Shown here in pieces: positions 1-64,000 of a stretch of DNA of 64,000 nucleotides (its first letter is position 1; every line of letters begins with the position of its first letter). Below the pieces are notes generated by a model. The model ran no database searches. It was not told the DNA's origin and saw only the letters and a list, made by a program, of their open reading frames with translations. The stretch spans positions 1 through 64,000 of the forward strand of contig NZ_LGCM01000019.1 of the NCBI RefSeq assembly GCF_001306035.1, read 5' to 3'. The stretch comes from Levilinea saccharolytica (lineage in GTDB: Bacteria; Chloroflexota; Anaerolineae; Anaerolineales; Anaerolineaceae). Made by a program: the position numbers and the translations under genes.

Positions 1-36
1 TTGACTTCTGGTATCTGTAAGGTGACAATAGACATG

Positions 37-99
37 GCAAGCTCCGGTAACTTGGTGGCCTTAAGCACCTACCAGTTTACTCGGAGCTTGCTCTTTTTT
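37..99 (+). terminator. Rho-independent terminator at the left edge
   Basis: A 10-bp perfect inverted repeat (GCAAGCTCCG at 37-46 with CGGAGCTTGC at 82-91) encloses further pairing (GTAA/TTAC) and is followed by TCTTTTTT. It probably ends a plus-strand gene lying left of the window; no reading frame between 1 and 190 looks coding. Confidence 0.6.
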
Positions 100-190
100 C
101 AAAACCTACCACTCTTGGGACAGACACCGGGCGGATCGTTGCGAAAGTGTGATAAAAGGTACAACCCTGGTGTGCCCTGTTGGAAAATGC

Positions 191-219
191 TTGTCCGGGG
201 GGTGGATGTATGATACAAT
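191..219 (+). promoter_or_regulatory. Promoter of the tRNA-Ser genes
   Basis: TTGTCC (191-196), a 17-bp spacer and TACAAT (214-219), the latter preceded by TGA as in an extended -10. The first tRNA begins 25 bp after the -10 box. Confidence 0.65.
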
Positions 220-244
220 CAAAGACGCGAAATTTGCGAAATCC

Positions 245-329
245 GGAGGGATGGCCGAGTGGCTTAAGGCGCCTGTCTTGAAAACAGGTGTGGGGTAACT
301 CACCGTGGGTTCGAATCCCTCTCCCTCCG
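245..329 (+). tRNA. tRNA-Ser(UGA)
   Basis: Full class-II cloverleaf of 85 nt. The acceptor GGAGGGA pairs with TCCCTCC at 322-328, the anticodon loop reads CT-TGA-AA, a long variable arm follows (TGTGGGGTAACTCACC region), and the T loop is TTCGAAT. The discriminator base is G and CCA is not encoded. It reads UCN serine codons and probably shares a transcript with the next tRNA 37 bp downstream. Confidence 0.95.
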
Positions 330-366
330 CAAGAGGTACGCCGCGGGGGATTAAGAATTTCATATT

Positions 367-454
367 GGGGAGGTGCCAGAGTGGCTGAATGGGCTCGCCT
401 GCTAAGTGAGTGCCGGGGTAGACTCGGCCGCGGGTTCGAATCCCGCCCTCTCCG
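367..454 (+). tRNA. tRNA-Ser(GCU)
   Basis: Class-II serine tRNA of 88 nt. The acceptor GGGGAGG pairs with CCTCTCC (447-453) with one G-U pair, the anticodon loop is CT-GCT-AA, a long variable arm is present, and the T arm is GCGGG-TTCGAAT-CCCGC. The discriminator is G and CCA is not encoded. A terminator begins directly at the 3' end (456), and the last ~20 nt of this gene are repeated six more times downstream. Confidence 0.95.
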
Positions 455-455
455 C

Positions 456-1018
456 TGAAAAAAGCTCACCCAACGGTGAGCTTTTTTGTTCGCCCGCGGG
501 CCCCCAAAAGGGGGTGATATTCGACCCCCGCCCTCTCCGCTGAAAAAAGCTCACCCAACGGTGAGCTTTTTTGTTCGCCCGCGGGCCCCCAAAAGGGGGT
601 GCTATTCGACCCCCGCCCTCTCCGCTGAAAAAAGCTCACCCAACGGTGAGCTTTTTTGTTCGCCCGCGGGCCCCCAAAAGGGGGTGCTATTCGAATCCCG
701 CCCTCTCCGCTGAAAAAAGCTCACCCAACGGTGAGCTTTTTTGTTCGCCCGCGGGCCCCCAAAAGGGGGTGCTATTCGACCCCCGCCCTCTCCGCTGAAA
801 AAAGCTCACCCAACGGTGAGCTTTTTTGTTCGCCCGCGGGCCCCCAAAAGGGGGTGCTATTCGACCCCCGCCCTCTCCGCTGAAGAAAAAGCCTGCCTTT
901 GCGCAGGCTTTTTTTGTTCGCCCGCGGGCCCCAAAAGGGGGTGCTATTCGAACACCGCCCTCTCCGCTGAAAAAAAGCTCACCCAACGGTGAGCTTTTTT
1001 GTTCGCCCGCGGGCCCCC
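456..1018 (+). repeat. Seven-copy ~85-bp tandem array of terminators interleaved with tRNA-Ser 3' ends
   Basis: Units begin at 456, 541, 626, 711, 796, 881 and 968 (period 85 bp, the sixth 87 bp). Each opens with a terminator hairpin (AGCTCACC / GGTGAGCT then TTTTTT) followed by CGCCCGCGGGCCCCC; units one to six continue with an A-run, GGGGGT and a near copy of the tRNA-Ser(GCU) 3' end (TTCGA..CCGCCCTCTCCGC). The copy ending at 710 keeps the TCGAATCCCGCCCTCTCCGC of the tRNA exactly. Copy six has a different hairpin (GCCTGC/GCAGGC) that still folds. The seventh copy stops at 1018. The units match at nucleotide level and are not coding. Confidence 0.9.
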
Positions 1019-1047
1019 ATCCCAAAGCCCGTGCAACCCTGCCCCTC

Positions 1048-1671
1048 TCAACGATCAAAGGGATCCTCTTCAAGCAGAACGGATCCATATTCTGCCAGAA
1101 ACGCATCCAGACCCATGGGCGGGAAGCACCATCTGGCCAGAACCACATCCAGTTCAGGGTTGGCGATATATGCCAGCCCCTTTTCGGGAAAGGAGTAGGT
1201 GCGGCTTCCCTGGCTGAAATCGGAATAAGCCTGATGGACAGGCTCGCCATGCCGGGCCAGGACTTCTGACCACCACAGGGGATGCTTTTCGCCGTGGTGC
1301 GCCACCACCCTCACCACGACCTGGTCCTTCAGGGTGACCACGTCAAACATTTTGGGGACAGCCGAGGGGTAGTACAGGTTTTCAAATCCCCCTTCCTGCC
1401 TGGATTGCACCGGTTCTCCCAGGGCGGCGGTCACCTGGGCGCGGGTGGTGGAGCCGGGAACCACAGCAGGCAGACAGGCCTCCAGAGCAGTATCGTTACC
1501 AGAGGTGGCGCCGGGCAGGCCGGGTACGGCGGGGCTTGACGGATCCTGCGGGGCCGCTGCGGGGTCCGCCGTACGGAGCAGAGGAAAGTTGCAGGCCAGC
1601 ACCATTCCCATCACGGCAGAAATCGCCAGGAAGCGAAACGCCCTGGTTTTATTTGCGGATGCCGTTTTCAT
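1048..1671 (-). CDS. Lipoprotein with a BamE/SmpA-like motif
   Basis: 207-aa predicted lipoprotein. A hydrophobic signal segment ends in a lipobox (MVLAC, Cys about residue 27), followed by a Pro/Ala-rich linker. Near residue 70 a G-S-T-T-x3-V-x3-L-G-x-P stretch resembles the repeat seen in BamE/SmpA-type small lipoproteins. The rest shows no catalytic motif. Its ATG lies inside the end of the upstream protease gene (23-bp overlap), so the two are very likely co-translated. Exported location is well supported; the function is unknown, and an accessory role for the protease is only an inference from the overlap. Confidence 0.75.
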   Translation of the reverse strand: MKTASANKTRAFRFLAISAVMGMVLACNFPLLRTADPAAAPQDPSSPAVPGLPGATSGNDTALEACLPAVVPGSTTRAQVTAALGEPVQSRQEGGFENLYYPSAVPKMFDVVTLKDQVVVRVVAHHGEKHPLWWSEVLARHGEPVHQAYSDFSQGSRTYSFPEKGLAYIANPELDVVLARWCFPPMGLDAFLAEYGSVLLEEDPFDR

Positions 1672-2875
1672 ATTCCACTCCCTGGTAGAGATAGTCGCGG
1701 ATATAGGTATAGCGCTTCATCGAGGTCGCCTTCAGCTGATCGGGGTCATACACATACATCATCACCGAATCGCTCATATCTTCCAGGGGATTCTTACTGC
1801 CGTAGCTGGTGGGCGGTTTATTGTCCTCCTTGGGCTCCCATAGGATCCACTGGGGCGGAGTATTGGGGAAGCTCCCATAGATCCAGCCGTTATCAACATT
1901 TTTGAAGCCTGGATCGTAGATATCGGTCACATTGCGAGTGGCGTCCATCCAATTCTGCAGAACCGGGGAATCCAGGGCGTTGCGATACATGGACTGGTCG
2001 TCCTTGAAATATTGATGAGCATGGATCATTTCGTGCAGGATGACGGCCTTGAATTTCTTTTTTCCGTCTGGATCATTGGAGAGCAAATTGGGTGTAAAGG
2101 CCCGGTCAAAGATGCGGATGACGCCGGAAGATGAAGAACAGTCTTTTTGCGGCGGAGACCCGCAAGCAGAATACACCCCGTTCCATGACGGCTTCAAATT
2201 GCCTTCTTGATCTCTGCCCACCTTGTTGCGGACGATGCGGGATAAGGCCAGAGAATTGCGGATCGCCGGGGGAAGTTCCCTCAGCACCTCGTCCAGCAGA
2301 CGAAGTTCCTGGTTTGTCCAGGAGGTGGGTTCATAGCCCGCTTCATCAAAGGAATCCAGCACCTGAATGCCGTAGGTGGTAAAGATGTATTCGGCTGTGA
2401 TCGGTTTAGGGTCAAACGCTTCTGGGTTTTGAACGATGAAATGGATATTTCCCTGCAGGGTGAAGTATTTTCCCTCCACCAACTGCCACTCTACCGTGCG
2501 GCAATTGCTGGAATTCCCCGCGCCCAGGCAGTAGTCCATCGTCAGGATTCCATTGGGCCCCCCGGAGAATCTACCCTGCATGGCGCCCATTTCTGGAGGC
2601 ACCAGTTTGCCGTTGATGCAATTATCCCCAATGAGGGACGCCTGTGCATATGGCTCACCGCCCAGGGCGCCCACATTCCAAAACTTCACCTGGACCACCC
2701 ACTCTTTCCCGCCGCAATCGAAAGTGTTGCTTGCGGTCACCTCCATCGGTTCCAAGTCTTCTATCTGCGCCTCGGCGGGCAGGATGAAAATGAGTTGCAG
2801 GGTCAGCAGCACCAGAACGGCCAATCCCATATTGCGGATCATCTTCCCCCAGGTTGGGTATGCTTTCGCGGCCAT
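1649..2875 (-). CDS. Secreted zinc metalloprotease-like protein
   Basis: 408 aa with an N-terminal signal/membrane segment (about residues 15-36, ending AEAQ). The C-terminal half has an HExxH zinc motif in the context AVILHEMIHAHQYF, typical of zincin peptidases; the third ligand cannot be assigned by eye. The N-terminal half looks like a beta-rich binding domain with paired cysteines. The start is set at the ATG preceded by AAGGAGGTG; an earlier in-frame TTG lacks a ribosome site. It is the first gene of a two-gene unit with the lipoprotein and is divergent from the CDF transporter. The substrate is unknown. Confidence 0.75.
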   Translation of the reverse strand: MAAKAYPTWGKMIRNMGLAVLVLLTLQLIFILPAEAQIEDLEPMEVTASNTFDCGGKEWVVQVKFWNVGALGGEPYAQASLIGDNCINGKLVPPEMGAMQGRFSGGPNGILTMDYCLGAGNSSNCRTVEWQLVEGKYFTLQGNIHFIVQNPEAFDPKPITAEYIFTTYGIQVLDSFDEAGYEPTSWTNQELRLLDEVLRELPPAIRNSLALSRIVRNKVGRDQEGNLKPSWNGVYSACGSPPQKDCSSSSGVIRIFDRAFTPNLLSNDPDGKKKFKAVILHEMIHAHQYFKDDQSMYRNALDSPVLQNWMDATRNVTDIYDPGFKNVDNGWIYGSFPNTPPQWILWEPKEDNKPPTSYGSKNPLEDMSDSVMMYVYDPDQLKATSMKRYTYIRDYLYQGVEYENGIRK

Positions 2876-3075
2876 ACGCACCTCCTTGTCCAATCAGTCG
2901 AGATGGATAAAGGGCGGATATGAATATTATAGGTTGTAATATCGAATTTGATCCGGTAACAACCTTTTCATGCCAGAACAGTGTGATATCCAGGCAGGCC
3001 CCCCAACAAATCACGACAAAGTTTAGAACACTCCTCTCTTGACAGCAATATCCCCTCTGTCTGAAGAATTAGCGA

Positions 3076-3081
3076 TACAAT
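3076..3081 (+). promoter_or_regulatory. -10 box just upstream of the CDF gene
   Basis: TACAAT ends seven bases before the ATG at 3089, so the predicted transcript would start at or next to the start codon. No Shine-Dalgarno sequence is present. The nearby TTGACA at 3039 is too far away (31-bp spacer) to pair with it. Confidence 0.45.
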
Positions 3082-3088
3082 CGATTCT

Positions 3089-4000
3089 ATGTCCCATTCC
3101 CCCACAAATAATCTCACCCGCTTTGCCTGGATGTCCATTGCGGCCGCTGTGCTGACGATTTCGCTGAAATTGGGCGCGTATTGGCTGACCAACTCGGTCG
3201 GTCTGCTCTCCGACGCGCTGGAATCGCTGGTCAATCTGCTCACGGCCATGGTTGCCCTGATTGCGCTGCGCGTGGCCTCGCGCCCTGCCGATGAAGAATT
3301 TGGCTTTGGTTATTCCAAGGTGGAATTCTTCTCCAGCGGATTTGAAGGCGGCATGATTTTGATCGCCGCGGGCAGCATTGCCTTTACCGCCATTCCGCGC
3401 CTGTTCAATCCGCAGCCGCTGGAGCAGGTGGGTCTGGGCCTGGGGATTTCGGTCATCGCTTCTTTAATCAATTTTGGCGTGTCGCGGGTGCTTGCCCAGG
3501 CGGGCGCGCGCTACGGATCCATCACCCTCAAAGCCGACGCCAGCCATCTGATGACGGATGTCTTTACCACGGGCGGGGTGATTTTGGGCGTGGGCCTGGT
3601 CAGCGTGACCCGGTTGGATATCATGGATCCCATCATTGCCCTGATTGTTGCGGCTAACATTCTCTTGACGGGCGGCCGCCTTCTCCGGCAGGCTTATTAC
3701 GGTTTGATGGATAAAGCCCTTCCGGCAGAGTCCGTTACGAAAATCCAGAATATTCTGAGCCGCTATGAAAAACAAGGCATGCAGTTCCACGCCTTGCGGA
3801 CGCGCTCTGCGGCGGCGCGCGGTTTTGTCTCGGTTCATATTCTGGTGCCCGGCGCCTGGACCGTCCAGCGCGGGCATCAGCTTGCCGAACAAATCGAGCA
3901 GGAAATCCGGCAGGAGCTACCCCAGGTGGTCACCTTTACCCACGTGGAGCCGCTGGAGGATCCCATCTCGATGGCAGATGCGACTCTGGATCGAGAGTAA
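3089..4000 (+). CDS. Cation diffusion facilitator (CDF) family transporter
   Basis: 303-aa integral membrane protein with six predicted helices in the first 210 residues and a soluble C-terminal domain, the usual CDF length and layout. The TM5 metal site is intact (H-L-M-T-D in KADASHLMTD). The matching TM2 position reads E-S-L-V-N instead of the usual H/D-x3-D, so the metal preference cannot be called. The family exports divalent metals (Zn, Fe, Mn and others) in exchange for protons. It is single-gene, apparently leaderless, with a strong terminator after the stop codon. Confidence 0.9.
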   Translation: MSHSPTNNLTRFAWMSIAAAVLTISLKLGAYWLTNSVGLLSDALESLVNLLTAMVALIALRVASRPADEEFGFGYSKVEFFSSGFEGGMILIAAGSIAFTAIPRLFNPQPLEQVGLGLGISVIASLINFGVSRVLAQAGARYGSITLKADASHLMTDVFTTGGVILGVGLVSVTRLDIMDPIIALIVAANILLTGGRLLRQAYYGLMDKALPAESVTKIQNILSRYEKQGMQFHALRTRSAAARGFVSVHILVPGAWTVQRGHQLAEQIEQEIRQELPQVVTFTHVEPLEDPISMADATLDRE

Positions 4001-4048
4001 GAGCGCTGGGGTGATGGGGGGCGGACAAGCCAAAAATGCGATAGGATG

Positions 4049-4086
4049 GACAGACACCCGAGCAAATCGGGTGTCTGTCTTGTTTT
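4049..4086 (+). terminator. Terminator after the CDF gene
   Basis: Thirteen-base-pair stem GACAGACACCCGA / TCGGGTGTCTGTC with a five-base loop, followed by TTGTTTTT. Confidence 0.85.
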
Positions 4087-4266
4087 TAGCGGCATGGGTG
4101 TATCACCGTCGTCGCCCTCCTCCATCTGCGTCTGCCCCTTTATGGCCCGTTCAGTCCGTGTACCTGCGGATGTGAAGCCTGCACAATTTGGTTCGTGCTT
4201 TACCGGCGCATTTCGCTATAATGAGTACAGATACCCTCACCGGTTAAACGATTTGCTGGGGACCGC

Positions 4267-5049
4267 ATGATGCCGATTCACCTGTTCAACGGCTTCACCT
4301 GTGATGCGCGCTGGCCCTCCCGCCTGAAAACGGGCATGGTCTGTTTGCTCGTGGAGAGCGACCAGGGCCTGGTTCTGATTGACACCGGCCCGGGGCTGGA
4401 AGATTACGCCAACCCGCACGCCATGCTGAAGCTGTTCCGGGGGATCACGAAATTAGCCTGGGACCCGCGGGAGGCCGCGGTCCACCAGGTGCGGCAGATG
4501 GGCTATGCGCCGGAAGATGTGCGCCACATTGTTTTGACACACATGCATTTCGATCACTGCGGGGGCCTGCCGGATTTCCCCTGGGCAGCGGTGCATGTTC
4601 ACCGCCGAGAATATGAGGCGTTCACTGGAACCATGCGCCGCTGGACCGACATGGCCTATATTCAACGCCACATCGCTCATGATCCGAATTGGGTCTTGTA
4701 CGAAGACGGGGGTGAGAACTGGTACGATTTTTCGGCCATCCGCCTGCCGTTTACGCCGGAGATGTGGCTGGTGCCGCTGCACGGCCATTCCCAGGGGCAC
4801 TGCGGCGTCGCCGTTAAATTGGACAAAGGCTGGTTTTTCCATGCCGGGGATGCCGGCGCGGTCTATAACCACGAGACGCCCGCCTGGTTGATTCGGCTCG
4901 TGCTCGGCCCGCACGATGCCCGGCTGCGTCAATTCATGCGCCAACACCCAGAAGTGGTGCTGTCCAATTCACACATGTTCCCGGAGTGGTTTGAGCATAA
5001 GGTGTGGGATTCGCCGGATCACAACCGTTCCCGCGGTCATCCAGCCTGA
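4267..5049 (+). CDS. MBL-fold metallo-hydrolase
   Basis: 260-aa metallo-beta-lactamase-fold protein. The metal-binding motif is THMHFDHCGG (residues about 90-99); a further His (HGHSQGHC) and the HAGDAG Asp supply the remaining ligands, giving a two-metal site. The family includes lactonases, glyoxalases and phosphodiesterases; the N-terminal LVLIDTGPG strand and overall length are closest to the quorum-lactonase/glyoxalase-II-like group, but the substrate cannot be assigned. A TATAAT at 4217-4222 probably belongs to its promoter. The ATG pair at 4267/4270 leaves the exact start ambiguous by one codon. Confidence 0.85.
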   Translation: MMPIHLFNGFTCDARWPSRLKTGMVCLLVESDQGLVLIDTGPGLEDYANPHAMLKLFRGITKLAWDPREAAVHQVRQMGYAPEDVRHIVLTHMHFDHCGGLPDFPWAAVHVHRREYEAFTGTMRRWTDMAYIQRHIAHDPNWVLYEDGGENWYDFSAIRLPFTPEMWLVPLHGHSQGHCGVAVKLDKGWFFHAGDAGAVYNHETPAWLIRLVLGPHDARLRQFMRQHPEVVLSNSHMFPEWFEHKVWDSPDHNRSRGHPA

Positions 5050-5204
5050 GCGCTTCGGCGGCATTCTCTGAACGGAGAGCGGTTCTTGTTTCCTGGCCGG
5101 GCGATTTCCACGCGCTTTGTCCTGAAGGCTGGGGCTCGTGGCTAACCCCGCTCGTTAGGGCGGAAGGCAGGGTTATGAAATACGTAAAGACTTGCGAGGT
5201 CAAT

Positions 5205-5903
5205 ATGGAAAAGCAAAAAGATGTGAATATCCTCCGTACGGTGATCATGCTGGTGTTGGTGCTGGTGGTGATCCCCCTGCTGCCCATTTTGATCTCTGGC
5301 CGGTGGGGCTGGTGGCAGGCGTGGGTCATGGCGGCGGTTTTTCTGCTGTCCTTCCTCGTCAGCCGTGCCCTGGCTGTGCGCCGGACCCCGGATATCCTCA
5401 AAGAGCGGGCCAATTACGATCGGCATGAGAATACCCAGCCCTGGGATAAATGGCTCTCACCCCTGGTGGCTTTTGGAACGGTCTTCATTTTGTTGGCGGT
5501 GGGGTTGGAAGTTCGCCTGCAGGGTCCGGCGGGCTTCTCGCTGCCGGTAGAGATGCTTGGGCTGGGCCTGATGCTGGCCGGGAATATGTTCGCTTCCTAC
5601 GCTTTCGTGGAGAACGCCTACTTCTCGGGGACGGTGCGCATTCAGGAGGAGCGTGGGCATAAGGTCATCTCCAGCGGGCCGTACCAATGGGTCCGCCACC
5701 CTGGCTACGCCGGGGGTCTGACGGCTAACCTGGGTATGCCGCTCCTGCTCAACTCGGTCTGGGCGTTCATTCCGGTGGTGCTGATTGGCATAGCGTTAAT
5801 CATCCGCACGCGTCTGGAAGACCGTTTCTTGCAGGGAAATTTGCCCGGTTATCGTGAATACGCCCAAAAGGTACGCTACCGCCTGCTGCCGGGGATCTGG
5901 TAA
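5205..5903 (+). CDS. Isoprenylcysteine carboxyl methyltransferase-like membrane protein
   Basis: 232-aa membrane protein with about five hydrophobic segments. The C-terminal half has the ICMT/phospholipid-methyltransferase signature: GPYQWVRHPGYAGG, then an E-D-R-F-L stretch and PGYREYAQKVRYRLLPGIW at the extreme C terminus. Family members methylate prenylcysteine or membrane lipids with S-adenosylmethionine; bacteria lack prenylated proteins of that type, so the substrate is unknown. The start at 5205 follows GAGGT; an ATG at 5175 is the alternative. It is followed after 27 bp by a small membrane protein. Confidence 0.8.
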   Translation: MEKQKDVNILRTVIMLVLVLVVIPLLPILISGRWGWWQAWVMAAVFLLSFLVSRALAVRRTPDILKERANYDRHENTQPWDKWLSPLVAFGTVFILLAVGLEVRLQGPAGFSLPVEMLGLGLMLAGNMFASYAFVENAYFSGTVRIQEERGHKVISSGPYQWVRHPGYAGGLTANLGMPLLLNSVWAFIPVVLIGIALIIRTRLEDRFLQGNLPGYREYAQKVRYRLLPGIW

Positions 5904-5930
5904 GTTCTCTTGTTTATGGAGGGCCTGAGG

Positions 5931-6236
5931 ATGAAACCCAATTACCGTTGGAGTGTGTTGCTGTTCGGGGCTGCTTTGCTTTTGGCTGCGCCGGGCGTGG
6001 TTTTGGCGAACGCGCCGTTTCCGCAAACGGAGCCGACCCCCGCGGCGGCGGTCCCAGCCGTCGGTATGGCTGGCGAGATTCCCTGGCTGGCGCTGGTGGT
6101 GTTGGGCGCCCCCCTCCTCTTTATGATCTGGCGCTCGGCGCGCAATCGCAAGATCAAGATGACGGCGGCGGGCTGCCTGCCGGTGATTGACGAGGACCAG
6201 CGCCCGTTCCGCGCCCTGGATGACGACCAGGGTTGA
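5931..6236 (+). CDS. Small exported membrane protein
   Basis: 101-aa protein with a signal-like first helix (about residues 8-27, ending VVLANA), a short Pro/Ala linker and a second transmembrane helix (about 48-66) followed by a basic and then acidic cytoplasmic tail. No known domain recognised. The start at 5931 follows GGAGGG; earlier in-frame codons lack a site. It lies just downstream of the ICMT-like gene and is probably co-transcribed with it. Function unknown. Confidence 0.6.
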   Translation: MKPNYRWSVLLFGAALLLAAPGVVLANAPFPQTEPTPAAAVPAVGMAGEIPWLALVVLGAPLLFMIWRSARNRKIKMTAAGCLPVIDEDQRPFRALDDDQG

Positions 6237-6243
6237 GGAGGGT

Positions 6244-6297
6244 ATGAAAACTGGTTTCAGCCGTTGGCTGCAGGCTGCCTGGGAATTCGCGGGCTGA
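6244..6297 (+). CDS. Possible 17-aa peptide
   Basis: A short frame (MKTGFSRWLQAAWEFAG) starts eight bases after the previous stop codon behind a strong GAGGAGGG site and ends 11 bp before a terminator. It is amphipathic with two Trp residues. It could be a genuine micro-protein, the remnant of a truncated gene or chance; only the ribosome site and position support it. Confidence 0.3.
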   Translation: MKTGFSRWLQAAWEFAG

Positions 6298-6308
6298 TCG
6301 TTAAGCAA

Positions 6309-6353
6309 AGCACCGCCCAGAATCAGCACAGGATTCTGGGCGGTGCTATTTTT
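6309..6353. terminator. Bidirectional terminator
   Basis: Sixteen-base stem AGCACCGCCCAGAATC / GATTCTGGGCGGTGCT with a seven-base loop, then ATTTTT on the plus side. It separates the convergent ICMT unit and the beta-propeller lipoprotein gene. Confidence 0.85.
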
Positions 6354-6365
6354 AAGAACGGCTGT

Positions 6366-7769
6366 TTAGTGGTTAAAGTCCATCGCGACCCAATCGTAGG
6401 ATTCCAACCCGCCGACTTCGGCGACCAACTGACTGGGGCCGCCGGGAGTCCCCAGGCGGATCTGGCGCGTGCTGTCGCTGGCGCGGCTGCTGAAGAAGAA
6501 GCGGTTGGCGTCAATCCACAAGACCTCCTGCACGTTGGCCGTGTCGGTCAGGGGGGCCACGCTGCCGCTGTCGGGCTGGCCGTACAGGGCGATCCCGCCA
6601 GGGTTGCGCAGATAGCTGAAGCGCCGCCCGTCGGGCGACCAGGCCGCGCTGGTGAATTCACCCCCATCCAGGCGCAGCGCCCCGCCGCCGTCCACCCCGC
6701 TGAGCATCAATTCGCGCGCATTGCTGGTGGTGGGGTCGCCCACTGGCCGCACAATCAGCAATTTTTCACCCGCGGGGGCGAAGAGCACCGTATCCAGGAA
6801 GAACACATCCACGCTGCCGGTTTGCTGGGCGGGGGAACCGTCCGCGGGCACAGTCCACAGGGTAGTGGCCTGGCGCGGGGAAGCCAAAGGATCCGCGGGG
6901 GGGATATGCACGCGCAGGCGGCTGGAATCGGCAGCCCACACCGGCTGAATGTGGTAGGCGTATTCGCTGTAGGTCATCACATTGGCATAGTTGATCACGC
7001 TGCTGCGCAGATTCGTGCCGTCTAGATTCATCAGGTGCAGGGCGCTGGGGGTGGACAGAGCCACCTGGCGGCCGTCGGGCGACAGGGTGAACATGCCCCC
7101 CGCGCCGATGGGCAGCACTTCGGTGAGCGCGCCCGTGTCGGCGTCCACCGTGCGCAGGTCGTAATTCAACACCATGCCGTATTCCACCAACGGCTGGGTG
7201 GTAAAGACCAGGGTATGCGTGCCGTTGGCCCAGGCAATTTTGGCGGTAACGGAGGTGGGAACATCCAGGCCGCCGTTCCACCCGGCAAACTCCTTGGCGC
7301 TCACCAGTTCGCGCTCGCCGGCGCCGTCGGTGCGGACGGCCCACAGGCTGTGAGTGGGCGGATCATCCACGTGGCGGGTGAAGGCGATCCAGACCCCATC
7401 CGAAGACACCGCCAGATCGTAACCCACGTCGCCGCTGGAGGTCAGTTGGCGCGGGGAGCTGCCCTCGACCCAGGCCCACAGGTTGCCCGCACCGTCGCGG
7501 TAAGCCAGAGTCAGGCTGACTGGCGGGGTGGGGGTGGAGGTAGGCGGCAGATCGAGGCCGGGGGTGGGCGTGGGTTCTTTGGGGATCAGGGTGGGCAGCA
7601 CCAGCGGGGGCTGCCCAGGCCCGGCCGCGGCCAGGGTGGCCGCCACCGCGGTGGCAATTTCCCCTGGGGTGGCGCCTTCGTCCTGACCGGCGATTGGCAG
7701 AGAGCAGGCCAGGGTGCTGGCCAACAGGGCCAATAGGCCTATGAGGATTGCGAAACGGTTCTTGTGCAT
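6366..7769 (-). CDS. Beta-propeller (TolB/PD40-like) lipoprotein
   Basis: 467 aa. The signal peptide ends in a lipobox (LASTLAC, Cys22), so the protein is probably lipid-anchored outside the membrane. A Pro/Thr-rich linker (about 60-85) leads into repeated WD40-like blades with the PD40 pattern: SSDGVWIAF, SPDGRQVAL, AADSSRLRV and SPDGRRFSY, each followed by a strand describing a value. Such propellers are protein- or ligand-binding scaffolds; no catalytic residues are evident. Single gene convergent with the unit to its left and divergent from carbonic anhydrase. Confidence 0.8.
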   Translation of the reverse strand: MHKNRFAILIGLLALLASTLACSLPIAGQDEGATPGEIATAVAATLAAAGPGQPPLVLPTLIPKEPTPTPGLDLPPTSTPTPPVSLTLAYRDGAGNLWAWVEGSSPRQLTSSGDVGYDLAVSSDGVWIAFTRHVDDPPTHSLWAVRTDGAGERELVSAKEFAGWNGGLDVPTSVTAKIAWANGTHTLVFTTQPLVEYGMVLNYDLRTVDADTGALTEVLPIGAGGMFTLSPDGRQVALSTPSALHLMNLDGTNLRSSVINYANVMTYSEYAYHIQPVWAADSSRLRVHIPPADPLASPRQATTLWTVPADGSPAQQTGSVDVFFLDTVLFAPAGEKLLIVRPVGDPTTSNARELMLSGVDGGGALRLDGGEFTSAAWSPDGRRFSYLRNPGGIALYGQPDSGSVAPLTDTANVQEVLWIDANRFFFSSRASDSTRQIRLGTPGGPSQLVAEVGGLESYDWVAMDFNH

Positions 7770-7911
7770 GGGGTCTCCTCCTATGCCAGTATCTTACCTT
7801 GCCGCGCCCCGCCGCGCAAGCCGGAATTTCTACCCGGATCGGTCAGAAAATTCGGGTACAATCACCACAGCAACTCCTACCCCTATCCCCCAACCCTGAA
7901 AGGGCATACCC

Positions 7912-8478
7912 ATGTCTCACCCACAACCTCCCTGTTCTGCCGATGAGGCGCTGCAGCAGTTGAAAGACGGCAATACGCGCTTTATGCAAGGTCAAATGCT
8001 TCACCCGAATCAATCCCCCCACCGGCGCGAGGAACTGACCGCCGGGCAGCACCCCTTTGCGGTGGTGCTGGGCTGCTCCGATTCGCGCATTGCCCCGGAA
8101 GTGCTGTTTGATCAAGGCCTGGGCGATCTGTTTGTGGTGCGGGTGGCGGGCAACACCGCCCCGGATGTGGTACGCTGGAGCGTGGAATACGCCGTGGGTC
8201 ATTTGGGCAGCGCCTTGGTGGTGGTGCTGGCGCATTCGGCCTGCGGCGCGGTGACGGCCGCCGTCCACGCGCAGGGCAGCCCAGAGGCCGGGCAAGGGCT
8301 GGTGGGGCTGCTGCAGCCTGCCGTTCGCGCCGGAGATGCGGTGGATGAGGCTGCCCAGCGCAACGCTCATCTGACGGTTCAGCGCCTGATGGATGAGAGC
8401 CCCTGTCTGCGCCAGCCGGGGGTGCGCGTGGCTCCAGCGTATTACGACCAGGTCAGCGGAGCGGTGACCTGGCTATAA
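7912..8478 (+). CDS. Beta-class carbonic anhydrase
   Basis: 188-aa beta-carbonic anhydrase, which interconverts CO2 and bicarbonate using zinc. The ligands are all visible: Cys55 in GCSDSR, the Asp57/Arg59 dyad, His108 and Cys111 in AHSACGAV. Length is normal for the compact bacterial type. It is cytoplasmic with no signal peptide. It stands alone ahead of the pheST leader and has no operon partner; a bicarbonate supply role for biosynthesis is the default expectation. Confidence 0.92.
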   Translation: MSHPQPPCSADEALQQLKDGNTRFMQGQMLHPNQSPHRREELTAGQHPFAVVLGCSDSRIAPEVLFDQGLGDLFVVRVAGNTAPDVVRWSVEYAVGHLGSALVVVLAHSACGAVTAAVHAQGSPEAGQGLVGLLQPAVRAGDAVDEAAQRNAHLTVQRLMDESPCLRQPGVRVAPAYYDQVSGAVTWL

Positions 8479-8544
8479 CCGTCTGAATGCCACCTTGACA
8501 GGCGCGCCAAAAATGAGGATAATGGAGCTAATCAACCGTCCAAA

Positions 8545-8832
8545 GGCTGTGACGGAGGAAAGTACGTGGGTGGAAACCGACAGGGAAGACGGGGCACAGA
8601 CTGAGACCCCATCCCGGCGAAATCCCGCCGAAGTTCCCTCCTGAGCCTCTCAGGGGAACGCCGCTCTTCAGGCGGCCAGTAGTCTGAGACGCAGCGCGCC
8701 GCGTTATCGAGCGCAGCCAATCGCCCGCCGGATGCGGGCCGTTGGGGAAAGTGGGCCGCCACGGCGCGGCCAATTCGGGTGGTACCGCGGAGAAAATCCG
8801 TCCCGTTTTCCTGGGACGGTTTTTTTATTTTT
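8545..8832 (+). promoter_or_regulatory. T-box leader of pheST, Phe (UUC) specifier
   Basis: The conserved T-box sequence GGGTGGTACCGCG lies at 8777-8789, with the TGGT tRNA-end bulge at 8780-8783. It is followed by a terminator (CCGTCCC 8798-8804 / GGGACGG 8813-8819 then a T-run). In Stem I, GGAGG (8554-8558) pairs with CCTCC (8637-8641); the internal loop has AGTA (8561-8564) opposite GAA (8630-8632), the expected loop-E arrangement, and TTC at 8634-8636 is the specifier codon. Uncharged tRNA-Phe should stabilise the antiterminator and raise pheST expression. The region from 8479 to 8544 shows nothing else. Confidence 0.92.
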
Positions 8833-8873
8833 GAGCACCGCACGGATGCTCTGATTTTTTTTCGGAGGTGAGA

Positions 8874-9917
8874 ATGACCGACCTACCTATCCTCTTGCAG
8901 AATCTGACCTCGATTCAGGAACAGGCTCTTGCAGAACTGGAAAGCGTTCAGGACGAAGCTGGTTTGCAGGCCTGGCGCACCGCGCATTTGGGCCGCAGCT
9001 CGGCGGTGATGCGCGTGTTCAGCGACCTGGGCAAGCTCTCCAAAGAGGAGCGCCCGCAGGTGGGCCAGAACGCCAACCAGGTGAAGCTGGCCCTGGAAGG
9101 CGCCTTTAACCTGCGCAGCGATGAGCTGCGTCAGGCCGCGCTGCAGCGCAGTTTGCAGAATGAACGCCTGGACGTGACCCTGCCGGGGCGCGCCCCCACT
9201 CTCGGCAGCCTGCACCCTGCCACCCAGAACCTGCGCGAGATTTACCGCGTGTTGGGCGACATGGGCTTCCAGGTGTACCGCGCCCGGGATGTGGAATCGG
9301 ATGAGTACAACTTCGAACTGCTCAACATCCCCGCCCACCATCCGGCTCGCGATATGTGGGATACCTTCCACACCCTGACGCCGGGCGTTTTGCTGCGCAC
9401 GCACACCTCCCCGGGGCAGATTCACGCCATGCGCGAATACGCCCCCGACCCGGTGCGCGTCATCTTGCCGGGCATGTGCTACCGCTACGAGCAGATCAGC
9501 GCCCGCTCTGAAATTCAGTTCAATCAGGTGGAGATGCTGGCGATTGACAAGGGCATCACCTTCGGTGATTTGAAAGGCACGTTGAACGACTTCGCCCGCC
9601 GCCTGTTCGGCGACGAAGTGCGCACACGCCTGCGCCCCTCCTACTTCCCCTTCACCGAACCCAGCGCCGAGATGGACGTGGAATGTTTTGTGTGCGGCGG
9701 CAAAGGCTGCCCCATCTGCAAAGGTTCCGGCTGGCTGGAGATTTTGGGCTGCGGCATGGTTCATCCCACCGTGCTGAAAAATGGCGGCTACGACCCCGCG
9801 GTGTACAGCGGTTTTGCGGCGGGCATGGGCCCGGAGCGCATCGCCATGCTGCGCTACCGCATCACCGATATCCGCTACTTCTGGGGCAACGACGTCCGCT
9901 TCCTGGAACAGTTCTGA
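8874..9917 (+). CDS. pheS: Phenylalanine-tRNA ligase alpha subunit
   Basis: 347-aa catalytic subunit of the alpha2-beta2 enzyme that charges tRNA-Phe. An N-terminal coiled-coil arm (about 1-90) precedes the class-II core; motif 2 is visible around MCYRYEQISARSEIQFNQVE and motif 3 near GFAAGMGPERIAMLRYRI. A C-x2-C-x4-C-x2-C cluster (CFVCGGKGCPICKG) is inserted before GWLEILGCGMVHP, an insert known in several bacterial PheS. The ATG at 8874 follows GGAGG by five bases; an upstream GTG is too close to that site. It is controlled by the T-box leader and followed by pheT after 19 bp. Confidence 0.97.
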   Translation: MTDLPILLQNLTSIQEQALAELESVQDEAGLQAWRTAHLGRSSAVMRVFSDLGKLSKEERPQVGQNANQVKLALEGAFNLRSDELRQAALQRSLQNERLDVTLPGRAPTLGSLHPATQNLREIYRVLGDMGFQVYRARDVESDEYNFELLNIPAHHPARDMWDTFHTLTPGVLLRTHTSPGQIHAMREYAPDPVRVILPGMCYRYEQISARSEIQFNQVEMLAIDKGITFGDLKGTLNDFARRLFGDEVRTRLRPSYFPFTEPSAEMDVECFVCGGKGCPICKGSGWLEILGCGMVHPTVLKNGGYDPAVYSGFAAGMGPERIAMLRYRITDIRYFWGNDVRFLEQF

Positions 9918-9936
9918 GAGATGAGGGATTAACACG

Positions 9937-12468
9937 ATGAACGTACCGCTTTCGTGGTTGAAAGATTACATTGATATTGACCTGTCCCTCGAGGAACTGG
10001 CCCGCGCGTTAACCATGGCCGGCCTGGAGGTGGACAGCGTGAAGGTGATAGGCCTGCCCCTGCCGGAAGGCGAGCGCCATGAGTTCAAATATTCCGGCCT
10101 GGCCTGGGATCGCGAAAAGGTGGTGGTGGCGCAGATTGATGAGGTCATGCCCCACCCCAACGCCGACCGCCTGGTGCTGTGCCGCCTGAACGACGGCTTG
10201 CAGGAACAGGTGGTGCTCACCGGCGCACCCAATCTGTACGATTACAAAGGCCAGGGCCCCTTGCCCCGGCCCATCAAAGTGGCCTACGCCAAAGAGGGCG
10301 CGCAGATTTACGACGGTCACCAGCCCGGACAGGTGCTGACCACCCTCAAGCGCGCCAAGATCCGCGGCGTGGAAAGCTACTCGATGGTGTGTTCTGAGAA
10401 GGAATTGGGCATCTCTGAGGAGCATGAGGGCGTCATCTTCCTGGATGACGACGCGCCCACGGGTATGCCCCTGGCGGACTACATGGGCGACGCCGTGTTC
10501 GAAATTTCCATCCTGCCCAATATGATCCGCAACGCCAGCGTTTTGGGCGTGGCCCGCGAATTGGCCGCTATCACCGGCAAACCGCTGCGCCTGCCGCAGC
10601 GCCGCCTGCCTGCGGACGGGCCCAGCGTGGTGGGGCAGGTTTCCATCCAGATTCAAGACCCGGCCATGAACCCGCGCTTTGTGGTTGGCCTGCTGCGCGG
10701 CGCGTCTGCGCGCCCCAGCCCTTATTGGGTGCAGCGCCGTCTGCGCCTGGCGGGCATGCGGCCGATCAACAGTATCGTAGACGCCACCAATTACGTCATG
10801 CTGGAAACCGGCCAGCCGCTGCACGCCTTCGATTACGACCATCTGCGCCAGCGCGCCCACGGCCAGCCGCCCACCATCATCACCCGTGCGGCGCACCCTG
10901 GCGAAAAGTTGACCACCCTGGATGGGGTGGAGCGCAACCTGGACCCCTTCACCACCCTGGTGTGCGACACCGAAGGCGCGCTGTCCATCGCGGGCGTGAT
11001 GGGCGGCCTGGAAAGTGAAGTCACTCCCCAGTCGCAGACCATCCTGCTGGAGGGCGCGAGCTGGAATTTCATCAACGTGCGCCGCACGGTGGCCTCTCAG
11101 CGCCTGAATTCTGAAGCGGGCTACCGCTTCTCGCGCGGGATTCACCCTGCCCTGGCGCAGGAGGCGGTCCAGCTGTGCCTGGAGCGCATGGCAGCCTGGA
11201 GCGGCGGGCAGATTGCCGCCGATCTGGTGGACGCCTACCCCGCGCCGGTGGTTGACCCCGTGGTGGAACTGCCCGCCAGCGAAGTGCAGCGCGTGCTGGG
11301 CATTGAGCTGAGCGCGGAAGAGGTGGCCGGTCTGCTGCGCCGCCTGGAGTTCACCTGCACGGTGCAGGGCGATATCGTCACCGCACAGGCCCCAGCCCAC
11401 CGCCTGGATATTGGCGAAGGTGTGGTGGGGCGGGCCGACCTGCTGGAAGAGGTGGCGCGTCTGTACGGTTACAACAACATCCCCGCCGTGCGCCTGTCTG
11501 CCAGCCTGCCTCGGCAGCGCCGCAATCCTGCGTTGGAAGGGGAAGAACGGCTGCGCGATGCGCTGGTACGGGCGGGGCTGCGCGAGGTGGCTACCTACCG
11601 CATGACCACGCCGGAGCGCGAAGCCCGCGCTTTGCCGCTGGGTGCGGTGCAAGCCGAAACCCCTTACGTGCGCCTGGCGAACCCCATCGCCTCGGACCGT
11701 ACGGTCATGCGCCGCAGTCTGCTGGCTTCGGTGTTGGAGGTGGTGGAACGCAACAGCCGCCTGCGCCCGCGCCTGGCCTTCTTCGAAATTGGCCCGGTGT
11801 TCCTGCCCAATCCCGAAGCCCCGCTGCCCGCCGAACCGGTGCGCCTGGCGTTGGCCCTCAGCGGCGCCCGCCATATCGCTGCCTGGGACCGCCCCGAAGC
11901 CCATGCGATGGACTTCTTCGATCTGAAGGGCATCCTGGAAGCGGCCTTCAATGAGCTGCACCTGAGCGATGTGCGCTTTGAACCCACCCAGCATCCCAGC
12001 TTCCACCCCGGAAAGTGCGCCCTGGTGCGTGTGGGCGAGCGCGTGGCAGGGGTGGCGGGCGAACTGCACCCCAAGGTGGCCGAGCACTACGATTTTGGCG
12101 CGGCGCCGGTGTTGGCAGCGGAATTGGACGTGGCGGTGCTGCTGAGCTGCATCCCGGCTCGCTATGAAATTCAGCCGGTGCCGGTCTTCCCGCCCGTTTT
12201 GGAAGATATCGCCGTGGTGGTGGATGAAGACCTCCCCGCCGAAAAGATCGAAGCCGTCATTCGCGCGGCGGGCGGCAAGCTGCTGACGGATGTGCGCTTG
12301 TTTGACATTTACCGCGGCGATAAGCTGGGCGAGGGCAAAAAGAGCATGGCCTACAGCCTGACCTACATGGCCCCCGACCGCACGCTGACCGACCAGGAAG
12401 CCACCCAGATCCGACAGAAGGTCATCCGCCGCCTGGATCAGGAATTGGGCGCGAAGCTGCGCAGTTAG
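9937..12468 (+). CDS. pheT: Phenylalanine-tRNA ligase beta subunit
   Basis: 843 aa, slightly longer than typical. It carries an N-terminal EMAP-II-like tRNA-binding domain (about 40-180, with AQIDEVMPHPNADRL), B3/B4 editing region (about 230-430), B5 domain (about 440-520), a catalytic-like domain and a C-terminal FDX-ACB anticodon-binding domain (about 745-840, starting FPPVLEDIAV). The beta subunit edits mischarged Tyr-tRNA-Phe and binds the tRNA. Second gene of the T-box operon, closed by a terminator. Confidence 0.97.
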   Translation: MNVPLSWLKDYIDIDLSLEELARALTMAGLEVDSVKVIGLPLPEGERHEFKYSGLAWDREKVVVAQIDEVMPHPNADRLVLCRLNDGLQEQVVLTGAPNLYDYKGQGPLPRPIKVAYAKEGAQIYDGHQPGQVLTTLKRAKIRGVESYSMVCSEKELGISEEHEGVIFLDDDAPTGMPLADYMGDAVFEISILPNMIRNASVLGVARELAAITGKPLRLPQRRLPADGPSVVGQVSIQIQDPAMNPRFVVGLLRGASARPSPYWVQRRLRLAGMRPINSIVDATNYVMLETGQPLHAFDYDHLRQRAHGQPPTIITRAAHPGEKLTTLDGVERNLDPFTTLVCDTEGALSIAGVMGGLESEVTPQSQTILLEGASWNFINVRRTVASQRLNSEAGYRFSRGIHPALAQEAVQLCLERMAAWSGGQIAADLVDAYPAPVVDPVVELPASEVQRVLGIELSAEEVAGLLRRLEFTCTVQGDIVTAQAPAHRLDIGEGVVGRADLLEEVARLYGYNNIPAVRLSASLPRQRRNPALEGEERLRDALVRAGLREVATYRMTTPEREARALPLGAVQAETPYVRLANPIASDRTVMRRSLLASVLEVVERNSRLRPRLAFFEIGPVFLPNPEAPLPAEPVRLALALSGARHIAAWDRPEAHAMDFFDLKGILEAAFNELHLSDVRFEPTQHPSFHPGKCALVRVGERVAGVAGELHPKVAEHYDFGAAPVLAAELDVAVLLSCIPARYEIQPVPVFPPVLEDIAVVVDEDLPAEKIEAVIRAAGGKLLTDVRLFDIYRGDKLGEGKKSMAYSLTYMAPDRTLTDQEATQIRQKVIRRLDQELGAKLRS

Positions 12469-12489
12469 CCAGCCTTCAGTCTCCGATTG

Positions 12490-12522
12490 ACCGCCTCCCG
12501 ATTTTCGGGGGGCGGTTTTTTT
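12490..12522 (+). terminator. Terminator of pheST
   Basis: GC-rich hairpin ACCGCCTCCCGA / TCGGGGGGCGGT followed by seven T, starting 22 bp after the pheT stop codon. Confidence 0.85.
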
Positions 12523-12572
12523 GGGGCTAAAACCCCTGTTCAAATCGGGATAGGCGGGGTAGGATACACCCT

Positions 12573-13262
12573 ATGGCTGTGACACTCGCCCAGATTGTGG
12601 AAATTTCTCAAGAAGCCCCCATATGGCAGGGGCTGCGCGTGCGCCTGCCCAACGGGCTGCACCCCGCGCCCGGCCAGTATTTGCTGGCCAACCGCCCCCA
12701 CAGCGACGACCCGCTGCCCGTGGCTTTGTACCCGGCGCGGCTGCGCCCTGGCGATCTGCGCCTGGTGGGGCCGCTTCCAGCGGCCTGGGCGGTGGGCGAC
12801 TGGTTGGAGATCCGCAGTCCCTTGGGACGCGGCTTTCGCCTGCCGCCCCAGGCGCGGCGCGTAGCTTTGGCGGCCCTCGACGGCCCCACCGCCCGCCTGC
12901 TGCCGGTGATCGAAGCTGCCCTGGCGCAGGGCGCAGACGTGGCTCTCTACACCTCGGCCCCTCCGGCGGGGCTGCCCCTGGCGGTGGAGGTGCTGCCTTT
13001 CAGTCTGCTGCATGAAGCCCCGGCCTGGGCGCAGTATCTGGCGCTGACCGCCCCGCGCGCCCGGCTGACTGCGCTGCGCGAGGCCCTGGGGCTGACGGCG
13101 GAGCAGGGCTGCCCGGCGGCTGAGGTGCTGGTGGATACCCCCATTCCCTGCGGCGGCGCGGCGGCCTGCGGCGTGTGCGCGGTGCACACCCATCACGGCT
13201 GGAAGCTGGCCTGCGAAGACGGCCCCGTGTTCCCCTGGGATGATTTAGAGGTTGAAGGATAA
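12573..13262 (+). CDS. PyrK-like flavoprotein / [2Fe-2S] electron-transfer subunit
   Basis: 229 aa with the layout of the dihydroorotate dehydrogenase electron-transfer subunit: a ferredoxin-reductase-type beta-barrel (1-90), a nucleotide-binding lobe (about 95-150) and a C-terminal iron-sulfur motif. The cluster cysteines read C-x5-C-x2-C-x11-C (PCGGAAACGVC then ACEDGPVF), one residue longer in the first gap than the usual C-x4-C. A TAGGAT box eight bases upstream suggests a near-leaderless start. First gene of an operon ending in a PyrD-like gene. An electron carrier for that protein is likely; use in pyrimidine synthesis is uncertain. Confidence 0.75.
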   Translation: MAVTLAQIVEISQEAPIWQGLRVRLPNGLHPAPGQYLLANRPHSDDPLPVALYPARLRPGDLRLVGPLPAAWAVGDWLEIRSPLGRGFRLPPQARRVALAALDGPTARLLPVIEAALAQGADVALYTSAPPAGLPLAVEVLPFSLLHEAPAWAQYLALTAPRARLTALREALGLTAEQGCPAAEVLVDTPIPCGGAAACGVCAVHTHHGWKLACEDGPVFPWDDLEVEG

Positions 13263-13268
13263 TCAAGG

Positions 13269-14048
13269 ATGAAGGTTCTCGCTTTTTTTGCTCACCCCGA
13301 TGATGAAACCATGCTGGCAGGCGGCACCCTGGCGCTTTTGGCGCGTCTGGGGGCCGAGGTGCATTATCTGTGCGCCACCCGCGGCGAAGGCGGTGAGGCG
13401 GGCGATCCGCCCCTGTGCGCCCCGCAGGAACTGGGCGCGCTGCGTTCTGAAGAACTGGCCTGCGCCGTGGATGCCCTGGGGGGCGCGTCGCTGCGTTTCT
13501 TGCCCTATGTGGACCCCAGCGTGGGGCCAGACAACACCCTCTACGCCTTTATGGACGATCCCGTGCGCCTGGCGCAGGAACTGCGGCAGGTATTGGATGA
13601 ACTCTCGGCGGATGTGCTCATCACCCACGGCAGCAGTGGGGAGTACGGCCACCCTGCTCACCGCCTGGTGTACGCCGCGGCGCGCCTGACGGCGCAGACC
13701 TGGGCCAGCCCCCAGCGCCTGTGGTACACCGTTCAGGCGGCATACCCAGATTCGCCCAAACCGCGCCTGCTGAACGAAAACGACCCGGCGCATTGGGTAT
13801 TGGATGTGACCCCGCTGAAGGCTGAAAAAACCGCCGCCACCCTGTGCCACCGCACCCAACACGCCTTGTTTGTGCGCAACACATCGAAGCAAATGGGCCG
13901 CCCGGTGAGCGTGCCGGAAGTGGTGGTGACGCTGGAATCGCTGCACCGCGCTGCGCCGCCCGCGGAGGATGGGCTGCCGCAGGATGCCCTGGCGCTGCTG
14001 CTGTGCCTTTCCGGGCGGGTGCGGGAGGAGATCGCCGCGCATGGCTGA
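13269..14048 (+). CDS. PIG-L / LmbE family deacetylase
   Basis: 259 aa. The metal-binding signature of the N-acetylglucosaminyl deacetylase family is complete: AHPDDE at residues 8-13 and H-P-A-H about residue 127. Members remove N-acetyl groups from small glycosides (for example in mycothiol, bacillithiol or glycolipid routes). It lies six bases after the PyrK-like gene and its stop overlaps the start of the PyrD-like gene by eight bases, so the three are translationally coupled. The substrate is not evident from the sequence. Confidence 0.85.
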   Translation: MKVLAFFAHPDDETMLAGGTLALLARLGAEVHYLCATRGEGGEAGDPPLCAPQELGALRSEELACAVDALGGASLRFLPYVDPSVGPDNTLYAFMDDPVRLAQELRQVLDELSADVLITHGSSGEYGHPAHRLVYAAARLTAQTWASPQRLWYTVQAAYPDSPKPRLLNENDPAHWVLDVTPLKAEKTAATLCHRTQHALFVRNTSKQMGRPVSVPEVVVTLESLHRAAPPAEDGLPQDALALLLCLSGRVREEIAAHG

Positions 14049-14820
14049 GGCCCGTCAGGATTTGCCCCTGCTGTCCCCCTGGGTCAACGCTGCCGGAGCG
14101 CTGGGTTTTCGCCCGCCGCGCAGTTGGCCCTGGCCGGAACGCATGGGCGCCTTCATCACCCACCCGGTCAGCCTGGCGCCGCGCTCGCCAGCCAAAGAAC
14201 GCGGCCTGGCGGCCTATGCGGGCGGCTTTCTGATGCACACCGGCCTGCCCAACCCCGGCCTCAGCCGCGTGCTCAGCGAACACCGCGCCCGCTGGGCACG
14301 CTCGGCGGCCCCGGTGTGGGTGCACCTGATGGCCAGCGAGGCTGATGAGATCCGGCGCATGGCCGACCGCCTGGAGAATTTGCCTGAAGTCGGCGCGTTG
14401 GAGATCGGCATTCCCCCCTGGGCGGGGGCGGATCTGGCGCTGCGGCTGGTGGATGCAGCCCTGGGAGAACTGCCCGTGGTGGTCAGCCTGCCCTATGTGC
14501 AGGTGGAAGCCCCCTGGGCGGCCCGGCTGCGCGATTTGGGGGTGAACGCCCTGCACCTCAGCGCTCCCTACGGCAGTTACCCGGACGGGCGCGGCGGTCT
14601 GCTGCACGGACGGCTGTACGGCCCCCATCTGCTGCCCCTGGCCCTTGAGGCCCTTCAGCGCGCGCAGGTCACCCGCCTGCCGGTCATCGTTTCCGGCGGG
14701 GTGTTTTCGCTGGAACACGGTCAGGCCCTGCTGGCAGCCGGGGCGCTGGCGGTGGGGTTAGATGCTGTGTTGTGGCGCGCCGGGCCAGGCGAGGCCGTGC
14801 CTGAGACGAACCTGGACTGA
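14041..14820 (+). CDS. PyrD-like TIM-barrel protein lacking the usual catalytic motif
   Basis: 259 aa aligned by eye with class-1B dihydroorotate dehydrogenase: AAGALGF near the start, GAFITHPVSLAPRSP, GFLMHTGLPNPG, a C-terminal GGLLHGRLYGP phosphate/FMN region and VSGGV/AAGALAVGLDA strands. The segment that normally reads L-N-I-S-C-P-N and carries the catalytic Cys base reads EIGIPPWAG here, so the base and the Asn are missing. It may act on another substrate or be an FMN-binding remnant. Coupled to the deacetylase and followed by a terminator. Confidence 0.7.
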   Translation: MAEARQDLPLLSPWVNAAGALGFRPPRSWPWPERMGAFITHPVSLAPRSPAKERGLAAYAGGFLMHTGLPNPGLSRVLSEHRARWARSAAPVWVHLMASEADEIRRMADRLENLPEVGALEIGIPPWAGADLALRLVDAALGELPVVVSLPYVQVEAPWAARLRDLGVNALHLSAPYGSYPDGRGGLLHGRLYGPHLLPLALEALQRAQVTRLPVIVSGGVFSLEHGQALLAAGALAVGLDAVLWRAGPGEAVPETNLD

Positions 14821-14852
14821 AAAACCTCCCCGCGGGCGCGAGGAGGTTTTTG
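14821..14852. terminator. Bidirectional terminator between convergent operons
   Basis: AAAAACCTCC / GGAGGTTTTT stem with a 12-base loop directly after the PyrD-like stop; it can serve both the plus operon and the minus-strand larA-like gene. Confidence 0.85.
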
Positions 14853-14878
14853 ATTCGATCAAGAAAGCGGAGAGGGGG

Positions 14879-16195
14879 CTATTCGGGGACGATGGGGTAG
14901 GTGCTGCCGCCGTGGGGCAGAACCAACACGCTGGCTTCTTTGGGAAAACGCTGTTGGGCGCGGGCCAGACCCTCCTGGGGGCTGGAGACAAAGCTGACAA
15001 AGGGCAGCCGCTCGTGAATCTCCGTTGGGATGGTGGGGCCGTAGAGCAGCAGCGTGCCGTGGCGCATGGCCTGCAGGGCAAAGTACAGGAAGAATTTGTC
15101 CTCTTCGCCCATGCCTTTGAGCTTGAGTTTGGGCACCAGGGGCAGCAGGACGGGGGCCAGGGCTTTCAGCGCGCCGCGCCCCAGGGGCAGCTTTTTGTTG
15201 GCCAGGCCAAACACACCCACGCCTTCATCCGCGCGCACCAGAGTCAGCATGACGCCGCCGCGCTTGAGGGCGCGGATGTTGTTGGCCAGGGCCTTGACCC
15301 CCTGACGCAGGTCTTGATCCATCGGGTGCGAGGCGGTGATGACCACATCGGCGGGGGCGGGGATTTTGACCCCAAAGATGCTGGCGCTGATTTTGGCCCC
15401 GGCGCGGTGCGCGGTGACCGGGTCGCCGCTGACAATTTTGACCACCTCGGTGGCGCTGTTGAGCACGGCGTTGACGATGAACACCGGCGGCTTAAACATC
15501 TTTCCGGCCTCTTCCAGATCCAGCCGCATGGGGTTGTTTTCAATCTTGCGTCCCACGTTATTAAAGGTGGACGGCTGGCAGTTGATGGCGTGGTTATGGG
15601 CGATAGTGACCCGCCCGGCGATGCCGGGGATCAGGTTTTTATAACCGCCGCCAAAGCTGGCGATGATGTGCGGCTCGATGCAGCCGATGGAGACGATGAG
15701 ATCGGCTTCCGCAGCGGTTTTGTTGACCCACACGGGCGTGCCGCGTGAGGTGGTTCCCAGGAAGGTCATCTTTTCGGGGTTGTCGCAGTCGGGCGAATCC
15801 CAGGCGATTTGCCCGCGCCAGCTTTCGCCCACGCGCGCAAACAGCTCAGCCTCGCTCATGGGGCGGTGTACGCCCAGGGCAGGAATGAGGGTGATCTGGC
15901 TGAGCTGCACCCCGGCGCGGTTCAGCTCGCTGATCACCGCGGGCAGAATTTGATGCACCGGCGTGGGGCGGCTGCCGTCGTCCACCACCACGGCCACACG
16001 GGCTTCGGGGTGAACCAGATGGCCCAGGCGCAGCGAGCCGATGGGTTCGGCCAGGCTGCGGGCGGTTTCAGCGGCGGGGTCGGCCACGCCCGGCAGGGCG
16101 GCAGGCTCCAAGACGCCCGCCAGATTCCAGCGCTCTGGCAGGTCAAAACGGATTTTTTCACTGCCCCAGGGCAGTTCGACGGATGGACGGGACAT
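14879..16195 (-). CDS. LarA-like nickel-dependent racemase family protein
   Basis: 438 aa, the normal size for LarA. In Lactiplantibacillus LarA, a Lys binds the nickel-pincer nucleotide and two His act as acid/base. Here the corresponding motifs are DDGSRPTP (about 92-99), LGVHRPMS, and EPHIIASFGGGYKN, which contains the candidate His and Lys, followed by AHNHA. LarA homologues racemise or epimerise many 2-hydroxy acids, so lactate is not assured. The maturation genes larB, larC and larE are not in the window. AAAGGTGA precedes the ATG. Single gene with its own promoter. Confidence 0.85.
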   Translation of the reverse strand: MSRPSVELPWGSEKIRFDLPERWNLAGVLEPAALPGVADPAAETARSLAEPIGSLRLGHLVHPEARVAVVVDDGSRPTPVHQILPAVISELNRAGVQLSQITLIPALGVHRPMSEAELFARVGESWRGQIAWDSPDCDNPEKMTFLGTTSRGTPVWVNKTAAEADLIVSIGCIEPHIIASFGGGYKNLIPGIAGRVTIAHNHAINCQPSTFNNVGRKIENNPMRLDLEEAGKMFKPPVFIVNAVLNSATEVVKIVSGDPVTAHRAGAKISASIFGVKIPAPADVVITASHPMDQDLRQGVKALANNIRALKRGGVMLTLVRADEGVGVFGLANKKLPLGRGALKALAPVLLPLVPKLKLKGMGEEDKFFLYFALQAMRHGTLLLYGPTIPTEIHERLPFVSFVSSPQEGLARAQQRFPKEASVLVLPHGGSTYPIVPE

Positions 16196-16293
16196 AAATT
16201 CACCTTTGGGTCAACAAGAATTGAGGATGAAAGGGATGTCCTTATTGTAGCCTAAGCGGGTTAGATGAAAAGCGATTTTCCCCTTTAAAGCAC

Positions 16294-16328
16294 CAAACGC
16301 CCGGGTGAGGGGGGCACCCGAACGTTTG
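16294..16328 (-). promoter_or_regulatory. Hairpin at the start of the larA-like leader
   Basis: CAAACG / CGTTTG and CGGGTG / CACCCG pair across a two-by-two internal loop with a G/C-rich seven-base loop. It lies at the beginning of the predicted ~135-nt leader of the larA-like transcript. It could be an attenuator, a protective 5' hairpin or part of a riboswitch; no known class was recognised. Confidence 0.4.
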
Positions 16329-16336
16329 ATAGTTAT

Positions 16337-16364
16337 ATTATACCGATCAACGGTGGAAAATCAA
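16337..16364 (-). promoter_or_regulatory. Promoter of the larA-like gene
   Basis: On the minus strand TTGATT, a 16-bp spacer and TATAAT (plus-strand 16359-16364 and 16337-16342). Transcription would start near 16330, leaving a leader of about 135 nt before the ATG at 16195. Confidence 0.65.
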
Positions 16365-16454
16365 TAGCTTACCATTGCAAATTCGTTGCAATATTGGCAA
16401 CTGGTCTGACCAGCTATTGCAGCTCCGCAGGGTCAGTTCAATTGTACACCCCTT

Positions 16455-16491
16455 TAACGCAAACGGCTGGGTGAGTTTAGTCACCCAGCCG
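16455..16491 (-). terminator. Terminator of the ABC-transporter operon
   Basis: Eleven-bp perfect stem CGGCTGGGTGA / TCACCCAGCCG with a six-base loop; on the minus strand it is followed by TTTGCGTT. It lies 23 bp after the permease stop codon. Confidence 0.75.
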
Positions 16492-16500
16492 AGATAAACA

Positions 16501-16512
16501 GAACATAAGTTC
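16501..16512. promoter_or_regulatory. GAAC-N4-GTTC palindrome (LexA-like box), context unclear
   Basis: GAACATAAGTTC inside a longer palindrome ACAGAAC-ATAA-GTTCTGT. It is identical to the box at 35690 but sits between the permease stop codon and its terminator, not at a recognisable promoter, so it may be fortuitous. Confidence 0.3.
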
Positions 16513-16514
16513 TG

Positions 16515-17357
16515 TTAATTGGCAGCCTGCACCAGCAGCCGCGAACGCTGGAAGGAGCCCACCGCCACGCCGGTCAGCACCGCCGCGATGACCCACACGC
16601 CCAGGCCGATGATCATACCAACCCCCACGCTCAGGTACAGCACGCCCGTGGCCTGCCCCACCAGGAAGCCGATCACCACCAACACCAGCGAGGCGCTGGA
16701 TTGATAGGCGCCCATGAAGGTCGGCGTTTTGGCCGAGATCAGCACCGTGGCCGAGGTGCCCAGCAAAGCCAGGCCGGGGGAGATCCAGAAGATCAGCGGC
16801 CACCAGGTGGACAGCGGGAACCACAACCCGCCGAACAGGTTATACCCGGCGGCATTGAGCACCACGGTGTACAGCAGGAAGCTGCCCCACGAAAGCCCCA
16901 GCGCGGGCAGCATGGCGGCCAGCACCTTGCCCAGAAAGAGTTCCAGGTCGCTGGCGGCGGTGTACAGCAGGGCCTCCAGCGTTTTCCGTTCCCGCTCGCC
17001 CGCGAAGGATTCCGCGGCGATGATGGTGGAAAACATGATCGGGAAGATCAGAAACATGGGGGCCATGAAGTAGCCCAGCATGACCTTGACCATCAGAGCG
17101 ACAGGTTCCAGCCCTTCCAGCGACTCTTTGAAGGAGGGGGGCATATTGGCCAGAAAAGCTTCCAGGTCAGTATCCTGGGTCAGGTTCTCCGCAGTCGCGC
17201 CGATCGCGGGCGGGATGAAGATGGTCGCCAGGGGCAGGACGAGGATGAAGATCAGCGGCACGATCAGCATGGGCAGCCATGCTGCGCGGTTTTGACGCAC
17301 TTCCAGCAGATCTTTGCGGGCGATAGCGGTCAGATAATTCCAATGGATTTTCATCAT
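16515..17357 (-). CDS. ABC-2 type transporter permease
   Basis: 280-aa membrane protein with six predicted helices: one about residue 30-50, an external loop with the PPAIGATAENL region, and five helices in the C-terminal 180 residues, which include a conserved GERERKTLE stretch typical of ABC-2 exporters. It forms the membrane channel for the adjacent ATPase; the start codon overlaps the ATPase stop (ATGA). The substrate is unknown; SdpI-like and slipin neighbours point to envelope defence or membrane homeostasis. Last gene of the GntR-controlled operon. Confidence 0.85.
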   Translation of the reverse strand: MMKIHWNYLTAIARKDLLEVRQNRAAWLPMLIVPLIFILVLPLATIFIPPAIGATAENLTQDTDLEAFLANMPPSFKESLEGLEPVALMVKVMLGYFMAPMFLIFPIMFSTIIAAESFAGERERKTLEALLYTAASDLELFLGKVLAAMLPALGLSWGSFLLYTVVLNAAGYNLFGGLWFPLSTWWPLIFWISPGLALLGTSATVLISAKTPTFMGAYQSSASLVLVVIGFLVGQATGVLYLSVGVGMIIGLGVWVIAAVLTGVAVGSFQRSRLLVQAAN

Positions 17358-18304
17358 GCACCTTCTGTGTGTGCGGATTGCAGTTTGAAATAGATATCTT
17401 CCAGAGAGGCCTGGTTGGGGCGCAGCGCGGTCAGTTGGGCGGCCTGGGCGGTGAGGGCCGTCACCACCTGGGGCAGCACGGCCTCTTCCTGGGCTTGCAG
17501 CCGCCAGGTTTGGGCATCCAACTCTTCGACCTGCAGCACGCCGGAGACGGCGCGCACCGCATGGAGGGCAGCAGCTTCAGGCGGCTGGTAGAAGCGCAGT
17601 TCCGCCCATAAGCCGGGCATGACCTCGCGGCGCAGCTCATCCAGAGTGCCTACTGCCAGCAGCCGTCCGCGGTTCATGATGGCCAGGCGGTCGCACAGGC
17701 GCTGGGCTTCAAATAAATTGTGAGTGCACAGCAGCACGGTTTGATCCTGCGTGTCGCGCAGGGTGGCGATCAGTTCGTGCACCTGCGCTGCGGCTTCGGG
17801 ATCCAGGCCGGAGGTGGGCTCGTCCAAAAAGAGCAGACGCGGGCGGTGCAGCAGGGCGCGGGCCAGGGCCAGGCGCTGTTTCATGCCTTTGCTGTAGGTC
17901 CCGGCGCGGTCGTCGGCGCGCTCGGTGAGATCAAAGTAGCCCAGCAGCTCCTGGCTGCGCTGGCGGCAGTCTTCCGCCGACATGCCCATTAGCTGGCCGA
18001 AGAAGGCCAGATTCTGACGAGCGGTCAGGCGCTCGTACAGAGCGGGGGTTTCGGTCAGCACGCCGGTTTGGGCGCGGATCTGGTCGCCCTGGGCAATGGG
18101 GTCCAGTCCCAAGGTACGGATGGTGCCGCTGCTGGGGTTGATCAGGCCGTTAGCCAGGCGCACGCTGGTGGTTTTTCCGGCGCCGTTGGGCCCCAACAGG
18201 CCCAAGACTTCACCAGCGGCGGTGCTCAGTTCAAAATCCTGCAAAGCGGCATGGCCGTTGTAATGGTGAGTGACGTGTTGGAACGTCAGCATGGGTTGTG
18301 TCAT
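17354..18304 (-). CDS. ABC transporter ATP-binding protein
   Basis: 316 aa. Walker A GPNGAGKTT (about 38-46), signature YSKGMKQRLALARAL (about 138-152) and Walker B LLFLDEPTSGLD are intact, followed by a ~90-residue C-terminal extension of the drug/antibiotic-exporter (DrrA/CcmA-like) type. It energises the permease encoded immediately after it. AAGGAG precedes the ATG. The upstream intercistronic gap contains a parS-like site. Confidence 0.92.
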   Translation of the reverse strand: MTQPMLTFQHVTHHYNGHAALQDFELSTAAGEVLGLLGPNGAGKTTSVRLANGLINPSSGTIRTLGLDPIAQGDQIRAQTGVLTETPALYERLTARQNLAFFGQLMGMSAEDCRQRSQELLGYFDLTERADDRAGTYSKGMKQRLALARALLHRPRLLFLDEPTSGLDPEAAAQVHELIATLRDTQDQTVLLCTHNLFEAQRLCDRLAIMNRGRLLAVGTLDELRREVMPGLWAELRFYQPPEAAALHAVRAVSGVLQVEELDAQTWRLQAQEEAVLPQVVTALTAQAAQLTALRPNQASLEDIYFKLQSAHTEGA

Positions 18305-18341
18305 TTTGTTCTCCTTCGTTCAATCCGCGCATTCGCCGGAT

Positions 18342-18357
18342 GGTTTCACGTGAAACA
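18342..18357. promoter_or_regulatory. parS-like ParB-binding site 1
   Basis: GGTTTCACGTGAAACA matches the bacterial parS consensus (TGTTTCACGTGAAACA) at 15 of 16 positions, with a perfect 14-bp palindrome. It lies in the 62-bp gap between the SdpI-like gene and the ABC ATPase gene. Confidence 0.85.
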
Positions 18358-18366
18358 CAGCTGTGT

Positions 18367-19014
18367 TTAGTGCGGGTTGTGCAGTTTTCGGTGCAAAAAA
18401 TACGAATAGATGACCGGGATGAAGGACGCCAGCAGCAGCGGCCCGATCAGGAAGAAAAAAGCGGCCTGCGGCCAAAAGATCCCCGGCAGGGTGGCCGCGG
18501 CGGCCAGATAGAACATCTTGCGCCCCAGAGCGTGGGTTTGATCCCACACGCGCTCATCCGAGAGGGTCCACGGGGTGCGCAGGCCGATGAACCAGTTGGG
18601 TTTGGCCCGGCCCACCATCCAGCCGCAGCAAGCGCATAGGGCGGCATAGGCCGGTACCAGCCACTGCACCATCTGAATGCGGCTGCCCATGCCGATCCAC
18701 AGGGTGAGGATGTGCAGGTACAGGAAGAAGCCGTTGACGCACAGCACAAAAATGTAGTACACGCCGGAGAAGAGGTCTAGATTTTTGCGCAGAGGGTCCA
18801 GTTTGGGCAGGAACACCAACAGCAAGGTCGTGCCCACCATCATAATGGGCAGAATCCAGATCGAGCCGCTTTTTTCAGAAAAATCGTCCGCCTGCCCCTG
18901 GGCGTTCCAATGGGTGGGGATGATGTCCGGCAGACGCGGGTAAGCCCACAGGGTGACGGCGGCGGTGAGCAGCATCAGGATGAGAAAAAGGAGCCAAAAG
19001 GTACGCGTTTTCAT
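18367..19014 (-). CDS. SdpI/DUF1648 family membrane protein
   Basis: 215 aa with an N-terminal DUF1648 segment (helix, then LPDIIPTHWNAQGQADDF) and four or five further helices; the C-terminal part contains NWFIGLRTPWTLSDERVW, the SdpI-type motif. In Bacillus, SdpI gives immunity to the SDP toxin and relays a signal to its repressor; distant homologues are common and mostly uncharacterised. The ATG at 19014 is preferred to an upstream TTG. parS-like sites flank the gene on both sides. Third gene of the GntR operon. Confidence 0.85.
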   Translation of the reverse strand: MKTRTFWLLFLILMLLTAAVTLWAYPRLPDIIPTHWNAQGQADDFSEKSGSIWILPIMMVGTTLLLVFLPKLDPLRKNLDLFSGVYYIFVLCVNGFFLYLHILTLWIGMGSRIQMVQWLVPAYAALCACCGWMVGRAKPNWFIGLRTPWTLSDERVWDQTHALGRKMFYLAAAATLPGIFWPQAAFFFLIGPLLLASFIPVIYSYFLHRKLHNPH

Positions 19015-19055
19015 AGTTTTTTCCAAAGAATCAATCTTGGTGAAACGATGATCAA

Positions 19056-19071
19056 GGTTTCACGTGAAACG
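19056..19071. promoter_or_regulatory. parS-like ParB-binding site 2
   Basis: GGTTTCACGTGAAACG matches the parS consensus at 14 of 16 positions and shares the perfect 14-bp core with site 1. It lies just downstream of the slipin stop codon in the gap before the SdpI-like gene, 714 bp from site 1. Confidence 0.8.
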
Positions 19072-19077
19072 TCAGAT

Positions 19078-20073
19078 TCAGGCCTCGGGCAGTTCCAGAC
19101 CGTCTGAGGCGAGTTTTTCCTGGGCAGCCAGCTGCTGGCCCATGGAGATCATGCCGGTCAGCCCGCCCAAATTCATGGTATCCACGGCGCTGCTGGGCAC
19201 GATCACCAGGGCGCCTTTTTGCTTGAGCCCTTCGAAGAGCATGTTCATGGCGCGCAGGTGCAGGGCGGTGGGGTTATTTTTATAGGCTTCGGACGCCTGG
19301 GCGAAGGAATGGGCAATCTGCTCTTCGGATTCGCCCAAAATGACGCGCGCCTGCCGTTCGCGTTCGGCCTGGGCCTGGCGGCTCATGGCTTCTTCCAGCC
19401 CCTGCGGGATGATGATGTCGCGGATTTCCACGCTTTGCACCGAGATGCCCCACGGGGTGGTGCGCTCGTCAATCAAATTCTGCAAATCGGCGTCCATCTT
19501 GGCCCGCCCGATGAGAATATCTGCCAGGCTCATCTGCCCGATGATCTCGCGCAAGGCGGTCTGCGCGGCCCACGAGATGGCGGCGCGGTAATCTTCCACC
19601 TCCAACGAGGCTTTTTCGGCGTCCCATACCACCCAGAACAGGACGGCGTCCACATCCACCGGCACGGTATCTTTGGTGAGGGTCTTTTCCGCGCTGAAGG
19701 GGGTCACCATCACACGGTGGTCAATCCAGTTGGAGACGGCATCTAGAACGGGAATGACCCAAAAGACGCCCGGCCCGCGCAGGCCGCGGAATTTGCCCAG
19801 ACGCAGCACTACCGCTTTTTCCCACTGCTGGGCGACTTTGAGGGCCATTAGAAAAAAGGTGCCGACCGCCAGCATCAGCGTGACGTACAAGCCAATCCAT
19901 AGGTCTGCGATCCGGCCGTCCATCAGAACGGCCCCCAATACCGCCGCGACCATGATCACGGCGAAGATGAAACCGGCCAGCGGGGGGATGTGCTGGTTGT
20001 CGGTGCGGCGCATTCTTCCCCGCGGGGAGGCGGTTTCTTGCGAGTTCGATGCGGTTACGTTTTTCTCTCTCAT
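19078..20073 (-). CDS. Slipin / SPFH (band 7) domain protein
   Basis: 331 aa. Two adjacent hydrophobic stretches (about 30-75) anchor the N terminus, followed by the band-7/SPFH domain (about 80-240; motif EKAVVLRLGKFRGLRGPGVFWVIP) and a helical C-terminal region with QAEAERERQARVILGE-type coiled coil. Slipins form membrane-associated oligomers and organise microdomains. It starts two bases after the GntR stop codon, so co-expression is certain if the regulator is translated. Confidence 0.9.
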   Translation of the reverse strand: MREKNVTASNSQETASPRGRMRRTDNQHIPPLAGFIFAVIMVAAVLGAVLMDGRIADLWIGLYVTLMLAVGTFFLMALKVAQQWEKAVVLRLGKFRGLRGPGVFWVIPVLDAVSNWIDHRVMVTPFSAEKTLTKDTVPVDVDAVLFWVVWDAEKASLEVEDYRAAISWAAQTALREIIGQMSLADILIGRAKMDADLQNLIDERTTPWGISVQSVEIRDIIIPQGLEEAMSRQAQAERERQARVILGESEEQIAHSFAQASEAYKNNPTALHLRAMNMLFEGLKQKGALVIVPSSAVDTMNLGGLTGMISMGQQLAAQEKLASDGLELPEA

Positions 20074-20075
20074 GA

Positions 20076-20528
20076 CTACACCTTTTCTTGTGGGCCGTTT
20101 TCAGCGGCAGTATTTGGTCGTTCAGCGGGGGAGGGCTCCTCCGCTGCGGTGGACAAAAGGGCCTGCAGGGCTGCCAGCGCTTCACTCGTGGAGAACCCTA
20201 ATCCCAGAGCGCTGTCGCGGTAGCGGCGGGCCAGTTCCTCCAGGGTCCGGCGGCGGGCTGCCTCGCTCTTGTGAGGATCGGGCGTGCCCAGGATGTAGGT
20301 GCCGCGCCCTTGCTGGGTGGAGATCAGGCGGCTTTCATCTAAAATCCGGTAGGCGCGCGCCACGGTGTTAAAGTTCACGCGCAGCTCTGCCGCCAGCTGG
20401 CGCACGGTGGGCAGCTGGTCGCCGGGGTGCAGCGCGCCCATCAGCACCAATTCCTGCACTTGCGCCACGATCTGATTGTAGATGGGCACATCAGAGCCAA
20501 AATCAAGCTGGATGTGTAAATCGGGCAA
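20076..20528 (-). CDS. GntR-family (YtrA-type) transcriptional regulator
   Basis: 150 aa: a winged-helix DNA-binding domain (about 10-75, with GDQLPTVRQLAAELRVNFNTVARAYRILDE) and a short helical C-terminal dimerisation tail, the pattern of the YtrA subfamily that controls ABC exporters. The start is TTG, seven bases after AGGAG; no ATG fits. As first gene of the operon with slipin, SdpI-like and ABC genes it probably represses its own promoter, where a palindrome and direct repeats lie. Confidence 0.88.
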   Translation of the reverse strand: MPDLHIQLDFGSDVPIYNQIVAQVQELVLMGALHPGDQLPTVRQLAAELRVNFNTVARAYRILDESRLISTQQGRGTYILGTPDPHKSEAARRRTLEELARRYRDSALGLGFSTSEALAALQALLSTAAEEPSPAERPNTAAENGPQEKV

Positions 20529-20556
20529 TGCGGATCTCCTAAGATAGGTTTTTATT

Positions 20557-20609
20557 ATTGTATCATTGTATCATTGAATGAATTGTATACAAAATTGAGC
20601 GTTTGTCAA
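20557..20609 (-). promoter_or_regulatory. Promoter and operator of the GntR operon
   Basis: Minus-strand TTGACA (plus 20604-20609), 16-bp spacer and TACAAT (plus 20582-20587). The palindrome TTGTATACAA (20583-20592) overlaps the -10 box and is followed by two direct copies of ATTGTATC (20557-20572) plus ATTGAATG. This fits autoregulation by the YtrA-type repressor. Confidence 0.7.
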
Positions 20610-20657
20610 GGGGGTTGGGCCGAATCGCGGGCGTTTTTTCACCCTGCCGCGCTTGAC

Positions 20658-20685
20658 TTGCCTTTTCATCTGTTTCTGCTATACT
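20658..20685 (+). promoter_or_regulatory. Probable promoter of the CBS gene
   Basis: TTGCCT, 16-bp spacer and TATACT (20680-20685); a nearby TTGACT at 20653 would need a 21-bp spacer. Leader about 70 nt. Confidence 0.45.
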
Positions 20686-20762
20686 GAAACCAAACACCGC
20701 TGCTGAACGCAGCCGCGCAGCCTTCTTCATGCAATCACAGGGATTGGAAAGGAGACATAGGT

Positions 20763-21179
20763 ATGCAATATACGGTCAAAGAGTGGATGAATGACCTGGT
20801 GGTGTTTGTGGACGCTGAGAGCACCGTTTCAGAGGCTCTGGCTGTCATGCGCCGCCGCTATATTCACAGCCTGATTGTGAAACAATCGGAACACAACCCA
20901 GAATACGGCATTCTAACGTCCACGGATATTTGCGACAAAATTGTGGCTCAGGAGCGCAACCCGAATGAAGCCAGGGTTCACGAAATCATGACTTCGCCCC
21001 TGATCGTAGCGCATGAAACCATGAGTCTGAAAGAGTGCGCGGAATTGATGAAAAAGAAGAGCATCCACCACATGCCAGTCATCAACCAGGAAGGCAAGAT
21101 CATCGGTTTAATCTCCGACACCGATTTTCTGGTGGCCGCCGAAGCGATGGGGCGCGCCCCAGGTGAACGCATCGTCTAG
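20763..21179 (+). CDS. CBS-pair domain protein
   Basis: 138 aa made of two CBS modules: the first about residues 5-65 (SEALAVMRRRYIHSLIVK, YGILTSTDI) and the second about 70-130 (SLKECAELMKKKSIHHMPVIN, IIGLISDTDFL). CBS pairs bind adenine nucleotides such as AMP, ATP or SAM and act as energy sensors on partner proteins. No effector domain is fused. AAGGAG precedes the ATG. It is monocistronic and divergent from the GntR operon; its partner is unknown. Confidence 0.9.
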   Translation: MQYTVKEWMNDLVVFVDAESTVSEALAVMRRRYIHSLIVKQSEHNPEYGILTSTDICDKIVAQERNPNEARVHEIMTSPLIVAHETMSLKECAELMKKKSIHHMPVINQEGKIIGLISDTDFLVAAEAMGRAPGERIV

Positions 21180-21193
21180 CAGCGCTCAAGAAC

Positions 21194-21220
21194 TTGACAA
21201 CGGCGCATCGGGTGTATAAT
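21194..21220 (+). promoter_or_regulatory. Promoter of the first CAP-LysM gene
   Basis: TTGACA, 15-bp spacer and TATAAT. The -10 box ends ten bases before the ATG at 21231 and no Shine-Dalgarno is present, so the mRNA is probably leaderless or nearly so. Confidence 0.65.
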
Positions 21221-21230
21221 TCCGACCACG

Positions 21231-22190
21231 ATGCGCCGTTTTCTATTCTTCACCTTATTGCTCTGCCTGGCCGCGGCGGGTCTTTGGACTGCTGCGCCGG
21301 TGACAGCCGCACCCAGCAGCGCCGGCGAAATGATCGCCGCGGTGAACGCGCTGCGGGCTGAATACGGTCTGGAACCCTACGGCACCGACGCCGAGCTGAA
21401 CGCCCTGGCTCAGGCTCATTCAGAATATCAGGCCTCCATTCAAAAGATCACCCATACCCGCGCGGACGGCAGCGGACCGGCCGAGGCAGGCGTGATTGAA
21501 AACATCGGCGGCGGCATGAACGTGGGCGCCGAGTATATCGTCCGTCAGCAGTGGGCGGATTACTGGCACCGGAAAACTCTCATCGGCTTTGTCAGCGCTT
21601 CGGCCGGGGCCGGGGTGGCGGAACGCGACGGCATGGTGTATTACACCTTTGTCATCCGCGGCTGGGGCAAAGAAACCGGCGCCCAGGAGACTGAGGCGGC
21701 GGTTCCCGCCCCTGGCACTGGCGGCGGCACGACCGGCAGCACGGCGGGCGCGCCCACCTTTGACCCGCAGTCGGCTTTCACCGTTACCCCCCAGGAAGAC
21801 GGCTCTGTGATTCACGCCGTGCGCGCCGGAGAAACGGTGTGGAGCATCGCCCTGATCTACGACATCGCTTCGGAGAGCATTGTGGCCTTAAATGGGCTGA
21901 ACGCCACCCAGCCGGTCATCTATGAGGGACAGCGGCTGCTGCTGCGTCCGGCTTTCACCGTCACCCCCACGGCTTCGCCCACAGTGACCCCGCTGCCGCC
22001 CACGGCCACCCTGAAACCCACCCGCACCCTGCGCCCACCGCGCCCCACGCGCACCCCCGGCCCGCTGCAAACCGAGGATGCCCCCCAAAGGCCCCCGCTG
22101 ACCGGCCGCCAGGTGGCCCTGATTGTGGTGTTGGTGGTGGGCATTGCCGCTTATGTGGGCGTGACTTTTGGAATCAAGGAAAAAAAATAA
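21231..22190 (+). CDS. Secreted CAP-domain protein with LysM and C-terminal anchor
   Basis: 319 aa. Signal peptide (1-27), CAP/SCP-like domain (about 32-145, AAVNALRAEYGLEPY, AQAHSEYQA and a final YTFVIRG strand), Gly/Thr linker, one LysM peptidoglycan-binding motif (about 198-242: HAVRAGETVWSIALIYDI), Pro/Thr-rich stretch and a C-terminal transmembrane helix with a basic end. Bacterial CAP proteins are common in the envelope but biochemically obscure. It is a tandem paralogue of the next gene. LysM and the anchor suggest a protein spanning from membrane to wall. Confidence 0.85.
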   Translation: MRRFLFFTLLLCLAAAGLWTAAPVTAAPSSAGEMIAAVNALRAEYGLEPYGTDAELNALAQAHSEYQASIQKITHTRADGSGPAEAGVIENIGGGMNVGAEYIVRQQWADYWHRKTLIGFVSASAGAGVAERDGMVYYTFVIRGWGKETGAQETEAAVPAPGTGGGTTGSTAGAPTFDPQSAFTVTPQEDGSVIHAVRAGETVWSIALIYDIASESIVALNGLNATQPVIYEGQRLLLRPAFTVTPTASPTVTPLPPTATLKPTRTLRPPRPTRTPGPLQTEDAPQRPPLTGRQVALIVVLVVGIAAYVGVTFGIKEKK

Positions 22191-22209
22191 ACCGGTGAAA
22201 GTAAACCAG

Positions 22210-23211
22210 ATGAAGTTTTTATACCGCGGTGTGATCGCCCTGGCTGCCGTCTTAACCTTATTGTGGACGCCGTCTCCGGCGCTGGCCCAGGAGGACTATC
22301 CCACCTCACCCTATGATCTGATCGCGCAGACCAATGCCTACCGCGGCAGTTACGGTAACCCGCCGCTGGAGACGGATGCAGTGCTCATGTACACCGCCCA
22401 GGCCACGGCAGAGATCATGGCCTCGCTGCAAACCTGCGCCCACATCCGCGATTTGGGATACGGCGGGGTGGAAGAACGCGTGCGTGCAGCCGGTTACGGC
22501 AGCGGCACAGCCTTTGCCACCGAGAACATCGTCTGCGGCCGGGGTGAGTTTGCGGATGTGTACGCCTCGTATTGGGCCGATTTTGACCACATGCGCCCGG
22601 TGGAAAACCCCGCCTACCAGCATGTGGGCGCGGGCGCGGCCCGCGACAGCAACGGTATGGTTTACTACGTGCTGCATGCGGCTTATTCGTCGGGCGGGGG
22701 CGGCTCGTCGGGCACAGTGAAAACGCCCGTCCCCGGCACGCCCGGCCTGCCCACCGTGACCCGTGAGGTGATCATGTTGGTGCAGACGGCCACTTCTCAG
22801 GCGGATGGAACCCTGGTGCATGTGGTGCAGCCCGGCCAAACCCTGATTATGATCGCCAACGCCTACAAGGTGGAACTGAACAGCCTGTACCAGCTGAACA
22901 ATTTGCCCCCCGGCAACGCGGTGATTTATGTGGGCCAAAAGCTGCTGGTCAAGATCGGCCCGACCCCCACCATCAGCCCCACCGCCACCGAAACGCCCTT
23001 GCCGCCCACGCTGACCCCCACGCGCACGCTCGTCCCGCCCACGCTCACACCGTCGCTCACCGCCACGTTGACGGTGACCCCCACCGCGGACAACGTTTTC
23101 AGCCGGGTGGCTAACTTTCAGAACATGAACCGACGAGGCTTTGGCATCGGCATCATCGTGGTGTGCGCCCTGGGCCTGGCGGCGGTGCTGCTTTCGCTGT
23201 TCAAGAAATAA
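22210..23211 (+). CDS. Secreted CAP-domain protein with LysM and C-terminal anchor (paralogue)
   Basis: 333 aa with the same order as the preceding protein: signal peptide (ending PALAQ), CAP domain (about 35-170), LysM (about 210-255: HVVQPGQTLIMIANAYKV), Pro/Thr-rich linker and C-terminal helix followed by KK. The CAP core keeps the NAYRGSYGNPPLE and ENIV segments better than its neighbour. The start at 22210 puts the signal peptide at the N terminus; earlier in-frame starts would extend into the preceding gene. Ends at a strong terminator. Confidence 0.85.
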   Translation: MKFLYRGVIALAAVLTLLWTPSPALAQEDYPTSPYDLIAQTNAYRGSYGNPPLETDAVLMYTAQATAEIMASLQTCAHIRDLGYGGVEERVRAAGYGSGTAFATENIVCGRGEFADVYASYWADFDHMRPVENPAYQHVGAGAARDSNGMVYYVLHAAYSSGGGGSSGTVKTPVPGTPGLPTVTREVIMLVQTATSQADGTLVHVVQPGQTLIMIANAYKVELNSLYQLNNLPPGNAVIYVGQKLLVKIGPTPTISPTATETPLPPTLTPTRTLVPPTLTPSLTATLTVTPTADNVFSRVANFQNMNRRGFGIGIIVVCALGLAAVLLSLFKK

Positions 23212-23235
23212 ACACTTGACTGGCAGAAAACAAAA

Positions 23236-23271
23236 AACCGCCCGCACCAGATCTTACCGGTGCGGGCGGTT
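23236..23271. terminator. Bidirectional terminator
   Basis: Thirteen-bp stem AACCGCCCGCACC / GGTGCGGGCGGTT with flanking A- and T-rich tracts, between convergent genes. Confidence 0.85.
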
Positions 23272-23287
23272 TGGTTAATCGAACCGT

Positions 23288-24682
23288 TTAGATGCCGCTG
23301 CGCCGTGCGCGCTTCTTGCCGGTCTTTTTCTCTTCAAATTCGGTGCCGATGTGAATGCCGAACTTGGGCAGGATGGTGCGGTGCACCACGAGGATGAGCA
23401 CAGTCACCAGGAAGGCCGCCCCAAAGATCAGCAGGGAAGAGGTCAGGTTGTTCATCAAGGCCGGGTTGACCAGCATGACGATGGAAATGGTCAGCATGAG
23501 GATGCCGCCGATCAGCTTGAGGATGCGTCCATGCTTTTCTTCCAGCTTGCTGGCTTTCAGCGAATAGACCGCGGTGAAGAAAATGACCAGCTCGTCCAAC
23601 TGATAGATGAGCATGTACACCAACAGCAGGGCAACGAACAGGCCCGCGCCCACGTTTTGCGTGGTGAGCATGTTGGTCCACACCACCGGAAAGCCCGCCG
23701 TGCAGGAGAATTCCACCAGCGAAACGCCCGCCGCCAGCACCACCGTGGCCCCGGCCATGGCGGGCAGGGATTCGCTGGCATCCATGATGCGGCGCATGCG
23801 CTGGAAGATGCCCGGCTTTTTATCGTCTGAGATGGTGAAGGACAGGCCTTCTTTGTACCAGAAGTAATCCTTAATGTTCACCGCGGCGAAGAACAGCGCC
23901 ACCAACGACACCACCACTTGAATCCAGCCCACAAAGGACACCACGGTGAAAATGGTGAAGAGGCCCGCGATGAAGAGGGCGTACACCGCGGCGGTGACCG
24001 TCAGGAAGATCACGCCGATAATCAAGACCTTGCGGCGTGAGCCGGTATGCAGAGTCAGCGCCAGGAGCATGGTGAGCACCCACACCGAGCAGGGGTTGAC
24101 CCCATCCACAAAGGCGATCAGCAGGGTGCTGACGAACAGCGACTGCTTGTCCAGGTCAATCTGGCCCAGCAGGGGCACTTTGATCACATGGCTGCCGCCC
24201 ATCTGGGCTTCGCCGCCTTCGGCCACCGGCTCTTTGGGCGGTTCAATGCCGGGGATGATGCCCACGCCCTTATCCACGCAGCCGTTTTGGATGCAGTATT
24301 GGATGGTCTCCTCAAACTCCGCTTTGAGGTCGTTGTTGTAGCCGACCCAATATTTGTCGCCGATGAAGGTGGTCGGCACGCCGCTGGGTTCAATGCCGTA
24401 GGCTTTGGCCATGTTGATGAAATGCGTCTGGTTTTCATCTACATACCAGACTTCATACAGGCGCAGATCCATCTGAGGGTATTTTTGGGCTAGCTCTTGC
24501 AAAACGGGTTTTTCTGCTGCGCAGTGCGGGCAGCCGTCCCCCCAAAACAGGTAGACCGCCACACGGTGTTCCTGGGTGCCGCTTTGCGCCTGGGTGGGGC
24601 GCACCACCATTAAGCCCAGGCTGACCGCCAGTAAGAAAGCGGCTACGCCAACTTTTGAAAGCCATCGTTGTAAGATGCGCAT
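23288..24682 (-). CDS. Thioredoxin-like domain fused to a CcdA/DsbD-like membrane domain
   Basis: 464 aa. After a signal/membrane segment (8-30) comes an exported thioredoxin-fold domain with the active site CPHC (51-54) and the cis-Pro loop GVPTTF (about 101-106). A linker leads to a six-helix CcdA-like domain with its own cysteine pair, Cys198 in VNPCSVW and Cys327 in FSCTAGFP. The arrangement allows electrons to pass from cytoplasm to an outside thiol partner. CPHC is the DsbA-type dipeptide, so an oxidase role is also possible. The ATG at 24682 follows GGAGGAGAGG. Confidence 0.85.
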   Translation of the reverse strand: MRILQRWLSKVGVAAFLLAVSLGLMVVRPTQAQSGTQEHRVAVYLFWGDGCPHCAAEKPVLQELAQKYPQMDLRLYEVWYVDENQTHFINMAKAYGIEPSGVPTTFIGDKYWVGYNNDLKAEFEETIQYCIQNGCVDKGVGIIPGIEPPKEPVAEGGEAQMGGSHVIKVPLLGQIDLDKQSLFVSTLLIAFVDGVNPCSVWVLTMLLALTLHTGSRRKVLIIGVIFLTVTAAVYALFIAGLFTIFTVVSFVGWIQVVVSLVALFFAAVNIKDYFWYKEGLSFTISDDKKPGIFQRMRRIMDASESLPAMAGATVVLAAGVSLVEFSCTAGFPVVWTNMLTTQNVGAGLFVALLLVYMLIYQLDELVIFFTAVYSLKASKLEEKHGRILKLIGGILMLTISIVMLVNPALMNNLTSSLLIFGAAFLVTVLILVVHRTILPKFGIHIGTEFEEKKTGKKRARRSGI

Positions 24683-24767
24683 ATGCCTCTCCTCCAAACC
24701 CCGATTCTACACTATCCTATGATATTCCTTCGGATTCCGGTAGGGTTAATTTAGAAAGTTCTTAATT

Positions 24768-24893
24768 TCACAAAAGGAGCGACGCCAGGCCAAACTGATA
24801 ACCCGCCAGGGTGCTGAGGACGGCCGCCGGCAGCTGAAGCCACTGGGCCTGCGGGTAAAGGTGGGAAGCTCTTTTGGATTTATATTCAAAAAT
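24768..24893 (-). pseudogene. Possible remnant of a coding region
   Basis: In the 292-bp gap, one minus-strand frame shows codon use like its neighbours and encodes a hydrophobic C-terminal-like stretch (QAQWLQLPAAVLSTLAGY...) ending at TGA, but has no ATG, GTG or TTG start in frame. It may be the tail of a decayed gene. Nothing else was seen in the gap except AT-rich DNA. Confidence 0.2.
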
Positions 24894-24974
24894 ATGAATG
24901 TGATTATAACCGCAAATCAAAAATGCTGCGCAGATTGCTATGGCCGATTTCAGATGAGATTGATCCTGAGGATG

Positions 24975-26027
24975 CTACGGCAGCAGCCAGTTGACCTTGT
25001 CCAACTCGCCGCTGAGACCCTGCACCAGCCGCGCTTTTTGGTGATCTGGCAGGAAAGAAGCCTGAGCGGCGGCCAGGATGCGCTCCACCATGATCTGGCG
25101 CGGCAGTCCGAGGTCGCGGCACACGATGCGGTATTCATCGGAAAGGGTGATGCCGGAGATGCTGGGGTCGTCGGTGTTGATGGTCACATTCAAATTGGCG
25201 TTGAGCATGCGGATGAGGGGGTGGTCGGTGAGCATGGCCACCACGCCGGTCTGGTAATTGCTGGTGACGCACACCTCAAAGGGCACATTGCGTTCCGCGG
25301 CCAGGGCGGTGACATCTTCGTCTTCCAGCACGCGCACGCCGTGGCCGATGCGGTCCACTCCCAGGATTTGGATGGCCTCGCGCACGTTTTGCGGCCCGTT
25401 CCATTCGCCTGCGTGGGCGCACAGGCGCAGCCCCGCCTGGCGCGCCTCGCGAAACAGCCCAGAAAAGGGCACGGCGGAAAATTCGGCTTCGTTGCCCGCC
25501 AGATCAATGCCCACCACCCCGCGCGAGATGCGCTCGGCGGCGTACCCCACCACCTCTTCGGCCAACGACACGGCCTCGTGGCGGTTGACCGAGGCGATCA
25601 GGCGCACCACGATGGGGTAGTCACGCGCGGCGCGGGCGGTGCTTTCGCACACCCAATCCATGACTTCGTGCATGGGAAACCCGCGCGCGCGGCTGAGGGC
25701 CACCGGTGTGAAGCGCAGCTCCAGATAGCGCACATTGTCTGCCGCGGCGTCCGCAACGGCTTCGTAGGCCACCCGCTGGATGATCTCCGGCGAGAGATAG
25801 AACAGGCGCAAAGTCTGAAATTTGGAAAGAAACGTCGTAAAATTAAGTGGGTCGTCCACCGTCATCTGCACCAGTGAGCGCAGGTTGGGGTTCAGCGGCA
25901 CGGTGATGCTTTGGGTGCGCGCCAATTCCATAAGGGTCTCAAAACGCAGCGAACCCTCCAAATGGCGGTGCAGATCCACTTTGGGCAGTTGTCGGAAGAA
26001 ATCTCGAAGTGCGGCGGTATTAAACAA
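24975..26027 (-). CDS. add: Adenosine deaminase
   Basis: 350 aa. The metal and catalytic residues of adenosine deaminase are visible: DLHRHLEGS, CAHAGEWNG (His and Glu), RIGHGVRVLED and NTDDPSISG. The enzyme hydrolyses adenosine or deoxyadenosine to inosine in purine salvage; some homologues prefer other aminopurines. The start is taken as TTG at 26027, behind AAGGGG, because the ATG at 26096 lies inside the promoter (-35/-10 spacer) and would not be transcribed. Monocistronic, divergent from the GNAT genes. Confidence 0.88.
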   Translation of the reverse strand: MFNTAALRDFFRQLPKVDLHRHLEGSLRFETLMELARTQSITVPLNPNLRSLVQMTVDDPLNFTTFLSKFQTLRLFYLSPEIIQRVAYEAVADAAADNVRYLELRFTPVALSRARGFPMHEVMDWVCESTARAARDYPIVVRLIASVNRHEAVSLAEEVVGYAAERISRGVVGIDLAGNEAEFSAVPFSGLFREARQAGLRLCAHAGEWNGPQNVREAIQILGVDRIGHGVRVLEDEDVTALAAERNVPFEVCVTSNYQTGVVAMLTDHPLIRMLNANLNVTINTDDPSISGITLSDEYRIVCRDLGLPRQIMVERILAAAQASFLPDHQKARLVQGLSGELDKVNWLLP

Positions 26028-26072
26028 ATGAAAAGCCCCTTGGTTGGGTTGGGCAATTCGCCCCTTCCCCCC

Positions 26073-26100
26073 ATTATATGCGAAAAATTCGCGCAAGCAA
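26073..26100 (-). promoter_or_regulatory. Promoter of the adenosine deaminase gene
   Basis: Minus-strand TTGCTT, 16-bp spacer and TATAAT (plus 26095-26100 and 26073-26078). The spacer contains the short inverted repeat GCGAATTTTTCGC. The implied start site (about 26066) decides the translation start of the gene. Confidence 0.65.
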
Positions 26101-26167
26101 AATCAAAAAACAGTTTTGTACGGCCTAAGAGCGTATTCACAGGGATCCCTTTTTGCCGGAGGACAGC

Positions 26168-27253
26168 ATGACAGAACGAAGCACAAAACGCCTGCGCTTA
26201 TTGGCGCTGACCCGCGCGCAGATGCGCAGTCTCTTGGAGACCCCAGAAGAACTAGAACGCGAATTGAACCTGCGCATCGCGCGGGAAATGATCACCGAGC
26301 CCGTCCGGCGGGCCGGAGCGATCAAGATCGGCCGGTTGGCTCAGGCGCAGGATCAGGAATATGAATGGCTGACCTACTGGCTGATGATTGTGCCGGAGGA
26401 GGCCCAGGGGGTCGGGCTGATCGGCTATAAAGGCGCGCCGGATGCGGACGGCATGGTAGAGGTGGGCTACGGCATTGCCCACACCGTGCAGGGACGCGGC
26501 TACGCCACTGAGGCGCTGCAGGGTATGTTGGCCTGGGCGTTTGAAGACCCCCGCACCCGCACGGTGATGGCCGATGTGCTGCGCACCAACCCGGCTTCCA
26601 GCCGTGTGTTGGAAAAGGTGGGCATGCAAACCGTGGGCGAGACGGAAGAGGCCCTGCTCTGGCGCATGAGCCGTGCCCGCTGGGATCATGTGGCCGTGAT
26701 GGATGTGCTGCGCCGCTTTCAGGCCTTTTATGATGCCCGCGATGTCAGCCAATTGGACGCCTGCATGGAGCTGTTCGCGGCGGATGAGGACGGGCTGGAA
26801 TTGATCGGCACCAACGCATCGGAGCCTGGGCTAGACGAATGGTGCCTGGGGCGGGCAGGGGTGCGCGAGATCCTGGAAGGCGACTGGCTGTATTGGGGTC
26901 AGTTCGCTATGGATCTGGAGCGCGCGCGTGTGACTGTGTGCGGCGATGCCGCCTGGGTCAGCGCGCCCGCCACCGTCACTAAAATTCTGGAGACCCGCCA
27001 GGGGTATGAAAACTTTGTGGGCTACATGCGCTGGGTGCTGGATGAGCAGCCGGAGTGGAGCGCGGAGGAGAAGGTGCTGGATATCCTGCGCGGCGGCACC
27101 AACACGGTCTTTGAGCTGCAAAAAGGCGAACGCTTCGTTTGGCCGGCGCGCCTGACGGCGGTGCTGCTGCGGCAGGCGCAGGGCTGGCGCTTTCAGCACA
27201 TGCAGTTCAGCTTCCCCACCACGCGCTTCCCGGATGTGCGCCGCACGGACTAG
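26168..27253 (+). CDS. GNAT acetyltransferase fused to an NTF2-like domain
   Basis: 361 aa. The N-terminal 160 residues are a GNAT domain of the RimJ/RimL type (GYGIAHTVQGRGYATEAL is the acetyl-CoA loop; NPASSRVLEKVGM the usual C-terminal motif). From about residue 175 a SnoaL/NTF2-like domain follows (VMDVLRRFQAFYDARDVSQL, LEGDWLYWGQFAMDLERARV, WRFQHMQFSFP), a fold that binds small ligands. The ATG at 26168 follows GGAGGA. The acceptor substrate is unknown. First gene of a three-gene run with another GNAT and a large membrane protein. Confidence 0.8.
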   Translation: MTERSTKRLRLLALTRAQMRSLLETPEELERELNLRIAREMITEPVRRAGAIKIGRLAQAQDQEYEWLTYWLMIVPEEAQGVGLIGYKGAPDADGMVEVGYGIAHTVQGRGYATEALQGMLAWAFEDPRTRTVMADVLRTNPASSRVLEKVGMQTVGETEEALLWRMSRARWDHVAVMDVLRRFQAFYDARDVSQLDACMELFAADEDGLELIGTNASEPGLDEWCLGRAGVREILEGDWLYWGQFAMDLERARVTVCGDAAWVSAPATVTKILETRQGYENFVGYMRWVLDEQPEWSAEEKVLDILRGGTNTVFELQKGERFVWPARLTAVLLRQAQGWRFQHMQFSFPTTRFPDVRRTD

Positions 27254-27265
27254 GAGGCTCTCCCC

Positions 27266-27805
27266 ATGCCCATCCAGATTCAACCCCTGACTGCCGCCAA
27301 CCTGGGGGACGCCCGCCGGGTGAACAGCCAATATGAAGTCACCCAGCGTCTGGTGCTGCGTCTGGAGGGTGGGCGGCTGCGTTACCGCGTGGAGCCGGTG
27401 TCCCCCACGTATTTCAAGGATTACCATGCCGATCCGGCGTGCCCCGAAGACTATGTGGACACGCCGGATCGCACCTGGCTGCTGGCCTACGCAGGCGGGC
27501 AGGTGGTGGGCGAAATTCGCCTGGAACGTTGGTGGAACGAGTTCGCTTATATCCACTTGATCGCGGTGGAGCCGGAGATGCGCCAGGCGGGGGTGGGGAC
27601 GGCCCTGCTGGACGCCGCCAAAAACTGGGCGCGCGATCACCAGCATGTGGGGTTGATGTTGGAAACTCAGGATGACAACGTGCCTGCCTGCCGCCTGTAC
27701 GAGCGCAGCGGATTTGAGCTGGGCGGTTTTGACCGCTACGTGTACCGCGCCATGCGCCCGGGCACGCGCGAGATCGCCCTGTATTGGTACTGTTGGGTGG
27801 GTTAG
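27266..27805 (+). CDS. GNAT family acetyltransferase
   Basis: 179 aa single GNAT domain. Motif A lies at about 110-135 (EPEMRQAGVGTALLDAAKNWA), followed by NVPACRLYERSGFELGG. It is preceded by AGGAGG and starts 12 bp after the GNAT-NTF2 gene; its stop codon abuts the ATG of the membrane-protein gene. The two acetyltransferases share only fold-level similarity. The substrate is unknown. Confidence 0.85.
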   Translation: MPIQIQPLTAANLGDARRVNSQYEVTQRLVLRLEGGRLRYRVEPVSPTYFKDYHADPACPEDYVDTPDRTWLLAYAGGQVVGEIRLERWWNEFAYIHLIAVEPEMRQAGVGTALLDAAKNWARDHQHVGLMLETQDDNVPACRLYERSGFELGGFDRYVYRAMRPGTREIALYWYCWVG

Positions 27806-30800
27806 ATGAGCGCGTCTGAGCCAGCCGGACTCCCGCCGAAGGTGCGTTGGCTCCCCTGGGGACTGTGGCTGGGCTATGCCTGGCTGCGGCTGAGCCTGGA
27901 ACTGCCCGTGCCGGTGACTCTGTATCCCGATTCAGGCGATTATCTGCGCATTGCGCAGCGCGCCTGGGGGGACCCGCTCTTTTGGATTGGGGTACGCCCG
28001 GCGGGGGTTCCGCTCTTGTACCGTCTGGTGGGCGCTGCGCCGGAGGCGATTGGCTGGCTGCAGCTGCTGGCGTCCATCGCGGCCTGGGGGGTGTTGGCCT
28101 GGGCGGTGCTGCGGGCGGCGCGCACACCCCTGGCGGGGCTTCTCTCTTTTGGGGTGGTGCTGGCGTTCAGCCTGGGGCTGGATATCCTGCGCTGGGACCG
28201 GATTGTGCTCAGCGAGTCGCTGTCGCTCTCTCTGTTGGCCCTGGTGCTGGCGGCCTGGCTGTGGCTGATGGAAGGCTGGAGCTGGGGTAAAGCGGCCGCC
28301 CTGCTGACGGTCAGCGCGCTGTGGATGCTGGCGCGGGAGACGAACACCTACCTGGGGGCCTTACTGGGGGTGGGCCTGGGGGCAGGCGTGCTGCTGCGGC
28401 GCGTGCGGGCGCGTTGGGGCTGGGTGGCGGCAGGGCTGCTGGTGTGCTTTGCGGGCTTTCAGGGCCTTTCCAACCGCGGGGAACGCTGGGTGTTTCCCTT
28501 CTTTAATGTGTTGGCCCAGCGCATTTTGCCGGATGCTCACAAGGTAGCTTTTTTCCAGCAGTTTGAAATGCCGGTCAGCCCGGCGCTGTTGGAGATGGCC
28601 GGAAAATGGGCGCACAGCGATGATTTTGCGCTGTATAACGCCGAATCGCTGCGCGGCTTTCAGTCGTGGGCGGCCGCACGGGGTAAATCCACTTATTTGG
28701 AATATCTGCTGGCAGATCCGCTGCGCACGGCCTGGGAGCCGCTGCAAAACGCGGATGTGCTCTTGTTTCCCACCCTGCGCGGGTACACGCCACAGGGATT
28801 GCGCGGGCTGCCGGTGGACGGGCTGTATCCGCAAAGCCCCTGGGCTGTGGGCGGGCTGGCGGTGTTGGGTGCGCTCTGTTGGGGGGCGGCCTGGGCGCGC
28901 TGGCGGCGGCTGAACGGGCGGGGGCTGTGGGCGGCGCTGGCGCTGCTGCTGCTCAGTTACCCTCACCTGGCGCTGGTCTGGCACGGCGATGCTATGGAAG
29001 TTGGCCGCCACGCGCTGGCCGCGGGGGTGCAGCTGCGGCTGGGTCTGTGGTTGGCGCTGCTGTTTGGCTTGCAAGCCTATAGGTGGGGGCCGGAGCCGCC
29101 CCAGCCCGCAGGGCCGGACCAGCTGGAGGCCGCTGTGGCGGGCGTGTGGGCCGGGCTGCGCCGCGCCGAAACACGCCCCCGTCTGGCCGCCTGGGGCCTG
29201 GGCCTGGTATGGGCGCAGGGGTTGGCCGCCTGGGGGCTGCACGCCGCTCAGGGCGGGCTGGTTTCGCGCCTGGGGCTGGTTGTGACCGTGGGGTGGGCTT
29301 TGCTGTTGGGCGCGGCGGGGTTGGGCTGGGCAGCGCGGCGGCGCGGGTGGGGGCGGCCGCAAAAATGGCGCGTGCCAACCGCCTGGGGAGCCGCGGCCCT
29401 GCTCACTTTGGCGGTGGGGGCGGGCCTGACGGCCTGGGTGTTCCTGCGTCCGCTGGATGAGGCCTGGATGCAGTGGCTGTATCAGCGCCCCGCGGGGGAT
29501 GTGGAGGTCTTTGAACGCCTGCGCGGCCTGGCGCTCAGCCTGCGCTGGCCGCTGCTGTGGGTGGGGGCGGGTGCTGCGCAGGTTTTGGGCCTGTGGATCG
29601 TTGCGTGCTGGGAGGATTTTCGTCAGGCGGCGCACACGGGCAGTCTGGGGCGGGCGGCGCTGATATTGGGCCTGGGCGGACTGACCCTGGCGCAGGCGGC
29701 GGTGCTGGTGCTGCGGCTGGAGGTGTTCTTGACCATCCCAGGCTGGAAGTGGTATTTTGCCCCGCGGGATCTGCCGCAGGGGGCCTGGTTGGGCGGGGCG
29801 CTGCTGGCCGCCGGACTGACGGCCTGCGTTGGGTGGGCGGGGCGCTCGTCACCCTGGGGGCGGCGGGCGGCCTGGGCGGGGCTGGTGGTGCTGGCTGCCG
29901 CGGGGCAGTGGGGGCTGGGCGCGGCCGCGGGCGGAACCCCGTGGGCGGTGCAGGAGAAATTTGCGTCAGCGGCGGATGCGCAGGAGCTGTTTGACAGTCT
30001 GCGCGGCGAAGACCCTCCCACCCATTTGGCTCCGCTGCACCTGCCTGGCGCGGCGCGCGTCTACCGCGCTCTGGAGGCCCCTTTGCAGGCGGCGGATCCG
30101 CTGGAGAAGGCCGATGAACGGGCGGAACGGATGCGCACGGTCTTTACCTGGCTGATGCCGCTGCTGGCGGGGGGCGCGGCCCTTCTGACCGCCGCCTGGA
30201 GCCGCCGCATGGGCCTGCCCGACGGCGCAGCCCTCTTGGCGGGGGCGCTTTTGGCCTGCCTGCCAGCTTTCTTGCTGACCCCCTTGTTCATGGAACAGTG
30301 GCTGCTGCCGGGGTTGGCATTGGGGGTGGTGTGGTGCGGCCTGCGCGCTGCGGAACAACGCCAGCCCCTGTGGGCGGCGGCCGCAGCGGGGCTGTGGGTG
30401 TGGGGGCTGTCCATTTCTCTGGGGTTTGCCGCCCTGGGGATCGCGGGGGCGGTGTGGTGGTTTGGGCTGGGGCCGGCCCGCCGCTGGCGCTTGGGCTGGG
30501 GGGCGGCAGCCGGGGCGGCGGGCATGACCGTGCTGCTGGCGATCAGCGGCCTGCCCCTGGGCCAGGCCCTGGCGGAATCCTGGGCGGCGCTGACGCAGAC
30601 CCGCCCTTTGGGAGCGGGCCTGGGCGGCTATTGGAACCACCTGCGGCTGAATCTGGCGGAGCTGGCGGTGTGGAACGGTCTGCCCCTGATGGGGCTGGCT
30701 CTGGTGCGGCTGTGGAACGCGCGCCGCGCCAGGCAGCGCCGTTTGGATTTCCTGGCGTTGGGGGCCGGCGCGGCGGTGGTGACAGCAGATTTGCTCACCT

Positions 30801-30982
30801 GGACCCGCGGCAGTGCGCAGTTCTCCGGGTTATATCTGGCCCCGTTCCTGGCGTTCATGGCCGCGGATCAAATTTACCGCAGCTTTCCGGCGCGCAAAGC
30901 CCCCTGGGTGGGGGCGGCGCTGGCGGCGGCGCAGATTTTGCTCACCCTGCTCATTTTCCAGGCGCACGATTTTTACAACTGA
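27806..30982 (+). CDS. Large multi-spanning membrane protein, GT-C glycosyltransferase-like
   Basis: 1058 aa, extremely rich in Leu, Ala, Gly and Trp, with roughly 20 or more hydrophobic segments. An early loop reads LYPDSGDYLRIAQRAW (about 37-52), similar to the first external loop of GT-39/PMT-like lipid-linked sugar transferases, where an acidic residue is catalytic. A second hydrophobic block (about 700-1050) after a soluble segment (FASAADAQELFDSLRGEDPP, AARVYRALEAPLQ) suggests a two-module or duplicated architecture. The ATG directly follows the GNAT stop codon. A role in decorating envelope glycans or proteins is plausible but unproven. Confidence 0.7.
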   Translation: MSASEPAGLPPKVRWLPWGLWLGYAWLRLSLELPVPVTLYPDSGDYLRIAQRAWGDPLFWIGVRPAGVPLLYRLVGAAPEAIGWLQLLASIAAWGVLAWAVLRAARTPLAGLLSFGVVLAFSLGLDILRWDRIVLSESLSLSLLALVLAAWLWLMEGWSWGKAAALLTVSALWMLARETNTYLGALLGVGLGAGVLLRRVRARWGWVAAGLLVCFAGFQGLSNRGERWVFPFFNVLAQRILPDAHKVAFFQQFEMPVSPALLEMAGKWAHSDDFALYNAESLRGFQSWAAARGKSTYLEYLLADPLRTAWEPLQNADVLLFPTLRGYTPQGLRGLPVDGLYPQSPWAVGGLAVLGALCWGAAWARWRRLNGRGLWAALALLLLSYPHLALVWHGDAMEVGRHALAAGVQLRLGLWLALLFGLQAYRWGPEPPQPAGPDQLEAAVAGVWAGLRRAETRPRLAAWGLGLVWAQGLAAWGLHAAQGGLVSRLGLVVTVGWALLLGAAGLGWAARRRGWGRPQKWRVPTAWGAAALLTLAVGAGLTAWVFLRPLDEAWMQWLYQRPAGDVEVFERLRGLALSLRWPLLWVGAGAAQVLGLWIVACWEDFRQAAHTGSLGRAALILGLGGLTLAQAAVLVLRLEVFLTIPGWKWYFAPRDLPQGAWLGGALLAAGLTACVGWAGRSSPWGRRAAWAGLVVLAAAGQWGLGAAAGGTPWAVQEKFASAADAQELFDSLRGEDPPTHLAPLHLPGAARVYRALEAPLQAADPLEKADERAERMRTVFTWLMPLLAGGAALLTAAWSRRMGLPDGAALLAGALLACLPAFLLTPLFMEQWLLPGLALGVVWCGLRAAEQRQPLWAAAAAGLWVWGLSISLGFAALGIAGAVWWFGLGPARRWRLGWGAAAGAAGMTVLLAISGLPLGQALAESWAALTQTRPLGAGLGGYWNHLRLNLAELAVWNGLPLMGLALVRLWNARRARQRRLDFLALGAGAAVVTADLLTWTRGSAQFSGLYLAPFLAFMAADQIYRSFPARKAPWVGAALAAAQILLTLLIFQAHDFYN

Positions 30983-30994
30983 TGCTGTGCGTGC

Positions 30995-31333
30995 CTATTT
31001 GGGCCGTTTGAACGAGAACGCGTAGGTTTTTTCCTTGCTGACGGTCACGCTGACCAGTTCCCATCCGTTTTGACCCTGAGCGTTGAGCAGGTTGTTCATC
31101 GTGGACTGATCCCCGTCTACCAGAGTCTTGCAGATCATCTCAGCGGTCTCGCGGTCGGCTTCGCAGGTGGCGATAACGGCCTGATATTCCCATTGGGCGT
31201 AGGATTTGGGGGCTTTGGCCGAGCCGCGGGTGGCAGTCAGGATCAGCAGCAGGGCGGTGACCAGGGCCAGAATACCGATGCCCAGCAGGGCATACTTGCG
31301 CAGTTTGTTGATGGTGGTGGCGTCGAGTTCCAT
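30995..31333 (-). CDS. Single-helix protein with DUF4177-like C-terminal domain
   Basis: 112 aa: one transmembrane helix (about 14-36) followed by a small domain with QWEYQAVI...LLNAQGQNGWELVSVTV, the pattern of DUF4177 (WEY...LN..G..GWELV). Such domains are short, of unknown function, and often occur in membrane-anchored form. The ATG at 31333 follows GAGGAGG by five bases; longer upstream extension is unlikely. Convergent with the membrane-protein gene (12-bp gap). Confidence 0.75.
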   Translation of the reverse strand: MELDATTINKLRKYALLGIGILALVTALLLILTATRGSAKAPKSYAQWEYQAVIATCEADRETAEMICKTLVDGDQSTMNNLLNAQGQNGWELVSVTVSKEKTYAFSFKRPK

Positions 31334-31581
31334 GGGTGCCTCCTCAAAATTGGCGGGCAGCTCCTCTGCCCCTGGGGCCAAACGCGGCCCAGGAACAGCG
31401 CTGCAAAAAAGGGGTGATCCATCCGCAGGCGGCTGCGATGGCACGGGACTCTGTTGCACAAAATGTGCCTGAGTGCACGCGGGAAGATGCAGACAGCGCT
31501 GAAGGCGCTATCTTTCTGTGGTTTTGTTGGCTATAATGAAATCAGCGTACGTTCACCGTTTGAGTTTCAACAGGAGGAACT

Positions 31582-31854
31582 ATGAGCGACAAAGAAAAAG
31601 ACCTGGAAGATCAAATTTTGGACCGCATGGGCCACCGCCCGGGCGCGCAGCGCCTGGCCGTTTTGGCCAAACATGTCTGGGCGCAGGGCGATACCTATGC
31701 CAGCCTGGCCTCAAAGCACTACGGTGACATCAGCGAGCCCTATTGGCGTCTGATTTTCGAATTCAACCGCGCCGTGATCGGCGACCACCCCAACGATATT
31801 AAGGTTGGAACCGAGATCGAAATCCCGGTGCTGCCGCCGGAACTGAAGAAGTAA
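31582..31854 (+). CDS. Small LysM-domain protein
   Basis: 90-aa protein with no signal peptide and a single LysM-like domain occupying residues 30-85 (AQGDTYASLASKHYGDISEPYWRLI, then KVGTEIEIPVLP). The YGDISEPYW insert is like that of intracellular LysM proteins (YgaU-type and phage baseplate-associated) that act as small protein adaptors, not wall-binding. The start follows CAGGAGG. A TATAAT at 31532-31537 may be its -10 box. Single gene. Confidence 0.78.
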   Translation: MSDKEKDLEDQILDRMGHRPGAQRLAVLAKHVWAQGDTYASLASKHYGDISEPYWRLIFEFNRAVIGDHPNDIKVGTEIEIPVLPPELKK

Positions 31855-31883
31855 TCTCTCCGGCCAGCGTTGTACGAAAAAGC

Positions 31884-31916
31884 AGAGGCAAGTCCGTGAG
31901 CATGGGACTTGCCTCT
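31884..31916. terminator. Probable terminator between convergent genes
   Basis: AGAGGCAAGTCC / GGACTTGCCTCT hairpin with a short, imperfect T tract (GTGTGTTTC). Confidence 0.6.
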
Positions 31917-31941
31917 GTGTGTTTCTGGGTGTGGGTCAATC

Positions 31942-33372
31942 TCAGCCGGGCGGCGGGCTGTGATGAATCTCCCAGGCAGCGCGCAGGCCCGATTCGATGG
32001 CCCCTTGAATCCAGGCGTGAGCCAGCGAGGTGTGCTCCCCGGCAAAATGGATGCGCCCTTCGGGGGCGGTGACGGCCTCCTGCAGCAGGGTTTGCTGACC
32101 GGGGTCAAAGAGGGCAAAGGCCCCTCCGGCAAATTCATCATCATGCCACATCTGCGAAGCGCCGCCTTCCACTGTGTCCAAAATCTGGGGGTGAATCTGG
32201 GCCACGTTTTCCACCGCCTGGCGCAGCCGGTCTTCGGGTGAAAGCGAGCCCCAGCGCTGGGCATCTTCGCCCCAGGTGTAGCTGGCTAGCAGCACCCCGC
32301 GGCCGGTGTCGCGCCCGTGTTCGGGATAATACAGGTTGCGGATGGCCAGGTCGGTCATGGTGCCGCCGCCGTAAATGCCCTCGTCCTCTTCCCAAAAGCG
32401 CCGCCGAGTTTGCAGGAAGACCTTGGCGGAGGCGTCGTAGTGCAGCTGGCGGATGGCGCGCTGTTTGGCGCGGGAAAAAGCCGGAGATACCTCAATGTGG
32501 CGCATGACCGAGAAGGGCAGAGTCAGAATGGCGTAATCGCCGGTGAAGCTCACCGGCCCGGCCAGGGTGCGTCCGCGCAGGGTGACCGTTTCGGGGGATT
32601 GTTCAACGGCGGTGACGCGCACGCCGAAATGCAGCCGCGCCCCCAGGCTGGGCACAAAGGCCCGGGGCAGCTCGTCGCTGCCGCGCGGCAGGTACACCAT
32701 GTCGGTGTAGTATTGACCAATTTCTTCGCGCAGCAGCTCTAAGAATGAGGAATTGAGGATGGCTTCTTGATTAAACAGCAGGCCAAAGCGTTCAATGGCC
32801 CCTTCGGACCAATTCTGATGCTCCAGAAATTCGCGCACCGAAAATTCATCGTGGCTGGCGGCGATTTTGGCCCAGCCGATTTCGCCTTCTTTCTCCACCA
32901 GGCTGGCTAAAGGGCGCAGGGCCTCTTCCCACAGGGCGGCGGCGCTTTTTCCGCGCTCAGAGGGGCTCAATTCAAAGCCCAGCAGCTCAGGGTTGGCCTC
33001 GGCCTCGCCCAGGGTGCGGCGCTGACCGTGGAGGTAGAGCAGGGCGCGGGCGTTGTTCATGGTGAAGGGGGCGGTGGGCAGACCGAATTTTTCCACGTAG
33101 GCCAGGGTCAGTTGGTGGCTGCGGGGGATGCGCATGGCCCCGGCTTCGGCGTGCAGCCCGTGGGTGAAGGGTTCGCGCAGGGTGAAAACGCGCCCGCCCA
33201 CTCGCGTTTGCGCTTCGAGCAGGATGGGGTGGTGACCGGCGCGCTGCAGCTCATAGGCGGCCGTCAAACCGGCCATACCGGCCCCGGCGATCAGGACGGT
33301 TTTGCGTTTGCCTTTGCGCTCCGGCAGCCCGCGGCGAATGACGGTTAGCGCGTCAAATGTCGGGTTAGACAC
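31942..33372 (-). CDS. Flavin monoamine oxidase family protein
   Basis: 476 aa. A Rossmann FAD-binding motif lies near the N terminus (VLIAGAGMAGLTAAYELQRAGH), followed by the MAO/L-amino-acid-oxidase fingerprints RVGGRVFTL and a C-terminal HFAGEHTSLAHAWIQGAIESGLRAA, which closes the FAD site. Family members oxidise amines or amino acids to imines plus hydrogen peroxide. The start is GTG at 33372, placed six bases after AGGAGG; an upstream ATG lies within the promoter palindrome. Probably transcribed from its own promoter although it follows murI. Confidence 0.88.
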   Translation of the reverse strand: MSNPTFDALTVIRRGLPERKGKRKTVLIAGAGMAGLTAAYELQRAGHHPILLEAQTRVGGRVFTLREPFTHGLHAEAGAMRIPRSHQLTLAYVEKFGLPTAPFTMNNARALLYLHGQRRTLGEAEANPELLGFELSPSERGKSAAALWEEALRPLASLVEKEGEIGWAKIAASHDEFSVREFLEHQNWSEGAIERFGLLFNQEAILNSSFLELLREEIGQYYTDMVYLPRGSDELPRAFVPSLGARLHFGVRVTAVEQSPETVTLRGRTLAGPVSFTGDYAILTLPFSVMRHIEVSPAFSRAKQRAIRQLHYDASAKVFLQTRRRFWEEDEGIYGGGTMTDLAIRNLYYPEHGRDTGRGVLLASYTWGEDAQRWGSLSPEDRLRQAVENVAQIHPQILDTVEGGASQMWHDDEFAGGAFALFDPGQQTLLQEAVTAPEGRIHFAGEHTSLAHAWIQGAIESGLRAAWEIHHSPPPG

Positions 33373-33388
33373 GGCATACCTCCTTGGT

Positions 33389-33417
33389 TTAATTATGATA
33401 AATTGTATCATAATTAA
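33389..33417 (-). promoter_or_regulatory. Operator palindrome over the amine oxidase promoter
   Basis: A perfect 12-bp inverted repeat (TTAATTATGATA / TATCATAATTAA) with a five-base spacer. The minus-strand extended -10 TGATACAAT falls in its centre, 30 bp upstream of the GTG start. AT-rich, unlike flanking DNA. The cognate regulator is not encoded next to it. Confidence 0.6.
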
Positions 33418-33485
33418 CCAGCCCCCGCGCGCGGCGGAGGCTGGGATCAGGGTAAACCGGGGCGGCAGGGAAACGTCGTGGGCGG

Positions 33486-34292
33486 CTAGGCGAAAGGGGG
33501 AAAGGCGCGTGCAACCGGCGCGTTTTCACCGAGCAGCTGGGGCAGCAGGGTTTGCAGGCCCTCTGGGTCGCCGGTGGTTTCCACGCGCAGTTCGGCGGGC
33601 GCCCCGACAGCCAGCCAGCCGCGCTCGGCCAGAAGGTGCTGCACCTGGCGGGCCACGGCGGGCGAGGGGTCAATTACCTGTACCTGGGGGCCGACAATCT
33701 CCTCAATCACGGGGATGGCAAAGGGGTAATGGGTGCAGCCCAGCACCACGGTATCAATGCCCTGGCGCAGCATGGGTTCAAGGGCTTTTTCCAAAATGGC
33801 GCGGGTTTGGGGGGCGTGCACGGCGCCCGCCTCAATTTGCTGCACCAGGCCGGGGCAGGTATCTTGCAGCAGGGTCACGCCCTGGGCAAAACGCTCCACC
33901 ACCGAAGCGTACAGCGCCCCCTGAAAGGTAGCGGGGGTGGCCAACACGCCCACCACGCCGCTGCGGGTGTGGGTGGCGGCGGGTTTGACGGCGGGCTCCA
34001 TGCCCACAAAAGGGGTGTCGGGAAAGGCGCGCCGCAGTTCATACAGCGCGGCAGCGGAGGCGGTGTTGCAGGCCACCACAATCAAGCGCGCCCCCTGGGC
34101 CAGCAGGTGGCGGGTGAGGGCAAAGGAAAAGGCGCGCACCTCGTCCAGCGTGCGCGGCCCGTAGGGCACATGCGCCTGATCGCCTAAAAAGTGGATGGGT
34201 TGGGCGGGCAGCAGCTGGCGCAGGGCGCGCACTACCGATAGGCCGCCCACGCCAGAATCAAACACGCCCACGGGGTAGGTTTCGGCGGGCAT
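33486..34292 (-). CDS. murI: Glutamate racemase
   Basis: 268 aa. It makes D-glutamate for peptidoglycan. Both catalytic cysteines are visible in VVACNTASA (about 77-85) and VLGCTHYPF (about 190-198), along with the FDSGVGGLSV substrate loop at the N terminus. Length is normal. It begins 12 bp after the amidotransferase-like gene and is followed by the amine oxidase. Its presence indicates a peptidoglycan-containing, monoderm-type wall, although Chloroflexota walls vary. Confidence 0.95.
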   Translation of the reverse strand: MPAETYPVGVFDSGVGGLSVVRALRQLLPAQPIHFLGDQAHVPYGPRTLDEVRAFSFALTRHLLAQGARLIVVACNTASAAALYELRRAFPDTPFVGMEPAVKPAATHTRSGVVGVLATPATFQGALYASVVERFAQGVTLLQDTCPGLVQQIEAGAVHAPQTRAILEKALEPMLRQGIDTVVLGCTHYPFAIPVIEEIVGPQVQVIDPSPAVARQVQHLLAERGWLAVGAPAELRVETTGDPEGLQTLLPQLLGENAPVARAFPPFA

Positions 34293-34304
34293 GGGCGCGG
34301 CGCT

Positions 34305-35030
34305 TTACTCTTCTTCCTGCAAAACGGCTTCGATGAAGGCGGTGAAGAGGGCCTGCATGGGGGCCGAATCCGGCATCCATTCCGGGTGCCACTGCACCGC
34401 CAGGCCAAAGGGGTTGCCCGGCAGCTCCACGCCTTCCAACAGGCCGTCGGTGGCGTGCGCGCTGGGGATCAGCCCTTGCCCGATGCGCTGTACGCCCTGG
34501 TGGTGCAGGCTGTTGACGGCAAAGCGGGTGCCGCCCAGAATGCGCGCCAGGCGCGTTTCGGCGGTGATATCCACTTCGTGCGCCGGAAAGTCATAGGCGC
34601 GGCCTTCTTCGTGGGCGTGGGGCAGCTCGGCGGAGAACTGGTCGGCGATGTCGGTGTAGAGCGCGCCGCCCAGGGTAACGTTGAGCAGTTGAAAGCCGCG
34701 GCAGATGCCCATGAAGGGGAAGCGCTGGGCGATGGCCTGTTCCAGCAGGATGGTTTCCACACGGTCGCGCTCGGCGTCCACGCCGTAGACGCGCGGATGG
34801 GGCTGCCCGTTGTAGCGCTGGGGATCAATATCGCCGCCGCCGGTGAAGATGACCCCATCCAGGCGGTTGAGCAGGCGGTTGATCTCGGAGGGCGTGAGGC
34901 CCAAAGGGATCAAAACAGGCAGGCCGCCGGCCCGCTGCACGGCGCGCACATAGGTGCCGCGGCAGGCGAAGGTGGGCAGGGTGGCGGCGTCTTGCTGAAA
35001 AGTGGTGATTCCAATGAGCGGAGCGGTCAT
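34305..35030 (-). CDS. Gamma-glutamyl-gamma-aminobutyrate hydrolase family peptidase (C26)
   Basis: 241 aa class-I glutamine-amidotransferase fold. The nucleophile elbow is GICRGFQLLN (Cys about 108), and the His-Glu pair is in QWHPEW near the C terminus. Relatives (PuuD) hydrolyse gamma-glutamyl amides; here the substrate is unassigned. The ATG at 35030 is chosen behind AGGAG. Upstream of murI in the same direction, so a link to glutamate metabolism is plausible. Confidence 0.85.
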   Translation of the reverse strand: MTAPLIGITTFQQDAATLPTFACRGTYVRAVQRAGGLPVLIPLGLTPSEINRLLNRLDGVIFTGGGDIDPQRYNGQPHPRVYGVDAERDRVETILLEQAIAQRFPFMGICRGFQLLNVTLGGALYTDIADQFSAELPHAHEEGRAYDFPAHEVDITAETRLARILGGTRFAVNSLHHQGVQRIGQGLIPSAHATDGLLEGVELPGNPFGLAVQWHPEWMPDSAPMQALFTAFIEAVLQEEE

Positions 35031-35060
35031 CAGCACATCTCCTGGTGGGGGCTGAAATAT

Positions 35061-35093
35061 AAAAAGGGCGCAACCTCGGCGCAGGTTGCACCC
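35061..35093 (-). terminator. Terminator of rplS
   Basis: On the minus strand GGGTGCAACCT / AGGTTGCGCCC hairpin followed by TTTTT, starting about 40 bp after the rplS stop codon. Confidence 0.85.
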
Positions 35094-35132
35094 GGAAGGT
35101 GCGAAAAAATCAGTTCGACCGAACCCGACGGT

Positions 35133-35477
35133 CTAGAACTTTTGCTTCAGGCGAGCGCTCTTGCCCGTGCGGTCGCGCAGGAAGTACAGGCGCGCGCGGC
35201 GCACTTTGCTGTGACGTTCCACCACCACTTTGTCAATGCGCGGGGAGCGCATCAGGAAAACGCGTTCCACACCGATGCCGTTGCTGGCTACGCGGCGCAC
35301 GGTGAAGGTGGAATTGGCGAGGTTGTCATGCACATACAAAACGGTACCCTTGAATTCCTGGATACGTTCGCGGTTGCCTTCTTTAATCTTGACATGCACG
35401 CTGACGACATCACCGGGGGTCAGTTGGGGGATATTCGGGTTCTCGGGAGCCTCAACGGCTTTTAACAGGTCACTCAT
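35133..35477 (-). CDS. rplS: 50S ribosomal protein L19
   Basis: 114 aa, the expected length. The L19 signature is clear: IPQLTPGDVVSVHVKIKEG, then RIQEFKGTVL and a C-terminal basic VRRARLYFLRDRTGKSARL. It sits at the 30S-50S interface. It stands alone here, flanked by its terminator and a divergent promoter region, not in the common rpsP-rimM-trmD-rplS order. Confidence 0.97.
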   Translation of the reverse strand: MSDLLKAVEAPENPNIPQLTPGDVVSVHVKIKEGNRERIQEFKGTVLYVHDNLANSTFTVRRVASNGIGVERVFLMRSPRIDKVVVERHSKVRRARLYFLRDRTGKSARLKQKF

Positions 35478-35654
35478 GGCACCAATCCTTACTCACAATT
35501 TTTACAAATGATGTCCGCGCGGCCATCACCGGCGGCGCGAATGCGGATTATATCACAGGGTGCGCACCGCCGCAAGGTGGTTTTTGGGCCTCATCTGCGC
35601 GTGCACAGTGCCAATCTTACCACATTAAGGCCTGGGCTGGGGATGAATTCGCTC

Positions 35655-35701
35655 TTGACAAGCACCATGGCTGTGGGTAGAATGAGATAGAACATAAGTT
35701 C
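35655..35701 (+). promoter_or_regulatory. Promoter with a LexA-like box at the start site (FtsK-like operon)
   Basis: TTGACA (35655-35660), a 17-bp spacer and TAGAAT (35678-35683) form a near-consensus promoter. GAACATAAGTTC (35690-35701) covers the predicted +1 and matches GAAC-N4-GTTC, the LexA operator of Gram-positive bacteria that is also known from Dehalococcoides. The position is ideal for repression, suggesting SOS control. Confidence 0.7.
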
Positions 35702-35731
35702 TATTTGCTCGCTCACCAGGAGGTGAGGACT

Positions 35732-37072
35732 ATGCTCTCAAAATTTCCCGAACGCCGCCCGTTCAAGCTGCCCCCGGAGCGCATGCCAGCGCAGGAGCCG
35801 CAGCGCGTTCGCATTGAAGATGAATTTCTGCCGCCCCAAGAATGGGATGAAGATGAGCTGTCGGGCGATGCCCAGGCGGCTGCCCCGACCGAGGCGCAAG
35901 AGCAGGCTGAATCAGAAGCTGAGGTGGAGATCGAGGCAGAAGAAGAAGCCGATCTCCCCGTGCAGGCAGCTGCACAGCTGCCGCCCCAACGCCCACCCGC
36001 TGTGATGCAGGCGCGCCCCCAGCCGGCCGTGCCTCCCCCACCTACGCCCCGCTGGGCACCCAACGCCCACCGTCCCCAACCCGCCTCCCCCCCGCCGGAG
36101 CCGGTCTTCCCCATTGAGGAGATCAGCCCGGAGGAATGGGCCGCGCTGAAGATTCCCACGCCCCCCGCCCCGGCTGTACCCCAGCCCGCCCCTACGTTTG
36201 AACCCCCCATAGAAGCGGCCGCTGCATTGGAGCACCCCGCGGAAGAATCCCATGCCGAAGAAACCCTTGCGGAAGAAGCCCCGGCGCCAGAGCAGCCCAA
36301 GCCTCAGCCCGCCGCCGCACCGGCGCAGAAACCGGCGGCAGAGACTTCGCTGCGCGATTTGATCCGCGCTTGCAGCAGCCTGCCGGCGCATACCGCCGTG
36401 TTGGGCATGTGCGCAGACGGTCTGCCGGTGCTGTTTGACCTTCTGGACGCGCGCCCCGGGCCTTTCCTGGTGACGGGCGACCCGGGCTGCGGCAAAACCG
36501 CCCTGCTGCACACCCTGCTGCACACCGCCGCGGCCCTCACCAACCCGGCCGAGCTGCGCTTTGTGGTGCTGGCCGCCAAACCGCAGGAATACGCCGCCCT
36601 GGCCTCCGGCGCCGACACCGCCGCCCACTGCGACGGTATTTTTGACAGCCGCCAACCGGCTGCATGGGAGCAGATCCTGCGGGCGGCCGAGGTGGCCGAA
36701 CAGCGCTATGCCGAAGGGCGGGCGGGTACGCCGCTGCTGCTGGTTCTGGACGATCTGCGCTTTATCGGCGAGGTGGACAGCACCGTGCGCTTGAACCTGG
36801 AATGGCTGTTTCAAAACGGCCCCGCAGCGCATGTGTGGCCGCTGGCGGCCCTGCCCACCCAGGCTGCCCTGCAGATGGGCCGCTGGACGCGCCGGTTTGG
36901 CACGCGCCTGATCGGGCACATGCCGGCCGATTCTGCCCGCAGGCTGGCCCTTTTTGATGATCTGACGGCCCAGGATCTGCGGCCGGGGCGTGAATTTGCT
37001 TTGCATCTGGAAGACGGTTGGCTGCGCTTTTTCCTGCCGCTGCTGCCGGAAGCCCACAGGAGGTCTGCATGA
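35732..37072 (+). CDS. FtsK/SpoIIIE-like P-loop ATPase with long acidic-proline N terminus
   Basis: 446 aa. Residues 1-205 are low complexity (Pro, Glu, Ala; repeated EEA and PPP). Residues about 215-440 form one P-loop domain: AVLGMCADGLPVLFDL, Walker A GDPGCGKT (249-256), Walker B LLLVLDD (about 335-341), and RFGTRLIGHMPADSAR, similar to the FtsK sensor segment. The entry strand and Walker A context are typical of the FtsK/HerA superfamily, but the protein is short and has no membrane helices or gamma domain. The start follows AGGAGGTG. Its stop overlaps the next gene by four bases. Confidence 0.7.
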   Translation: MLSKFPERRPFKLPPERMPAQEPQRVRIEDEFLPPQEWDEDELSGDAQAAAPTEAQEQAESEAEVEIEAEEEADLPVQAAAQLPPQRPPAVMQARPQPAVPPPPTPRWAPNAHRPQPASPPPEPVFPIEEISPEEWAALKIPTPPAPAVPQPAPTFEPPIEAAAALEHPAEESHAEETLAEEAPAPEQPKPQPAAAPAQKPAAETSLRDLIRACSSLPAHTAVLGMCADGLPVLFDLLDARPGPFLVTGDPGCGKTALLHTLLHTAAALTNPAELRFVVLAAKPQEYAALASGADTAAHCDGIFDSRQPAAWEQILRAAEVAEQRYAEGRAGTPLLLVLDDLRFIGEVDSTVRLNLEWLFQNGPAAHVWPLAALPTQAALQMGRWTRRFGTRLIGHMPADSARRLALFDDLTAQDLRPGREFALHLEDGWLRFFLPLLPEAHRRSA

Positions 37073-37296
37073 GTTTGGGACTGCTGTACCGAGAACGGCG
37101 GGCCAAAGATGAACTGGCCCAGCGCATTTTGCAGGCGGCGGCGGCCTATCAACGCATGTACGGCCGCCGCCCAGAAGTGTGTTATGTGCATCCGAGCTGC
37201 CAGGAGGGGTTGACCCAACTACCCCAAATGGAAGTGCGCGCGGACGAACAGATTCAGCCGAACCAGTTCTATCTGGGCCTGTTCACCGGCCGCTGA
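37069..37296 (+). CDS. 75-aa partner of the FtsK-like ATPase
   Basis: 75-aa soluble protein; a helical N-terminal half (RRAKDELAQRILQAAAAYQRMYG) is followed by a short beta-rich tail (PEVCYVHPSCQEGL, FYLGLF). Unrecognised. The ATG overlaps the ATPase stop (ATGA) and follows AGGAGG, so it is translationally coupled. A role as a regulator or adaptor of the ATPase is an inference from coupling. Confidence 0.6.
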   Translation: MSLGLLYRERRAKDELAQRILQAAAAYQRMYGRRPEVCYVHPSCQEGLTQLPQMEVRADEQIQPNQFYLGLFTGR

Positions 37297-37302
37297 GCTG
37301 CT

Positions 37303-38223
37303 CTAAGGCACAGCAGGCGGTATCCGCCCGATCATGCTCAACAGGATGCTGAGCGGATTCTGGCTGAACTCCCCGGCGAAATGCACGGCGGCCTCTTCCA
37401 GGCTGACCTCCCCGCTGGTTTCCTCGCGTAGATACCACAGGTGCTCAATCACCCACAGGTACAGGTCGGCTTCGGTGCGTCCGGGGAATTCTTTCAAGAT
37501 ATTCTGGCTGCGGATGACCTCTACCAGGGGCTGATACACCTGTTCGCACCAGCCCACCACGGCCTCTTCCCAGGAAATCTCCCGCTGTTGGTCAATACCC
37601 ATGAAGTAGCGGTGCGCGGAGATGTGCTCCAGCAGTTTCTGGTAGCCCCCCGGCAGGGTGAGCCGCACTTCGCTCGCTGGGCAGCGCTCTTTAAGGCCGG
37701 TCTGGCGCGCAAATTCGGCCTGTTCCACGCGGCGGATGATTTCATCAATGTCCATATCGGGTGTGATCTCGGCGTCCACGTCAATGGCGACCACCTCGGC
37801 GTCAATGAAAGCCTGCCCGCGCTCGCGGGCCACGGAAACGCGGTGGTTGCCGTCGCTGACAAAATACAGCTCGCCCACTTTGTAGGCCTGGATGGGCGGC
37901 AGAGGCACATCCTGCAGATGGGCGGCGTCAATGCTTTCCCAGCGCCCGCGGGTGCGCGTTTGGCGGGGCAAAAAAGCGCGGTCAAAATCACGGTAACGGC
38001 CTACGCTGCCCACAATCTGTTCCATGGGAATTTGCTGCACCCCCAGGGAGTGCTGTCCGGCGAAGGGTAAGTTGCGCCGCACCTCGTCAAAGGGCAGCAG
38101 CTCATTTTTGCTTTGGGTCAGCCAGCTCCATACCCCCCGCCAGAAGCCTTTGCGCAGGGCGGCTTCAAAATCAGCGCGCGCTGCTTGTTGGGTTGCTTTG
38201 GATTCAGAAGAAGGGTCGTTCAT
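37303..38223 (-). CDS. ParB-fold (DUF4032-like) protein
   Basis: 306 aa. The central SDGNHRVSVARERGQ (about 128-142) is the ParB/sulfiredoxin-like nucleotide-binding motif, here in a DUF4032-like context; the C-terminal half is helical (EISWEEAVVGWCEQVYQPLVEVI) and has no helix-turn-helix, so it is not a chromosome-partition ParB. Related proteins are widespread but uncharacterised. First of the long minus run to be read in this direction only from its right-hand neighbour; six bases separate it from the phosphoesterase gene. Confidence 0.7.
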   Translation of the reverse strand: MNDPSSESKATQQAARADFEAALRKGFWRGVWSWLTQSKNELLPFDEVRRNLPFAGQHSLGVQQIPMEQIVGSVGRYRDFDRAFLPRQTRTRGRWESIDAAHLQDVPLPPIQAYKVGELYFVSDGNHRVSVARERGQAFIDAEVVAIDVDAEITPDMDIDEIIRRVEQAEFARQTGLKERCPASEVRLTLPGGYQKLLEHISAHRYFMGIDQQREISWEEAVVGWCEQVYQPLVEVIRSQNILKEFPGRTEADLYLWVIEHLWYLREETSGEVSLEEAAVHFAGEFSQNPLSILLSMIGRIPPAVP

Positions 38224-38229
38224 GGTATA

Positions 38230-38910
38230 TCACTCTCTTGGTGGGCCGTGAAAACGCCGTATGGGCTTGGGAGGGGCGGCGAAACCCTCCAGGTTAATTT
38301 CGCGGAACCCGTAGGCGTTGATCACGCGGGTGGGGCCGTGCCGGGTTTCCGACACCTCGTCTTGCCGGTACAGATGGATGTGGCCGTGAAAATGGAATTG
38401 GGGCTTAAACACCTCGATCAGCCAGCGAAAAGCGCGGATGCCCTGATGCGGGCGGTCTTCGCGGTCTTGGATCTTCCAGGGGGGCGCGTGGGTCACTAAA
38501 ATATCCAGGTAGCGCCCGTAGCGCAGTTTGTTGTACAGCAGCCCCGGCACCATCCCCAGCGCCATGCTCCAGTAATCGGATTGGGAATACTGGTTGCGGC
38601 CGTAGTTGTACTGCAAACAGCCTTCGAAACCTGCGATCAATAACCCGGATTCCAGGCGGAGGATACGCTGGTGCAGATCCACCGCTCCCCAGGGGCTGAG
38701 CCGCTCCCCCTGGGCGGTCCATTCCACCTGCCCGGCGTGGTTGCCGCGCACGTACAGCAGGGGCACGTCCAACATGCTGAGGATGTATTCCAGATAGGAA
38801 TAGGGCAGGTCGCCGCAGGAGATGACCAGGTCAACCTCGTGAAAGCGGCGGGTGATGTGGGGGCTGTAGAGGATGCCCATTTCCTCATCGCTGATCGCCA
38901 AAATTTTCAC
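38230..38910 (-). CDS. Metallophosphoesterase
   Basis: 226 aa of the calcineurin-like phosphoesterase superfamily. Motifs: ILAISDEE at the N terminus (a D-E variant of D-x-H), SCGDLPY (GD), VRGNHAG (GNH), THAPPW (H) and FHGHIHLY (GHxH). Substitution of the usual D-x-H by D-E suggests altered metal binding or substrate. It overlaps acpS by four bases and is followed by the ParB-fold gene. Confidence 0.82.
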   Translation of the reverse strand: MKILAISDEEMGILYSPHITRRFHEVDLVISCGDLPYSYLEYILSMLDVPLLYVRGNHAGQVEWTAQGERLSPWGAVDLHQRILRLESGLLIAGFEGCLQYNYGRNQYSQSDYWSMALGMVPGLLYNKLRYGRYLDILVTHAPPWKIQDREDRPHQGIRAFRWLIEVFKPQFHFHGHIHLYRQDEVSETRHGPTRVINAYGFREINLEGFAAPPKPIRRFHGPPRE

Positions 38911-39305
38911 GGCCCGGCCTCGGTGTTTGCGGCGGGCATGCCCAGCGCCACTGCCAGGGCCACGGCGTGGGTCTGGCTGTGGCTGATGCTCAGCGACCAG
39001 GTGTCCAGCCCCAATTCGGCGGCGCGGCGTTGGGCCTCACCGTGCAGGCACAGTTCCGGCTGGCCTTGCGGCCCGCGCAGGATTTCGATCTCCTGCCAGC
39101 TCACCGCGCCGATGCCGCAGCCCAGGGCCTTGGCCACGGCCTCTTTGGCCGCGAAGCGTCCCGCCAGACTGGCGTTGGATTCGCCCATTTGATCCCGTTC
39201 CAAGGGGGTATAAACGCGCAGCAAAAAGCGGGCGCGGACAGCGGGCTTGAGATCGGCCAGCCGCTGAATTTCCACCAGATCCACACCCGAACGCAGGATC
39301 AGCAT
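38907..39305 (-). CDS. acpS: Holo-acyl-carrier-protein synthase
   Basis: 132 aa. Transfers 4'-phosphopantetheine from CoA to ACP. The Mg2+ ligands Asp8 in GVDLVEI and Glu in FAAKEAVAKAL are present, and SISHS occurs near the C terminus. It overlaps the upstream M16 gene by seven bases and the downstream phosphoesterase by four. It could activate the stand-alone ACP encoded at 46677, although housekeeping ACP is the primary client. Confidence 0.93.
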   Translation of the reverse strand: MLILRSGVDLVEIQRLADLKPAVRARFLLRVYTPLERDQMGESNASLAGRFAAKEAVAKALGCGIGAVSWQEIEILRGPQGQPELCLHGEAQRRAAELGLDTWSLSISHSQTHAVALAVALGMPAANTEAGP

Positions 39306-40597
39306 ATCCCCTGGCTCCAATCGGCGGCGGGCTGCGGCCCGGCGGTGACGATGATCAGGCGCTGGGGGTCCAGATAGTGCTGGGCGGCGGCCAGGATCTG
39401 TTCGGGGGTCACGGCGCGCACCGCGTCGGGGAAGCGTTGGTAGTAATCCAGCCCCAACTGAAAACGTTCCAGGTTGAGTAAGGCGTTGGCCACCCCGCTG
39501 TTGGATTCCAGCGAGAGCGGCAGCCGCCCGATGAAATTGGCCTGGCTGTCGGCCAGCTCCTGCGGGCTGACCGGCTCGCGCACAAAGCGGCCCAGTTCCG
39601 CCAGGATGAGGTCCACCGCCTGACGCAGATGGGCTGGGTTGAGGCCCGCGGAAACCTCCCACGAGCCGCTTTCGATCCAGGCGTTCAGACTGGTGCTGGC
39701 GGCGTAGGCCAGTCCGGCCTGCTCACGCACCACCCCGCCGATGCGGCCCATCATGCCGAACTGCCCCAGGATATTGTTGCCCAGCGAGGCGGGCAGGTAA
39801 TGGGGTGAGGCGCGCTGCGGCCCCAGACCGCCCATTACCAGATCGAGCTGGGTTTTGCCGGGGATGAAGATGTGGCGGCACTGCATCTGCTGGGGCGGCT
39901 GGATGGGTTGGGTGGGCGGCGGCGCGGGAATTTCCGCGGGCTGCCAATCGCCCAGGGCGGCCTGCACGCTTTCTACCGCCTGCTGGGGGGAGATGCCGCC
40001 CACCACCGCCACCACCATGCCGCGTGGCTGGTAATATTGGCGGTGAAAATGCGCCAGGTCGTCCCGCTGGATCTCCTGGATGGTTTCCAGATAACCGTCT
40101 TCGGGCCGCCCGTAGGGATGTCCTTCGAAAACCAGTTCATCGAAGGTCAGCGAGGCCATACTTGCGGTGTTTTCGGCGCGCAGCTTCAGCCCGGCGGTGA
40201 ATTGGGCGCGCAACCGTTCCACCCATTCAGGAGGGAATTGGGGGGCGCGCAGACATTGGCTGAGCAGATCCAGCAGCATGGGCAAATCTTCGGCCAGCGC
40301 CCGCCCGCCAAAGGCGGTGGTGTGCACGCTGGCCCCAAACCCCAGGGCGGCCCCCGCCGACTCAAGCTGTTCAAAAATGTCATGAAAGCCAAACCGCTCG
40401 GTGCCGCGCATGAGGGCGCTGGCGGTGAAGTGCGCCAGTCCCAGGCGTTCCAGGGGGTCATTTTGGCTGCCGCATTGGATATACCCGCTGAGCACCACCG
40501 AAGGGCTGTGGGTTTGGGCGCGGGCCAAAACCGTGATGCCGTTATCCAGCGTCACCCGCGTGACGTTATCGGGGCCGGGCAGGGTGGAGGGGTTCAT
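39299..40597 (-). CDS. M16 family peptidase homologue, inactive partner
   Basis: 432 aa with the two-domain M16B fold (N-terminal half about 10-215, C-terminal half 230-430). The zinc motif HxxEH is degenerate: H56-F-T-A-S60 replaces Glu and the second His, so it cannot be catalytic. M16B proteases (for example in mitochondria) often pair an active with a substrate-binding inactive subunit; the start overlaps the active partner's stop by four bases, fitting a heterodimer. Confidence 0.85.
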   Translation of the reverse strand: MNPSTLPGPDNVTRVTLDNGITVLARAQTHSPSVVLSGYIQCGSQNDPLERLGLAHFTASALMRGTERFGFHDIFEQLESAGAALGFGASVHTTAFGGRALAEDLPMLLDLLSQCLRAPQFPPEWVERLRAQFTAGLKLRAENTASMASLTFDELVFEGHPYGRPEDGYLETIQEIQRDDLAHFHRQYYQPRGMVVAVVGGISPQQAVESVQAALGDWQPAEIPAPPPTQPIQPPQQMQCRHIFIPGKTQLDLVMGGLGPQRASPHYLPASLGNNILGQFGMMGRIGGVVREQAGLAYAASTSLNAWIESGSWEVSAGLNPAHLRQAVDLILAELGRFVREPVSPQELADSQANFIGRLPLSLESNSGVANALLNLERFQLGLDYYQRFPDAVRAVTPEQILAAAQHYLDPQRLIIVTAGPQPAADWSQGIC

Positions 40598-41886
40598 GCG
40601 CCCCCTCCGGTGCTTTCGGGGCGGTAAATGCCCACCACACGCCGCTGCGGGCTGAGCCAGGTTTGGGCAGCGCGCTGCACATCCGCGGGGGTGACGCTTT
40701 CCAGGGCGGGAAGGTAATTGACAAACCAGGCGTAGCGGTCAAACATCTCTGCGTAGCCCAGCCAGAAAGCCTGATTGGTGATGTTCTCGCTGCCGTAGGC
40801 AAACAGGGCGCGCGCTTGTTTAATCGCCCGCCGGATTTCGGTTTCGTCCACAAGCTGATCCTGCAGCCGGGCCACGGCCTCATCCACGCGCGCCAAAACC
40901 GCTTCTGGGCTGGATTCGGGGCGCACCAGGGCGGTGATGTGGTACAGGAAGGGGTCTGCCGTAGCTTGCAGGCTGCCCTGCAGGCTGACGGCCAGCTCCT
41001 GCTCCACCACGGTGCGGTACAGGCGGCTGGTCTTGTTGGAGACCCCGCCGCCCCCAAACATGTTCAGGCTAGAGGGGCCGCTGAGCAGGCTGTCCACCAC
41101 GCTGAGGGTCAAAAAATCGGCCTGGCTGGCGGCGGGCGCGCGGTAGCTGATGCGCAGATAGGTGGTGCGTTCCGGCCCGCTGATTTCCACGCGCTGCTCG
41201 CCCTGCGGCTCTGGCTCTGGGCTCAGGCGCAGTTCCGGCACCTCGGCAGGCGGCAACCCGCCGTAGGCTTCGCCCAGACGCTGGATCATCTCGGCGCTGT
41301 CAAAATCACCCGCCAGGGTGACCAGGGCGTTGTTGGGGGCATAGTAACGGCGGTAATGGGCGTACAGGTCGCCGCGCTGGATGGCGCGCAGATCGTCCGG
41401 GGTGCCGATGACCTCGTTGCGGTAGGGGTGCTGGTGAAAGGCGGCCTCTTGAATGGCCACATCCAGGCGGAACATGGGTTCGTTCAGGCTGCCTTCCAGC
41501 TCCGAAAGGATCACCGTGCGCTCCGATTCCACCTCCTCGGGCGCAAACAGGCTGTTGACCATGCGGTCGGCCTCCAGGCGCAGGGCCAGGTCAATTTTGT
41601 CGGCGGGCAGGGTTTCGTAATAGGCGGTCCAATCCAAGTGGGTGAAGGCGTTCCAGGTGCCACCTTCTCGCGCCACCGCCTGATCCAGCACCCCGGCGGG
41701 GAACTGCGGCGTGCCTTTGAACTGCATGTGCTCGACCCAATGCGAAAGCCCGGTGCGGCCGGCCTGTTCCCAGCGCCCGCCCACCCGGTACCAGACCCAA
41801 TGGCTGATCAGCGGCGCGCTGTGAATTTCTTTTAGAGCTGCCCGCAGACCGTTGGGAAACTGGATCACCTGGATTTCGTCAGGCAT
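40594..41886 (-). CDS. M16 family zinc peptidase, active partner
   Basis: 430 aa. The inverted zinc motif is intact (H49-W-V-E-H53) with a downstream Glu in VESERTVILSELEGS as third ligand. The C-terminal half contains the usual R/Y substrate pocket region (NKTSRLYRTVVEQELAVSLQ). Insulinase/processing-peptidase-like enzyme acting on short peptides; substrate unknown. First of the pair; its stop overlaps the next gene. Confidence 0.88.
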   Translation of the reverse strand: MPDEIQVIQFPNGLRAALKEIHSAPLISHWVWYRVGGRWEQAGRTGLSHWVEHMQFKGTPQFPAGVLDQAVAREGGTWNAFTHLDWTAYYETLPADKIDLALRLEADRMVNSLFAPEEVESERTVILSELEGSLNEPMFRLDVAIQEAAFHQHPYRNEVIGTPDDLRAIQRGDLYAHYRRYYAPNNALVTLAGDFDSAEMIQRLGEAYGGLPPAEVPELRLSPEPEPQGEQRVEISGPERTTYLRISYRAPAASQADFLTLSVVDSLLSGPSSLNMFGGGGVSNKTSRLYRTVVEQELAVSLQGSLQATADPFLYHITALVRPESSPEAVLARVDEAVARLQDQLVDETEIRRAIKQARALFAYGSENITNQAFWLGYAEMFDRYAWFVNYLPALESVTPADVQRAAQTWLSPQRRVVGIYRPESTGGGA

Positions 41887-41901
41887 GCACTCCCACTTTC
41901 G

Positions 41902-42546
41902 TTAAGGGATCAAGCGGCGGCACAGGCTGCCGCTGCGCTTGCCGCAGATCAATTCGCCCCAGGAGTTGGGGGTTTCGTTGAGCATGTGGTAGTAGGGGCC
42001 GACCACCTCCTGCAGGCCCACGAAGGGTTCGTGCAGGTCGGTTTCTTTGAGGGGGATATCCACCTTCACGTCCATTTGCACCGGGATCATCTTATCCACC
42101 GGCACGGTGAGCTTGAGATGAATGGGCAGGTTGGTTCCCGCCGGCAGGATGATATCGGTGGGGGCGCTGTAAATGCTCATTCCGCCGGTGCTGAGCGAGA
42201 CGCGCGCGCCTTGAATGGGGGTATCTTCGGTCAGCACCACGGTGGTGTCGGTGTTGAGCTTGAGGTTAAATTTGGCAGGGACTTCTTCGTCAATGGCGAT
42301 GGTGGTCTGGATGCGGGCTTCGTCCATCAGCACGAAATTGTTGTACAGGCCGCCCAAGAGCTGCTCGGTGATGAGGCGTTTAAGGGTGAACACCTGCGAA
42401 GCCAGGGCGATCACCAGAATGATCAGCACCAAATTGACTACCAGCGACAGCACGCTGGCGACCGTCCAAAAGGCTGGCGCGACCTGCCGTTTGGCGCGCG
42501 GCGCCTGGGGGGGGTAGGGGGGGGGTTCGGCTGGAAATGCGTCCAT
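41902..42546 (-). CDS. Membrane-anchored hypothetical protein
   Basis: 214 aa. A Pro-rich cytoplasmic N terminus (FPAEPPPYPPQAP) precedes one helix (about 25-50), then a coiled-coil-like stretch and a beta-rich external domain with repeated strands (IDEEVPAKFNLKLNTDTTVVLTED, LPIHLKLTVPVDKMIPVQMDVKVDI), ending in two cysteines. The duplicated strand pattern suggests an Ig-like or late-embryogenesis-abundant-like fold but no family was recognised. Located at the head of the peptidase operon. Confidence 0.65.
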   Translation of the reverse strand: MDAFPAEPPPYPPQAPRAKRQVAPAFWTVASVLSLVVNLVLIILVIALASQVFTLKRLITEQLLGGLYNNFVLMDEARIQTTIAIDEEVPAKFNLKLNTDTTVVLTEDTPIQGARVSLSTGGMSIYSAPTDIILPAGTNLPIHLKLTVPVDKMIPVQMDVKVDIPLKETDLHEPFVGLQEVVGPYYHMLNETPNSWGELICGKRSGSLCRRLIP

Positions 42547-42626
42547 AGGTCATCCTCCTCCAGCCCGGCCTCGCTAACGGTAAGAATTGGGCAGAGCTGG
42601 TCTGATTGAAATATAGCATAGACTGG

Positions 42627-42656
42627 TTGATTTGGAAAATGGATTGGCGTTATAAT
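42627..42656 (+). promoter_or_regulatory. Promoter of the reductase gene
   Basis: TTGATT, 18-bp spacer and TATAAT. It leaves a leader of about 110 nt before the TTG start at 42774. Confidence 0.55.
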
Positions 42657-42773
42657 TGCTTAAGGTTCATGCGGCGGCGCGAGGCGCGCTGAAGTAATCA
42701 GTGTCATATTTTTTTATCCGTAAATTGGAGAACTTCTGGAAACTTGCTCTAAATTTACCCTTGGGAGGACGCC

Positions 42774-44126
42774 TTGACCAGCAACATCCAGCCAAAACAT
42801 CTGGTAGCCGTCATTGGGGCCGGCCCGGCGGGGCTGTTTGCCGCCCGTGAACTGGCCAATCAGGGACACTATGTGGTCATTTTTAACCGCGACATCAAAC
42901 CCGGGGGGCTGGCCGAGTACGGCATTTACCCAGATAAATACAAGATGAAAACCGGCCTGCGGGGACAGTTTCACCAGATCCTCTTTATGGAAAATATCGA
43001 ATACTTTGGCAACGTGGCCGTCGGCGAAGATCAAGACCTGACCCTGGACGATTTGCGTCAATTGGGCTTTCAGGCCCTGCTGGTGACGGTGGGGGCGCAG
43101 GGCACCAAATGGCTGGGGATGCCGGGCGAGGACCTGCAGGGTGTGTACCATGCCAAAGACCTGGTTTACCACTACAACCATCTGCCGCCCTTCAGCGAAA
43201 AGCACTATGAAATTGGCCAGCGCGTGGCGGTGATTGGGGTGGGCAACGTGATGATGGATATCTCCCACTATTTGATGGAACGGCGGCGTGTGCAGGAGGT
43301 GTGGGCCATCGCCCGCCGCGGCCCCGGGGAGATCAAATTTGATAAGAATGAAGTCGAGGCGGTGGGGGCGCACATGGATATCCCCCAGATTGAAGGTGAA
43401 ATTGACCATTGGTCTGAGCTGATGCGTTCGCTGGATGAAGACCCCGACAAGGTGAAGGAGCTGCTGCACAACGCGGTGGCGCGTTCGGTGCCCTTTGATT
43501 CACCTTCGCGCTTCCGGCTGCGCTTTTTGCTCTCGCCCCGCCGTATTTTGGGCGATTCTGCGGGCCGTGTGTGCGGGCTGGAGGTGGAACACAACACCCT
43601 CTTCCTTGAAAACGGGGATGTGCGTTCGCGCGGCCTGGGCACCACCGAGGTGCTGCCGGTGGACACGGTCATCTTTGCCATCGGCGATCGGGTGGACGAC
43701 CACTTTGGCCTGCCGGTGGCCGCTAACGAATTTGTCAAAGCCCACCAGCCGCGCTATCCGGTGGAGGGTATCACCTATGAGGTGGAGGACCCCCAAACCC
43801 ACCTGCCGATTCTGGATGTGTTTGTGGCCGGGTGGGCGCGCCGCGCCAGCACCGGCCTGGTGGGCATAGCCCGTAAGGACGGCACGCAGGGCGCCCAGGC
43901 GGTGAACCGTTATCTGGCTACCCAGCCGCTGATGGACGAGCTGCCGCTGGATAAGGTGCATGCCCGCGTGCGCGCTTTGGGGAAATTTATTGTGGATAAG
44001 CAGGCCGTGCTGCGCCTGCACAGCTTTGAGCAGGAACACGCCAAACGCCTGGGGGTGGAGGATTTTAAGTTTGACCGCGTGGAGGATATGATCACCGCCA
44101 TTCAGATGGCGCACGAAAATATCTAA
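42774..44126 (+). CDS. Ferredoxin-NADP reductase-like flavoprotein
   Basis: 450 aa with two dinucleotide-binding motifs: VIGAGPAGLFAARELANQGH (FAD, about 13-32) and AVIGVGNVMMDISHYLMER (NADPH, about 153-171). The overall order and the GEIKFDKNEVEAVGAHM segment resemble adrenodoxin-reductase/GltD-type enzymes that move electrons between NADPH and ferredoxin. The start is TTG, five bases after GGGAGG; no ATG occurs for 50 residues. It ends four bases inside the convergent phosphodiesterase gene. Confidence 0.85.
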   Translation: MTSNIQPKHLVAVIGAGPAGLFAARELANQGHYVVIFNRDIKPGGLAEYGIYPDKYKMKTGLRGQFHQILFMENIEYFGNVAVGEDQDLTLDDLRQLGFQALLVTVGAQGTKWLGMPGEDLQGVYHAKDLVYHYNHLPPFSEKHYEIGQRVAVIGVGNVMMDISHYLMERRRVQEVWAIARRGPGEIKFDKNEVEAVGAHMDIPQIEGEIDHWSELMRSLDEDPDKVKELLHNAVARSVPFDSPSRFRLRFLLSPRRILGDSAGRVCGLEVEHNTLFLENGDVRSRGLGTTEVLPVDTVIFAIGDRVDDHFGLPVAANEFVKAHQPRYPVEGITYEVEDPQTHLPILDVFVAGWARRASTGLVGIARKDGTQGAQAVNRYLATQPLMDELPLDKVHARVRALGKFIVDKQAVLRLHSFEQEHAKRLGVEDFKFDRVEDMITAIQMAHENI

Positions 44127-44947
44127 AGCTCCAGGGGCGGGGCGCTCATGGTGGCGGGGATGGGCAGGCCCAACAGGCGGCACAGGGTGGGGGCCACGCT
44201 GAGCTGTGAAAACTGCCCCGCCGCAGCCCCGCGGCCAGGACGGCCGGGGCGCAGGGCATAGAAGGCCAGGGCGCGCGATTCAGGGATGTCGGCCCCGTGG
44301 CTGCCGCCGTCGTCCATGCCGTGATCGGCGGTCAGGATGACGCTGTACCCCTGGGATAACCATTCCGGCAAGTAAGCGCGGATCCAGCCGTCCATGCGGG
44401 CGGCTTGCTGGTTATATTCCGGCGAGCGCCCGCCAAATTTATGCCCCAGATCGTCCACACCCATGGGGTGCAGCAGCAGCAGATCCGGCTGGTAGGCCCG
44501 CACCAGATAGGCGGCGGTGTCAATCAATTCCTCGTCGGGATATTCATCCAGCATATAAAAACGCCCGTGCTGAATGGCCAGTTTGGGGTCATTCACTTCG
44601 CGGTCCATCACCCGGTCAAACGGGCAGCGGTTGTACAGCTCGGAGACCCAAAAATAGGCGGCGGCCGCGGTCACTTTGCCGTGGGCGGCGGCCAACTGGA
44701 ACACATTGGGGAAGGCCGAAGGCTGGGTCTGGGCATTGTGCAGCACCCCGTGGGTTTGGGGGGGCAGGCCGGTGTGCAGGGTTTCGTACATGGGGCGCGA
44801 CAGCCCCGGCAGCTCTCCCCACAGATCCAAACGCGTGGCCTCGCCCGCTGCGGTGCGCCGTTCCCACTCGGCCAGCTGGGCATGGGCCGTGTCGCGCCGC
44901 AGACCGTCCACAACAATGAAGATGACTTTCTCAGCGGGTGCGCTCAT
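44123..44947 (-). CDS. Alkaline-phosphatase-superfamily phosphodiesterase
   Basis: 274 aa of the nucleotide pyrophosphatase/phosphodiesterase type. The N-terminal metal Asp is in FIVVDGLRRD, the expected Thr/Ser nucleophile in LPGLSRPMYETLHTG, and the late metal residues in LTADHGMDDGGSHG. No signal peptide. It follows the FAAL gene by 39 bp in the same direction, so a role in handling an adenylated or phospho-lipid intermediate is possible but unproven. Confidence 0.78.
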   Translation of the reverse strand: MSAPAEKVIFIVVDGLRRDTAHAQLAEWERRTAAGEATRLDLWGELPGLSRPMYETLHTGLPPQTHGVLHNAQTQPSAFPNVFQLAAAHGKVTAAAAYFWVSELYNRCPFDRVMDREVNDPKLAIQHGRFYMLDEYPDEELIDTAAYLVRAYQPDLLLLHPMGVDDLGHKFGGRSPEYNQQAARMDGWIRAYLPEWLSQGYSVILTADHGMDDGGSHGADIPESRALAFYALRPGRPGRGAAAGQFSQLSVAPTLCRLLGLPIPATMSAPPLEL

Positions 44948-44986
44948 GGCGGCTCCTGTGGGGGGTGCAGCATTCGCTGCGGGGGG

Positions 44987-46672
44987 TCAGTCCTGCTCGG
45001 CGGTTTCTTTCAGGAATTTTTCGCGGTTAGCCAGGCGGGCGTTCTTGCCGCTGCTGGTTTTCACCAGCCACTGCGGCCCCACCAGGTACACGCTGCGCAG
45101 GGCGACGGCTGAGCCGCGCGTCACCGCCTGACGAATGCCGTCGGCAATCTGCTCGCGCACCTGGGGATCTTCGCTGTCCACCTCGGCCACGATGACCACG
45201 TCTTCCGTACCGGCTTCGGGGTTGTCCACGCCAAAGGCAGAGACTCGCCCGGCATGCACGCCGGGGACGCTCATCGCCAGATTTTCCAGGTCCTGGGGGT
45301 AAATGTTTTTGCCGCCCACGATGATCAGGTCTTTCTTGCGCCCGCTGACGTACAATTCCCCATCCGCCAGATAGCCGTAGTCGCCGGTCAGATACCACTC
45401 GCCGCGGAAGGCCTTGGCGGTTTCATCCGGGCGGTTGTAGTAGCCGGTCAGCATGCAGTCGCTGTGCAGGGCCACCTCGCCCACGTGACGTTCGGGCAGT
45501 TCCTGGCCCTCGGCGGAGAGGATGCGCACCTGGGTGTTGCTCAGCGGCCGCCCGCAGGAGACCATTTTCAAGGCGCCCTCGCCGTCGGCGCAGGGGCGGG
45601 CCACCCGTTCCACCTGGAAGGCCTCGCGGTCAATGATGTCCACCGTCAGGGGGGCGTCAATGCCGCCCTGGGTGACGCCGAACACGTTTTCGGCCATGGC
45701 GTAGCTGGCGGCCAGGGCCTGAGGGCGGAAGCCGTGGGGGGCAAAGCGCTCCAAAAAGGCGCGGTGGCTTTCGTAGCGCACCGGTTCCGAGCAGTTGATC
45801 ACCGCCCGCCAGCTGGAAAGGTCCACGCCTTCCAGGTGCCGGTCGCGAATTTTTTGGGCGCAGAAGTTATAGGCAAAGTTGGGCAGCCAGCTCAGCGTGC
45901 CGCGGTATTGGGATACGGCGGTCAGCAGGCGTTGGGGGGCGCGCACCCATTCAAAGGGCGACATCATCACCAGCAGGGTGCGCGTCAGCACCGGCTGCAA
46001 AAATCCGGCGATGAGGCCCATATCGTGATACAGCGGCAGCCAACTGACGATGACATCCTGCTCAGGGTCCAGGTGCAGGGCCTGCTGATAGGCGGCCAGT
46101 TGGTTAAAGACCGCCTGGTGCGAAAGGGCCACGCCCTTCTGCAGGCCGGTGGTTCCCGAAGAATGCTGGAGCAGGACGATATCCTGCGGGGTGCGCCGCA
46201 GCCCCTGGAGCTGGTCAAAATCGGGCGCAGAGGGGGGCTCCACCTGATCGGCAAGCAACACCGCCCGCACCGAATCGCCAGGGTGCAGCGCAGCGCGCAC
46301 CTCGGCTTCAAATTCGGGGTAGGTGATGATGGCCGCCGGGCGGGTGATGGACACCAGCGAGGCCAGGTCGGCGCGGTAGCGTTCGGGCAGCAGCTTTTCG
46401 GTGAGGAAAGGCATGATGGAGGGGATGGCCCCGTGCAGCACCGCCCCAAAGAAGGAGAACACCAGATCGCTGCCGTGCTGGAGGATCAGGATGACCACTT
46501 CGCCCGGCTGGATGCCGGCGGCCTGCAGGCTGCGCGCGTGGGCGTTGGCCCCTTCCAGCAGTTCGCGGTAGGTGACCTTGCGGTCTTCCTGGCCGCTGTG
46601 CTGTAAAACCATACACACCCGCTCGGGAGTTTCCCGGTGGTATTGGCGCAAAACTTCTGCAAAGGTCGTCAT
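44987..46672 (-). CDS. Fatty-acyl-AMP ligase (FAAL-like)
   Basis: 561 aa AMP-forming ligase. Adenylation motifs: SSGTTGLQKGVALSH (P-loop), PLYHDMGLI, which is characteristic of fatty-acyl-AMP ligases, GDYGYLADGELYVSGRKKDLI and the catalytic Lys in KTSSGKNAR. It would activate a fatty acid as acyl-AMP and pass it to an ACP without forming acyl-CoA. It begins four bases after the stop of a dedicated acyl carrier protein gene, which is the likely acceptor. Product and tailoring enzymes are unknown. Confidence 0.88.
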   Translation of the reverse strand: MTTFAEVLRQYHRETPERVCMVLQHSGQEDRKVTYRELLEGANAHARSLQAAGIQPGEVVILILQHGSDLVFSFFGAVLHGAIPSIMPFLTEKLLPERYRADLASLVSITRPAAIITYPEFEAEVRAALHPGDSVRAVLLADQVEPPSAPDFDQLQGLRRTPQDIVLLQHSSGTTGLQKGVALSHQAVFNQLAAYQQALHLDPEQDVIVSWLPLYHDMGLIAGFLQPVLTRTLLVMMSPFEWVRAPQRLLTAVSQYRGTLSWLPNFAYNFCAQKIRDRHLEGVDLSSWRAVINCSEPVRYESHRAFLERFAPHGFRPQALAASYAMAENVFGVTQGGIDAPLTVDIIDREAFQVERVARPCADGEGALKMVSCGRPLSNTQVRILSAEGQELPERHVGEVALHSDCMLTGYYNRPDETAKAFRGEWYLTGDYGYLADGELYVSGRKKDLIIVGGKNIYPQDLENLAMSVPGVHAGRVSAFGVDNPEAGTEDVVIVAEVDSEDPQVREQIADGIRQAVTRGSAVALRSVYLVGPQWLVKTSSGKNARLANREKFLKETAEQD

Positions 46673-46676
46673 GAGT

Positions 46677-46922
46677 CTATTGCCGCTCCTGGATCAGTTC
46701 GGCCAGCGCCGCCAGGGTGTCAAAACTGTCGGCGTTCAGCTCCGAATCATCGAGATGCACGTTGAAGGTGTCTTCCACAAACAAAGCCAGATCAACCAGG
46801 TGAAACGAGTCGATCAGACCGCTCTTTAACAGGGACTCGTCCGGGCGCAGACTGCGCTTGGGCTGCTTGAGGATATCTTTGGCGATGTAATCGGCCAGTT
46901 GCGAGATCATTTCGTCGCTCAT
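46677..46922 (-). CDS. Acyl carrier protein
   Basis: 81-aa four-helix carrier. The phosphopantetheine Ser is in GLIDSFHLVDL (about residue 38), with a D-S context. The acidic helix II (FVEDTFNVHLDDSEL) is typical. Not the housekeeping AcpP by context: it is the first gene of the FAAL operon, so it probably carries the acyl chain activated by the ligase. AcpS encoded at 38907 could modify it. Confidence 0.88.
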   Translation of the reverse strand: MSDEMISQLADYIAKDILKQPKRSLRPDESLLKSGLIDSFHLVDLALFVEDTFNVHLDDSELNADSFDTLAALAELIQERQ

Positions 46923-47096
46923 GCTGACTCCTATCCGGGGTGGGATGGCTGCCGCGCCGGACGGGGGAAAACCGCGGCGTTCCGGTCTGGCGATGCCTTA
47001 GTTTATCATACTTGCCCCTGAGCGGGGCAGCCCCGCCCGCGCCCTGCCGCGGGTTGTGGTATAGTACAGTATCATCATTTTCTGAGTAGAGGCTGC

Positions 47097-47639
47097 ATGT
47101 CCCCTCGTCCCGCCGCCCCCCTGACCCTGGAATTTATCCTGCTCGGCCTGTTGGACGCCCGCCCGGCCCACGGCTATGATCTGCATAAGCAGCTTTCCGG
47201 CGATTCCCCTCTGGCGATGCTGTGGCAGGTGAAGCAAAGCCAACTGTACGCCCTGCTGGATAAATTGGAGGCGCACGGGTTGGTGCGCTCGCAGCCCCTG
47301 CTGGAAGAATACACCCCGCCGCGCAAACAGTACGACCTGACCCCCCTGGGCCGCGAACGGCTGTACGCCTGGCGCTCGGCGCCGGTGGAGCATGTTCGCG
47401 ATCTGCGCCAGGAATTTCTGGCGCGCCTGTATTTTGCCCGCTGCGCCGGAGATGAAATTGCCCGCGGGCTGATCGCCGCTCAAACACAGCGCTGCCAGGT
47501 GTGGGCCGGGCGGTTGGAGGCTCGCCTGAACGCTGAAGCGCCCGAGGCGCATTTTCCCCGCAGCGTCCACGCCTTCCGCGTTCATCAGGTGCGGGCGGCT
47601 TTGGCCTGGCTGACTGAGCTGGAAGGGGAACTGTCCTGA
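47097..47639 (+). CDS. PadR family transcriptional regulator
   Basis: 180 aa. PadR winged helix (about 8-85: LLGLLDARPAHGYDLHKQLS, QVKQSQLYALLDKLEAHGLV) followed by a C-terminal helical dimerisation region (about 95-178) of the longer PadR-s2/Vir type. A TATAGT at 47060-47065 is the likely -10 box. Its stop codon overlaps the start of the permease gene by one base, so it probably regulates or senses for the transporter. Confidence 0.88.
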   Translation: MSPRPAAPLTLEFILLGLLDARPAHGYDLHKQLSGDSPLAMLWQVKQSQLYALLDKLEAHGLVRSQPLLEEYTPPRKQYDLTPLGRERLYAWRSAPVEHVRDLRQEFLARLYFARCAGDEIARGLIAAQTQRCQVWAGRLEARLNAEAPEAHFPRSVHAFRVHQVRAALAWLTELEGELS

Positions 47640-48466
47640 TGGAGGCTGTTTCTAAAACCGGCCTCCTGCGCCGGCTGCGTAAAAGCGGCTGGCAGCTGTT
47701 GGCCGCGCCGTTTCTGCTGTTTGTCATCTTGCCCTTGGCGGCTCTGTTCCTGCGCCTGACCCCCGCGGACATCGGCGAGAGTCTGCGGGAAGCCCAGGTG
47801 GTGAAGGCCATCACCCTCAGCCTGCAAACCTCACTGGTAACCGTGCTGGTGACCCTGCTGGCGGGCACGCCGGTGGCCTATCTGATTTACCGCCGACGAA
47901 CGCCGCTCTACCGCTTTTTGGACATTTTGATTGACCTGCCCACGGTGCTGCCCCCGGCGGTGGCGGGCGTGGCTTTGCTGATGGCCTTTGGGCGGCAGGG
48001 GCTGGTGGGCAGTTGGCTGGCGCAGTTGGGCCTCAGCCTGCCGTTCACCCCCGCGGCGGTGGTTTTGGCTCAGACCTTCGTGGCCGCGCCCCTCTACATC
48101 CGCTCGGCGGCCCTGGGCTTTTCGGGGGTGGACTGCGAACTGAAGAAAGCCGCGGCCCTGGATGGGGCCAGCCGCGTGCAAACCTTTCGCTTCATCATGC
48201 TGCCCATCGCCTGGCATGCCTTGCTTTCGGGGATTGTGATGACCTGGGCGCGCGCCCTGGGGGAATTTGGCGCGACCATCATCTTCGCCGGTAATTTCCC
48301 GGGGCGCACTCAAACCATGCCGTTGGCCATCTACCTTGGATTTGAGCTGGACCTGAAAGTGGCCCTGACTCTTTCTGCCCTGCTGATCGGCACCTCCTTC
48401 CTGATCCTGGCTGTCGTCAAAAATTACCTCAATAATCATCTCGAATCCCAAAATCCGGTGGATTAG
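47639..48466 (+). CDS. ModB-type ABC permease (molybdate/tungstate-like)
   Basis: 275 aa with six predicted helices and the cytoplasmic EAA loop AAALDGASRVQTFRFIMLPIA (about 175-195; the usual EAA is AAA here). The segment ALGEFGATIIFAGNFPGRTQTMPLAIY is characteristic of molybdate and tungstate permeases. The matching binding protein and ATPase are not adjacent, so the substrate is provisional. Translationally coupled to the PadR regulator, followed by two terminators. Confidence 0.82.
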   Translation: MEAVSKTGLLRRLRKSGWQLLAAPFLLFVILPLAALFLRLTPADIGESLREAQVVKAITLSLQTSLVTVLVTLLAGTPVAYLIYRRRTPLYRFLDILIDLPTVLPPAVAGVALLMAFGRQGLVGSWLAQLGLSLPFTPAAVVLAQTFVAAPLYIRSAALGFSGVDCELKKAAALDGASRVQTFRFIMLPIAWHALLSGIVMTWARALGEFGATIIFAGNFPGRTQTMPLAIYLGFELDLKVALTLSALLIGTSFLILAVVKNYLNNHLESQNPVD

Positions 48467-48517
48467 CCGCCCTGCCTGGCTGGCCAGGTGATCGGTGCGG
48501 TTCCCCCTGCCTGCTGC

Positions 48518-48544
48518 ACGCCCCCCATTCAGGGGGGTGTTTTT
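48518..48544 (+). terminator. Terminator after the permease gene
   Basis: ACGCCCCCC / GGGGGGTGT stem with a five-base loop and TTTTT. Confidence 0.8.
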
Positions 48545-48625
48545 ATCACTCGATCGGGCGTGCGTTGGGCCATCGATCGGGCTTGCTACCCCCCAGATGG
48601 CCTGGCGAATCCCTCGCCCCTCAAA

Positions 48626-48650
48626 CCCGCCGGAGGGCGGGCGACTTTTT
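48626..48650 (+). terminator. Second terminator-like hairpin
   Basis: CCCGCC / GGGCGGG stem with a short loop, then CGACTTTTT, 80 bp after the first; the DNA between shows nothing else recognisable apart from GATCGGGC words. Confidence 0.5.
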
Positions 48651-48705
48651 ATTGGCCTGGATGTATAAAGAAGGCCGGTTGAATGAGTGACGAAGGAGTG
48701 CAGCG

Positions 48706-49158
48706 ATGACTTACGGAAATGTGCAGCTCAAAAATTTAGATGAAACGGCCAACAGCCTGTTTGAGCGCGAAGCCGCCAGGGCCACCTGGAACCAGATCCT
48801 GGCGCGCATCACCCGCCACTGCACCTGCCTGGCGCAGCTGAATGATGAAGTCTGCGGCAGCGGACTGCACGGCGAACATTACGGCGGCCTCACTGAAGTG
48901 CCGGTGGAACTGGTGTGCGGCACCGAGAGCCGCGGGCAGGATTTCGACTCCGAATTTCGTCCCACCCGTTCGCATAATCGGGAACGCTGGCTGTCGGTGG
49001 CCTTGGCGCGCCTGCAGGGGCGCGGGCTGCCCCCCGTTACCCTGATCCTGAAAGACGGCCTGTATTACGTTCGCGACGGTCATCACCGCGTTTCGGTGGC
49101 GCGCGCCCTGGGTGAGGCCTTCATCGAAGCGGAGGTGATCGTGTGGGAAAACGCCTGA
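48706..49158 (+). CDS. Small ParB-fold protein
   Basis: 150 aa. The C-terminal half has DGLYYVRDGHHRVSVARALGEAFIEAEV, the same nucleotide-binding ParB/Srx-like core as the protein at 37303 (which has DGNHRVSVARERGQ). The N-terminal half contains CTCLAQLNDEVCGSG with three cysteines and is unassigned. No helix-turn-helix. Preceded by AAGGAG and flanked by terminators, so it is monocistronic. The function is unknown. Confidence 0.65.
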   Translation: MTYGNVQLKNLDETANSLFEREAARATWNQILARITRHCTCLAQLNDEVCGSGLHGEHYGGLTEVPVELVCGTESRGQDFDSEFRPTRSHNRERWLSVALARLQGRGLPPVTLILKDGLYYVRDGHHRVSVARALGEAFIEAEVIVWENA

Positions 49159-49176
49159 CCCCCTCCAACACCTGAG

Positions 49177-49203
49177 AGCGCCCTGGGAACCCCGGGGCGC
49201 TTT
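49177..49203 (+). terminator. Probable terminator of the small ParB-fold gene
   Basis: AGCGCCC / GGGCGCT stem with inner GC-rich pairing and a weak T tract (TTTGATATT). Confidence 0.55.
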
Positions 49204-49268
49204 GATATTAAGAACGAAGCGGCGCGGATTTTGCCCCCCGTGCCCGCGGCTTATGGCATAATCAGGGC

Positions 49269-49925
49269 ATGTCTGCGCAGGCTCCTGTTTACGTTCCGGT
49301 GGGTGATTCAGCCCTGTTGGTGCGCTTTGGCGAGCAGATGGACGCGGCTGCCAACCGCCGCGTGCACGCCCTGGCCCAGCGCCTGCGCCAGCAGCCGTTG
49401 GCGGGTGTGGGCGAGGCTGTTCCGGGTTACATCACCCTGTTGATTCACTACGACCCCCTGCTCTTGACCTATGACCAGATCTTGGCCTGGGTGCGCAAAC
49501 AGGCTGCCCAGACGCAGGACGAAGCCAGCGCCGCGCCGCGCTGTGTGGAGATCCCGGTAATATACGGCGGCGAATTCGGGCCGGACTTGGTCTTTGTGGC
49601 CGCGCATACCGGCCTGAGCGCGGATGAGGTCATCCGGCGGCACACCGCCCCCACCTACACGGTGTATTTCATCGGCTTTACCCCTGGCTTTCCCTACCTG
49701 GGCGGCATGGACGTCCGCCTGACCGCGCCGCGCCTGGAAACCCCGCGCGCGCGGGTTCCGGCCGGGTCGGTGGGCATCGCCGGGCCGCAGACGGGCGTGT
49801 ACCCGCTGGAATCGCCGGGCGGCTGGCGCATCATCGGCCGCACGCAGCTGCCCCTGTTTGATCTGTCCGCCCAGCCCCCTTCGCTGCTCAGCCCAGGGGA
49901 TGAAGTGCGCTTTGTGCGCGCCTGA
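49269..49925 (+). CDS. pxpB: 5-oxoprolinase subunit B-like protein
   Basis: 218 aa of the KipI/allophanate-hydrolase-subunit-1 family. Hallmarks: GDSALLVRFGE at the N terminus, EIPVIYGGEFGPDL and IGFTPGFPYLGGMD, plus VPAGSVGIAGPQTGVYP. In bacteria PxpA, PxpB and PxpC together hydrolyse 5-oxoproline to glutamate with ATP. The other subunits are not adjacent. A CATAAT box ends seven bases before the ATG, implying a leaderless transcript. Confidence 0.85.
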   Translation: MSAQAPVYVPVGDSALLVRFGEQMDAAANRRVHALAQRLRQQPLAGVGEAVPGYITLLIHYDPLLLTYDQILAWVRKQAAQTQDEASAAPRCVEIPVIYGGEFGPDLVFVAAHTGLSADEVIRRHTAPTYTVYFIGFTPGFPYLGGMDVRLTAPRLETPRARVPAGSVGIAGPQTGVYPLESPGGWRIIGRTQLPLFDLSAQPPSLLSPGDEVRFVRA

Positions 49926-50017
49926 CCCCAGCCTCTGACCCTCTTTCTGCTGAGACCGCCGTTCCCCGCACAGATATTTCCCTGGCGGGGTACTTTGTGG
50001 TAAGATATACACTAAGT

Positions 50018-50740
50018 ATGCAGAACAGCTATGCTCTCTTTCTGGGTGTGGGCGCGGCTCTGGGGCTGTGGCGGGTGGCTCAGGCCGCCGCCCCGGATGA
50101 GGCCCTGCGGCGCGTGGACGGGGCCCTGTGGGTGCTTGTTGGTGCGTTGGCGGGGGCGCGGCTGGGGTTTGTGTTCAGCCACAGCGCCTATTTTCAGGCC
50201 CATCCCGTAGAAATAATCATGCTGCCCGCGGGCGGTCTGAGCGCGCCGGGGGCGCTGCTGGTCGGGCTGGGGGCGGGCCTGTGGACGGCGCAGCGCGGCC
50301 GTTGGGCGCTGCGGCCCTGGCTGGATGATCTGGCGCGCCTGGCTTTCCCCCTGGCGGCGGCAGCCCTCTTGGGGGCCTGGCTGCACGGGGCTGGGGCGGG
50401 GGCTGCGGCAGGGTGGGGGCTGCCCGCACCGGATGAGCTGGGGGTGACGGCCCGCCGCGTGCCTGCGCAGCTGCTGGCGGCCCTGCTTTTGGGGCTGCTC
50501 ACGGCGGCGGGTGAGCGCTGGGTACGCCCGGGGGCGCGGGCGGCCTGGACGGCGCTGGCCCTGGGGCTCAGCCTGCTGCTGGCTGAAGGTCTGCGTGCGC
50601 AGCCGGATTGGAGCTGGCTGGGTTTGACTTTGGACACTTGGACGGCAGTGATCTTGATCCTTACCGGTGGGCTGGGCACGCTGGTGCTGGCCCGCCGCAA
50701 ATGGAATCCCTCTGAATGGGAAGGTGGCCCGCAAACATGA
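50018..50740 (+). CDS. Lgt-like (prolipoprotein diacylglyceryl transferase family) membrane protein
   Basis: 240 aa, about seven helices. The segments GARLGFVFSHSAYFQAHP and PAGGLSAPGALLVGLGAG resemble the N-terminal half of Lgt (GGLSxxG), and RVPAQLLAA the R-x-P-x-Q-L motif. The signature G-R-x-G-N-F-x-N-x-E is not recognisable, so it may be a divergent or inactive Lgt. Lgt attaches diacylglyceryl to lipobox cysteines. TATACA ends seven bases before the ATG, suggesting a leaderless start. Overlaps the amidase gene by four bases. Confidence 0.6.
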   Translation: MQNSYALFLGVGAALGLWRVAQAAAPDEALRRVDGALWVLVGALAGARLGFVFSHSAYFQAHPVEIIMLPAGGLSAPGALLVGLGAGLWTAQRGRWALRPWLDDLARLAFPLAAAALLGAWLHGAGAGAAAGWGLPAPDELGVTARRVPAQLLAALLLGLLTAAGERWVRPGARAAWTALALGLSLLLAEGLRAQPDWSWLGLTLDTWTAVILILTGGLGTLVLARRKWNPSEWEGGPQT

Positions 50741-51606
50741 AAATGACTCTGGCATTGGCACAAATCAACACCCGGCTTGGCGACGTGAACGCCAACCTGG
50801 AGAAGCATCTGGCCTGGATTCAGGAAGCCCACGCCAAAGGCGCGGATTTGCTGGTGTTTCCAGAACTGTCGCTGACTGGCTATGTCTTACAGGATCTGGT
50901 GCCGACCGTGTCGCACCGCCCCAACAGCGACGACCCCGTGTTCCGCCCCCTGTTGGAGGCCAGCCAAAAGCTGGATCTGGTGGTGGGCTTTGTGGAAGAA
51001 GACCGCCGCAACCGCTTTTACATCGCCGCGGCCTACCTTTCGCGCGGGCAGGTGGTGCATGTGCACCGTAAGGTGTACCTGCCCACTTACGGCCTGTTTG
51101 ATGAAGGCCGCTTCTTCGCCTGGGGCGATGCCGTGCAGGCCTTCGACACCCGTTTTGGCCGCGTGGGTATGCTGATCTGCGAGGATTTCTGGCACGCCTC
51201 GCCGCCCTATTTGCTGTGGCTGGACGGCGCGGATTTGTTCCTGTTCCTGTCGGCCTCCCCCAGCCGCGGCCTGGATTCGACCCCCCAACTGCAAACCTCC
51301 CGCTGGGTGGAACACATCAACCAGGCTTATGCCAGCCTGTTCACCTCCTTCGTGGCCCACACCAACCGCGTGGGCTATGAGGACGGCCTGAACTTTTGGG
51401 GCGGGGCGGCGGTGTATGACCCCAACGGTGAGACCCTGGCCCGCGGGCCGTATTTTGACGAGGCGCTGACCCTGTGCGAGGTGGATTTGAACCAGCTCCA
51501 CCGCACACGTGCGCGCCTGCCGCTGCTGCGCGACGAACGCACCTCTCTGGTGCAGCGTGAAATGAACCGCATACTCAACGACCGGGCGAACGCCTCAGGC
51601 CGCTAA
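50737..51606 (+). CDS. Carbon-nitrogen hydrolase (NAD synthetase glutaminase-like)
   Basis: 289 aa nitrilase-superfamily amidase. The Glu-Lys-Cys triad is visible: PELSLTGY, HRKVYLPTYG and MLICEDFW (Cys about 148). In many bacteria this domain is fused to NAD synthetase and feeds it ammonia from glutamine; here it is a separate gene ending 17 bp before nadE. The ATG overlaps the stop of the Lgt-like gene by four bases. The fit to the glutaminase role rests on sequence of the GYVLQDL and DEGRFFAWGD loops and on location. Confidence 0.85.
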   Translation: MKMTLALAQINTRLGDVNANLEKHLAWIQEAHAKGADLLVFPELSLTGYVLQDLVPTVSHRPNSDDPVFRPLLEASQKLDLVVGFVEEDRRNRFYIAAAYLSRGQVVHVHRKVYLPTYGLFDEGRFFAWGDAVQAFDTRFGRVGMLICEDFWHASPPYLLWLDGADLFLFLSASPSRGLDSTPQLQTSRWVEHINQAYASLFTSFVAHTNRVGYEDGLNFWGGAAVYDPNGETLARGPYFDEALTLCEVDLNQLHRTRARLPLLRDERTSLVQREMNRILNDRANASGR

Positions 51607-51623
51607 ATGGACGCGAGGGACGC

Positions 51624-52445
51624 ATGAACGAACTGGACATTAACTCCGCGGTGGCCCGCCAGGTGCTGACCGGTTTCATCCGCAGTGAAATCACCCGCAT
51701 GGGCTTTGAACGGGCCGTGATCGGCCTGTCGGGCGGTATCGATTCGGCCCTATCCTGCTATCTGGCGGCGGAGGCCCTCGGCCCGCAGAACGTGCTGGCG
51801 GTGCGCATGCCGTACCGCAGCTCTTCGGCCGATTCGCTGGAGCACGCCCAATGGGTGATTGACGCGCTGGGGGTGCAGTCGCTGACGGTGGAGATTACCG
51901 ACATGGTGGAGCCGCTTTTTGAGCGCTTCGCGGATATGAACGCCATGCGCAAGGGCAACATCATGGCCCGCCAGCGCATGATCGTGCTTTACGATCAGTC
52001 GGCGGCCTTTAACGGCCTGGTGGTGGGCACTGGCAACAAGACCGAAATTCTCCTGGGCTATTCCACCCTGTACGGCGATTCGGCCTGCGCCCTCAACCCC
52101 CTGGGGGATCTATATAAGACCCAGGTGCGCCAGCTTTCGCGCGATATGGGCATCGCCGAGGGCATTGTGGCCAAGCCGCCCTCGGCTGATCTGTGGGCGG
52201 GGCAGACGGATGAGAACGAGCTGGGCTTCACCTATGCCGAGGTGGACCGCCTGCTGCTGCGGCTGGTGGATCAGCGCTTTACGCCTGAGGAGTGCATTGA
52301 GGCCGGTTTTGCGGCGGATTTTGTGCGCGCGGTGGTGCGCCGCATTCAGCGCAACCAGTTCAAGCGCGTGCTGCCGCCCATCGCCAAGCTCTCCCAGCGC
52401 ACCATCGGGTATGATTTTCTGTACCTGCGCGATTGGGGCACCTGA
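51624..52445 (+). CDS. nadE: NAD+ synthase, ammonia-type
   Basis: 273 aa. The ATP-pyrophosphatase loop SGGIDSALS is at about 37-45. GTGNKTEILLGYSTLYGDSA and PPSADLWAGQTDENELGF are conserved NadE segments. It adenylates nicotinic acid adenine dinucleotide and amidates it to NAD. Length matches the stand-alone NH3-dependent form, but the upstream amidase gene suggests a two-protein glutamine-dependent enzyme. No terminator of the classic type follows, only the inverted repeat at 52486. Confidence 0.93.
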   Translation: MNELDINSAVARQVLTGFIRSEITRMGFERAVIGLSGGIDSALSCYLAAEALGPQNVLAVRMPYRSSSADSLEHAQWVIDALGVQSLTVEITDMVEPLFERFADMNAMRKGNIMARQRMIVLYDQSAAFNGLVVGTGNKTEILLGYSTLYGDSACALNPLGDLYKTQVRQLSRDMGIAEGIVAKPPSADLWAGQTDENELGFTYAEVDRLLLRLVDQRFTPEECIEAGFAADFVRAVVRRIQRNQFKRVLPPIAKLSQRTIGYDFLYLRDWGT

Positions 52446-52485
52446 GCCGCCGGTCAGTTTTCAAATCTGTAACTTGCTCACCCTG

Positions 52486-52515
52486 CCCTGGATTGTTCCC
52501 AATCCAGGGTATAAT
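52486..52515 (+). promoter_or_regulatory. Inverted repeat next to the MFS promoter
   Basis: Perfect CCCTGGATTG / CAATCCAGGG with a four-base spacer, immediately followed by TATAAT. It occupies the -35 region of the MFS gene, so it can be an operator; the hairpin followed by TATAATTTT could also end the nadE transcript. Confidence 0.5.
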
Positions 52516-52568
52516 TTTGCGGTTCCAGGCTTTGCCCCCATTTTGACACATCCTAAAAAGAGGTTCTT

Positions 52569-53813
52569 TTGCTGCGTCTCCCGCCTGCCTTACGTTACCG
52601 CCCCTTCACCCTGCTTTGGCTGGGCCTTTTGGTGTCTGTGGCCGGGTCTCAAATGCAGACCGCCGCGCTCTTGTGGCATTTGCGCGAACTGAGCGATCAG
52701 CCCATCGTGGTCAGCGGCATCGGCCTGGCGCGCTTTTTGCCCATTTTGCTGCTGGCCCCCTTTGGCGGGGTGCTGGCCGACACGCGCAACCGCCGCCAGA
52801 TCCTCTTTATCACCCAGACGACCATGATGGCCACGGCCGCGGCTCTGGGCCTGCTGACCGTTACCGGGCAGATTCAAATCTGGCATATTTACCTGCTGAC
52901 TGGCCTGCAGGCCACCGCCCTGGCGTTTGACCTGCCTGCGCGCCAATCGCTGGTTCCCAATCTGGTGCCGCGCGAGGTGCTGCCCAGCGCCTATGGGATG
53001 CAGTCCATCGCCTCGAACACGGGGGCCATCGCCGGGCCGGCCTTGAGCGGTCTGGTGATCGGCTATCTGGGGCAGGAATACGCTTATTGGATCAATGCGG
53101 TGTCGTTTTTGGCGGTGCTGATCGCGCTGGTACTGATGGGAAACATCCCCCAGCAAAAGAGCGTGGTGGTGGAAGGGCTGCGCGGCAGCCTGAGCTCCAT
53201 CCGCGAGGGGGCGCAGTTCATCCTTGGCCACCCCATCATCCTGTCCAGCATGATCCTGGATTTCATCGCCACCTTTTTCTCCTCCGCCAACACGCTGCTG
53301 CCCTTTGTGGCACGCGACGTGCTGGGTGTGAACGAGGTGGCCTACGGCTGGCTGGTGGCGGCCCAATCCATCGGCGCGGTCATGGTGGGGCTGGTCTTCT
53401 CGCAGCGTTCGCGGGTGCAGCGGCAGGGGCAGCTTTTGCTGGTGGCGGTGGCGGCCTTTGGCCTGGCCACGGTCACCTTTGGCCTGGCGCGCACCTATTG
53501 GGGGGCTTTGCTGGCGTTGGTGCTGGTGGGGGCGGGCGATTCCATTTCCACCATCCTGCGCAACACCATCCGCCAACTGCAAACCCCCGATTATATTCGC
53601 GGGCGCATGGTGGGCATCAATCAGGTCTTCTTCCAGGGCGGCCCGCAGCTGGGCGAAATTGAGGCCGGGTTGGTGGCGCAGGCCTTCGGCACGCCCTTTG
53701 CGATTGTCAGCGGTGGGCTGGCCTGCATGGTTGGGGTGGGTCTGGTGGCGCTGCGCTGGCCGCAGCTGCCGCGCTATAACGGGGAAGAGGCCCAGCCCGC
53801 CCACGCGGACTGA
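52569..53813 (+). CDS. MFS transporter (EntS/macrolide-exporter-like)
   Basis: 414 aa with twelve predicted helices. The loop between helices 2 and 3 reads FGGVLADTRNRRQIL (MFS motif A-like), followed by a helix rich in AARQS... PNLVPREVLPSAYGMQS, as in the MFS_3/EntS group that exports siderophores or drugs. TTG start, six bases after AAGAGG; the next ATG is 30 residues in. Monocistronic with an inverted repeat over its promoter and a strong terminator. Confidence 0.85.
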   Translation: MLRLPPALRYRPFTLLWLGLLVSVAGSQMQTAALLWHLRELSDQPIVVSGIGLARFLPILLLAPFGGVLADTRNRRQILFITQTTMMATAAALGLLTVTGQIQIWHIYLLTGLQATALAFDLPARQSLVPNLVPREVLPSAYGMQSIASNTGAIAGPALSGLVIGYLGQEYAYWINAVSFLAVLIALVLMGNIPQQKSVVVEGLRGSLSSIREGAQFILGHPIILSSMILDFIATFFSSANTLLPFVARDVLGVNEVAYGWLVAAQSIGAVMVGLVFSQRSRVQRQGQLLLVAVAAFGLATVTFGLARTYWGALLALVLVGAGDSISTILRNTIRQLQTPDYIRGRMVGINQVFFQGGPQLGEIEAGLVAQAFGTPFAIVSGGLACMVGVGLVALRWPQLPRYNGEEAQPAHAD

Positions 53814-53835
53814 GCGGTTAATAAGTGAAGGCTTA

Positions 53836-53871
53836 CCCCCTGCGCTGTGCTGGCGCAGGGGGATTTTCTTT
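53836..53871 (+). terminator. Terminator of the MFS gene
   Basis: Ten-bp stem CCCCCTGCGC / GCGCAGGGGG, seven-base loop, then ATTTTCTTTT. Confidence 0.85.
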
Positions 53872-54067
53872 TGGGATGAAGTATGCCGCCGGGGGGTTCG
53901 GCTGCATTGAAGATTGTGATAAAAATCGCGCGAGAAAAGTGCTACAGTGAAATCAGCAATAAGCATTCCATTCTCCCCTGGCGTTACCATTCCGGCAAAT
54001 TTTCAGAGGTGTGTTTTTCGGCCAATGGGCCAAGAAAGGTTATCCTGCTTCCGGAGGATTTTCAGCC

Positions 54068-54859
54068 ATGGAAACCTGTCCAAATTGTAAAAAGGAATAT
54101 GACGGTCAAAAAGCGCAGTACAACTGTCCCTACTGCGGGCGCGGCCGCTGGCTCGAAATCATCATCACCCTCCTGTTGAGCGCGGCCTGCATCGGCCTGA
54201 TTGTCTTTGCCGTTCCCATGAAGATTACTTCCATCTTCTGGCGGGTCATTGTGTACATCTTCACCGTCAGCGGGGCCATCATGATCTTCCCTGGGCTTGG
54301 GGGCTTATTCAAGGGGCTGCGGGCGCGCCGTCACCCGATCGAGACGCCCTCGCAGCAGCCCGAAAATCTGACTCCAGAAGGACAGGCCCGGTTCAAAGAA
54401 GCCCAAAGGAAAGAGACTGAGGCCTATCTTCAGCCGTACTATTTCTTTTCCAGCCCAAACCCCAGCCTGATGGATGCGCTGCATACGCTCTTCCAGGCCA
54501 GGCCGCAGCCCTTCATCCACAAGGTCAGGCGCGGATCCATCCGCCCCGAAGTGCTGCTGGAGCTAAAGACTGCCTCTGCCGACCTTCCCTTCAGCGGCGA
54601 GTTTTTTGTGCTCAACCAAAGCAAAATGATGAAATCCATGACTGAGGTGGTTCACAGCATGGCCAACCAGTCCTTGGGCCACCCGGTGCACATCGTTTCC
54701 GTATCTATCGACAGAGCCGGGGGATCCTGGATGCAGGATGTGTTCAAGACGTTTACCGAAGAGGCTATGAAGCAGGGGATTATGCCGCCGCACCTGTATG
54801 TGACTGACTCCGCCAGGGATGCTGATTACTTGATCGGCATCAGCCAGCCGGGTTCCTAG
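54068..54859 (+). CDS. Zinc-ribbon membrane protein
   Basis: 263 aa. The N terminus is a zinc ribbon (C-x2-C at CPNC and C-x2-C at CPYC), followed by two helices (about 28-46 and 55-75), a charged linker with EAQRKETEAY, and a C-terminal soluble domain (about 130-260) with no recognised family (LLELKTASADLPFSGEFFVLN, HIVSVSIDRAGGSW). The zinc ribbon and helices suggest a membrane sensor or regulator. The ATG at 54068 follows GGAGGA nine bases upstream. Single gene. Confidence 0.65.
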   Translation: METCPNCKKEYDGQKAQYNCPYCGRGRWLEIIITLLLSAACIGLIVFAVPMKITSIFWRVIVYIFTVSGAIMIFPGLGGLFKGLRARRHPIETPSQQPENLTPEGQARFKEAQRKETEAYLQPYYFFSSPNPSLMDALHTLFQARPQPFIHKVRRGSIRPEVLLELKTASADLPFSGEFFVLNQSKMMKSMTEVVHSMANQSLGHPVHIVSVSIDRAGGSWMQDVFKTFTEEAMKQGIMPPHLYVTDSARDADYLIGISQPGS

Positions 54860-54951
54860 CAAAAGGTTACGCACCATCTGCCCGCCGCCGTGCGCAATAC
54901 CGCCACGGCGGCGGCTGCCATTACGTCCCCCTTAACTTGCATATTTACATT

Positions 54952-54979
54952 TGATACAAATAATGTTATATTTGTATCA
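54952..54979 (+). promoter_or_regulatory. TetR operator and promoter
   Basis: Perfect 10-bp inverted repeat TGATACAAAT / ATTTGTATCA with an eight-base spacer. It covers the -10 (TATATT, 54967-54972) and reaches the ATG of the tetR gene at 54979, so the mRNA is leaderless and the repressor would block its own promoter. Confidence 0.75.
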
Positions 54980-55554
54980 TGCTCAGCAGCTCCCCCACCC
55001 GCGACCGCATCCTGAAGGCTGCGCTGCACGCTTATTTGCAGCACGGGCTGAAACGCACCACCGCCGAAGATGTGGCCGCCGCCGCCGGGCTGACCCGCGT
55101 CACGGTGTACCGCTACTTTCCTGGGCGTGCCCAGCTGCTCCGCGCCGCCTTTTGGCGCTATGTGGAGATTTTGGAAGCCGCCCTGGAAAACCTGCCCCCG
55201 CAGGCCTCCCCGGATGCCGTGCTGGAGCAGATCGCGGCGGCCTTTGCGGCCCTGCCCCACGACCATTTCCCCGCCCGCCTGCACGAGCTGCAGCGACTGG
55301 AACCGGAGCTGTTTGCCGAGTTTAACGCCGCTCGCCGCGCCGCCGTCAACGCCTTGTTTGACCGTCTGCTGGAGCAGGCCCGCCAGCAAGGGCGGCTGCG
55401 GCCTGGGCTGCGTCCGGCGGTGCTGCGCGCCTATTTTCAATCGGCTGTGGTGGATGTGCTGCTGCATCCGGCGTTGGAAGATGACGCCGTTTCCGCGGCG
55501 GAGCTGTTTGCCGCGGTGAAAGAGATTTTTTTACACGGGATTCTCAAGGAGTAG
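54979..55554 (+). CDS. TetR family transcriptional regulator
   Basis: 191 aa. The helix-turn-helix is at 10-55 (ILKAALHAYLQHGLKRTTAEDVAAAAGLTRVTVYRYFPGR). The C-terminal ligand domain is helical (EILEAALENLPPQASPDAVLEQIAAAF) and unassigned. A palindrome over its promoter supports autorepression. The next gene starts four bases after the stop codon, so it is the presumed target. Confidence 0.9.
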   Translation: MLSSSPTRDRILKAALHAYLQHGLKRTTAEDVAAAAGLTRVTVYRYFPGRAQLLRAAFWRYVEILEAALENLPPQASPDAVLEQIAAAFAALPHDHFPARLHELQRLEPELFAEFNAARRAAVNALFDRLLEQARQQGRLRPGLRPAVLRAYFQSAVVDVLLHPALEDDAVSAAELFAAVKEIFLHGILKE

Positions 55555-55558
55555 AACC

Positions 55559-56011
55559 ATGCAAAACCGGACGTTCCACCCCCTACCGGCTTTTTTTAAC
55601 ACCCTGCGGCTGTTCCTGAGCGGGCGGGTGCATTTCCCCCGCCAGCGGCTGGGGCAGGAAATCAGCCTGGACGGCGAGCGCTGGGTGATCTTTCGCCAGG
55701 TGATTGTGGACCCGCCGGCGGGGGCGGCGCGCGCGCCGGGGGCGGTCTTTCGCCCGCGCTTTCACATCGCCAACATGTCGGTGCAGGCCAACCAGTTGTT
55801 TTCCTGGCTGCCGATGCTCTTCATCCTCGGCCTGCCGGGTTTTCGTTCCAAGCTGTGGCTGGTGAACCCGCTGACCGGCGACTTTTCGGGTTATTACGAA
55901 TGGGAGAGTGTGGAGCAGGCCGAGCGCTACGCCCAATCCTTCGCCATGCGCTTCATGACCGGGCGTTCGCTGCCAGGCTCGGTGTATTACCAGATCATCC
56001 CCCAGGTGTAG
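55559..56011 (+). CDS. Hypothetical protein in the TetR unit
   Basis: 150 aa soluble protein with Trp- and Arg-rich strands (ERWVIFRQVIVDPP, FRPRFHIANMSVQANQLFSWLP, PGFRSKLWLVNP, GDFSGYYEWESVEQAERYAQSF, PGSVYYQIIPQV). The strand-helix repeat and the YYEWES-EQA pattern are reminiscent of dimeric alpha-beta-barrel (ferredoxin-like) proteins such as YdhR/heme-degrading monooxygenases, but catalytic residues cannot be assigned. Translationally linked to tetR and probably its target. Confidence 0.6.
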   Translation: MQNRTFHPLPAFFNTLRLFLSGRVHFPRQRLGQEISLDGERWVIFRQVIVDPPAGAARAPGAVFRPRFHIANMSVQANQLFSWLPMLFILGLPGFRSKLWLVNPLTGDFSGYYEWESVEQAERYAQSFAMRFMTGRSLPGSVYYQIIPQV

Positions 56012-56024
56012 GGGTGGGGGAGGT

Positions 56025-56702
56025 TTATGGGGCGGGGAAGACCCCCGCCAGTTCAGTCTGTGCCAGGATGTGACCTTCCGCGGCCTGCAGCAGGTCGGCT
56101 TTGCTGGTTTTGTCGCCTAGGGTCAAACGGGTGTCCAGCGCGTACAGGCGGAACACGTAGCGGTGCGATTGGCCCGCGGGCGGGCAAGGGCCGTCGTAGC
56201 CCAATTGACGAAAGCTGTTCAGGCCTTGCTGGCTGCCGTCCGGCAGCTGCGCGCCGCGGCCCAGGCCTTCGGGCAGGCCCTGCGCCTCAGGCGGCAGGTT
56301 AAAGATCACCCAATGGTCCCACACATACCCCGCCACAGGCACCGCGTCGGGATCGTCCATCACCAGGGCCAGACTGAGCGTTCCGGCGGGCGGCGCGCCC
56401 CAGGCTAAGGCGGGGGAGCGGTCTGCGCCCAGGCAGCTGTAATCTTTGGGGATGGCGCCTTCGGGCGCAAAGGCCGGGCTGGTGAGCAGCCACTCGGCCG
56501 CCGCGGGGGCGGGAACGGTGGGGGCGCTGGTGGGCGGGATGGTGGGCATAATGGTTGGGTTGGGTTGGTTGGTGGGGGCAGACGGGGCAGCGGCGGTGGG
56601 GACGACAGCCGTGGGGGTTGGCGCGGGCGCGGCGCAGCCGCTGGCCAACAGACAGAGGGCCAACCCCAAACCCAAGAGGAAGCGGTTTGTGCAGGGTTTC
56701 AT
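56025..56702 (-). CDS. PEBP/YbhB family lipoprotein
   Basis: 225 aa. Signal peptide with lipobox LLASGC (Cys about 24), Pro/Thr-rich linker, then a phosphatidylethanolamine-binding-protein domain (about 80-223): FAPEGAIPKDYSCLGADRSPALAW, LALVMDDPDA, HWVIFNLPPEAQGL, and GYDGPCPPAGQSHRYVFRLYALD, which bear the ligand-pocket Asp and His. Raf-kinase-inhibitor-like in fold; bacterial members are of unknown function. The start follows GGAGGT. Confidence 0.85.
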   Translation of the reverse strand: MKPCTNRFLLGLGLALCLLASGCAAPAPTPTAVVPTAAAPSAPTNQPNPTIMPTIPPTSAPTVPAPAAAEWLLTSPAFAPEGAIPKDYSCLGADRSPALAWGAPPAGTLSLALVMDDPDAVPVAGYVWDHWVIFNLPPEAQGLPEGLGRGAQLPDGSQQGLNSFRQLGYDGPCPPAGQSHRYVFRLYALDTRLTLGDKTSKADLLQAAEGHILAQTELAGVFPAP

Positions 56703-56739
56703 CTTTACCTCCATTGAAAACGGGTAGGGGCAGCGGGGG

Positions 56740-58644
56740 TCAGGCGGTCTGCACTTCTTCGCTCAGCCGCGACCATTCTTCCATGTGCTTTTCCAGATGG
56801 TGCTGAATCTGGGCGTATTCCCGCGACAGCTCATGAATGCGGCCCGCGTCGCCGCTGGGAATTTCCAACTGGCGGGCAACTTCGGTCAGGCGCTTTTCCA
56901 GGGCGGCAATTTCCCCTTCCAGGCGTTCCAGCCGCTGCTGGCGGCGTTTCAGCTCCATTTTGCTCAGCCCGCTTTCCGCGGGGCGCGGGGCGCTGACGGC
57001 CTGAGGGGCCACCGGCGCGGCCGCGGCGGCGCTTTCGGATTGGCGCGCGGCGCGGTATTCGCTGTAGCTGCCGGGGAAGACGCGCAGACTGCTTTCTTCG
57101 GGCAGCACCTCCCAGATCTGCGTGGCCAGGCCGTCAATCAAATAACGGTCGTGCGACACCAGCAGGATGGTCCCTGGGAAACTGGAGAGGATGGATTGCA
57201 GCACTTCCTGGGTGGCCAGATCGAGGTGGTTGGTAGGCTCATCCAGCAGCAGTAAATTGGAACCGCTCAGGGACAGAATAGCCAGCGCCAACCGCCCGCG
57301 TTCGCCGCCGGAGAGGGTGTCAATAGTTTTGAAAACGTCGTCGCCGGTGAACAGGAACTTGGCCAGATAGTCGCGGATTTCCGCGGGCAGCATGCCGGGG
57401 GAGGCCAGCTCAATTTCCTGCATGAGAGTCCAGTCTGGGTGCAGACCTTCGTGCGCCTGGGCAAAATAGCCGATCTTCAGGCTGGAGCCCAGCACCGCCT
57501 CGCCCCCCAGGGGCGGGATCTGCCCCAGCACGGTCTTGAGGAAGGTGGTCTTGCCCGCGCCGTTGGGGCCGATGATGGCGGCGCATTCGCCCCGCTGCAA
57601 AATCAGGTCGGGGACCTGGAAGAGGGGTTTGCCTTCGTCGGCGTAGCCCACGCTGAGCGCGTAGGTGCGCAGCACCAGATCACCGGAACGCCCGGCGGGG
57701 GACAGGCGCAGGTGCATGCTGCGGGTCTGGTAGCGCGGCATGGATTTGACTTCTTTTAACATGCGCTCCAGCCGTTTGCGGCGGCCCTGGGCCTGACGCG
57801 TGTTCTGCCCGGCGATGTTGCGGCGGATGTAGTCTTCCTCTTTTTCAATGAACGCCTGCTGCGACTCATATTCATCCAGGCGGTGCTGGTAGCGCTCTTC
57901 GCGCTGGAGCAGGTAGGCGCTGTAATTGCCGCGGAAGACTTCCAGAGAGGGGGTCATTTCCCAGATGGTGCTGGCGACCTGATCGAGGAAGTAACGGTCG
58001 TGCGACACGATCACCACGGCCCCGTCCCAGTCTTTAAAGAAACTTTCCAGCCATTCGATGGCGCTGATATCCAGGTGATTGGTGGGTTCGTCCAGCAGGA
58101 GCAGATCGGGGCCGTCCAGCAGCAGCCGCGCCAGGAATGCCCGCGTGCGCTGGCCGCCGGAAAGCTGGGTGAGCGGGCGGCGGTAGTCATTTTCGCTGAA
58201 GCCCAGGCCGGTGAGGGTCTGGCGGATGCGGGTTTCGTAGGTGTAGCCGCCCTGCTGATCGAAGACGGCCTGCAGCTTGCCGTAGGTTTCTAAGGCGGCC
58301 TCGGCGCGGCGCTCATCGCTCATTTGGGCTTCCAGGCGGGTGAGTTCAGCCTGCATCTCCAGCAGGGGGGCAAACGCGCTCAGGCATTCGTCCCACAGGC
58401 TCAAATCCGAGTCCAGGCGGGCTTCTTGGGGCAGGTAGCCGAAGCGCAGCCCGCGGGCGAAATGCACGCCGCCCGCCGAGGCTTCATCTTCGCCGATCAA
58501 AATGCGCAGCAGGGTGGTCTTTCCGACTCCGTTTGGCCCCACCAGGCCGATGCGGGCGCGGTGGGGGACGGTGAAAGACACGTCGCTGAAAATATCTTCG
58601 GCTCCGAAGGATTTGGCCAGGCCGTGGGCAGAAAGAACGGGCAT
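56740..58644 (-). CDS. ABC-F family ATPase
   Basis: 634 aa. Two ABC domains without membrane segments: Walker A GPNGVGKTT (about 35) and GPNGAGKTT, signatures LSGGQRTRAFLARLL and LSGGERGRLALAILS, Walker B LLLLDEPTNHLD twice. Between them lies the ABC-F linker (P-site tRNA interaction motif region, about 220-300, with IEKEEDYIRRNIAGQNTRQAQGRRKRLERM). The C terminus has a coiled coil (LERLEGEIAALEKRLTEVA). ABC-F proteins act on the ribosome in translation or resistance. The start at 58644 gives the conserved MPVLSAHGLAKSFG; longer extension is not family-like. Confidence 0.92.
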   Translation of the reverse strand: MPVLSAHGLAKSFGAEDIFSDVSFTVPHRARIGLVGPNGVGKTTLLRILIGEDEASAGGVHFARGLRFGYLPQEARLDSDLSLWDECLSAFAPLLEMQAELTRLEAQMSDERRAEAALETYGKLQAVFDQQGGYTYETRIRQTLTGLGFSENDYRRPLTQLSGGQRTRAFLARLLLDGPDLLLLDEPTNHLDISAIEWLESFFKDWDGAVVIVSHDRYFLDQVASTIWEMTPSLEVFRGNYSAYLLQREERYQHRLDEYESQQAFIEKEEDYIRRNIAGQNTRQAQGRRKRLERMLKEVKSMPRYQTRSMHLRLSPAGRSGDLVLRTYALSVGYADEGKPLFQVPDLILQRGECAAIIGPNGAGKTTFLKTVLGQIPPLGGEAVLGSSLKIGYFAQAHEGLHPDWTLMQEIELASPGMLPAEIRDYLAKFLFTGDDVFKTIDTLSGGERGRLALAILSLSGSNLLLLDEPTNHLDLATQEVLQSILSSFPGTILLVSHDRYLIDGLATQIWEVLPEESSLRVFPGSYSEYRAARQSESAAAAAPVAPQAVSAPRPAESGLSKMELKRRQQRLERLEGEIAALEKRLTEVARQLEIPSGDAGRIHELSREYAQIQHHLEKHMEEWSRLSEEVQTA

Positions 58645-58857
58645 ACGCGCTGCGATTCTCCAGGTGATCTTGCAGGCAAAAGTATACCATGCCGCCCCGC
58701 GGCTGTCGCCCGCCGGGTGGGTTTCAATTCCTTCCCCCACGTGGCCAGGAAAAACCTGGCCATTTGGGTAGTTTTTCACAAGAAGGCTTACAAACCTCTG
58801 ACATCCCACTTGCCTTTGCTATGCCCTTAAATCAACCTGTGGTAAACTGACTTCGTA

Positions 58858-61272
58858 ATGGACGAGAAGACGCTGGTCACTCTGGAATTTCCAAAGGTGC
58901 TGGAACGGCTGGCTGCTTACGCTGCATTCAGCATTTCCGCAGAGATGGCACGCGCCTTACGCCCGACGAGCGATCTGGAAGAAGCTCTGAAACGCCAGGC
59001 CCGCACCAGCGAGGCCCGCCGCCTGTTGAGCATCAACGTGGATTTCAGCGTGGGCGGGGCGCGTGATATTCGCGCCTTGGTAGATCTGGCCCGCCGCGCC
59101 GGTGTTTTGGAAGGCAGCGACCTGCTGGATGTAAAAAACACCCTGACGGCCGCCCGCAACATGGCCCGCACCTTTGAGCGCCATGCCGCCGAATGCCCAC
59201 ATCTGGCCGAGGTGGCCCTGGGCCTACCGCCCCCCAGCGGAATTATTGACATCATTACCCAATCCATCTCCGACCGCGGAGATGTTTTAGATTCGGCCTC
59301 CGACCGGCTGTCCACTATCCGGCGCGAACTGAAAATTTCTTACGAACGCCTGATGAGCCGCCTGGAGCGCATGCTCAACGACCCCAACGTCTCCCCCATG
59401 CTGCAGGAAGGCATCATCACCCAGCGCAACGGCCGCTATGTGCTGCCTTTGCGGGCGGAATTTAAGGGACGGGTGCGCTCCATCATCCACGATCAGTCCG
59501 CTTCGGGCGCGACCCTGTTTGTGGAGCCGCTGGTCACGGTGGAGCTGAACAACAAACTGCACGAGATGCAGCTGGCCGAGCGCGACGAGGTGCGCCGTAT
59601 TTTGGCGGATATCTCCGCGCAGATCGGTCGTCAGGCGCGGGAGATTGAGATCGTGCTGGGCGCGCTGGCCGAGATGGATTTGGCGCTGATGTGCGCCAAA
59701 TATGCCGACGACCTGCGCGCCTCGGAACCGGTGCTGAACGCATCCAAACCGCGCCGCGACCACCCCGGCACCACGCTGCGCCTCTTTCAGGCGCGCCACC
59801 CCCTGCTGGACGCCAAAAAAGTGGTCTCCATTGATGTGGACCTCAACGAGCAGACCTTCGCCGTGGTCATCACCGGCCCCAACACCGGCGGCAAAACCGT
59901 CACGCTAAAAACCGTGGGGCTGCTGGCCCTCATGGCCCAATCCGGCCTGCATATCCCCGCCCAATCCGGGTCGGCCCTCTCGATCTTTGCAGATATTTTC
60001 GCCGACATCGGCGATGAACAGTCCATTGAGCAGTCGCTTTCCACCTTTTCCGGCCACATCACCAACATTGTGCGCATTTTAGGGCTGGCCGGCCCGGGCA
60101 CGCTGGTGCTGCTGGACGAACTGGGCGCGGGCACCGACCCGCAGGAAGGCGCGGCCCTGGCGCGGGCGCTGCTGTCGGATCTGGTGCAGAAGCGCGTGCC
60201 CTGCCTGGTGGCCACCCACTACCCGGAACTGAAATCCTTCGCCCACAGCACACCGGGGGTGGTGAACGCCAGCATGGAATTTGACCTTCAGACCCTGCGC
60301 CCCACCTATCACCTCACCCTGGGGCTGCCGGGGCGTTCCAACGCCCTGTTGATCGCCGAGCGGCTGGGGCTGCCGGAGCGTGTGCTGCTGGAGGCCCGCG
60401 GTCAGCTGAACCCGGAGGATTTGCGCACCGAGGATTTGCTGGACGAAATCCACCAGCAGCGCGATCTGGCCCGCCAGGCGCGCACGGCCGCGGAAAAATC
60501 GCGCGGCGACGCAGAGCGGCTGCGCTCGGAACTGCAGCAGCAGCGCGAGCAGATTGAAGATGAACGCCTGAAAATTCTGGAAAAAACCCGGCGCGAGGCC
60601 GAAAAAGAAGTGGAAGCTCTGCGCCGCGAGATGGACGATTTGCGCCGCCAACTGAACCGCGCGCGCCAACCTCTCGAAGCCCTGAAACCCCTTCAGCGCA
60701 AACTGACCGACCTGGAAGACAGCGTGCAGAAGCCGGTGGAACGCCAGACCGTGGTGACAGAAACCGTCAGTTCGCGCCAGCCGCTGCGCATTGGCGAAAA
60801 GGTGCGCCTGCGCGCCCTGCAAATGGACGGGGTGGTCACGGCGGTCAGCGAGTCGGATGTGGAGGTGCAGTTGGGCGCGCTGCGGTTGCGCACGCGCCTG
60901 AGCGACATCCAGCGCAGCGGCGATACCCCCCCGGCGCCCCCCAGCCCCACGGCCGGCCGCGGCGCGCCGCGGCCCCCGGCGGCCCCCAGCAGCGGCCGTG
61001 TGCCCACCCCACCCTTGCCTTCCCCGGGCATGGAGTTGGACCTGCGTGGGCAGCGCGCTGAGGACGCCTTGGAGATGCTGCAAACCTATATTGACAATGC
61101 CTATATGACCGGCATGCCCTTCGTGCGCATCATCCACGGCAAAGGCACAGGGCGGCTGCGCCAGGTGGTGCGCGAGGCCTTGCAGGCCTCCAGCTATGTG
61201 GCCCGCTTTGAAACCGGCCAGGAGAGCGAAGGCGGCGACGGTGTGACCGTGGCCCACATGAAAGAAGATTGA
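58858..61272 (+). CDS. mutS2: MutS2 family protein
   Basis: 804 aa. Core and lever domains (1-290), ATPase (about 310-530) with Walker A GPNTGGKT (about 341-348), LLDELGAGTDPQEGAAL Walker B, long coiled coil (about 530-640, EEDERLKILEKTRREAEKEVEAL-like) and a C-terminal Smr endonuclease domain (about 720-800; ELDLRGQRAEDAL, IIHGKGTGRLR). MutS2 suppresses recombination or rescues collided ribosomes. TAAACT ends ten bases before the ATG, suggesting a short or leaderless transcript; it is divergent from the ABC-F gene. Confidence 0.95.
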   Translation: MDEKTLVTLEFPKVLERLAAYAAFSISAEMARALRPTSDLEEALKRQARTSEARRLLSINVDFSVGGARDIRALVDLARRAGVLEGSDLLDVKNTLTAARNMARTFERHAAECPHLAEVALGLPPPSGIIDIITQSISDRGDVLDSASDRLSTIRRELKISYERLMSRLERMLNDPNVSPMLQEGIITQRNGRYVLPLRAEFKGRVRSIIHDQSASGATLFVEPLVTVELNNKLHEMQLAERDEVRRILADISAQIGRQAREIEIVLGALAEMDLALMCAKYADDLRASEPVLNASKPRRDHPGTTLRLFQARHPLLDAKKVVSIDVDLNEQTFAVVITGPNTGGKTVTLKTVGLLALMAQSGLHIPAQSGSALSIFADIFADIGDEQSIEQSLSTFSGHITNIVRILGLAGPGTLVLLDELGAGTDPQEGAALARALLSDLVQKRVPCLVATHYPELKSFAHSTPGVVNASMEFDLQTLRPTYHLTLGLPGRSNALLIAERLGLPERVLLEARGQLNPEDLRTEDLLDEIHQQRDLARQARTAAEKSRGDAERLRSELQQQREQIEDERLKILEKTRREAEKEVEALRREMDDLRRQLNRARQPLEALKPLQRKLTDLEDSVQKPVERQTVVTETVSSRQPLRIGEKVRLRALQMDGVVTAVSESDVEVQLGALRLRTRLSDIQRSGDTPPAPPSPTAGRGAPRPPAAPSSGRVPTPPLPSPGMELDLRGQRAEDALEMLQTYIDNAYMTGMPFVRIIHGKGTGRLRQVVREALQASSYVARFETGQESEGGDGVTVAHMKED

Positions 61273-61310
61273 AGCGGCGAAACTCACCAAGTTTTTGCGA
61301 AAATTCCCCC

Positions 61311-61339
61311 TTGACAGTTTAGAACAGATTTGCTAATCT
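61311..61339 (+). promoter_or_regulatory. Promoter upstream of purA
   Basis: TTGACA, a 17-bp spacer and TAATCT. A second -10-like TATAAT lies at 61444-61449. The leader up to 61515 (about 170 nt) has no recognised riboswitch. Confidence 0.65.
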
Positions 61340-61515
61340 ATTAACGACGGTCCTCGCAGTGCGGCACTTTTCGCACCTCGCCGGTCTGACCGCCGCTTTG
61401 GGTATGATTTTCCTGCAAGAAACGCACTCTGTCCCCAAAGCGTTATAATTAAACTGATCTGGCCGGGCTGGAACCGGCTGACCGAACCGCAGATCCGGGA
61501 ACTAAAGGAGGAAAG

Positions 61516-62811
61516 ATGCCGCTTCATATTGTGATTGGCATGCAGTGGGGAGATGAGGGCAAGGGCCGTATCGTAGACTTGCTGGCTGCCGAATCGGATA
61601 TCGCTGCCCGCTTTAACGGCGGGGATAACGCTGGCCATACGGTGACGGTCGGCGCGCAGACCTTTAAGCTGCATCTGATTCCCTCCGGTATGATTCACCC
61701 CCACACGATGGGCGTGATGGGCGGCGGCATGGTGATTAACCCCGCCACGCTGCTGCAGGAGATGGCCTCGCTGTACGCGAGCGGCCTGCGTGTGGATGCG
61801 CAGCGCCTGCGCATTTCTCATGCGGCCCACATCATCACCCCCGCCCACCGTGCGCTGGATGCCGCCCAGGAAGCCGCTTTGGGCGCTGGCAAAATTGGCA
61901 CTACCGGCCGCGGCATTGGCCCGGCCTACACCGAGCGCGCCGCCCGCCGCGGGCTGCGCATGCAAGACATGCTCACCCCCGAAACCTTCCGACAAAAACT
62001 GATCCAGCATGTGGAAGAGGTCAACGCCCGCCTGACCCAGCTTTACCACGCCCAGCCGCTGGACGCGCAGGCCGTGGCTGCCGAATATCTGGGCTATGCC
62101 GACCAGCTGCGCGACCATATCTGCGATGTGGGCGCTGTGGTGGAAAGCGCCCTGCACGACGGGCTGCGGGTGCTGGCCGAAGGCGCCCAGGGGTCGCTGC
62201 TCGACCTGGACTGGGGCACCTACCCCTTCGTCACCAGCTCCACCACCACCGCGCTGGCGGCCATGCCCGGACTGGGCATCGGCATCACCCCCGTGGAGCG
62301 CGTCATCGGCGTGACCAAGGCTTTCCAGACCCGTGTGGGGTCGGGGCCTTTCCCCACCGAGCTGACGGATGCTACCGCCGAGGCCCTGCGCGGCACCGGC
62401 GCCCAACCCTGGGACGAATTTGGCACCACCACGGGCCGCCCGCGCCGCGTGGGCTGGCTGGATGGGGTGCTGCTGCGCTACACGGTGCGCATTAACGGCG
62501 CCACCGAATTGGTGCTCACCAAGCTGGATGTGCTCTCCGGCCTGCCTGAACTGAAACTGTGCGTGGGTTACCGCGCCCACGGCCAAACCTACGAAAACCT
62601 GCCCATGGGGCTGGCGGATCTGGAGGCCTTTGAACCCGTGTACGAGACCCTGCCGGGCTGGAAGGAAGACCTCACCGCGGCCCGCACCTGGTCGGATCTG
62701 CCCCCGGCGGCCAAGCTGTATATCCGCCGTATAGAGGAAATTTCCGGCGTGATGGTGCGTCAGGTTTCGGTGGGGCCAGAGCGCGATCAGGTCGTGGATT
62801 TATCCCAGTGA
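61516..62811 (+). CDS. purA: Adenylosuccinate synthetase
   Basis: 431 aa. First step from IMP to AMP, using GTP and aspartate. N-terminal motif MQWGDEGKGRIVDLLA (9-24) with the catalytic Asp and Lys, GGDNAGHTV (His), and GTTGRGIGPAYTERAARR are conserved; length is normal. AAAGGAGG precedes the ATG. Its stop overlaps the GTG start of the lipoprotein gene by four bases. Confidence 0.97.
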   Translation: MPLHIVIGMQWGDEGKGRIVDLLAAESDIAARFNGGDNAGHTVTVGAQTFKLHLIPSGMIHPHTMGVMGGGMVINPATLLQEMASLYASGLRVDAQRLRISHAAHIITPAHRALDAAQEAALGAGKIGTTGRGIGPAYTERAARRGLRMQDMLTPETFRQKLIQHVEEVNARLTQLYHAQPLDAQAVAAEYLGYADQLRDHICDVGAVVESALHDGLRVLAEGAQGSLLDLDWGTYPFVTSSTTTALAAMPGLGIGITPVERVIGVTKAFQTRVGSGPFPTELTDATAEALRGTGAQPWDEFGTTTGRPRRVGWLDGVLLRYTVRINGATELVLTKLDVLSGLPELKLCVGYRAHGQTYENLPMGLADLEAFEPVYETLPGWKEDLTAARTWSDLPPAAKLYIRRIEEISGVMVRQVSVGPERDQVVDLSQ

Positions 62812-63641
62812 AAACGCGTTTGTGGTTCCGCGGGGTGGTGGTGATGGGCCTGGGGCTGTTGGCGGCCTGCAGTTTGACGCCGCAGCCGCCCGAGCCGCTG
62901 CCCACCCTGACCCCGCAGCCCAGTCTGACGGCCTCTCCCACGGTGGTGTGGTTCCCGCCCACGGATACGCCCACGCCCATCCCCACGCAGGAGGTGATGC
63001 CCACCCCCGATCAACGCCCCGGGCTGGGAGAGGTGCTGGCGACCGACACCTTCACCGCGCCCAGCGGCTGGCAAACCCGCGCCACCACCCTGGGCAGCAT
63101 CGCCTACGGCAAAGAAGAGCTGACCCTAGCCATCCCTGGTCCCAAAACCAGCCTGATCAGCATGCGCGAGGATTTGAGCTACGAGAATTTTTATCTGGAG
63201 CTGACCGCCAGCGCCAATTTGTGCCGCGGGGCCGACGCCTACGGGCTGCTGGTGCGGGCTTCGGGGCCGTTCAACGGCTACCGCCTGCTGGCCTCGTGCG
63301 ACGGGCAGCTGCGCATGGAGCGCATCCGCAACGGTCAGGCCGTGCCTTTGCAGGATTGGACCCCCTCCGGCCAGGTGCCTCCGGGCGCCCCGGGCAGTGT
63401 CCGCCTGGGAATTTGGGCCTATAATACAGAAATACGGGTGTTTGCCAACGATGTGTACCAGTTCAGCGTCAGCGACCCGGTCTGGCGCGGCGGCACCCTG
63501 GGCGTGTACGCGCGCACCGCGGCGGATTCGCCCGTTTCGGTTAATTTCACACAGTTGGAGGTGCGCAGTCTGACGGTTCAGCCCACCCTTCCCCCACCCA
63601 CCCCTACCCCCACGGAGCGGCCCAAGCAAAAGGGCAGTTGA
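62808..63641 (+). CDS. Lipoprotein with a concanavalin-like C-terminal domain
   Basis: 277 aa. The lipobox is LLAAC (Cys about 21), followed by a Pro/Thr-rich linker (about 22-75) and a beta-rich domain (80-255) with FYLELTASANLCRGADAYGLLVRASGPFNGYRLLASCDGQLRMERI and GSVRLGIWAYNTEIRVFAND. This looks like the 3-keto-disaccharide hydrolase/laminin-G-like sandwich, which can bind carbohydrate. The GTG start overlaps the purA stop by four bases. Confidence 0.75.
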   Translation: MKTRLWFRGVVVMGLGLLAACSLTPQPPEPLPTLTPQPSLTASPTVVWFPPTDTPTPIPTQEVMPTPDQRPGLGEVLATDTFTAPSGWQTRATTLGSIAYGKEELTLAIPGPKTSLISMREDLSYENFYLELTASANLCRGADAYGLLVRASGPFNGYRLLASCDGQLRMERIRNGQAVPLQDWTPSGQVPPGAPGSVRLGIWAYNTEIRVFANDVYQFSVSDPVWRGGTLGVYARTAADSPVSVNFTQLEVRSLTVQPTLPPPTPTPTERPKQKGS

Positions 63642-63715
63642 AAAAAAGACTATACCTTCCGTGAGAAGACGATTGGATCCGAACCTAACTTGATCAGCGA
63701 AAGGAAACCCAAACC

Positions 63716-64000
63716 ATGGCTTTTCAAACCGTTATTCTTGTTGGAAATTTAGGGCGCGACCCTGAGATGCGTTATACCCCCAGCGGCGAACCGGTGACCA
63801 GCTTTTCTGTGGCGACCAGCCGCGAATACACGGGCAAAGAAGGCAAGGTCAAAGAGACCACCTGGTTCCGCATTTCGGTGTGGGGCAAGATGGCCGAAGT
63901 GTGCAACAATTACCTGCGCAAGGGCAGCAAGGTGCTGGTGGAAGGCCGCCTGACCCCTGACCCCGCCACGGGCGCCCCGCGCATTTGGACCGGCAAAGAC
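63716..64000 (+). CDS. ssb: Single-stranded DNA-binding protein (partial, runs off the window)
   Basis: The first 95 residues of an SSB OB-fold: MAFQTVILVGNLGRDPEMRY, then TSFSVATSREY and TTWFRISVWGKMAEVCNNYLRKGSKVLVEGRL. The C-terminal tail lies beyond 64000. AAGGAA precedes the ATG. SSB protects single-stranded DNA in replication and repair. Confidence 0.93.
   Translation, partial: MAFQTVILVGNLGRDPEMRYTPSGEPVTSFSVATSREYTGKEGKVKETTWFRISVWGKMAEVCNNYLRKGSKVLVEGRLTPDPATGAPRIWTGKD

Follow-up and report, generated by a model that had tools for sequence, protein, structure and literature searches.

A putative SOS-controlled operon of Levilinea saccharolytica encoding an FtsK-like ATPase and a member of a small protein family of the Chloroflexota

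The window analyzed here is a stretch of 64,000 nucleotides (64 kb) from a contig of Levilinea saccharolytica, whose genome amounts to 4.23 Mb in 65 contigs. It contains a two-gene operon that is preceded by a promoter and a palindrome and is flanked by one divergent and one convergent gene. Gene starts and neighbors were taken from the output of a simple script, and open reading frames (ORFs) were called only roughly. The features of the locus are as follows.

35655..35683, plus strand: sigma-70-type promoter TTGACA-17-TAGAAT, agreeing with the consensus at 11/12 positions (-35 at 35655-35660, -10 at 35678-35683)
35687..35704, no strand assigned: LexA-type operator ATAGAAC-ATAA-GTTCTAT, a perfect palindrome (7+4+7) over the expected start site
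35718..35725, plus strand: ribosome-binding site AGGAGGTG, read directly, ahead of the ATG of the ATPase gene
35732..37072, plus strand: gene for an FtsK-like ATPase of 446 aa, an ORF with its ATG at 35732 (in Pfam, FtsK_SpoIIIE scores 27.2 bits and AAA_16 scores 34.2 bits, each exceeding its cut-off)
35732..36343, plus strand: N-terminal Pro/Ala/Glu-rich stretch of 204 residues, recognized by composition, in the place occupied by the FtsK alpha domain in deeper relatives
36344..37069, plus strand: FtsK beta (RecA-like) motor domain of 242 residues (model pLDDT 95.5; best matches with Foldseek and VIA, FtsK and EccC)
36476..36499, plus strand: Walker A motif GDPGCGKT, intact in the window ATPase
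36734..36757, plus strand: Walker B region LLLVLDDL
37069..37296, plus strand: gene for a 75-aa protein of a Chloroflexota family without a name, overlapping the stop of the ATPase gene by 4 bp (ATGA)
35133..35477, minus strand: rplS (ribosomal protein L19; Pfam E 3.8e-40), the divergent flanking gene, context only
37303..38223, minus strand: DUF4032 gene (Pfam), the convergent flanking gene, context only

A first-pass annotation, made from the letters alone, had claimed a near-consensus promoter with a GAAC-N4-GTTC palindrome on the start site, and both are present; the core of the palindrome, GAACATAAGTTC, occupies positions 35690-35701 and begins 6 nt past the -10 element. The promoter of the operon is one of two promoter-like matches in the 6 kb scanned (shuffle mean 1.2), and the promoter and box are arranged in the same way in the sister genome (G001, locus L047). 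The Pro/Glu-rich N terminus of the ATPase was also described correctly as far as composition goes, residues 1-204 consisting of 23.0% Pro, 19.1% Ala and 16.7% Glu, and is Ala-rich as well. The 75-aa gene that was said to be coupled to the ATPase gene does overlap it, and a convergent DUF4032 homolog lies downstream of the operon in many order-level loci too.

The GAAC-N4-GTTC form of the LexA motif is used in Dehalococcoides, and no open-access paper on this use was found. The same form is known as a LexA motif from B. subtilis and M. tuberculosis, according to the accessible part of the source (PMC3323433). In the genome of L. saccharolytica, the LexA DNA-binding domain has one match (E 2.5e-13), and the promoter of this lexA gene reads TTGACACA-GAACGGATGTTC-GTG, after which comes an AT-rich -10 element, TAATATAAT; GAACGGATGTTC is the box. 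The absence of a LexA for this box would have refuted the first-pass annotation; a LexA is present, and its own promoter carries the same box form. The recA promoter contains a box with one mismatch, GAACAAATGTaC, between TTGACC and TATAAT, and the exact box was found at 29/31 lexA loci, which comprise that of the genome itself and 30 loci of the best matches in relatives. Taken alone, the bare 12-mer is weak evidence, because it is not rare and lies mostly in ORFs, so that conservation has to decide. Three copies are present in the window against 0.67 expected (4/100 shuffles reach three), and the genome contains 45, compared with 13 copies of the reversed pattern. According to the rough ORF caller, 33 of the 36 genome sites whose surroundings were read are inside ORFs, for which reason motif counting alone was rejected as proof of a LexA operator, and three are intergenic (lexA, C9:94095 and C1:239449); the three window copies and six others are outside this tally.

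Several of the other copies can be described individually. At positions 16501-16512 of the window, an identical GAACATAAGTTC stands within AGAACATAAGTTCT beside a terminator-like hairpin, just past the apparent end of a minus-strand membrane-protein gene that adjoins an ABC-type ATPase gene, and no gene start was seen beside it. The third copy in the window, at 41470, is inside an ORF. The intergenic site C9:94095 (L227:1596), GAACATCTGTTC, separates two divergent small genes of 158 and 147 aa as called by the simple ORF caller, and is a possible further LexA target in the genome.

Conservation of the box was evaluated at loci of the small protein in three sets. The order-level set contains 81 loci from 74/101 relatives, the window included, and the nine copies in the division/cell-wall (dcw) cluster were left out of its box count and are shown apart (n = 72). 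The class-level set consists of 40 loci picked from 97 matching genomes among 249, with one dcw copy (L369) left out of the box count (n = 39). The distant set comprises 40 loci from a search of 400 genomes of the phylum, from which L189 and L190 were dropped as doubtful small-gene matches (n = 38), the FtsK-type match downstream in L190 being left out along with it. Within a promoter region of 510 bp at the first gene of the operon, the exact box was found at 36/72 order-level loci (39 matches, where the remaining sequence of these loci predicts 0.51) and at 24/38 distant loci (0.40 matches expected), which amounts to 77 and 59 times the local background, respectively, and each of 15 control palindromes was found at 0 or 1 locus in either set. 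With up to one mismatch, the counts are 57/72 (controls 4-21) and 30/38 (controls 2-15). Two of the 36 order-level loci without an exact box have less than 10 bp of upstream sequence, and 15/72 have no box even at one mismatch; a box at 605 bp in L061, outside the promoter region, was counted as absent. Among the 24 distant matches, that of L220, GAACTGCGGTTC, may be due to chance, a better box being located further out there. At the class level, 31/39 loci have a box, often paired, in the 3.2 kb that precede the small gene (controls 0-5 loci), with 58 matches in 108,660 bp upstream against 14 in 229,319 bp elsewhere. Since the loci are related, these counts are not independent. The exact boxes nevertheless span 19 families by the codes of the tool, seven in the order and 12 outside it, and this promoter conservation, together with the excess over local background, stands against a palindrome that arose by chance at an operon not under LexA; the 45 genomic copies of the 12-mer, mostly within ORFs where read, are what can be said for that reading, which is hardly credible.

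A lexA gene is located upstream on the same strand at 17/40 class-level and 2/40 distant loci (19 in total), LexA having been confirmed with Pfam in three. No such linkage was found at any of the 81 order-level loci, and it was therefore either lost in the order of the window or gained elsewhere. LexA was not found in three relatives in which the box is present (G006, G023 and G090, drafts that are 87, 64 and 83% complete), and 27/101 relatives have no detectable small gene, most of them with a LexA-domain match; as many relatives are draft metagenome genomes, an absent gene may be an absent contig. On the strength of these comparisons, the assignment of the operon to SOS/LexA control is well supported, with no binding or induction data. 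At three loci (L361, L379 and L382), the operon is preceded by a tandem of two LexA-like genes, the second of which has paired boxes close by; another LexA, or a regulator derived from LexA, may be encoded there.

The ATPase had been annotated as an FtsK/HerA-type protein, of which the FtsK part holds in the form of an FtsK/EccC-type enzyme. A profile of 36 homologs matched solved structures of EccC (E 4e-26) and FtsK (E 1.2e-17), and the model of the 242-residue domain matched FtsK motor domains with Z 24.4 (rmsd 2.9, 231 residues aligned; VIA), tied with EccCb1-D2 (Z 24.2), whereas HerA scored Z 19.0 and below. The match of the domain model also disposes of a metabolic AAA family, which the first-pass annotation had named as a possible refutation. 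The beta motor fold is common to FtsK, SpoIIIE, SftA and the window ATPase, and class-level relatives of the latter also show the FtsK alpha domain. In contrast to FtsK, the window ATPase lacks the gamma, membrane and alpha domains: Pfam gave no FtsK_alpha match at E up to 1, no gamma (DNA-sequence-reading) domain was detected in it or in seven homologs at E up to 0.001, and no N-terminal membrane domain was indicated by a simple hydropathy test, the only one used (maximum over 19 residues, 1.43). All of these seven deeper or divergent homologs exceed the Pfam cut-off for FtsK_SpoIIIE, and six have an FtsK_alpha signal (E up to 0.001), which is over the cut-off in three (L195, L188 and L088). 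EccC/EssC of type VII secretion have the same fold with an equal score, but the window ATPase has a single motor domain and is accompanied by a LexA box and, in the class, by lexA linkage. Degenerate ATPase domains are found in EccC as well.

Defense systems include HerA-type ATPases that have partners, and the operon resembles HerA-NurA and HerA-type defense in joining a P-loop ATPase to a partner gene. A defense or mobile-element module based on a HerA/FtsK-like ATPase, for which a weak PADLOC match to mad8 (E 1.4e-5, P-loop region only) could also be cited, is nonetheless very improbable: the structural match is better to FtsK/EccC than to HerA, the partner has no nuclease match, the chromosomal neighbors are common across the family, lexA linkage occurs in the class, and one central member of the small family had no match among 72,556 plasmid records and 50,697 phage records.

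The genome also contains two distinct FtsK ORFs of larger size, with open frames spanning 833 and 797 aa. On contigs C64 and C4 (L345-L348), each of two FtsK genes occurs twice on its own contig, on opposite strands and with identical scores, and these contigs may be palindromic products of assembly.

An ATPase gene lies upstream of the small gene at 38/72 order-level loci outside the dcw cluster. Its end is located at -62 to +29 bp from the small gene in 35/38 of these, and the other three have a gap of 253-768 bp with another ORF inside. According to the alignment, Walker A is intact in 23/38 order-level ATPases (24/39 when one true FtsK is counted) and lost in 15/38. At the remaining 34/72 loci, no upstream ATPase homolog was found, yet 16/34 have an exact box by the small gene. 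At the class level, the ATPase is present at 26/40 loci, and a pattern search along the protein, which is looser than the order-level alignment, detected Walker A in 30/30 ATPases of the class together with four distant ones. A hydrophobic Pro-rich protein, mostly of 114-164 aa, was identified at 13/40 class-level loci by BLAST with three seed proteins. It possesses long N-terminal hydrophobic stretches, read by eye as two membrane helices, and a Pro-rich tail; 11 members reach a 19-residue hydropathy of 2.0-2.9, and the one member scanned has no Pfam match. At L114 and L124, which belong to two genomes of the same family, the ATPase is replaced by a gene that resembles a phospholipase-D-type nuclease (by eye); the small gene downstream of it is a divergent one, and no box was found at either locus.

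Because the ATPase is often degenerate or absent while the small gene stays, often with its box, the 75-aa protein is the constant part, and, as judged from these genomes, it is this protein and not the ATPase that forms the conserved core of the operon. The opposite view would make the motor the effector, with an SOS-induced soluble or split FtsK clearing DNA from the closing septum or aiding repair, in the manner of the SOS-induced FtsK of E. coli and of SftA at the septum of B. subtilis, and the small protein serving only as a cofactor. The retention of FtsK alpha and beta domains and of the Walker A pattern in deep relatives agrees with this view, as does the hydrophobic Pro-rich protein that several of them add, a possible tether for the motor. 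Furthermore, E. coli ftsK is SOS-induced via the dinH promoter (PMC4080785), and SftA of B. subtilis, which like the window ATPase has no membrane domain, is a soluble septal FtsK-like translocase (PMC5357621), both statements resting on excerpts of the respective papers. A role led by the motor is, however, rather unlikely in view of the order-level members that have lost Walker A, the order-level loci that keep the small gene and often the box without any ATPase, and the absence of a gamma domain from all eight proteins scanned.

The members of the small protein family have ~70-115 aa as a rule and share the conserved elements GMLWFD, YY..KYG, P, C, HP and NHFW.G. A membrane helix is not indicated at any of 161 loci, none exceeding 1.6 in 19-residue hydropathy. 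Searches of Pfam, NCBIfam, PADLOC and PHROGs with the window protein gave no match up to E 1, the last two libraries having been queried with this protein alone, and all 81 order-level small proteins gave only chance-level matches in Pfam and NCBIfam; PDDEXK_10, matched by 5/81 members with a best E of 0.044, was taken as chance. A profile of the family found nothing among solved structures (best E 0.15). The predicted model has the order strand-helix-three strands with a pLDDT of 78.8, and the fold searches gave a best E of 0.75 with Foldseek and, with VIA, an HK97-type capsid/encapsulin at Z 5.2 at best, among tied unrelated matches. The capsid, encapsulin, V-ATPase stalk and chorismate mutase matches score close together, and none is reliable. 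In addition to the relatives and class genomes counted above, homologs were found in 85/400 phylum genomes, and the three sets overlap. A tree of the small proteins (119 of the first 121), which is unrooted and poorly supported and rests on few columns, shows a scattered presence of the ATPase. In five loci of two distant families (L196, L201, L218, L219 and L226; f50 and f59), members of the family carry long low-complexity tails and reach 285-534 aa in total, and an exact box is located up to 2.5 kb upstream in four of these loci. A close member is also present in a record whose title names a complete genome of candidate division WWE3 (L300:5001-5240), with TGA at a conserved Trp codon and no exact box at the locus.

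The gene-neighborhood survey of the 75-aa family that the first-pass annotation had proposed led to the dcw-cluster copies and to the lexA linkage in the class. The dcw copies have mraY directly upstream and murD directly downstream at 10/10 loci (9/81 order-level, 1/40 class-level), and murF, ftsW and murG are also present at the eight whose contigs extend far enough, those of L108 and L110 being cut; Pfam searches on L096 and L097 confirmed Mur ligases, an MraY-type transferase, FtsW and MurG. The exact box was found in the promoter region of 0/9 order-level dcw copies and was not seen up to 3.2 kb upstream of the class-level copy, and a box with one mismatch is present at 2/9 order-level copies. 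Five order-level genomes hold a dcw copy together with another copy of the small gene. The dcw copies belong to few lineages, with at least four label changes on the poorly resolved small-protein tree. Seven of the 40 distant loci, which represent two families, have mraZ-rsmH upstream of the small gene in the opposite orientation; the distance to mraZ is 0.6-3.6 kb, and the arrangement was checked with Pfam on L214. The dcw linkage of this paralog suggests, without proving, a division role. The earlier proposal that the ATPase acts on DNA or the septum remains an inference, of which the septum side gains support from the dcw linkage. Many repair genes belong to SOS regulons, and the small protein could be a factor for repair, recombination or replication that is induced in the SOS response and unrelated to division, since nothing in its own sequence points to division. 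A copy outside SOS control within murF-mraY-murD-ftsW-murG, along with mraZ-rsmH near seven distant loci, would be hard to explain for such a factor, and no nuclease, polymerase or nucleotide-binding family matched above chance; this possibility is accordingly considered improbable.

An SOS checkpoint of division or segregation led by the small protein is proposed for the operon, with confidence evenly balanced between acceptance and doubt, its binding, induction and phenotype being inferred only. Upon DNA damage, RecA would trigger the self-cleavage of LexA, and the operon would be derepressed and transcribed; the LexA-type operator, its conservation and the lexA linkage in the class are observed in the sequences, while LexA binding and induction are inferred. 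As the constant product, the small soluble protein should be the effector, and it may delay septation by acting on the machinery for division or for the septal cell wall. Both the delay and its target are inferences, the observed homologous copy in the dcw cluster indicating the divisome or septal peptidoglycan synthesis as the target by analogy with YneA and FtsW. The FtsK-derived protein, where present, could tie the action of the small protein to septal DNA. It would work as a motor driven by ATP in deep relatives and, where Walker A has been lost, probably as a scaffold; here the kinship with FtsK and the overlapping or close genes are observed, and contact between the two proteins is inferred. 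YneA interacts with FtsW, known inhibitors are often small, and low-confidence models place ChiZ, SosA and SidA at FtsW too, as far as the available portion of the source goes (PMC13396833).

The operon resembles those of SulA, YneA, SosA, ChiZ and SidA in its small product, its LexA-type operator and, in the class, its lexA linkage. Some of these SOS division inhibitors also neighbor lexA. In contrast to SidA, ChiZ, SosA and YneA, described as small membrane proteins in the part of the source that was consulted (PMC13396833), the present protein has no membrane helix, is accompanied by an FtsK-like partner in many lineages, and has an effect on division that is only inferred. Compared with FtsK, in turn, the ATPase family has often lost Walker A and has as its operon partner a small protein family that is absent from all libraries searched. 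In the simplest history, which is likewise inferred, an ancestral module of lexA, an FtsK alpha-beta protein, a Pro-rich protein and the small protein lost the alpha domain, next the ATP site and then the ATPase gene in different lineages of the order of the window; the direction of this history is an inference as well, the tree being neither rooted nor well resolved. A bolder version, which is put forward as possible but tentative, holds that the Chloroflexota have an SOS checkpoint of their own, with the ancestral order lexA, paired LexA boxes, FtsK alpha/beta motor, hydrophobic Pro-rich protein and small protein. It would combine a split damage-inducible FtsK with a small effector that either came from the mraY-murD position of the dcw cluster or was passed on to it. 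In the order of the window, the motor would have decayed to an ATPase-dead adaptor and then been lost, leaving the small protein as a structurally new division inhibitor.

For the Anaerolineae/Chloroflexota, no paper on an SOS regulon or on a division checkpoint under SOS control was found in the open-access literature. Many lineages of the phylum contain the candidate family, whose features include a clear operator, a homolog in the division cluster and an FtsK-derived partner at several stages of decay, and cultured relatives that carry the pair, Thermanaerothrix daxensis and Bellilinea caldifistulae, make it testable. Both are among the carriers in the 80 loci kept from a scan of named genomes, as are metagenome-assembled genomes called Anaerolinea thermophila. 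The gene pair of T. daxensis has an exact box and an ATPase without Walker A, and that of B. caldifistulae has a box with one mismatch and an altered Walker A.
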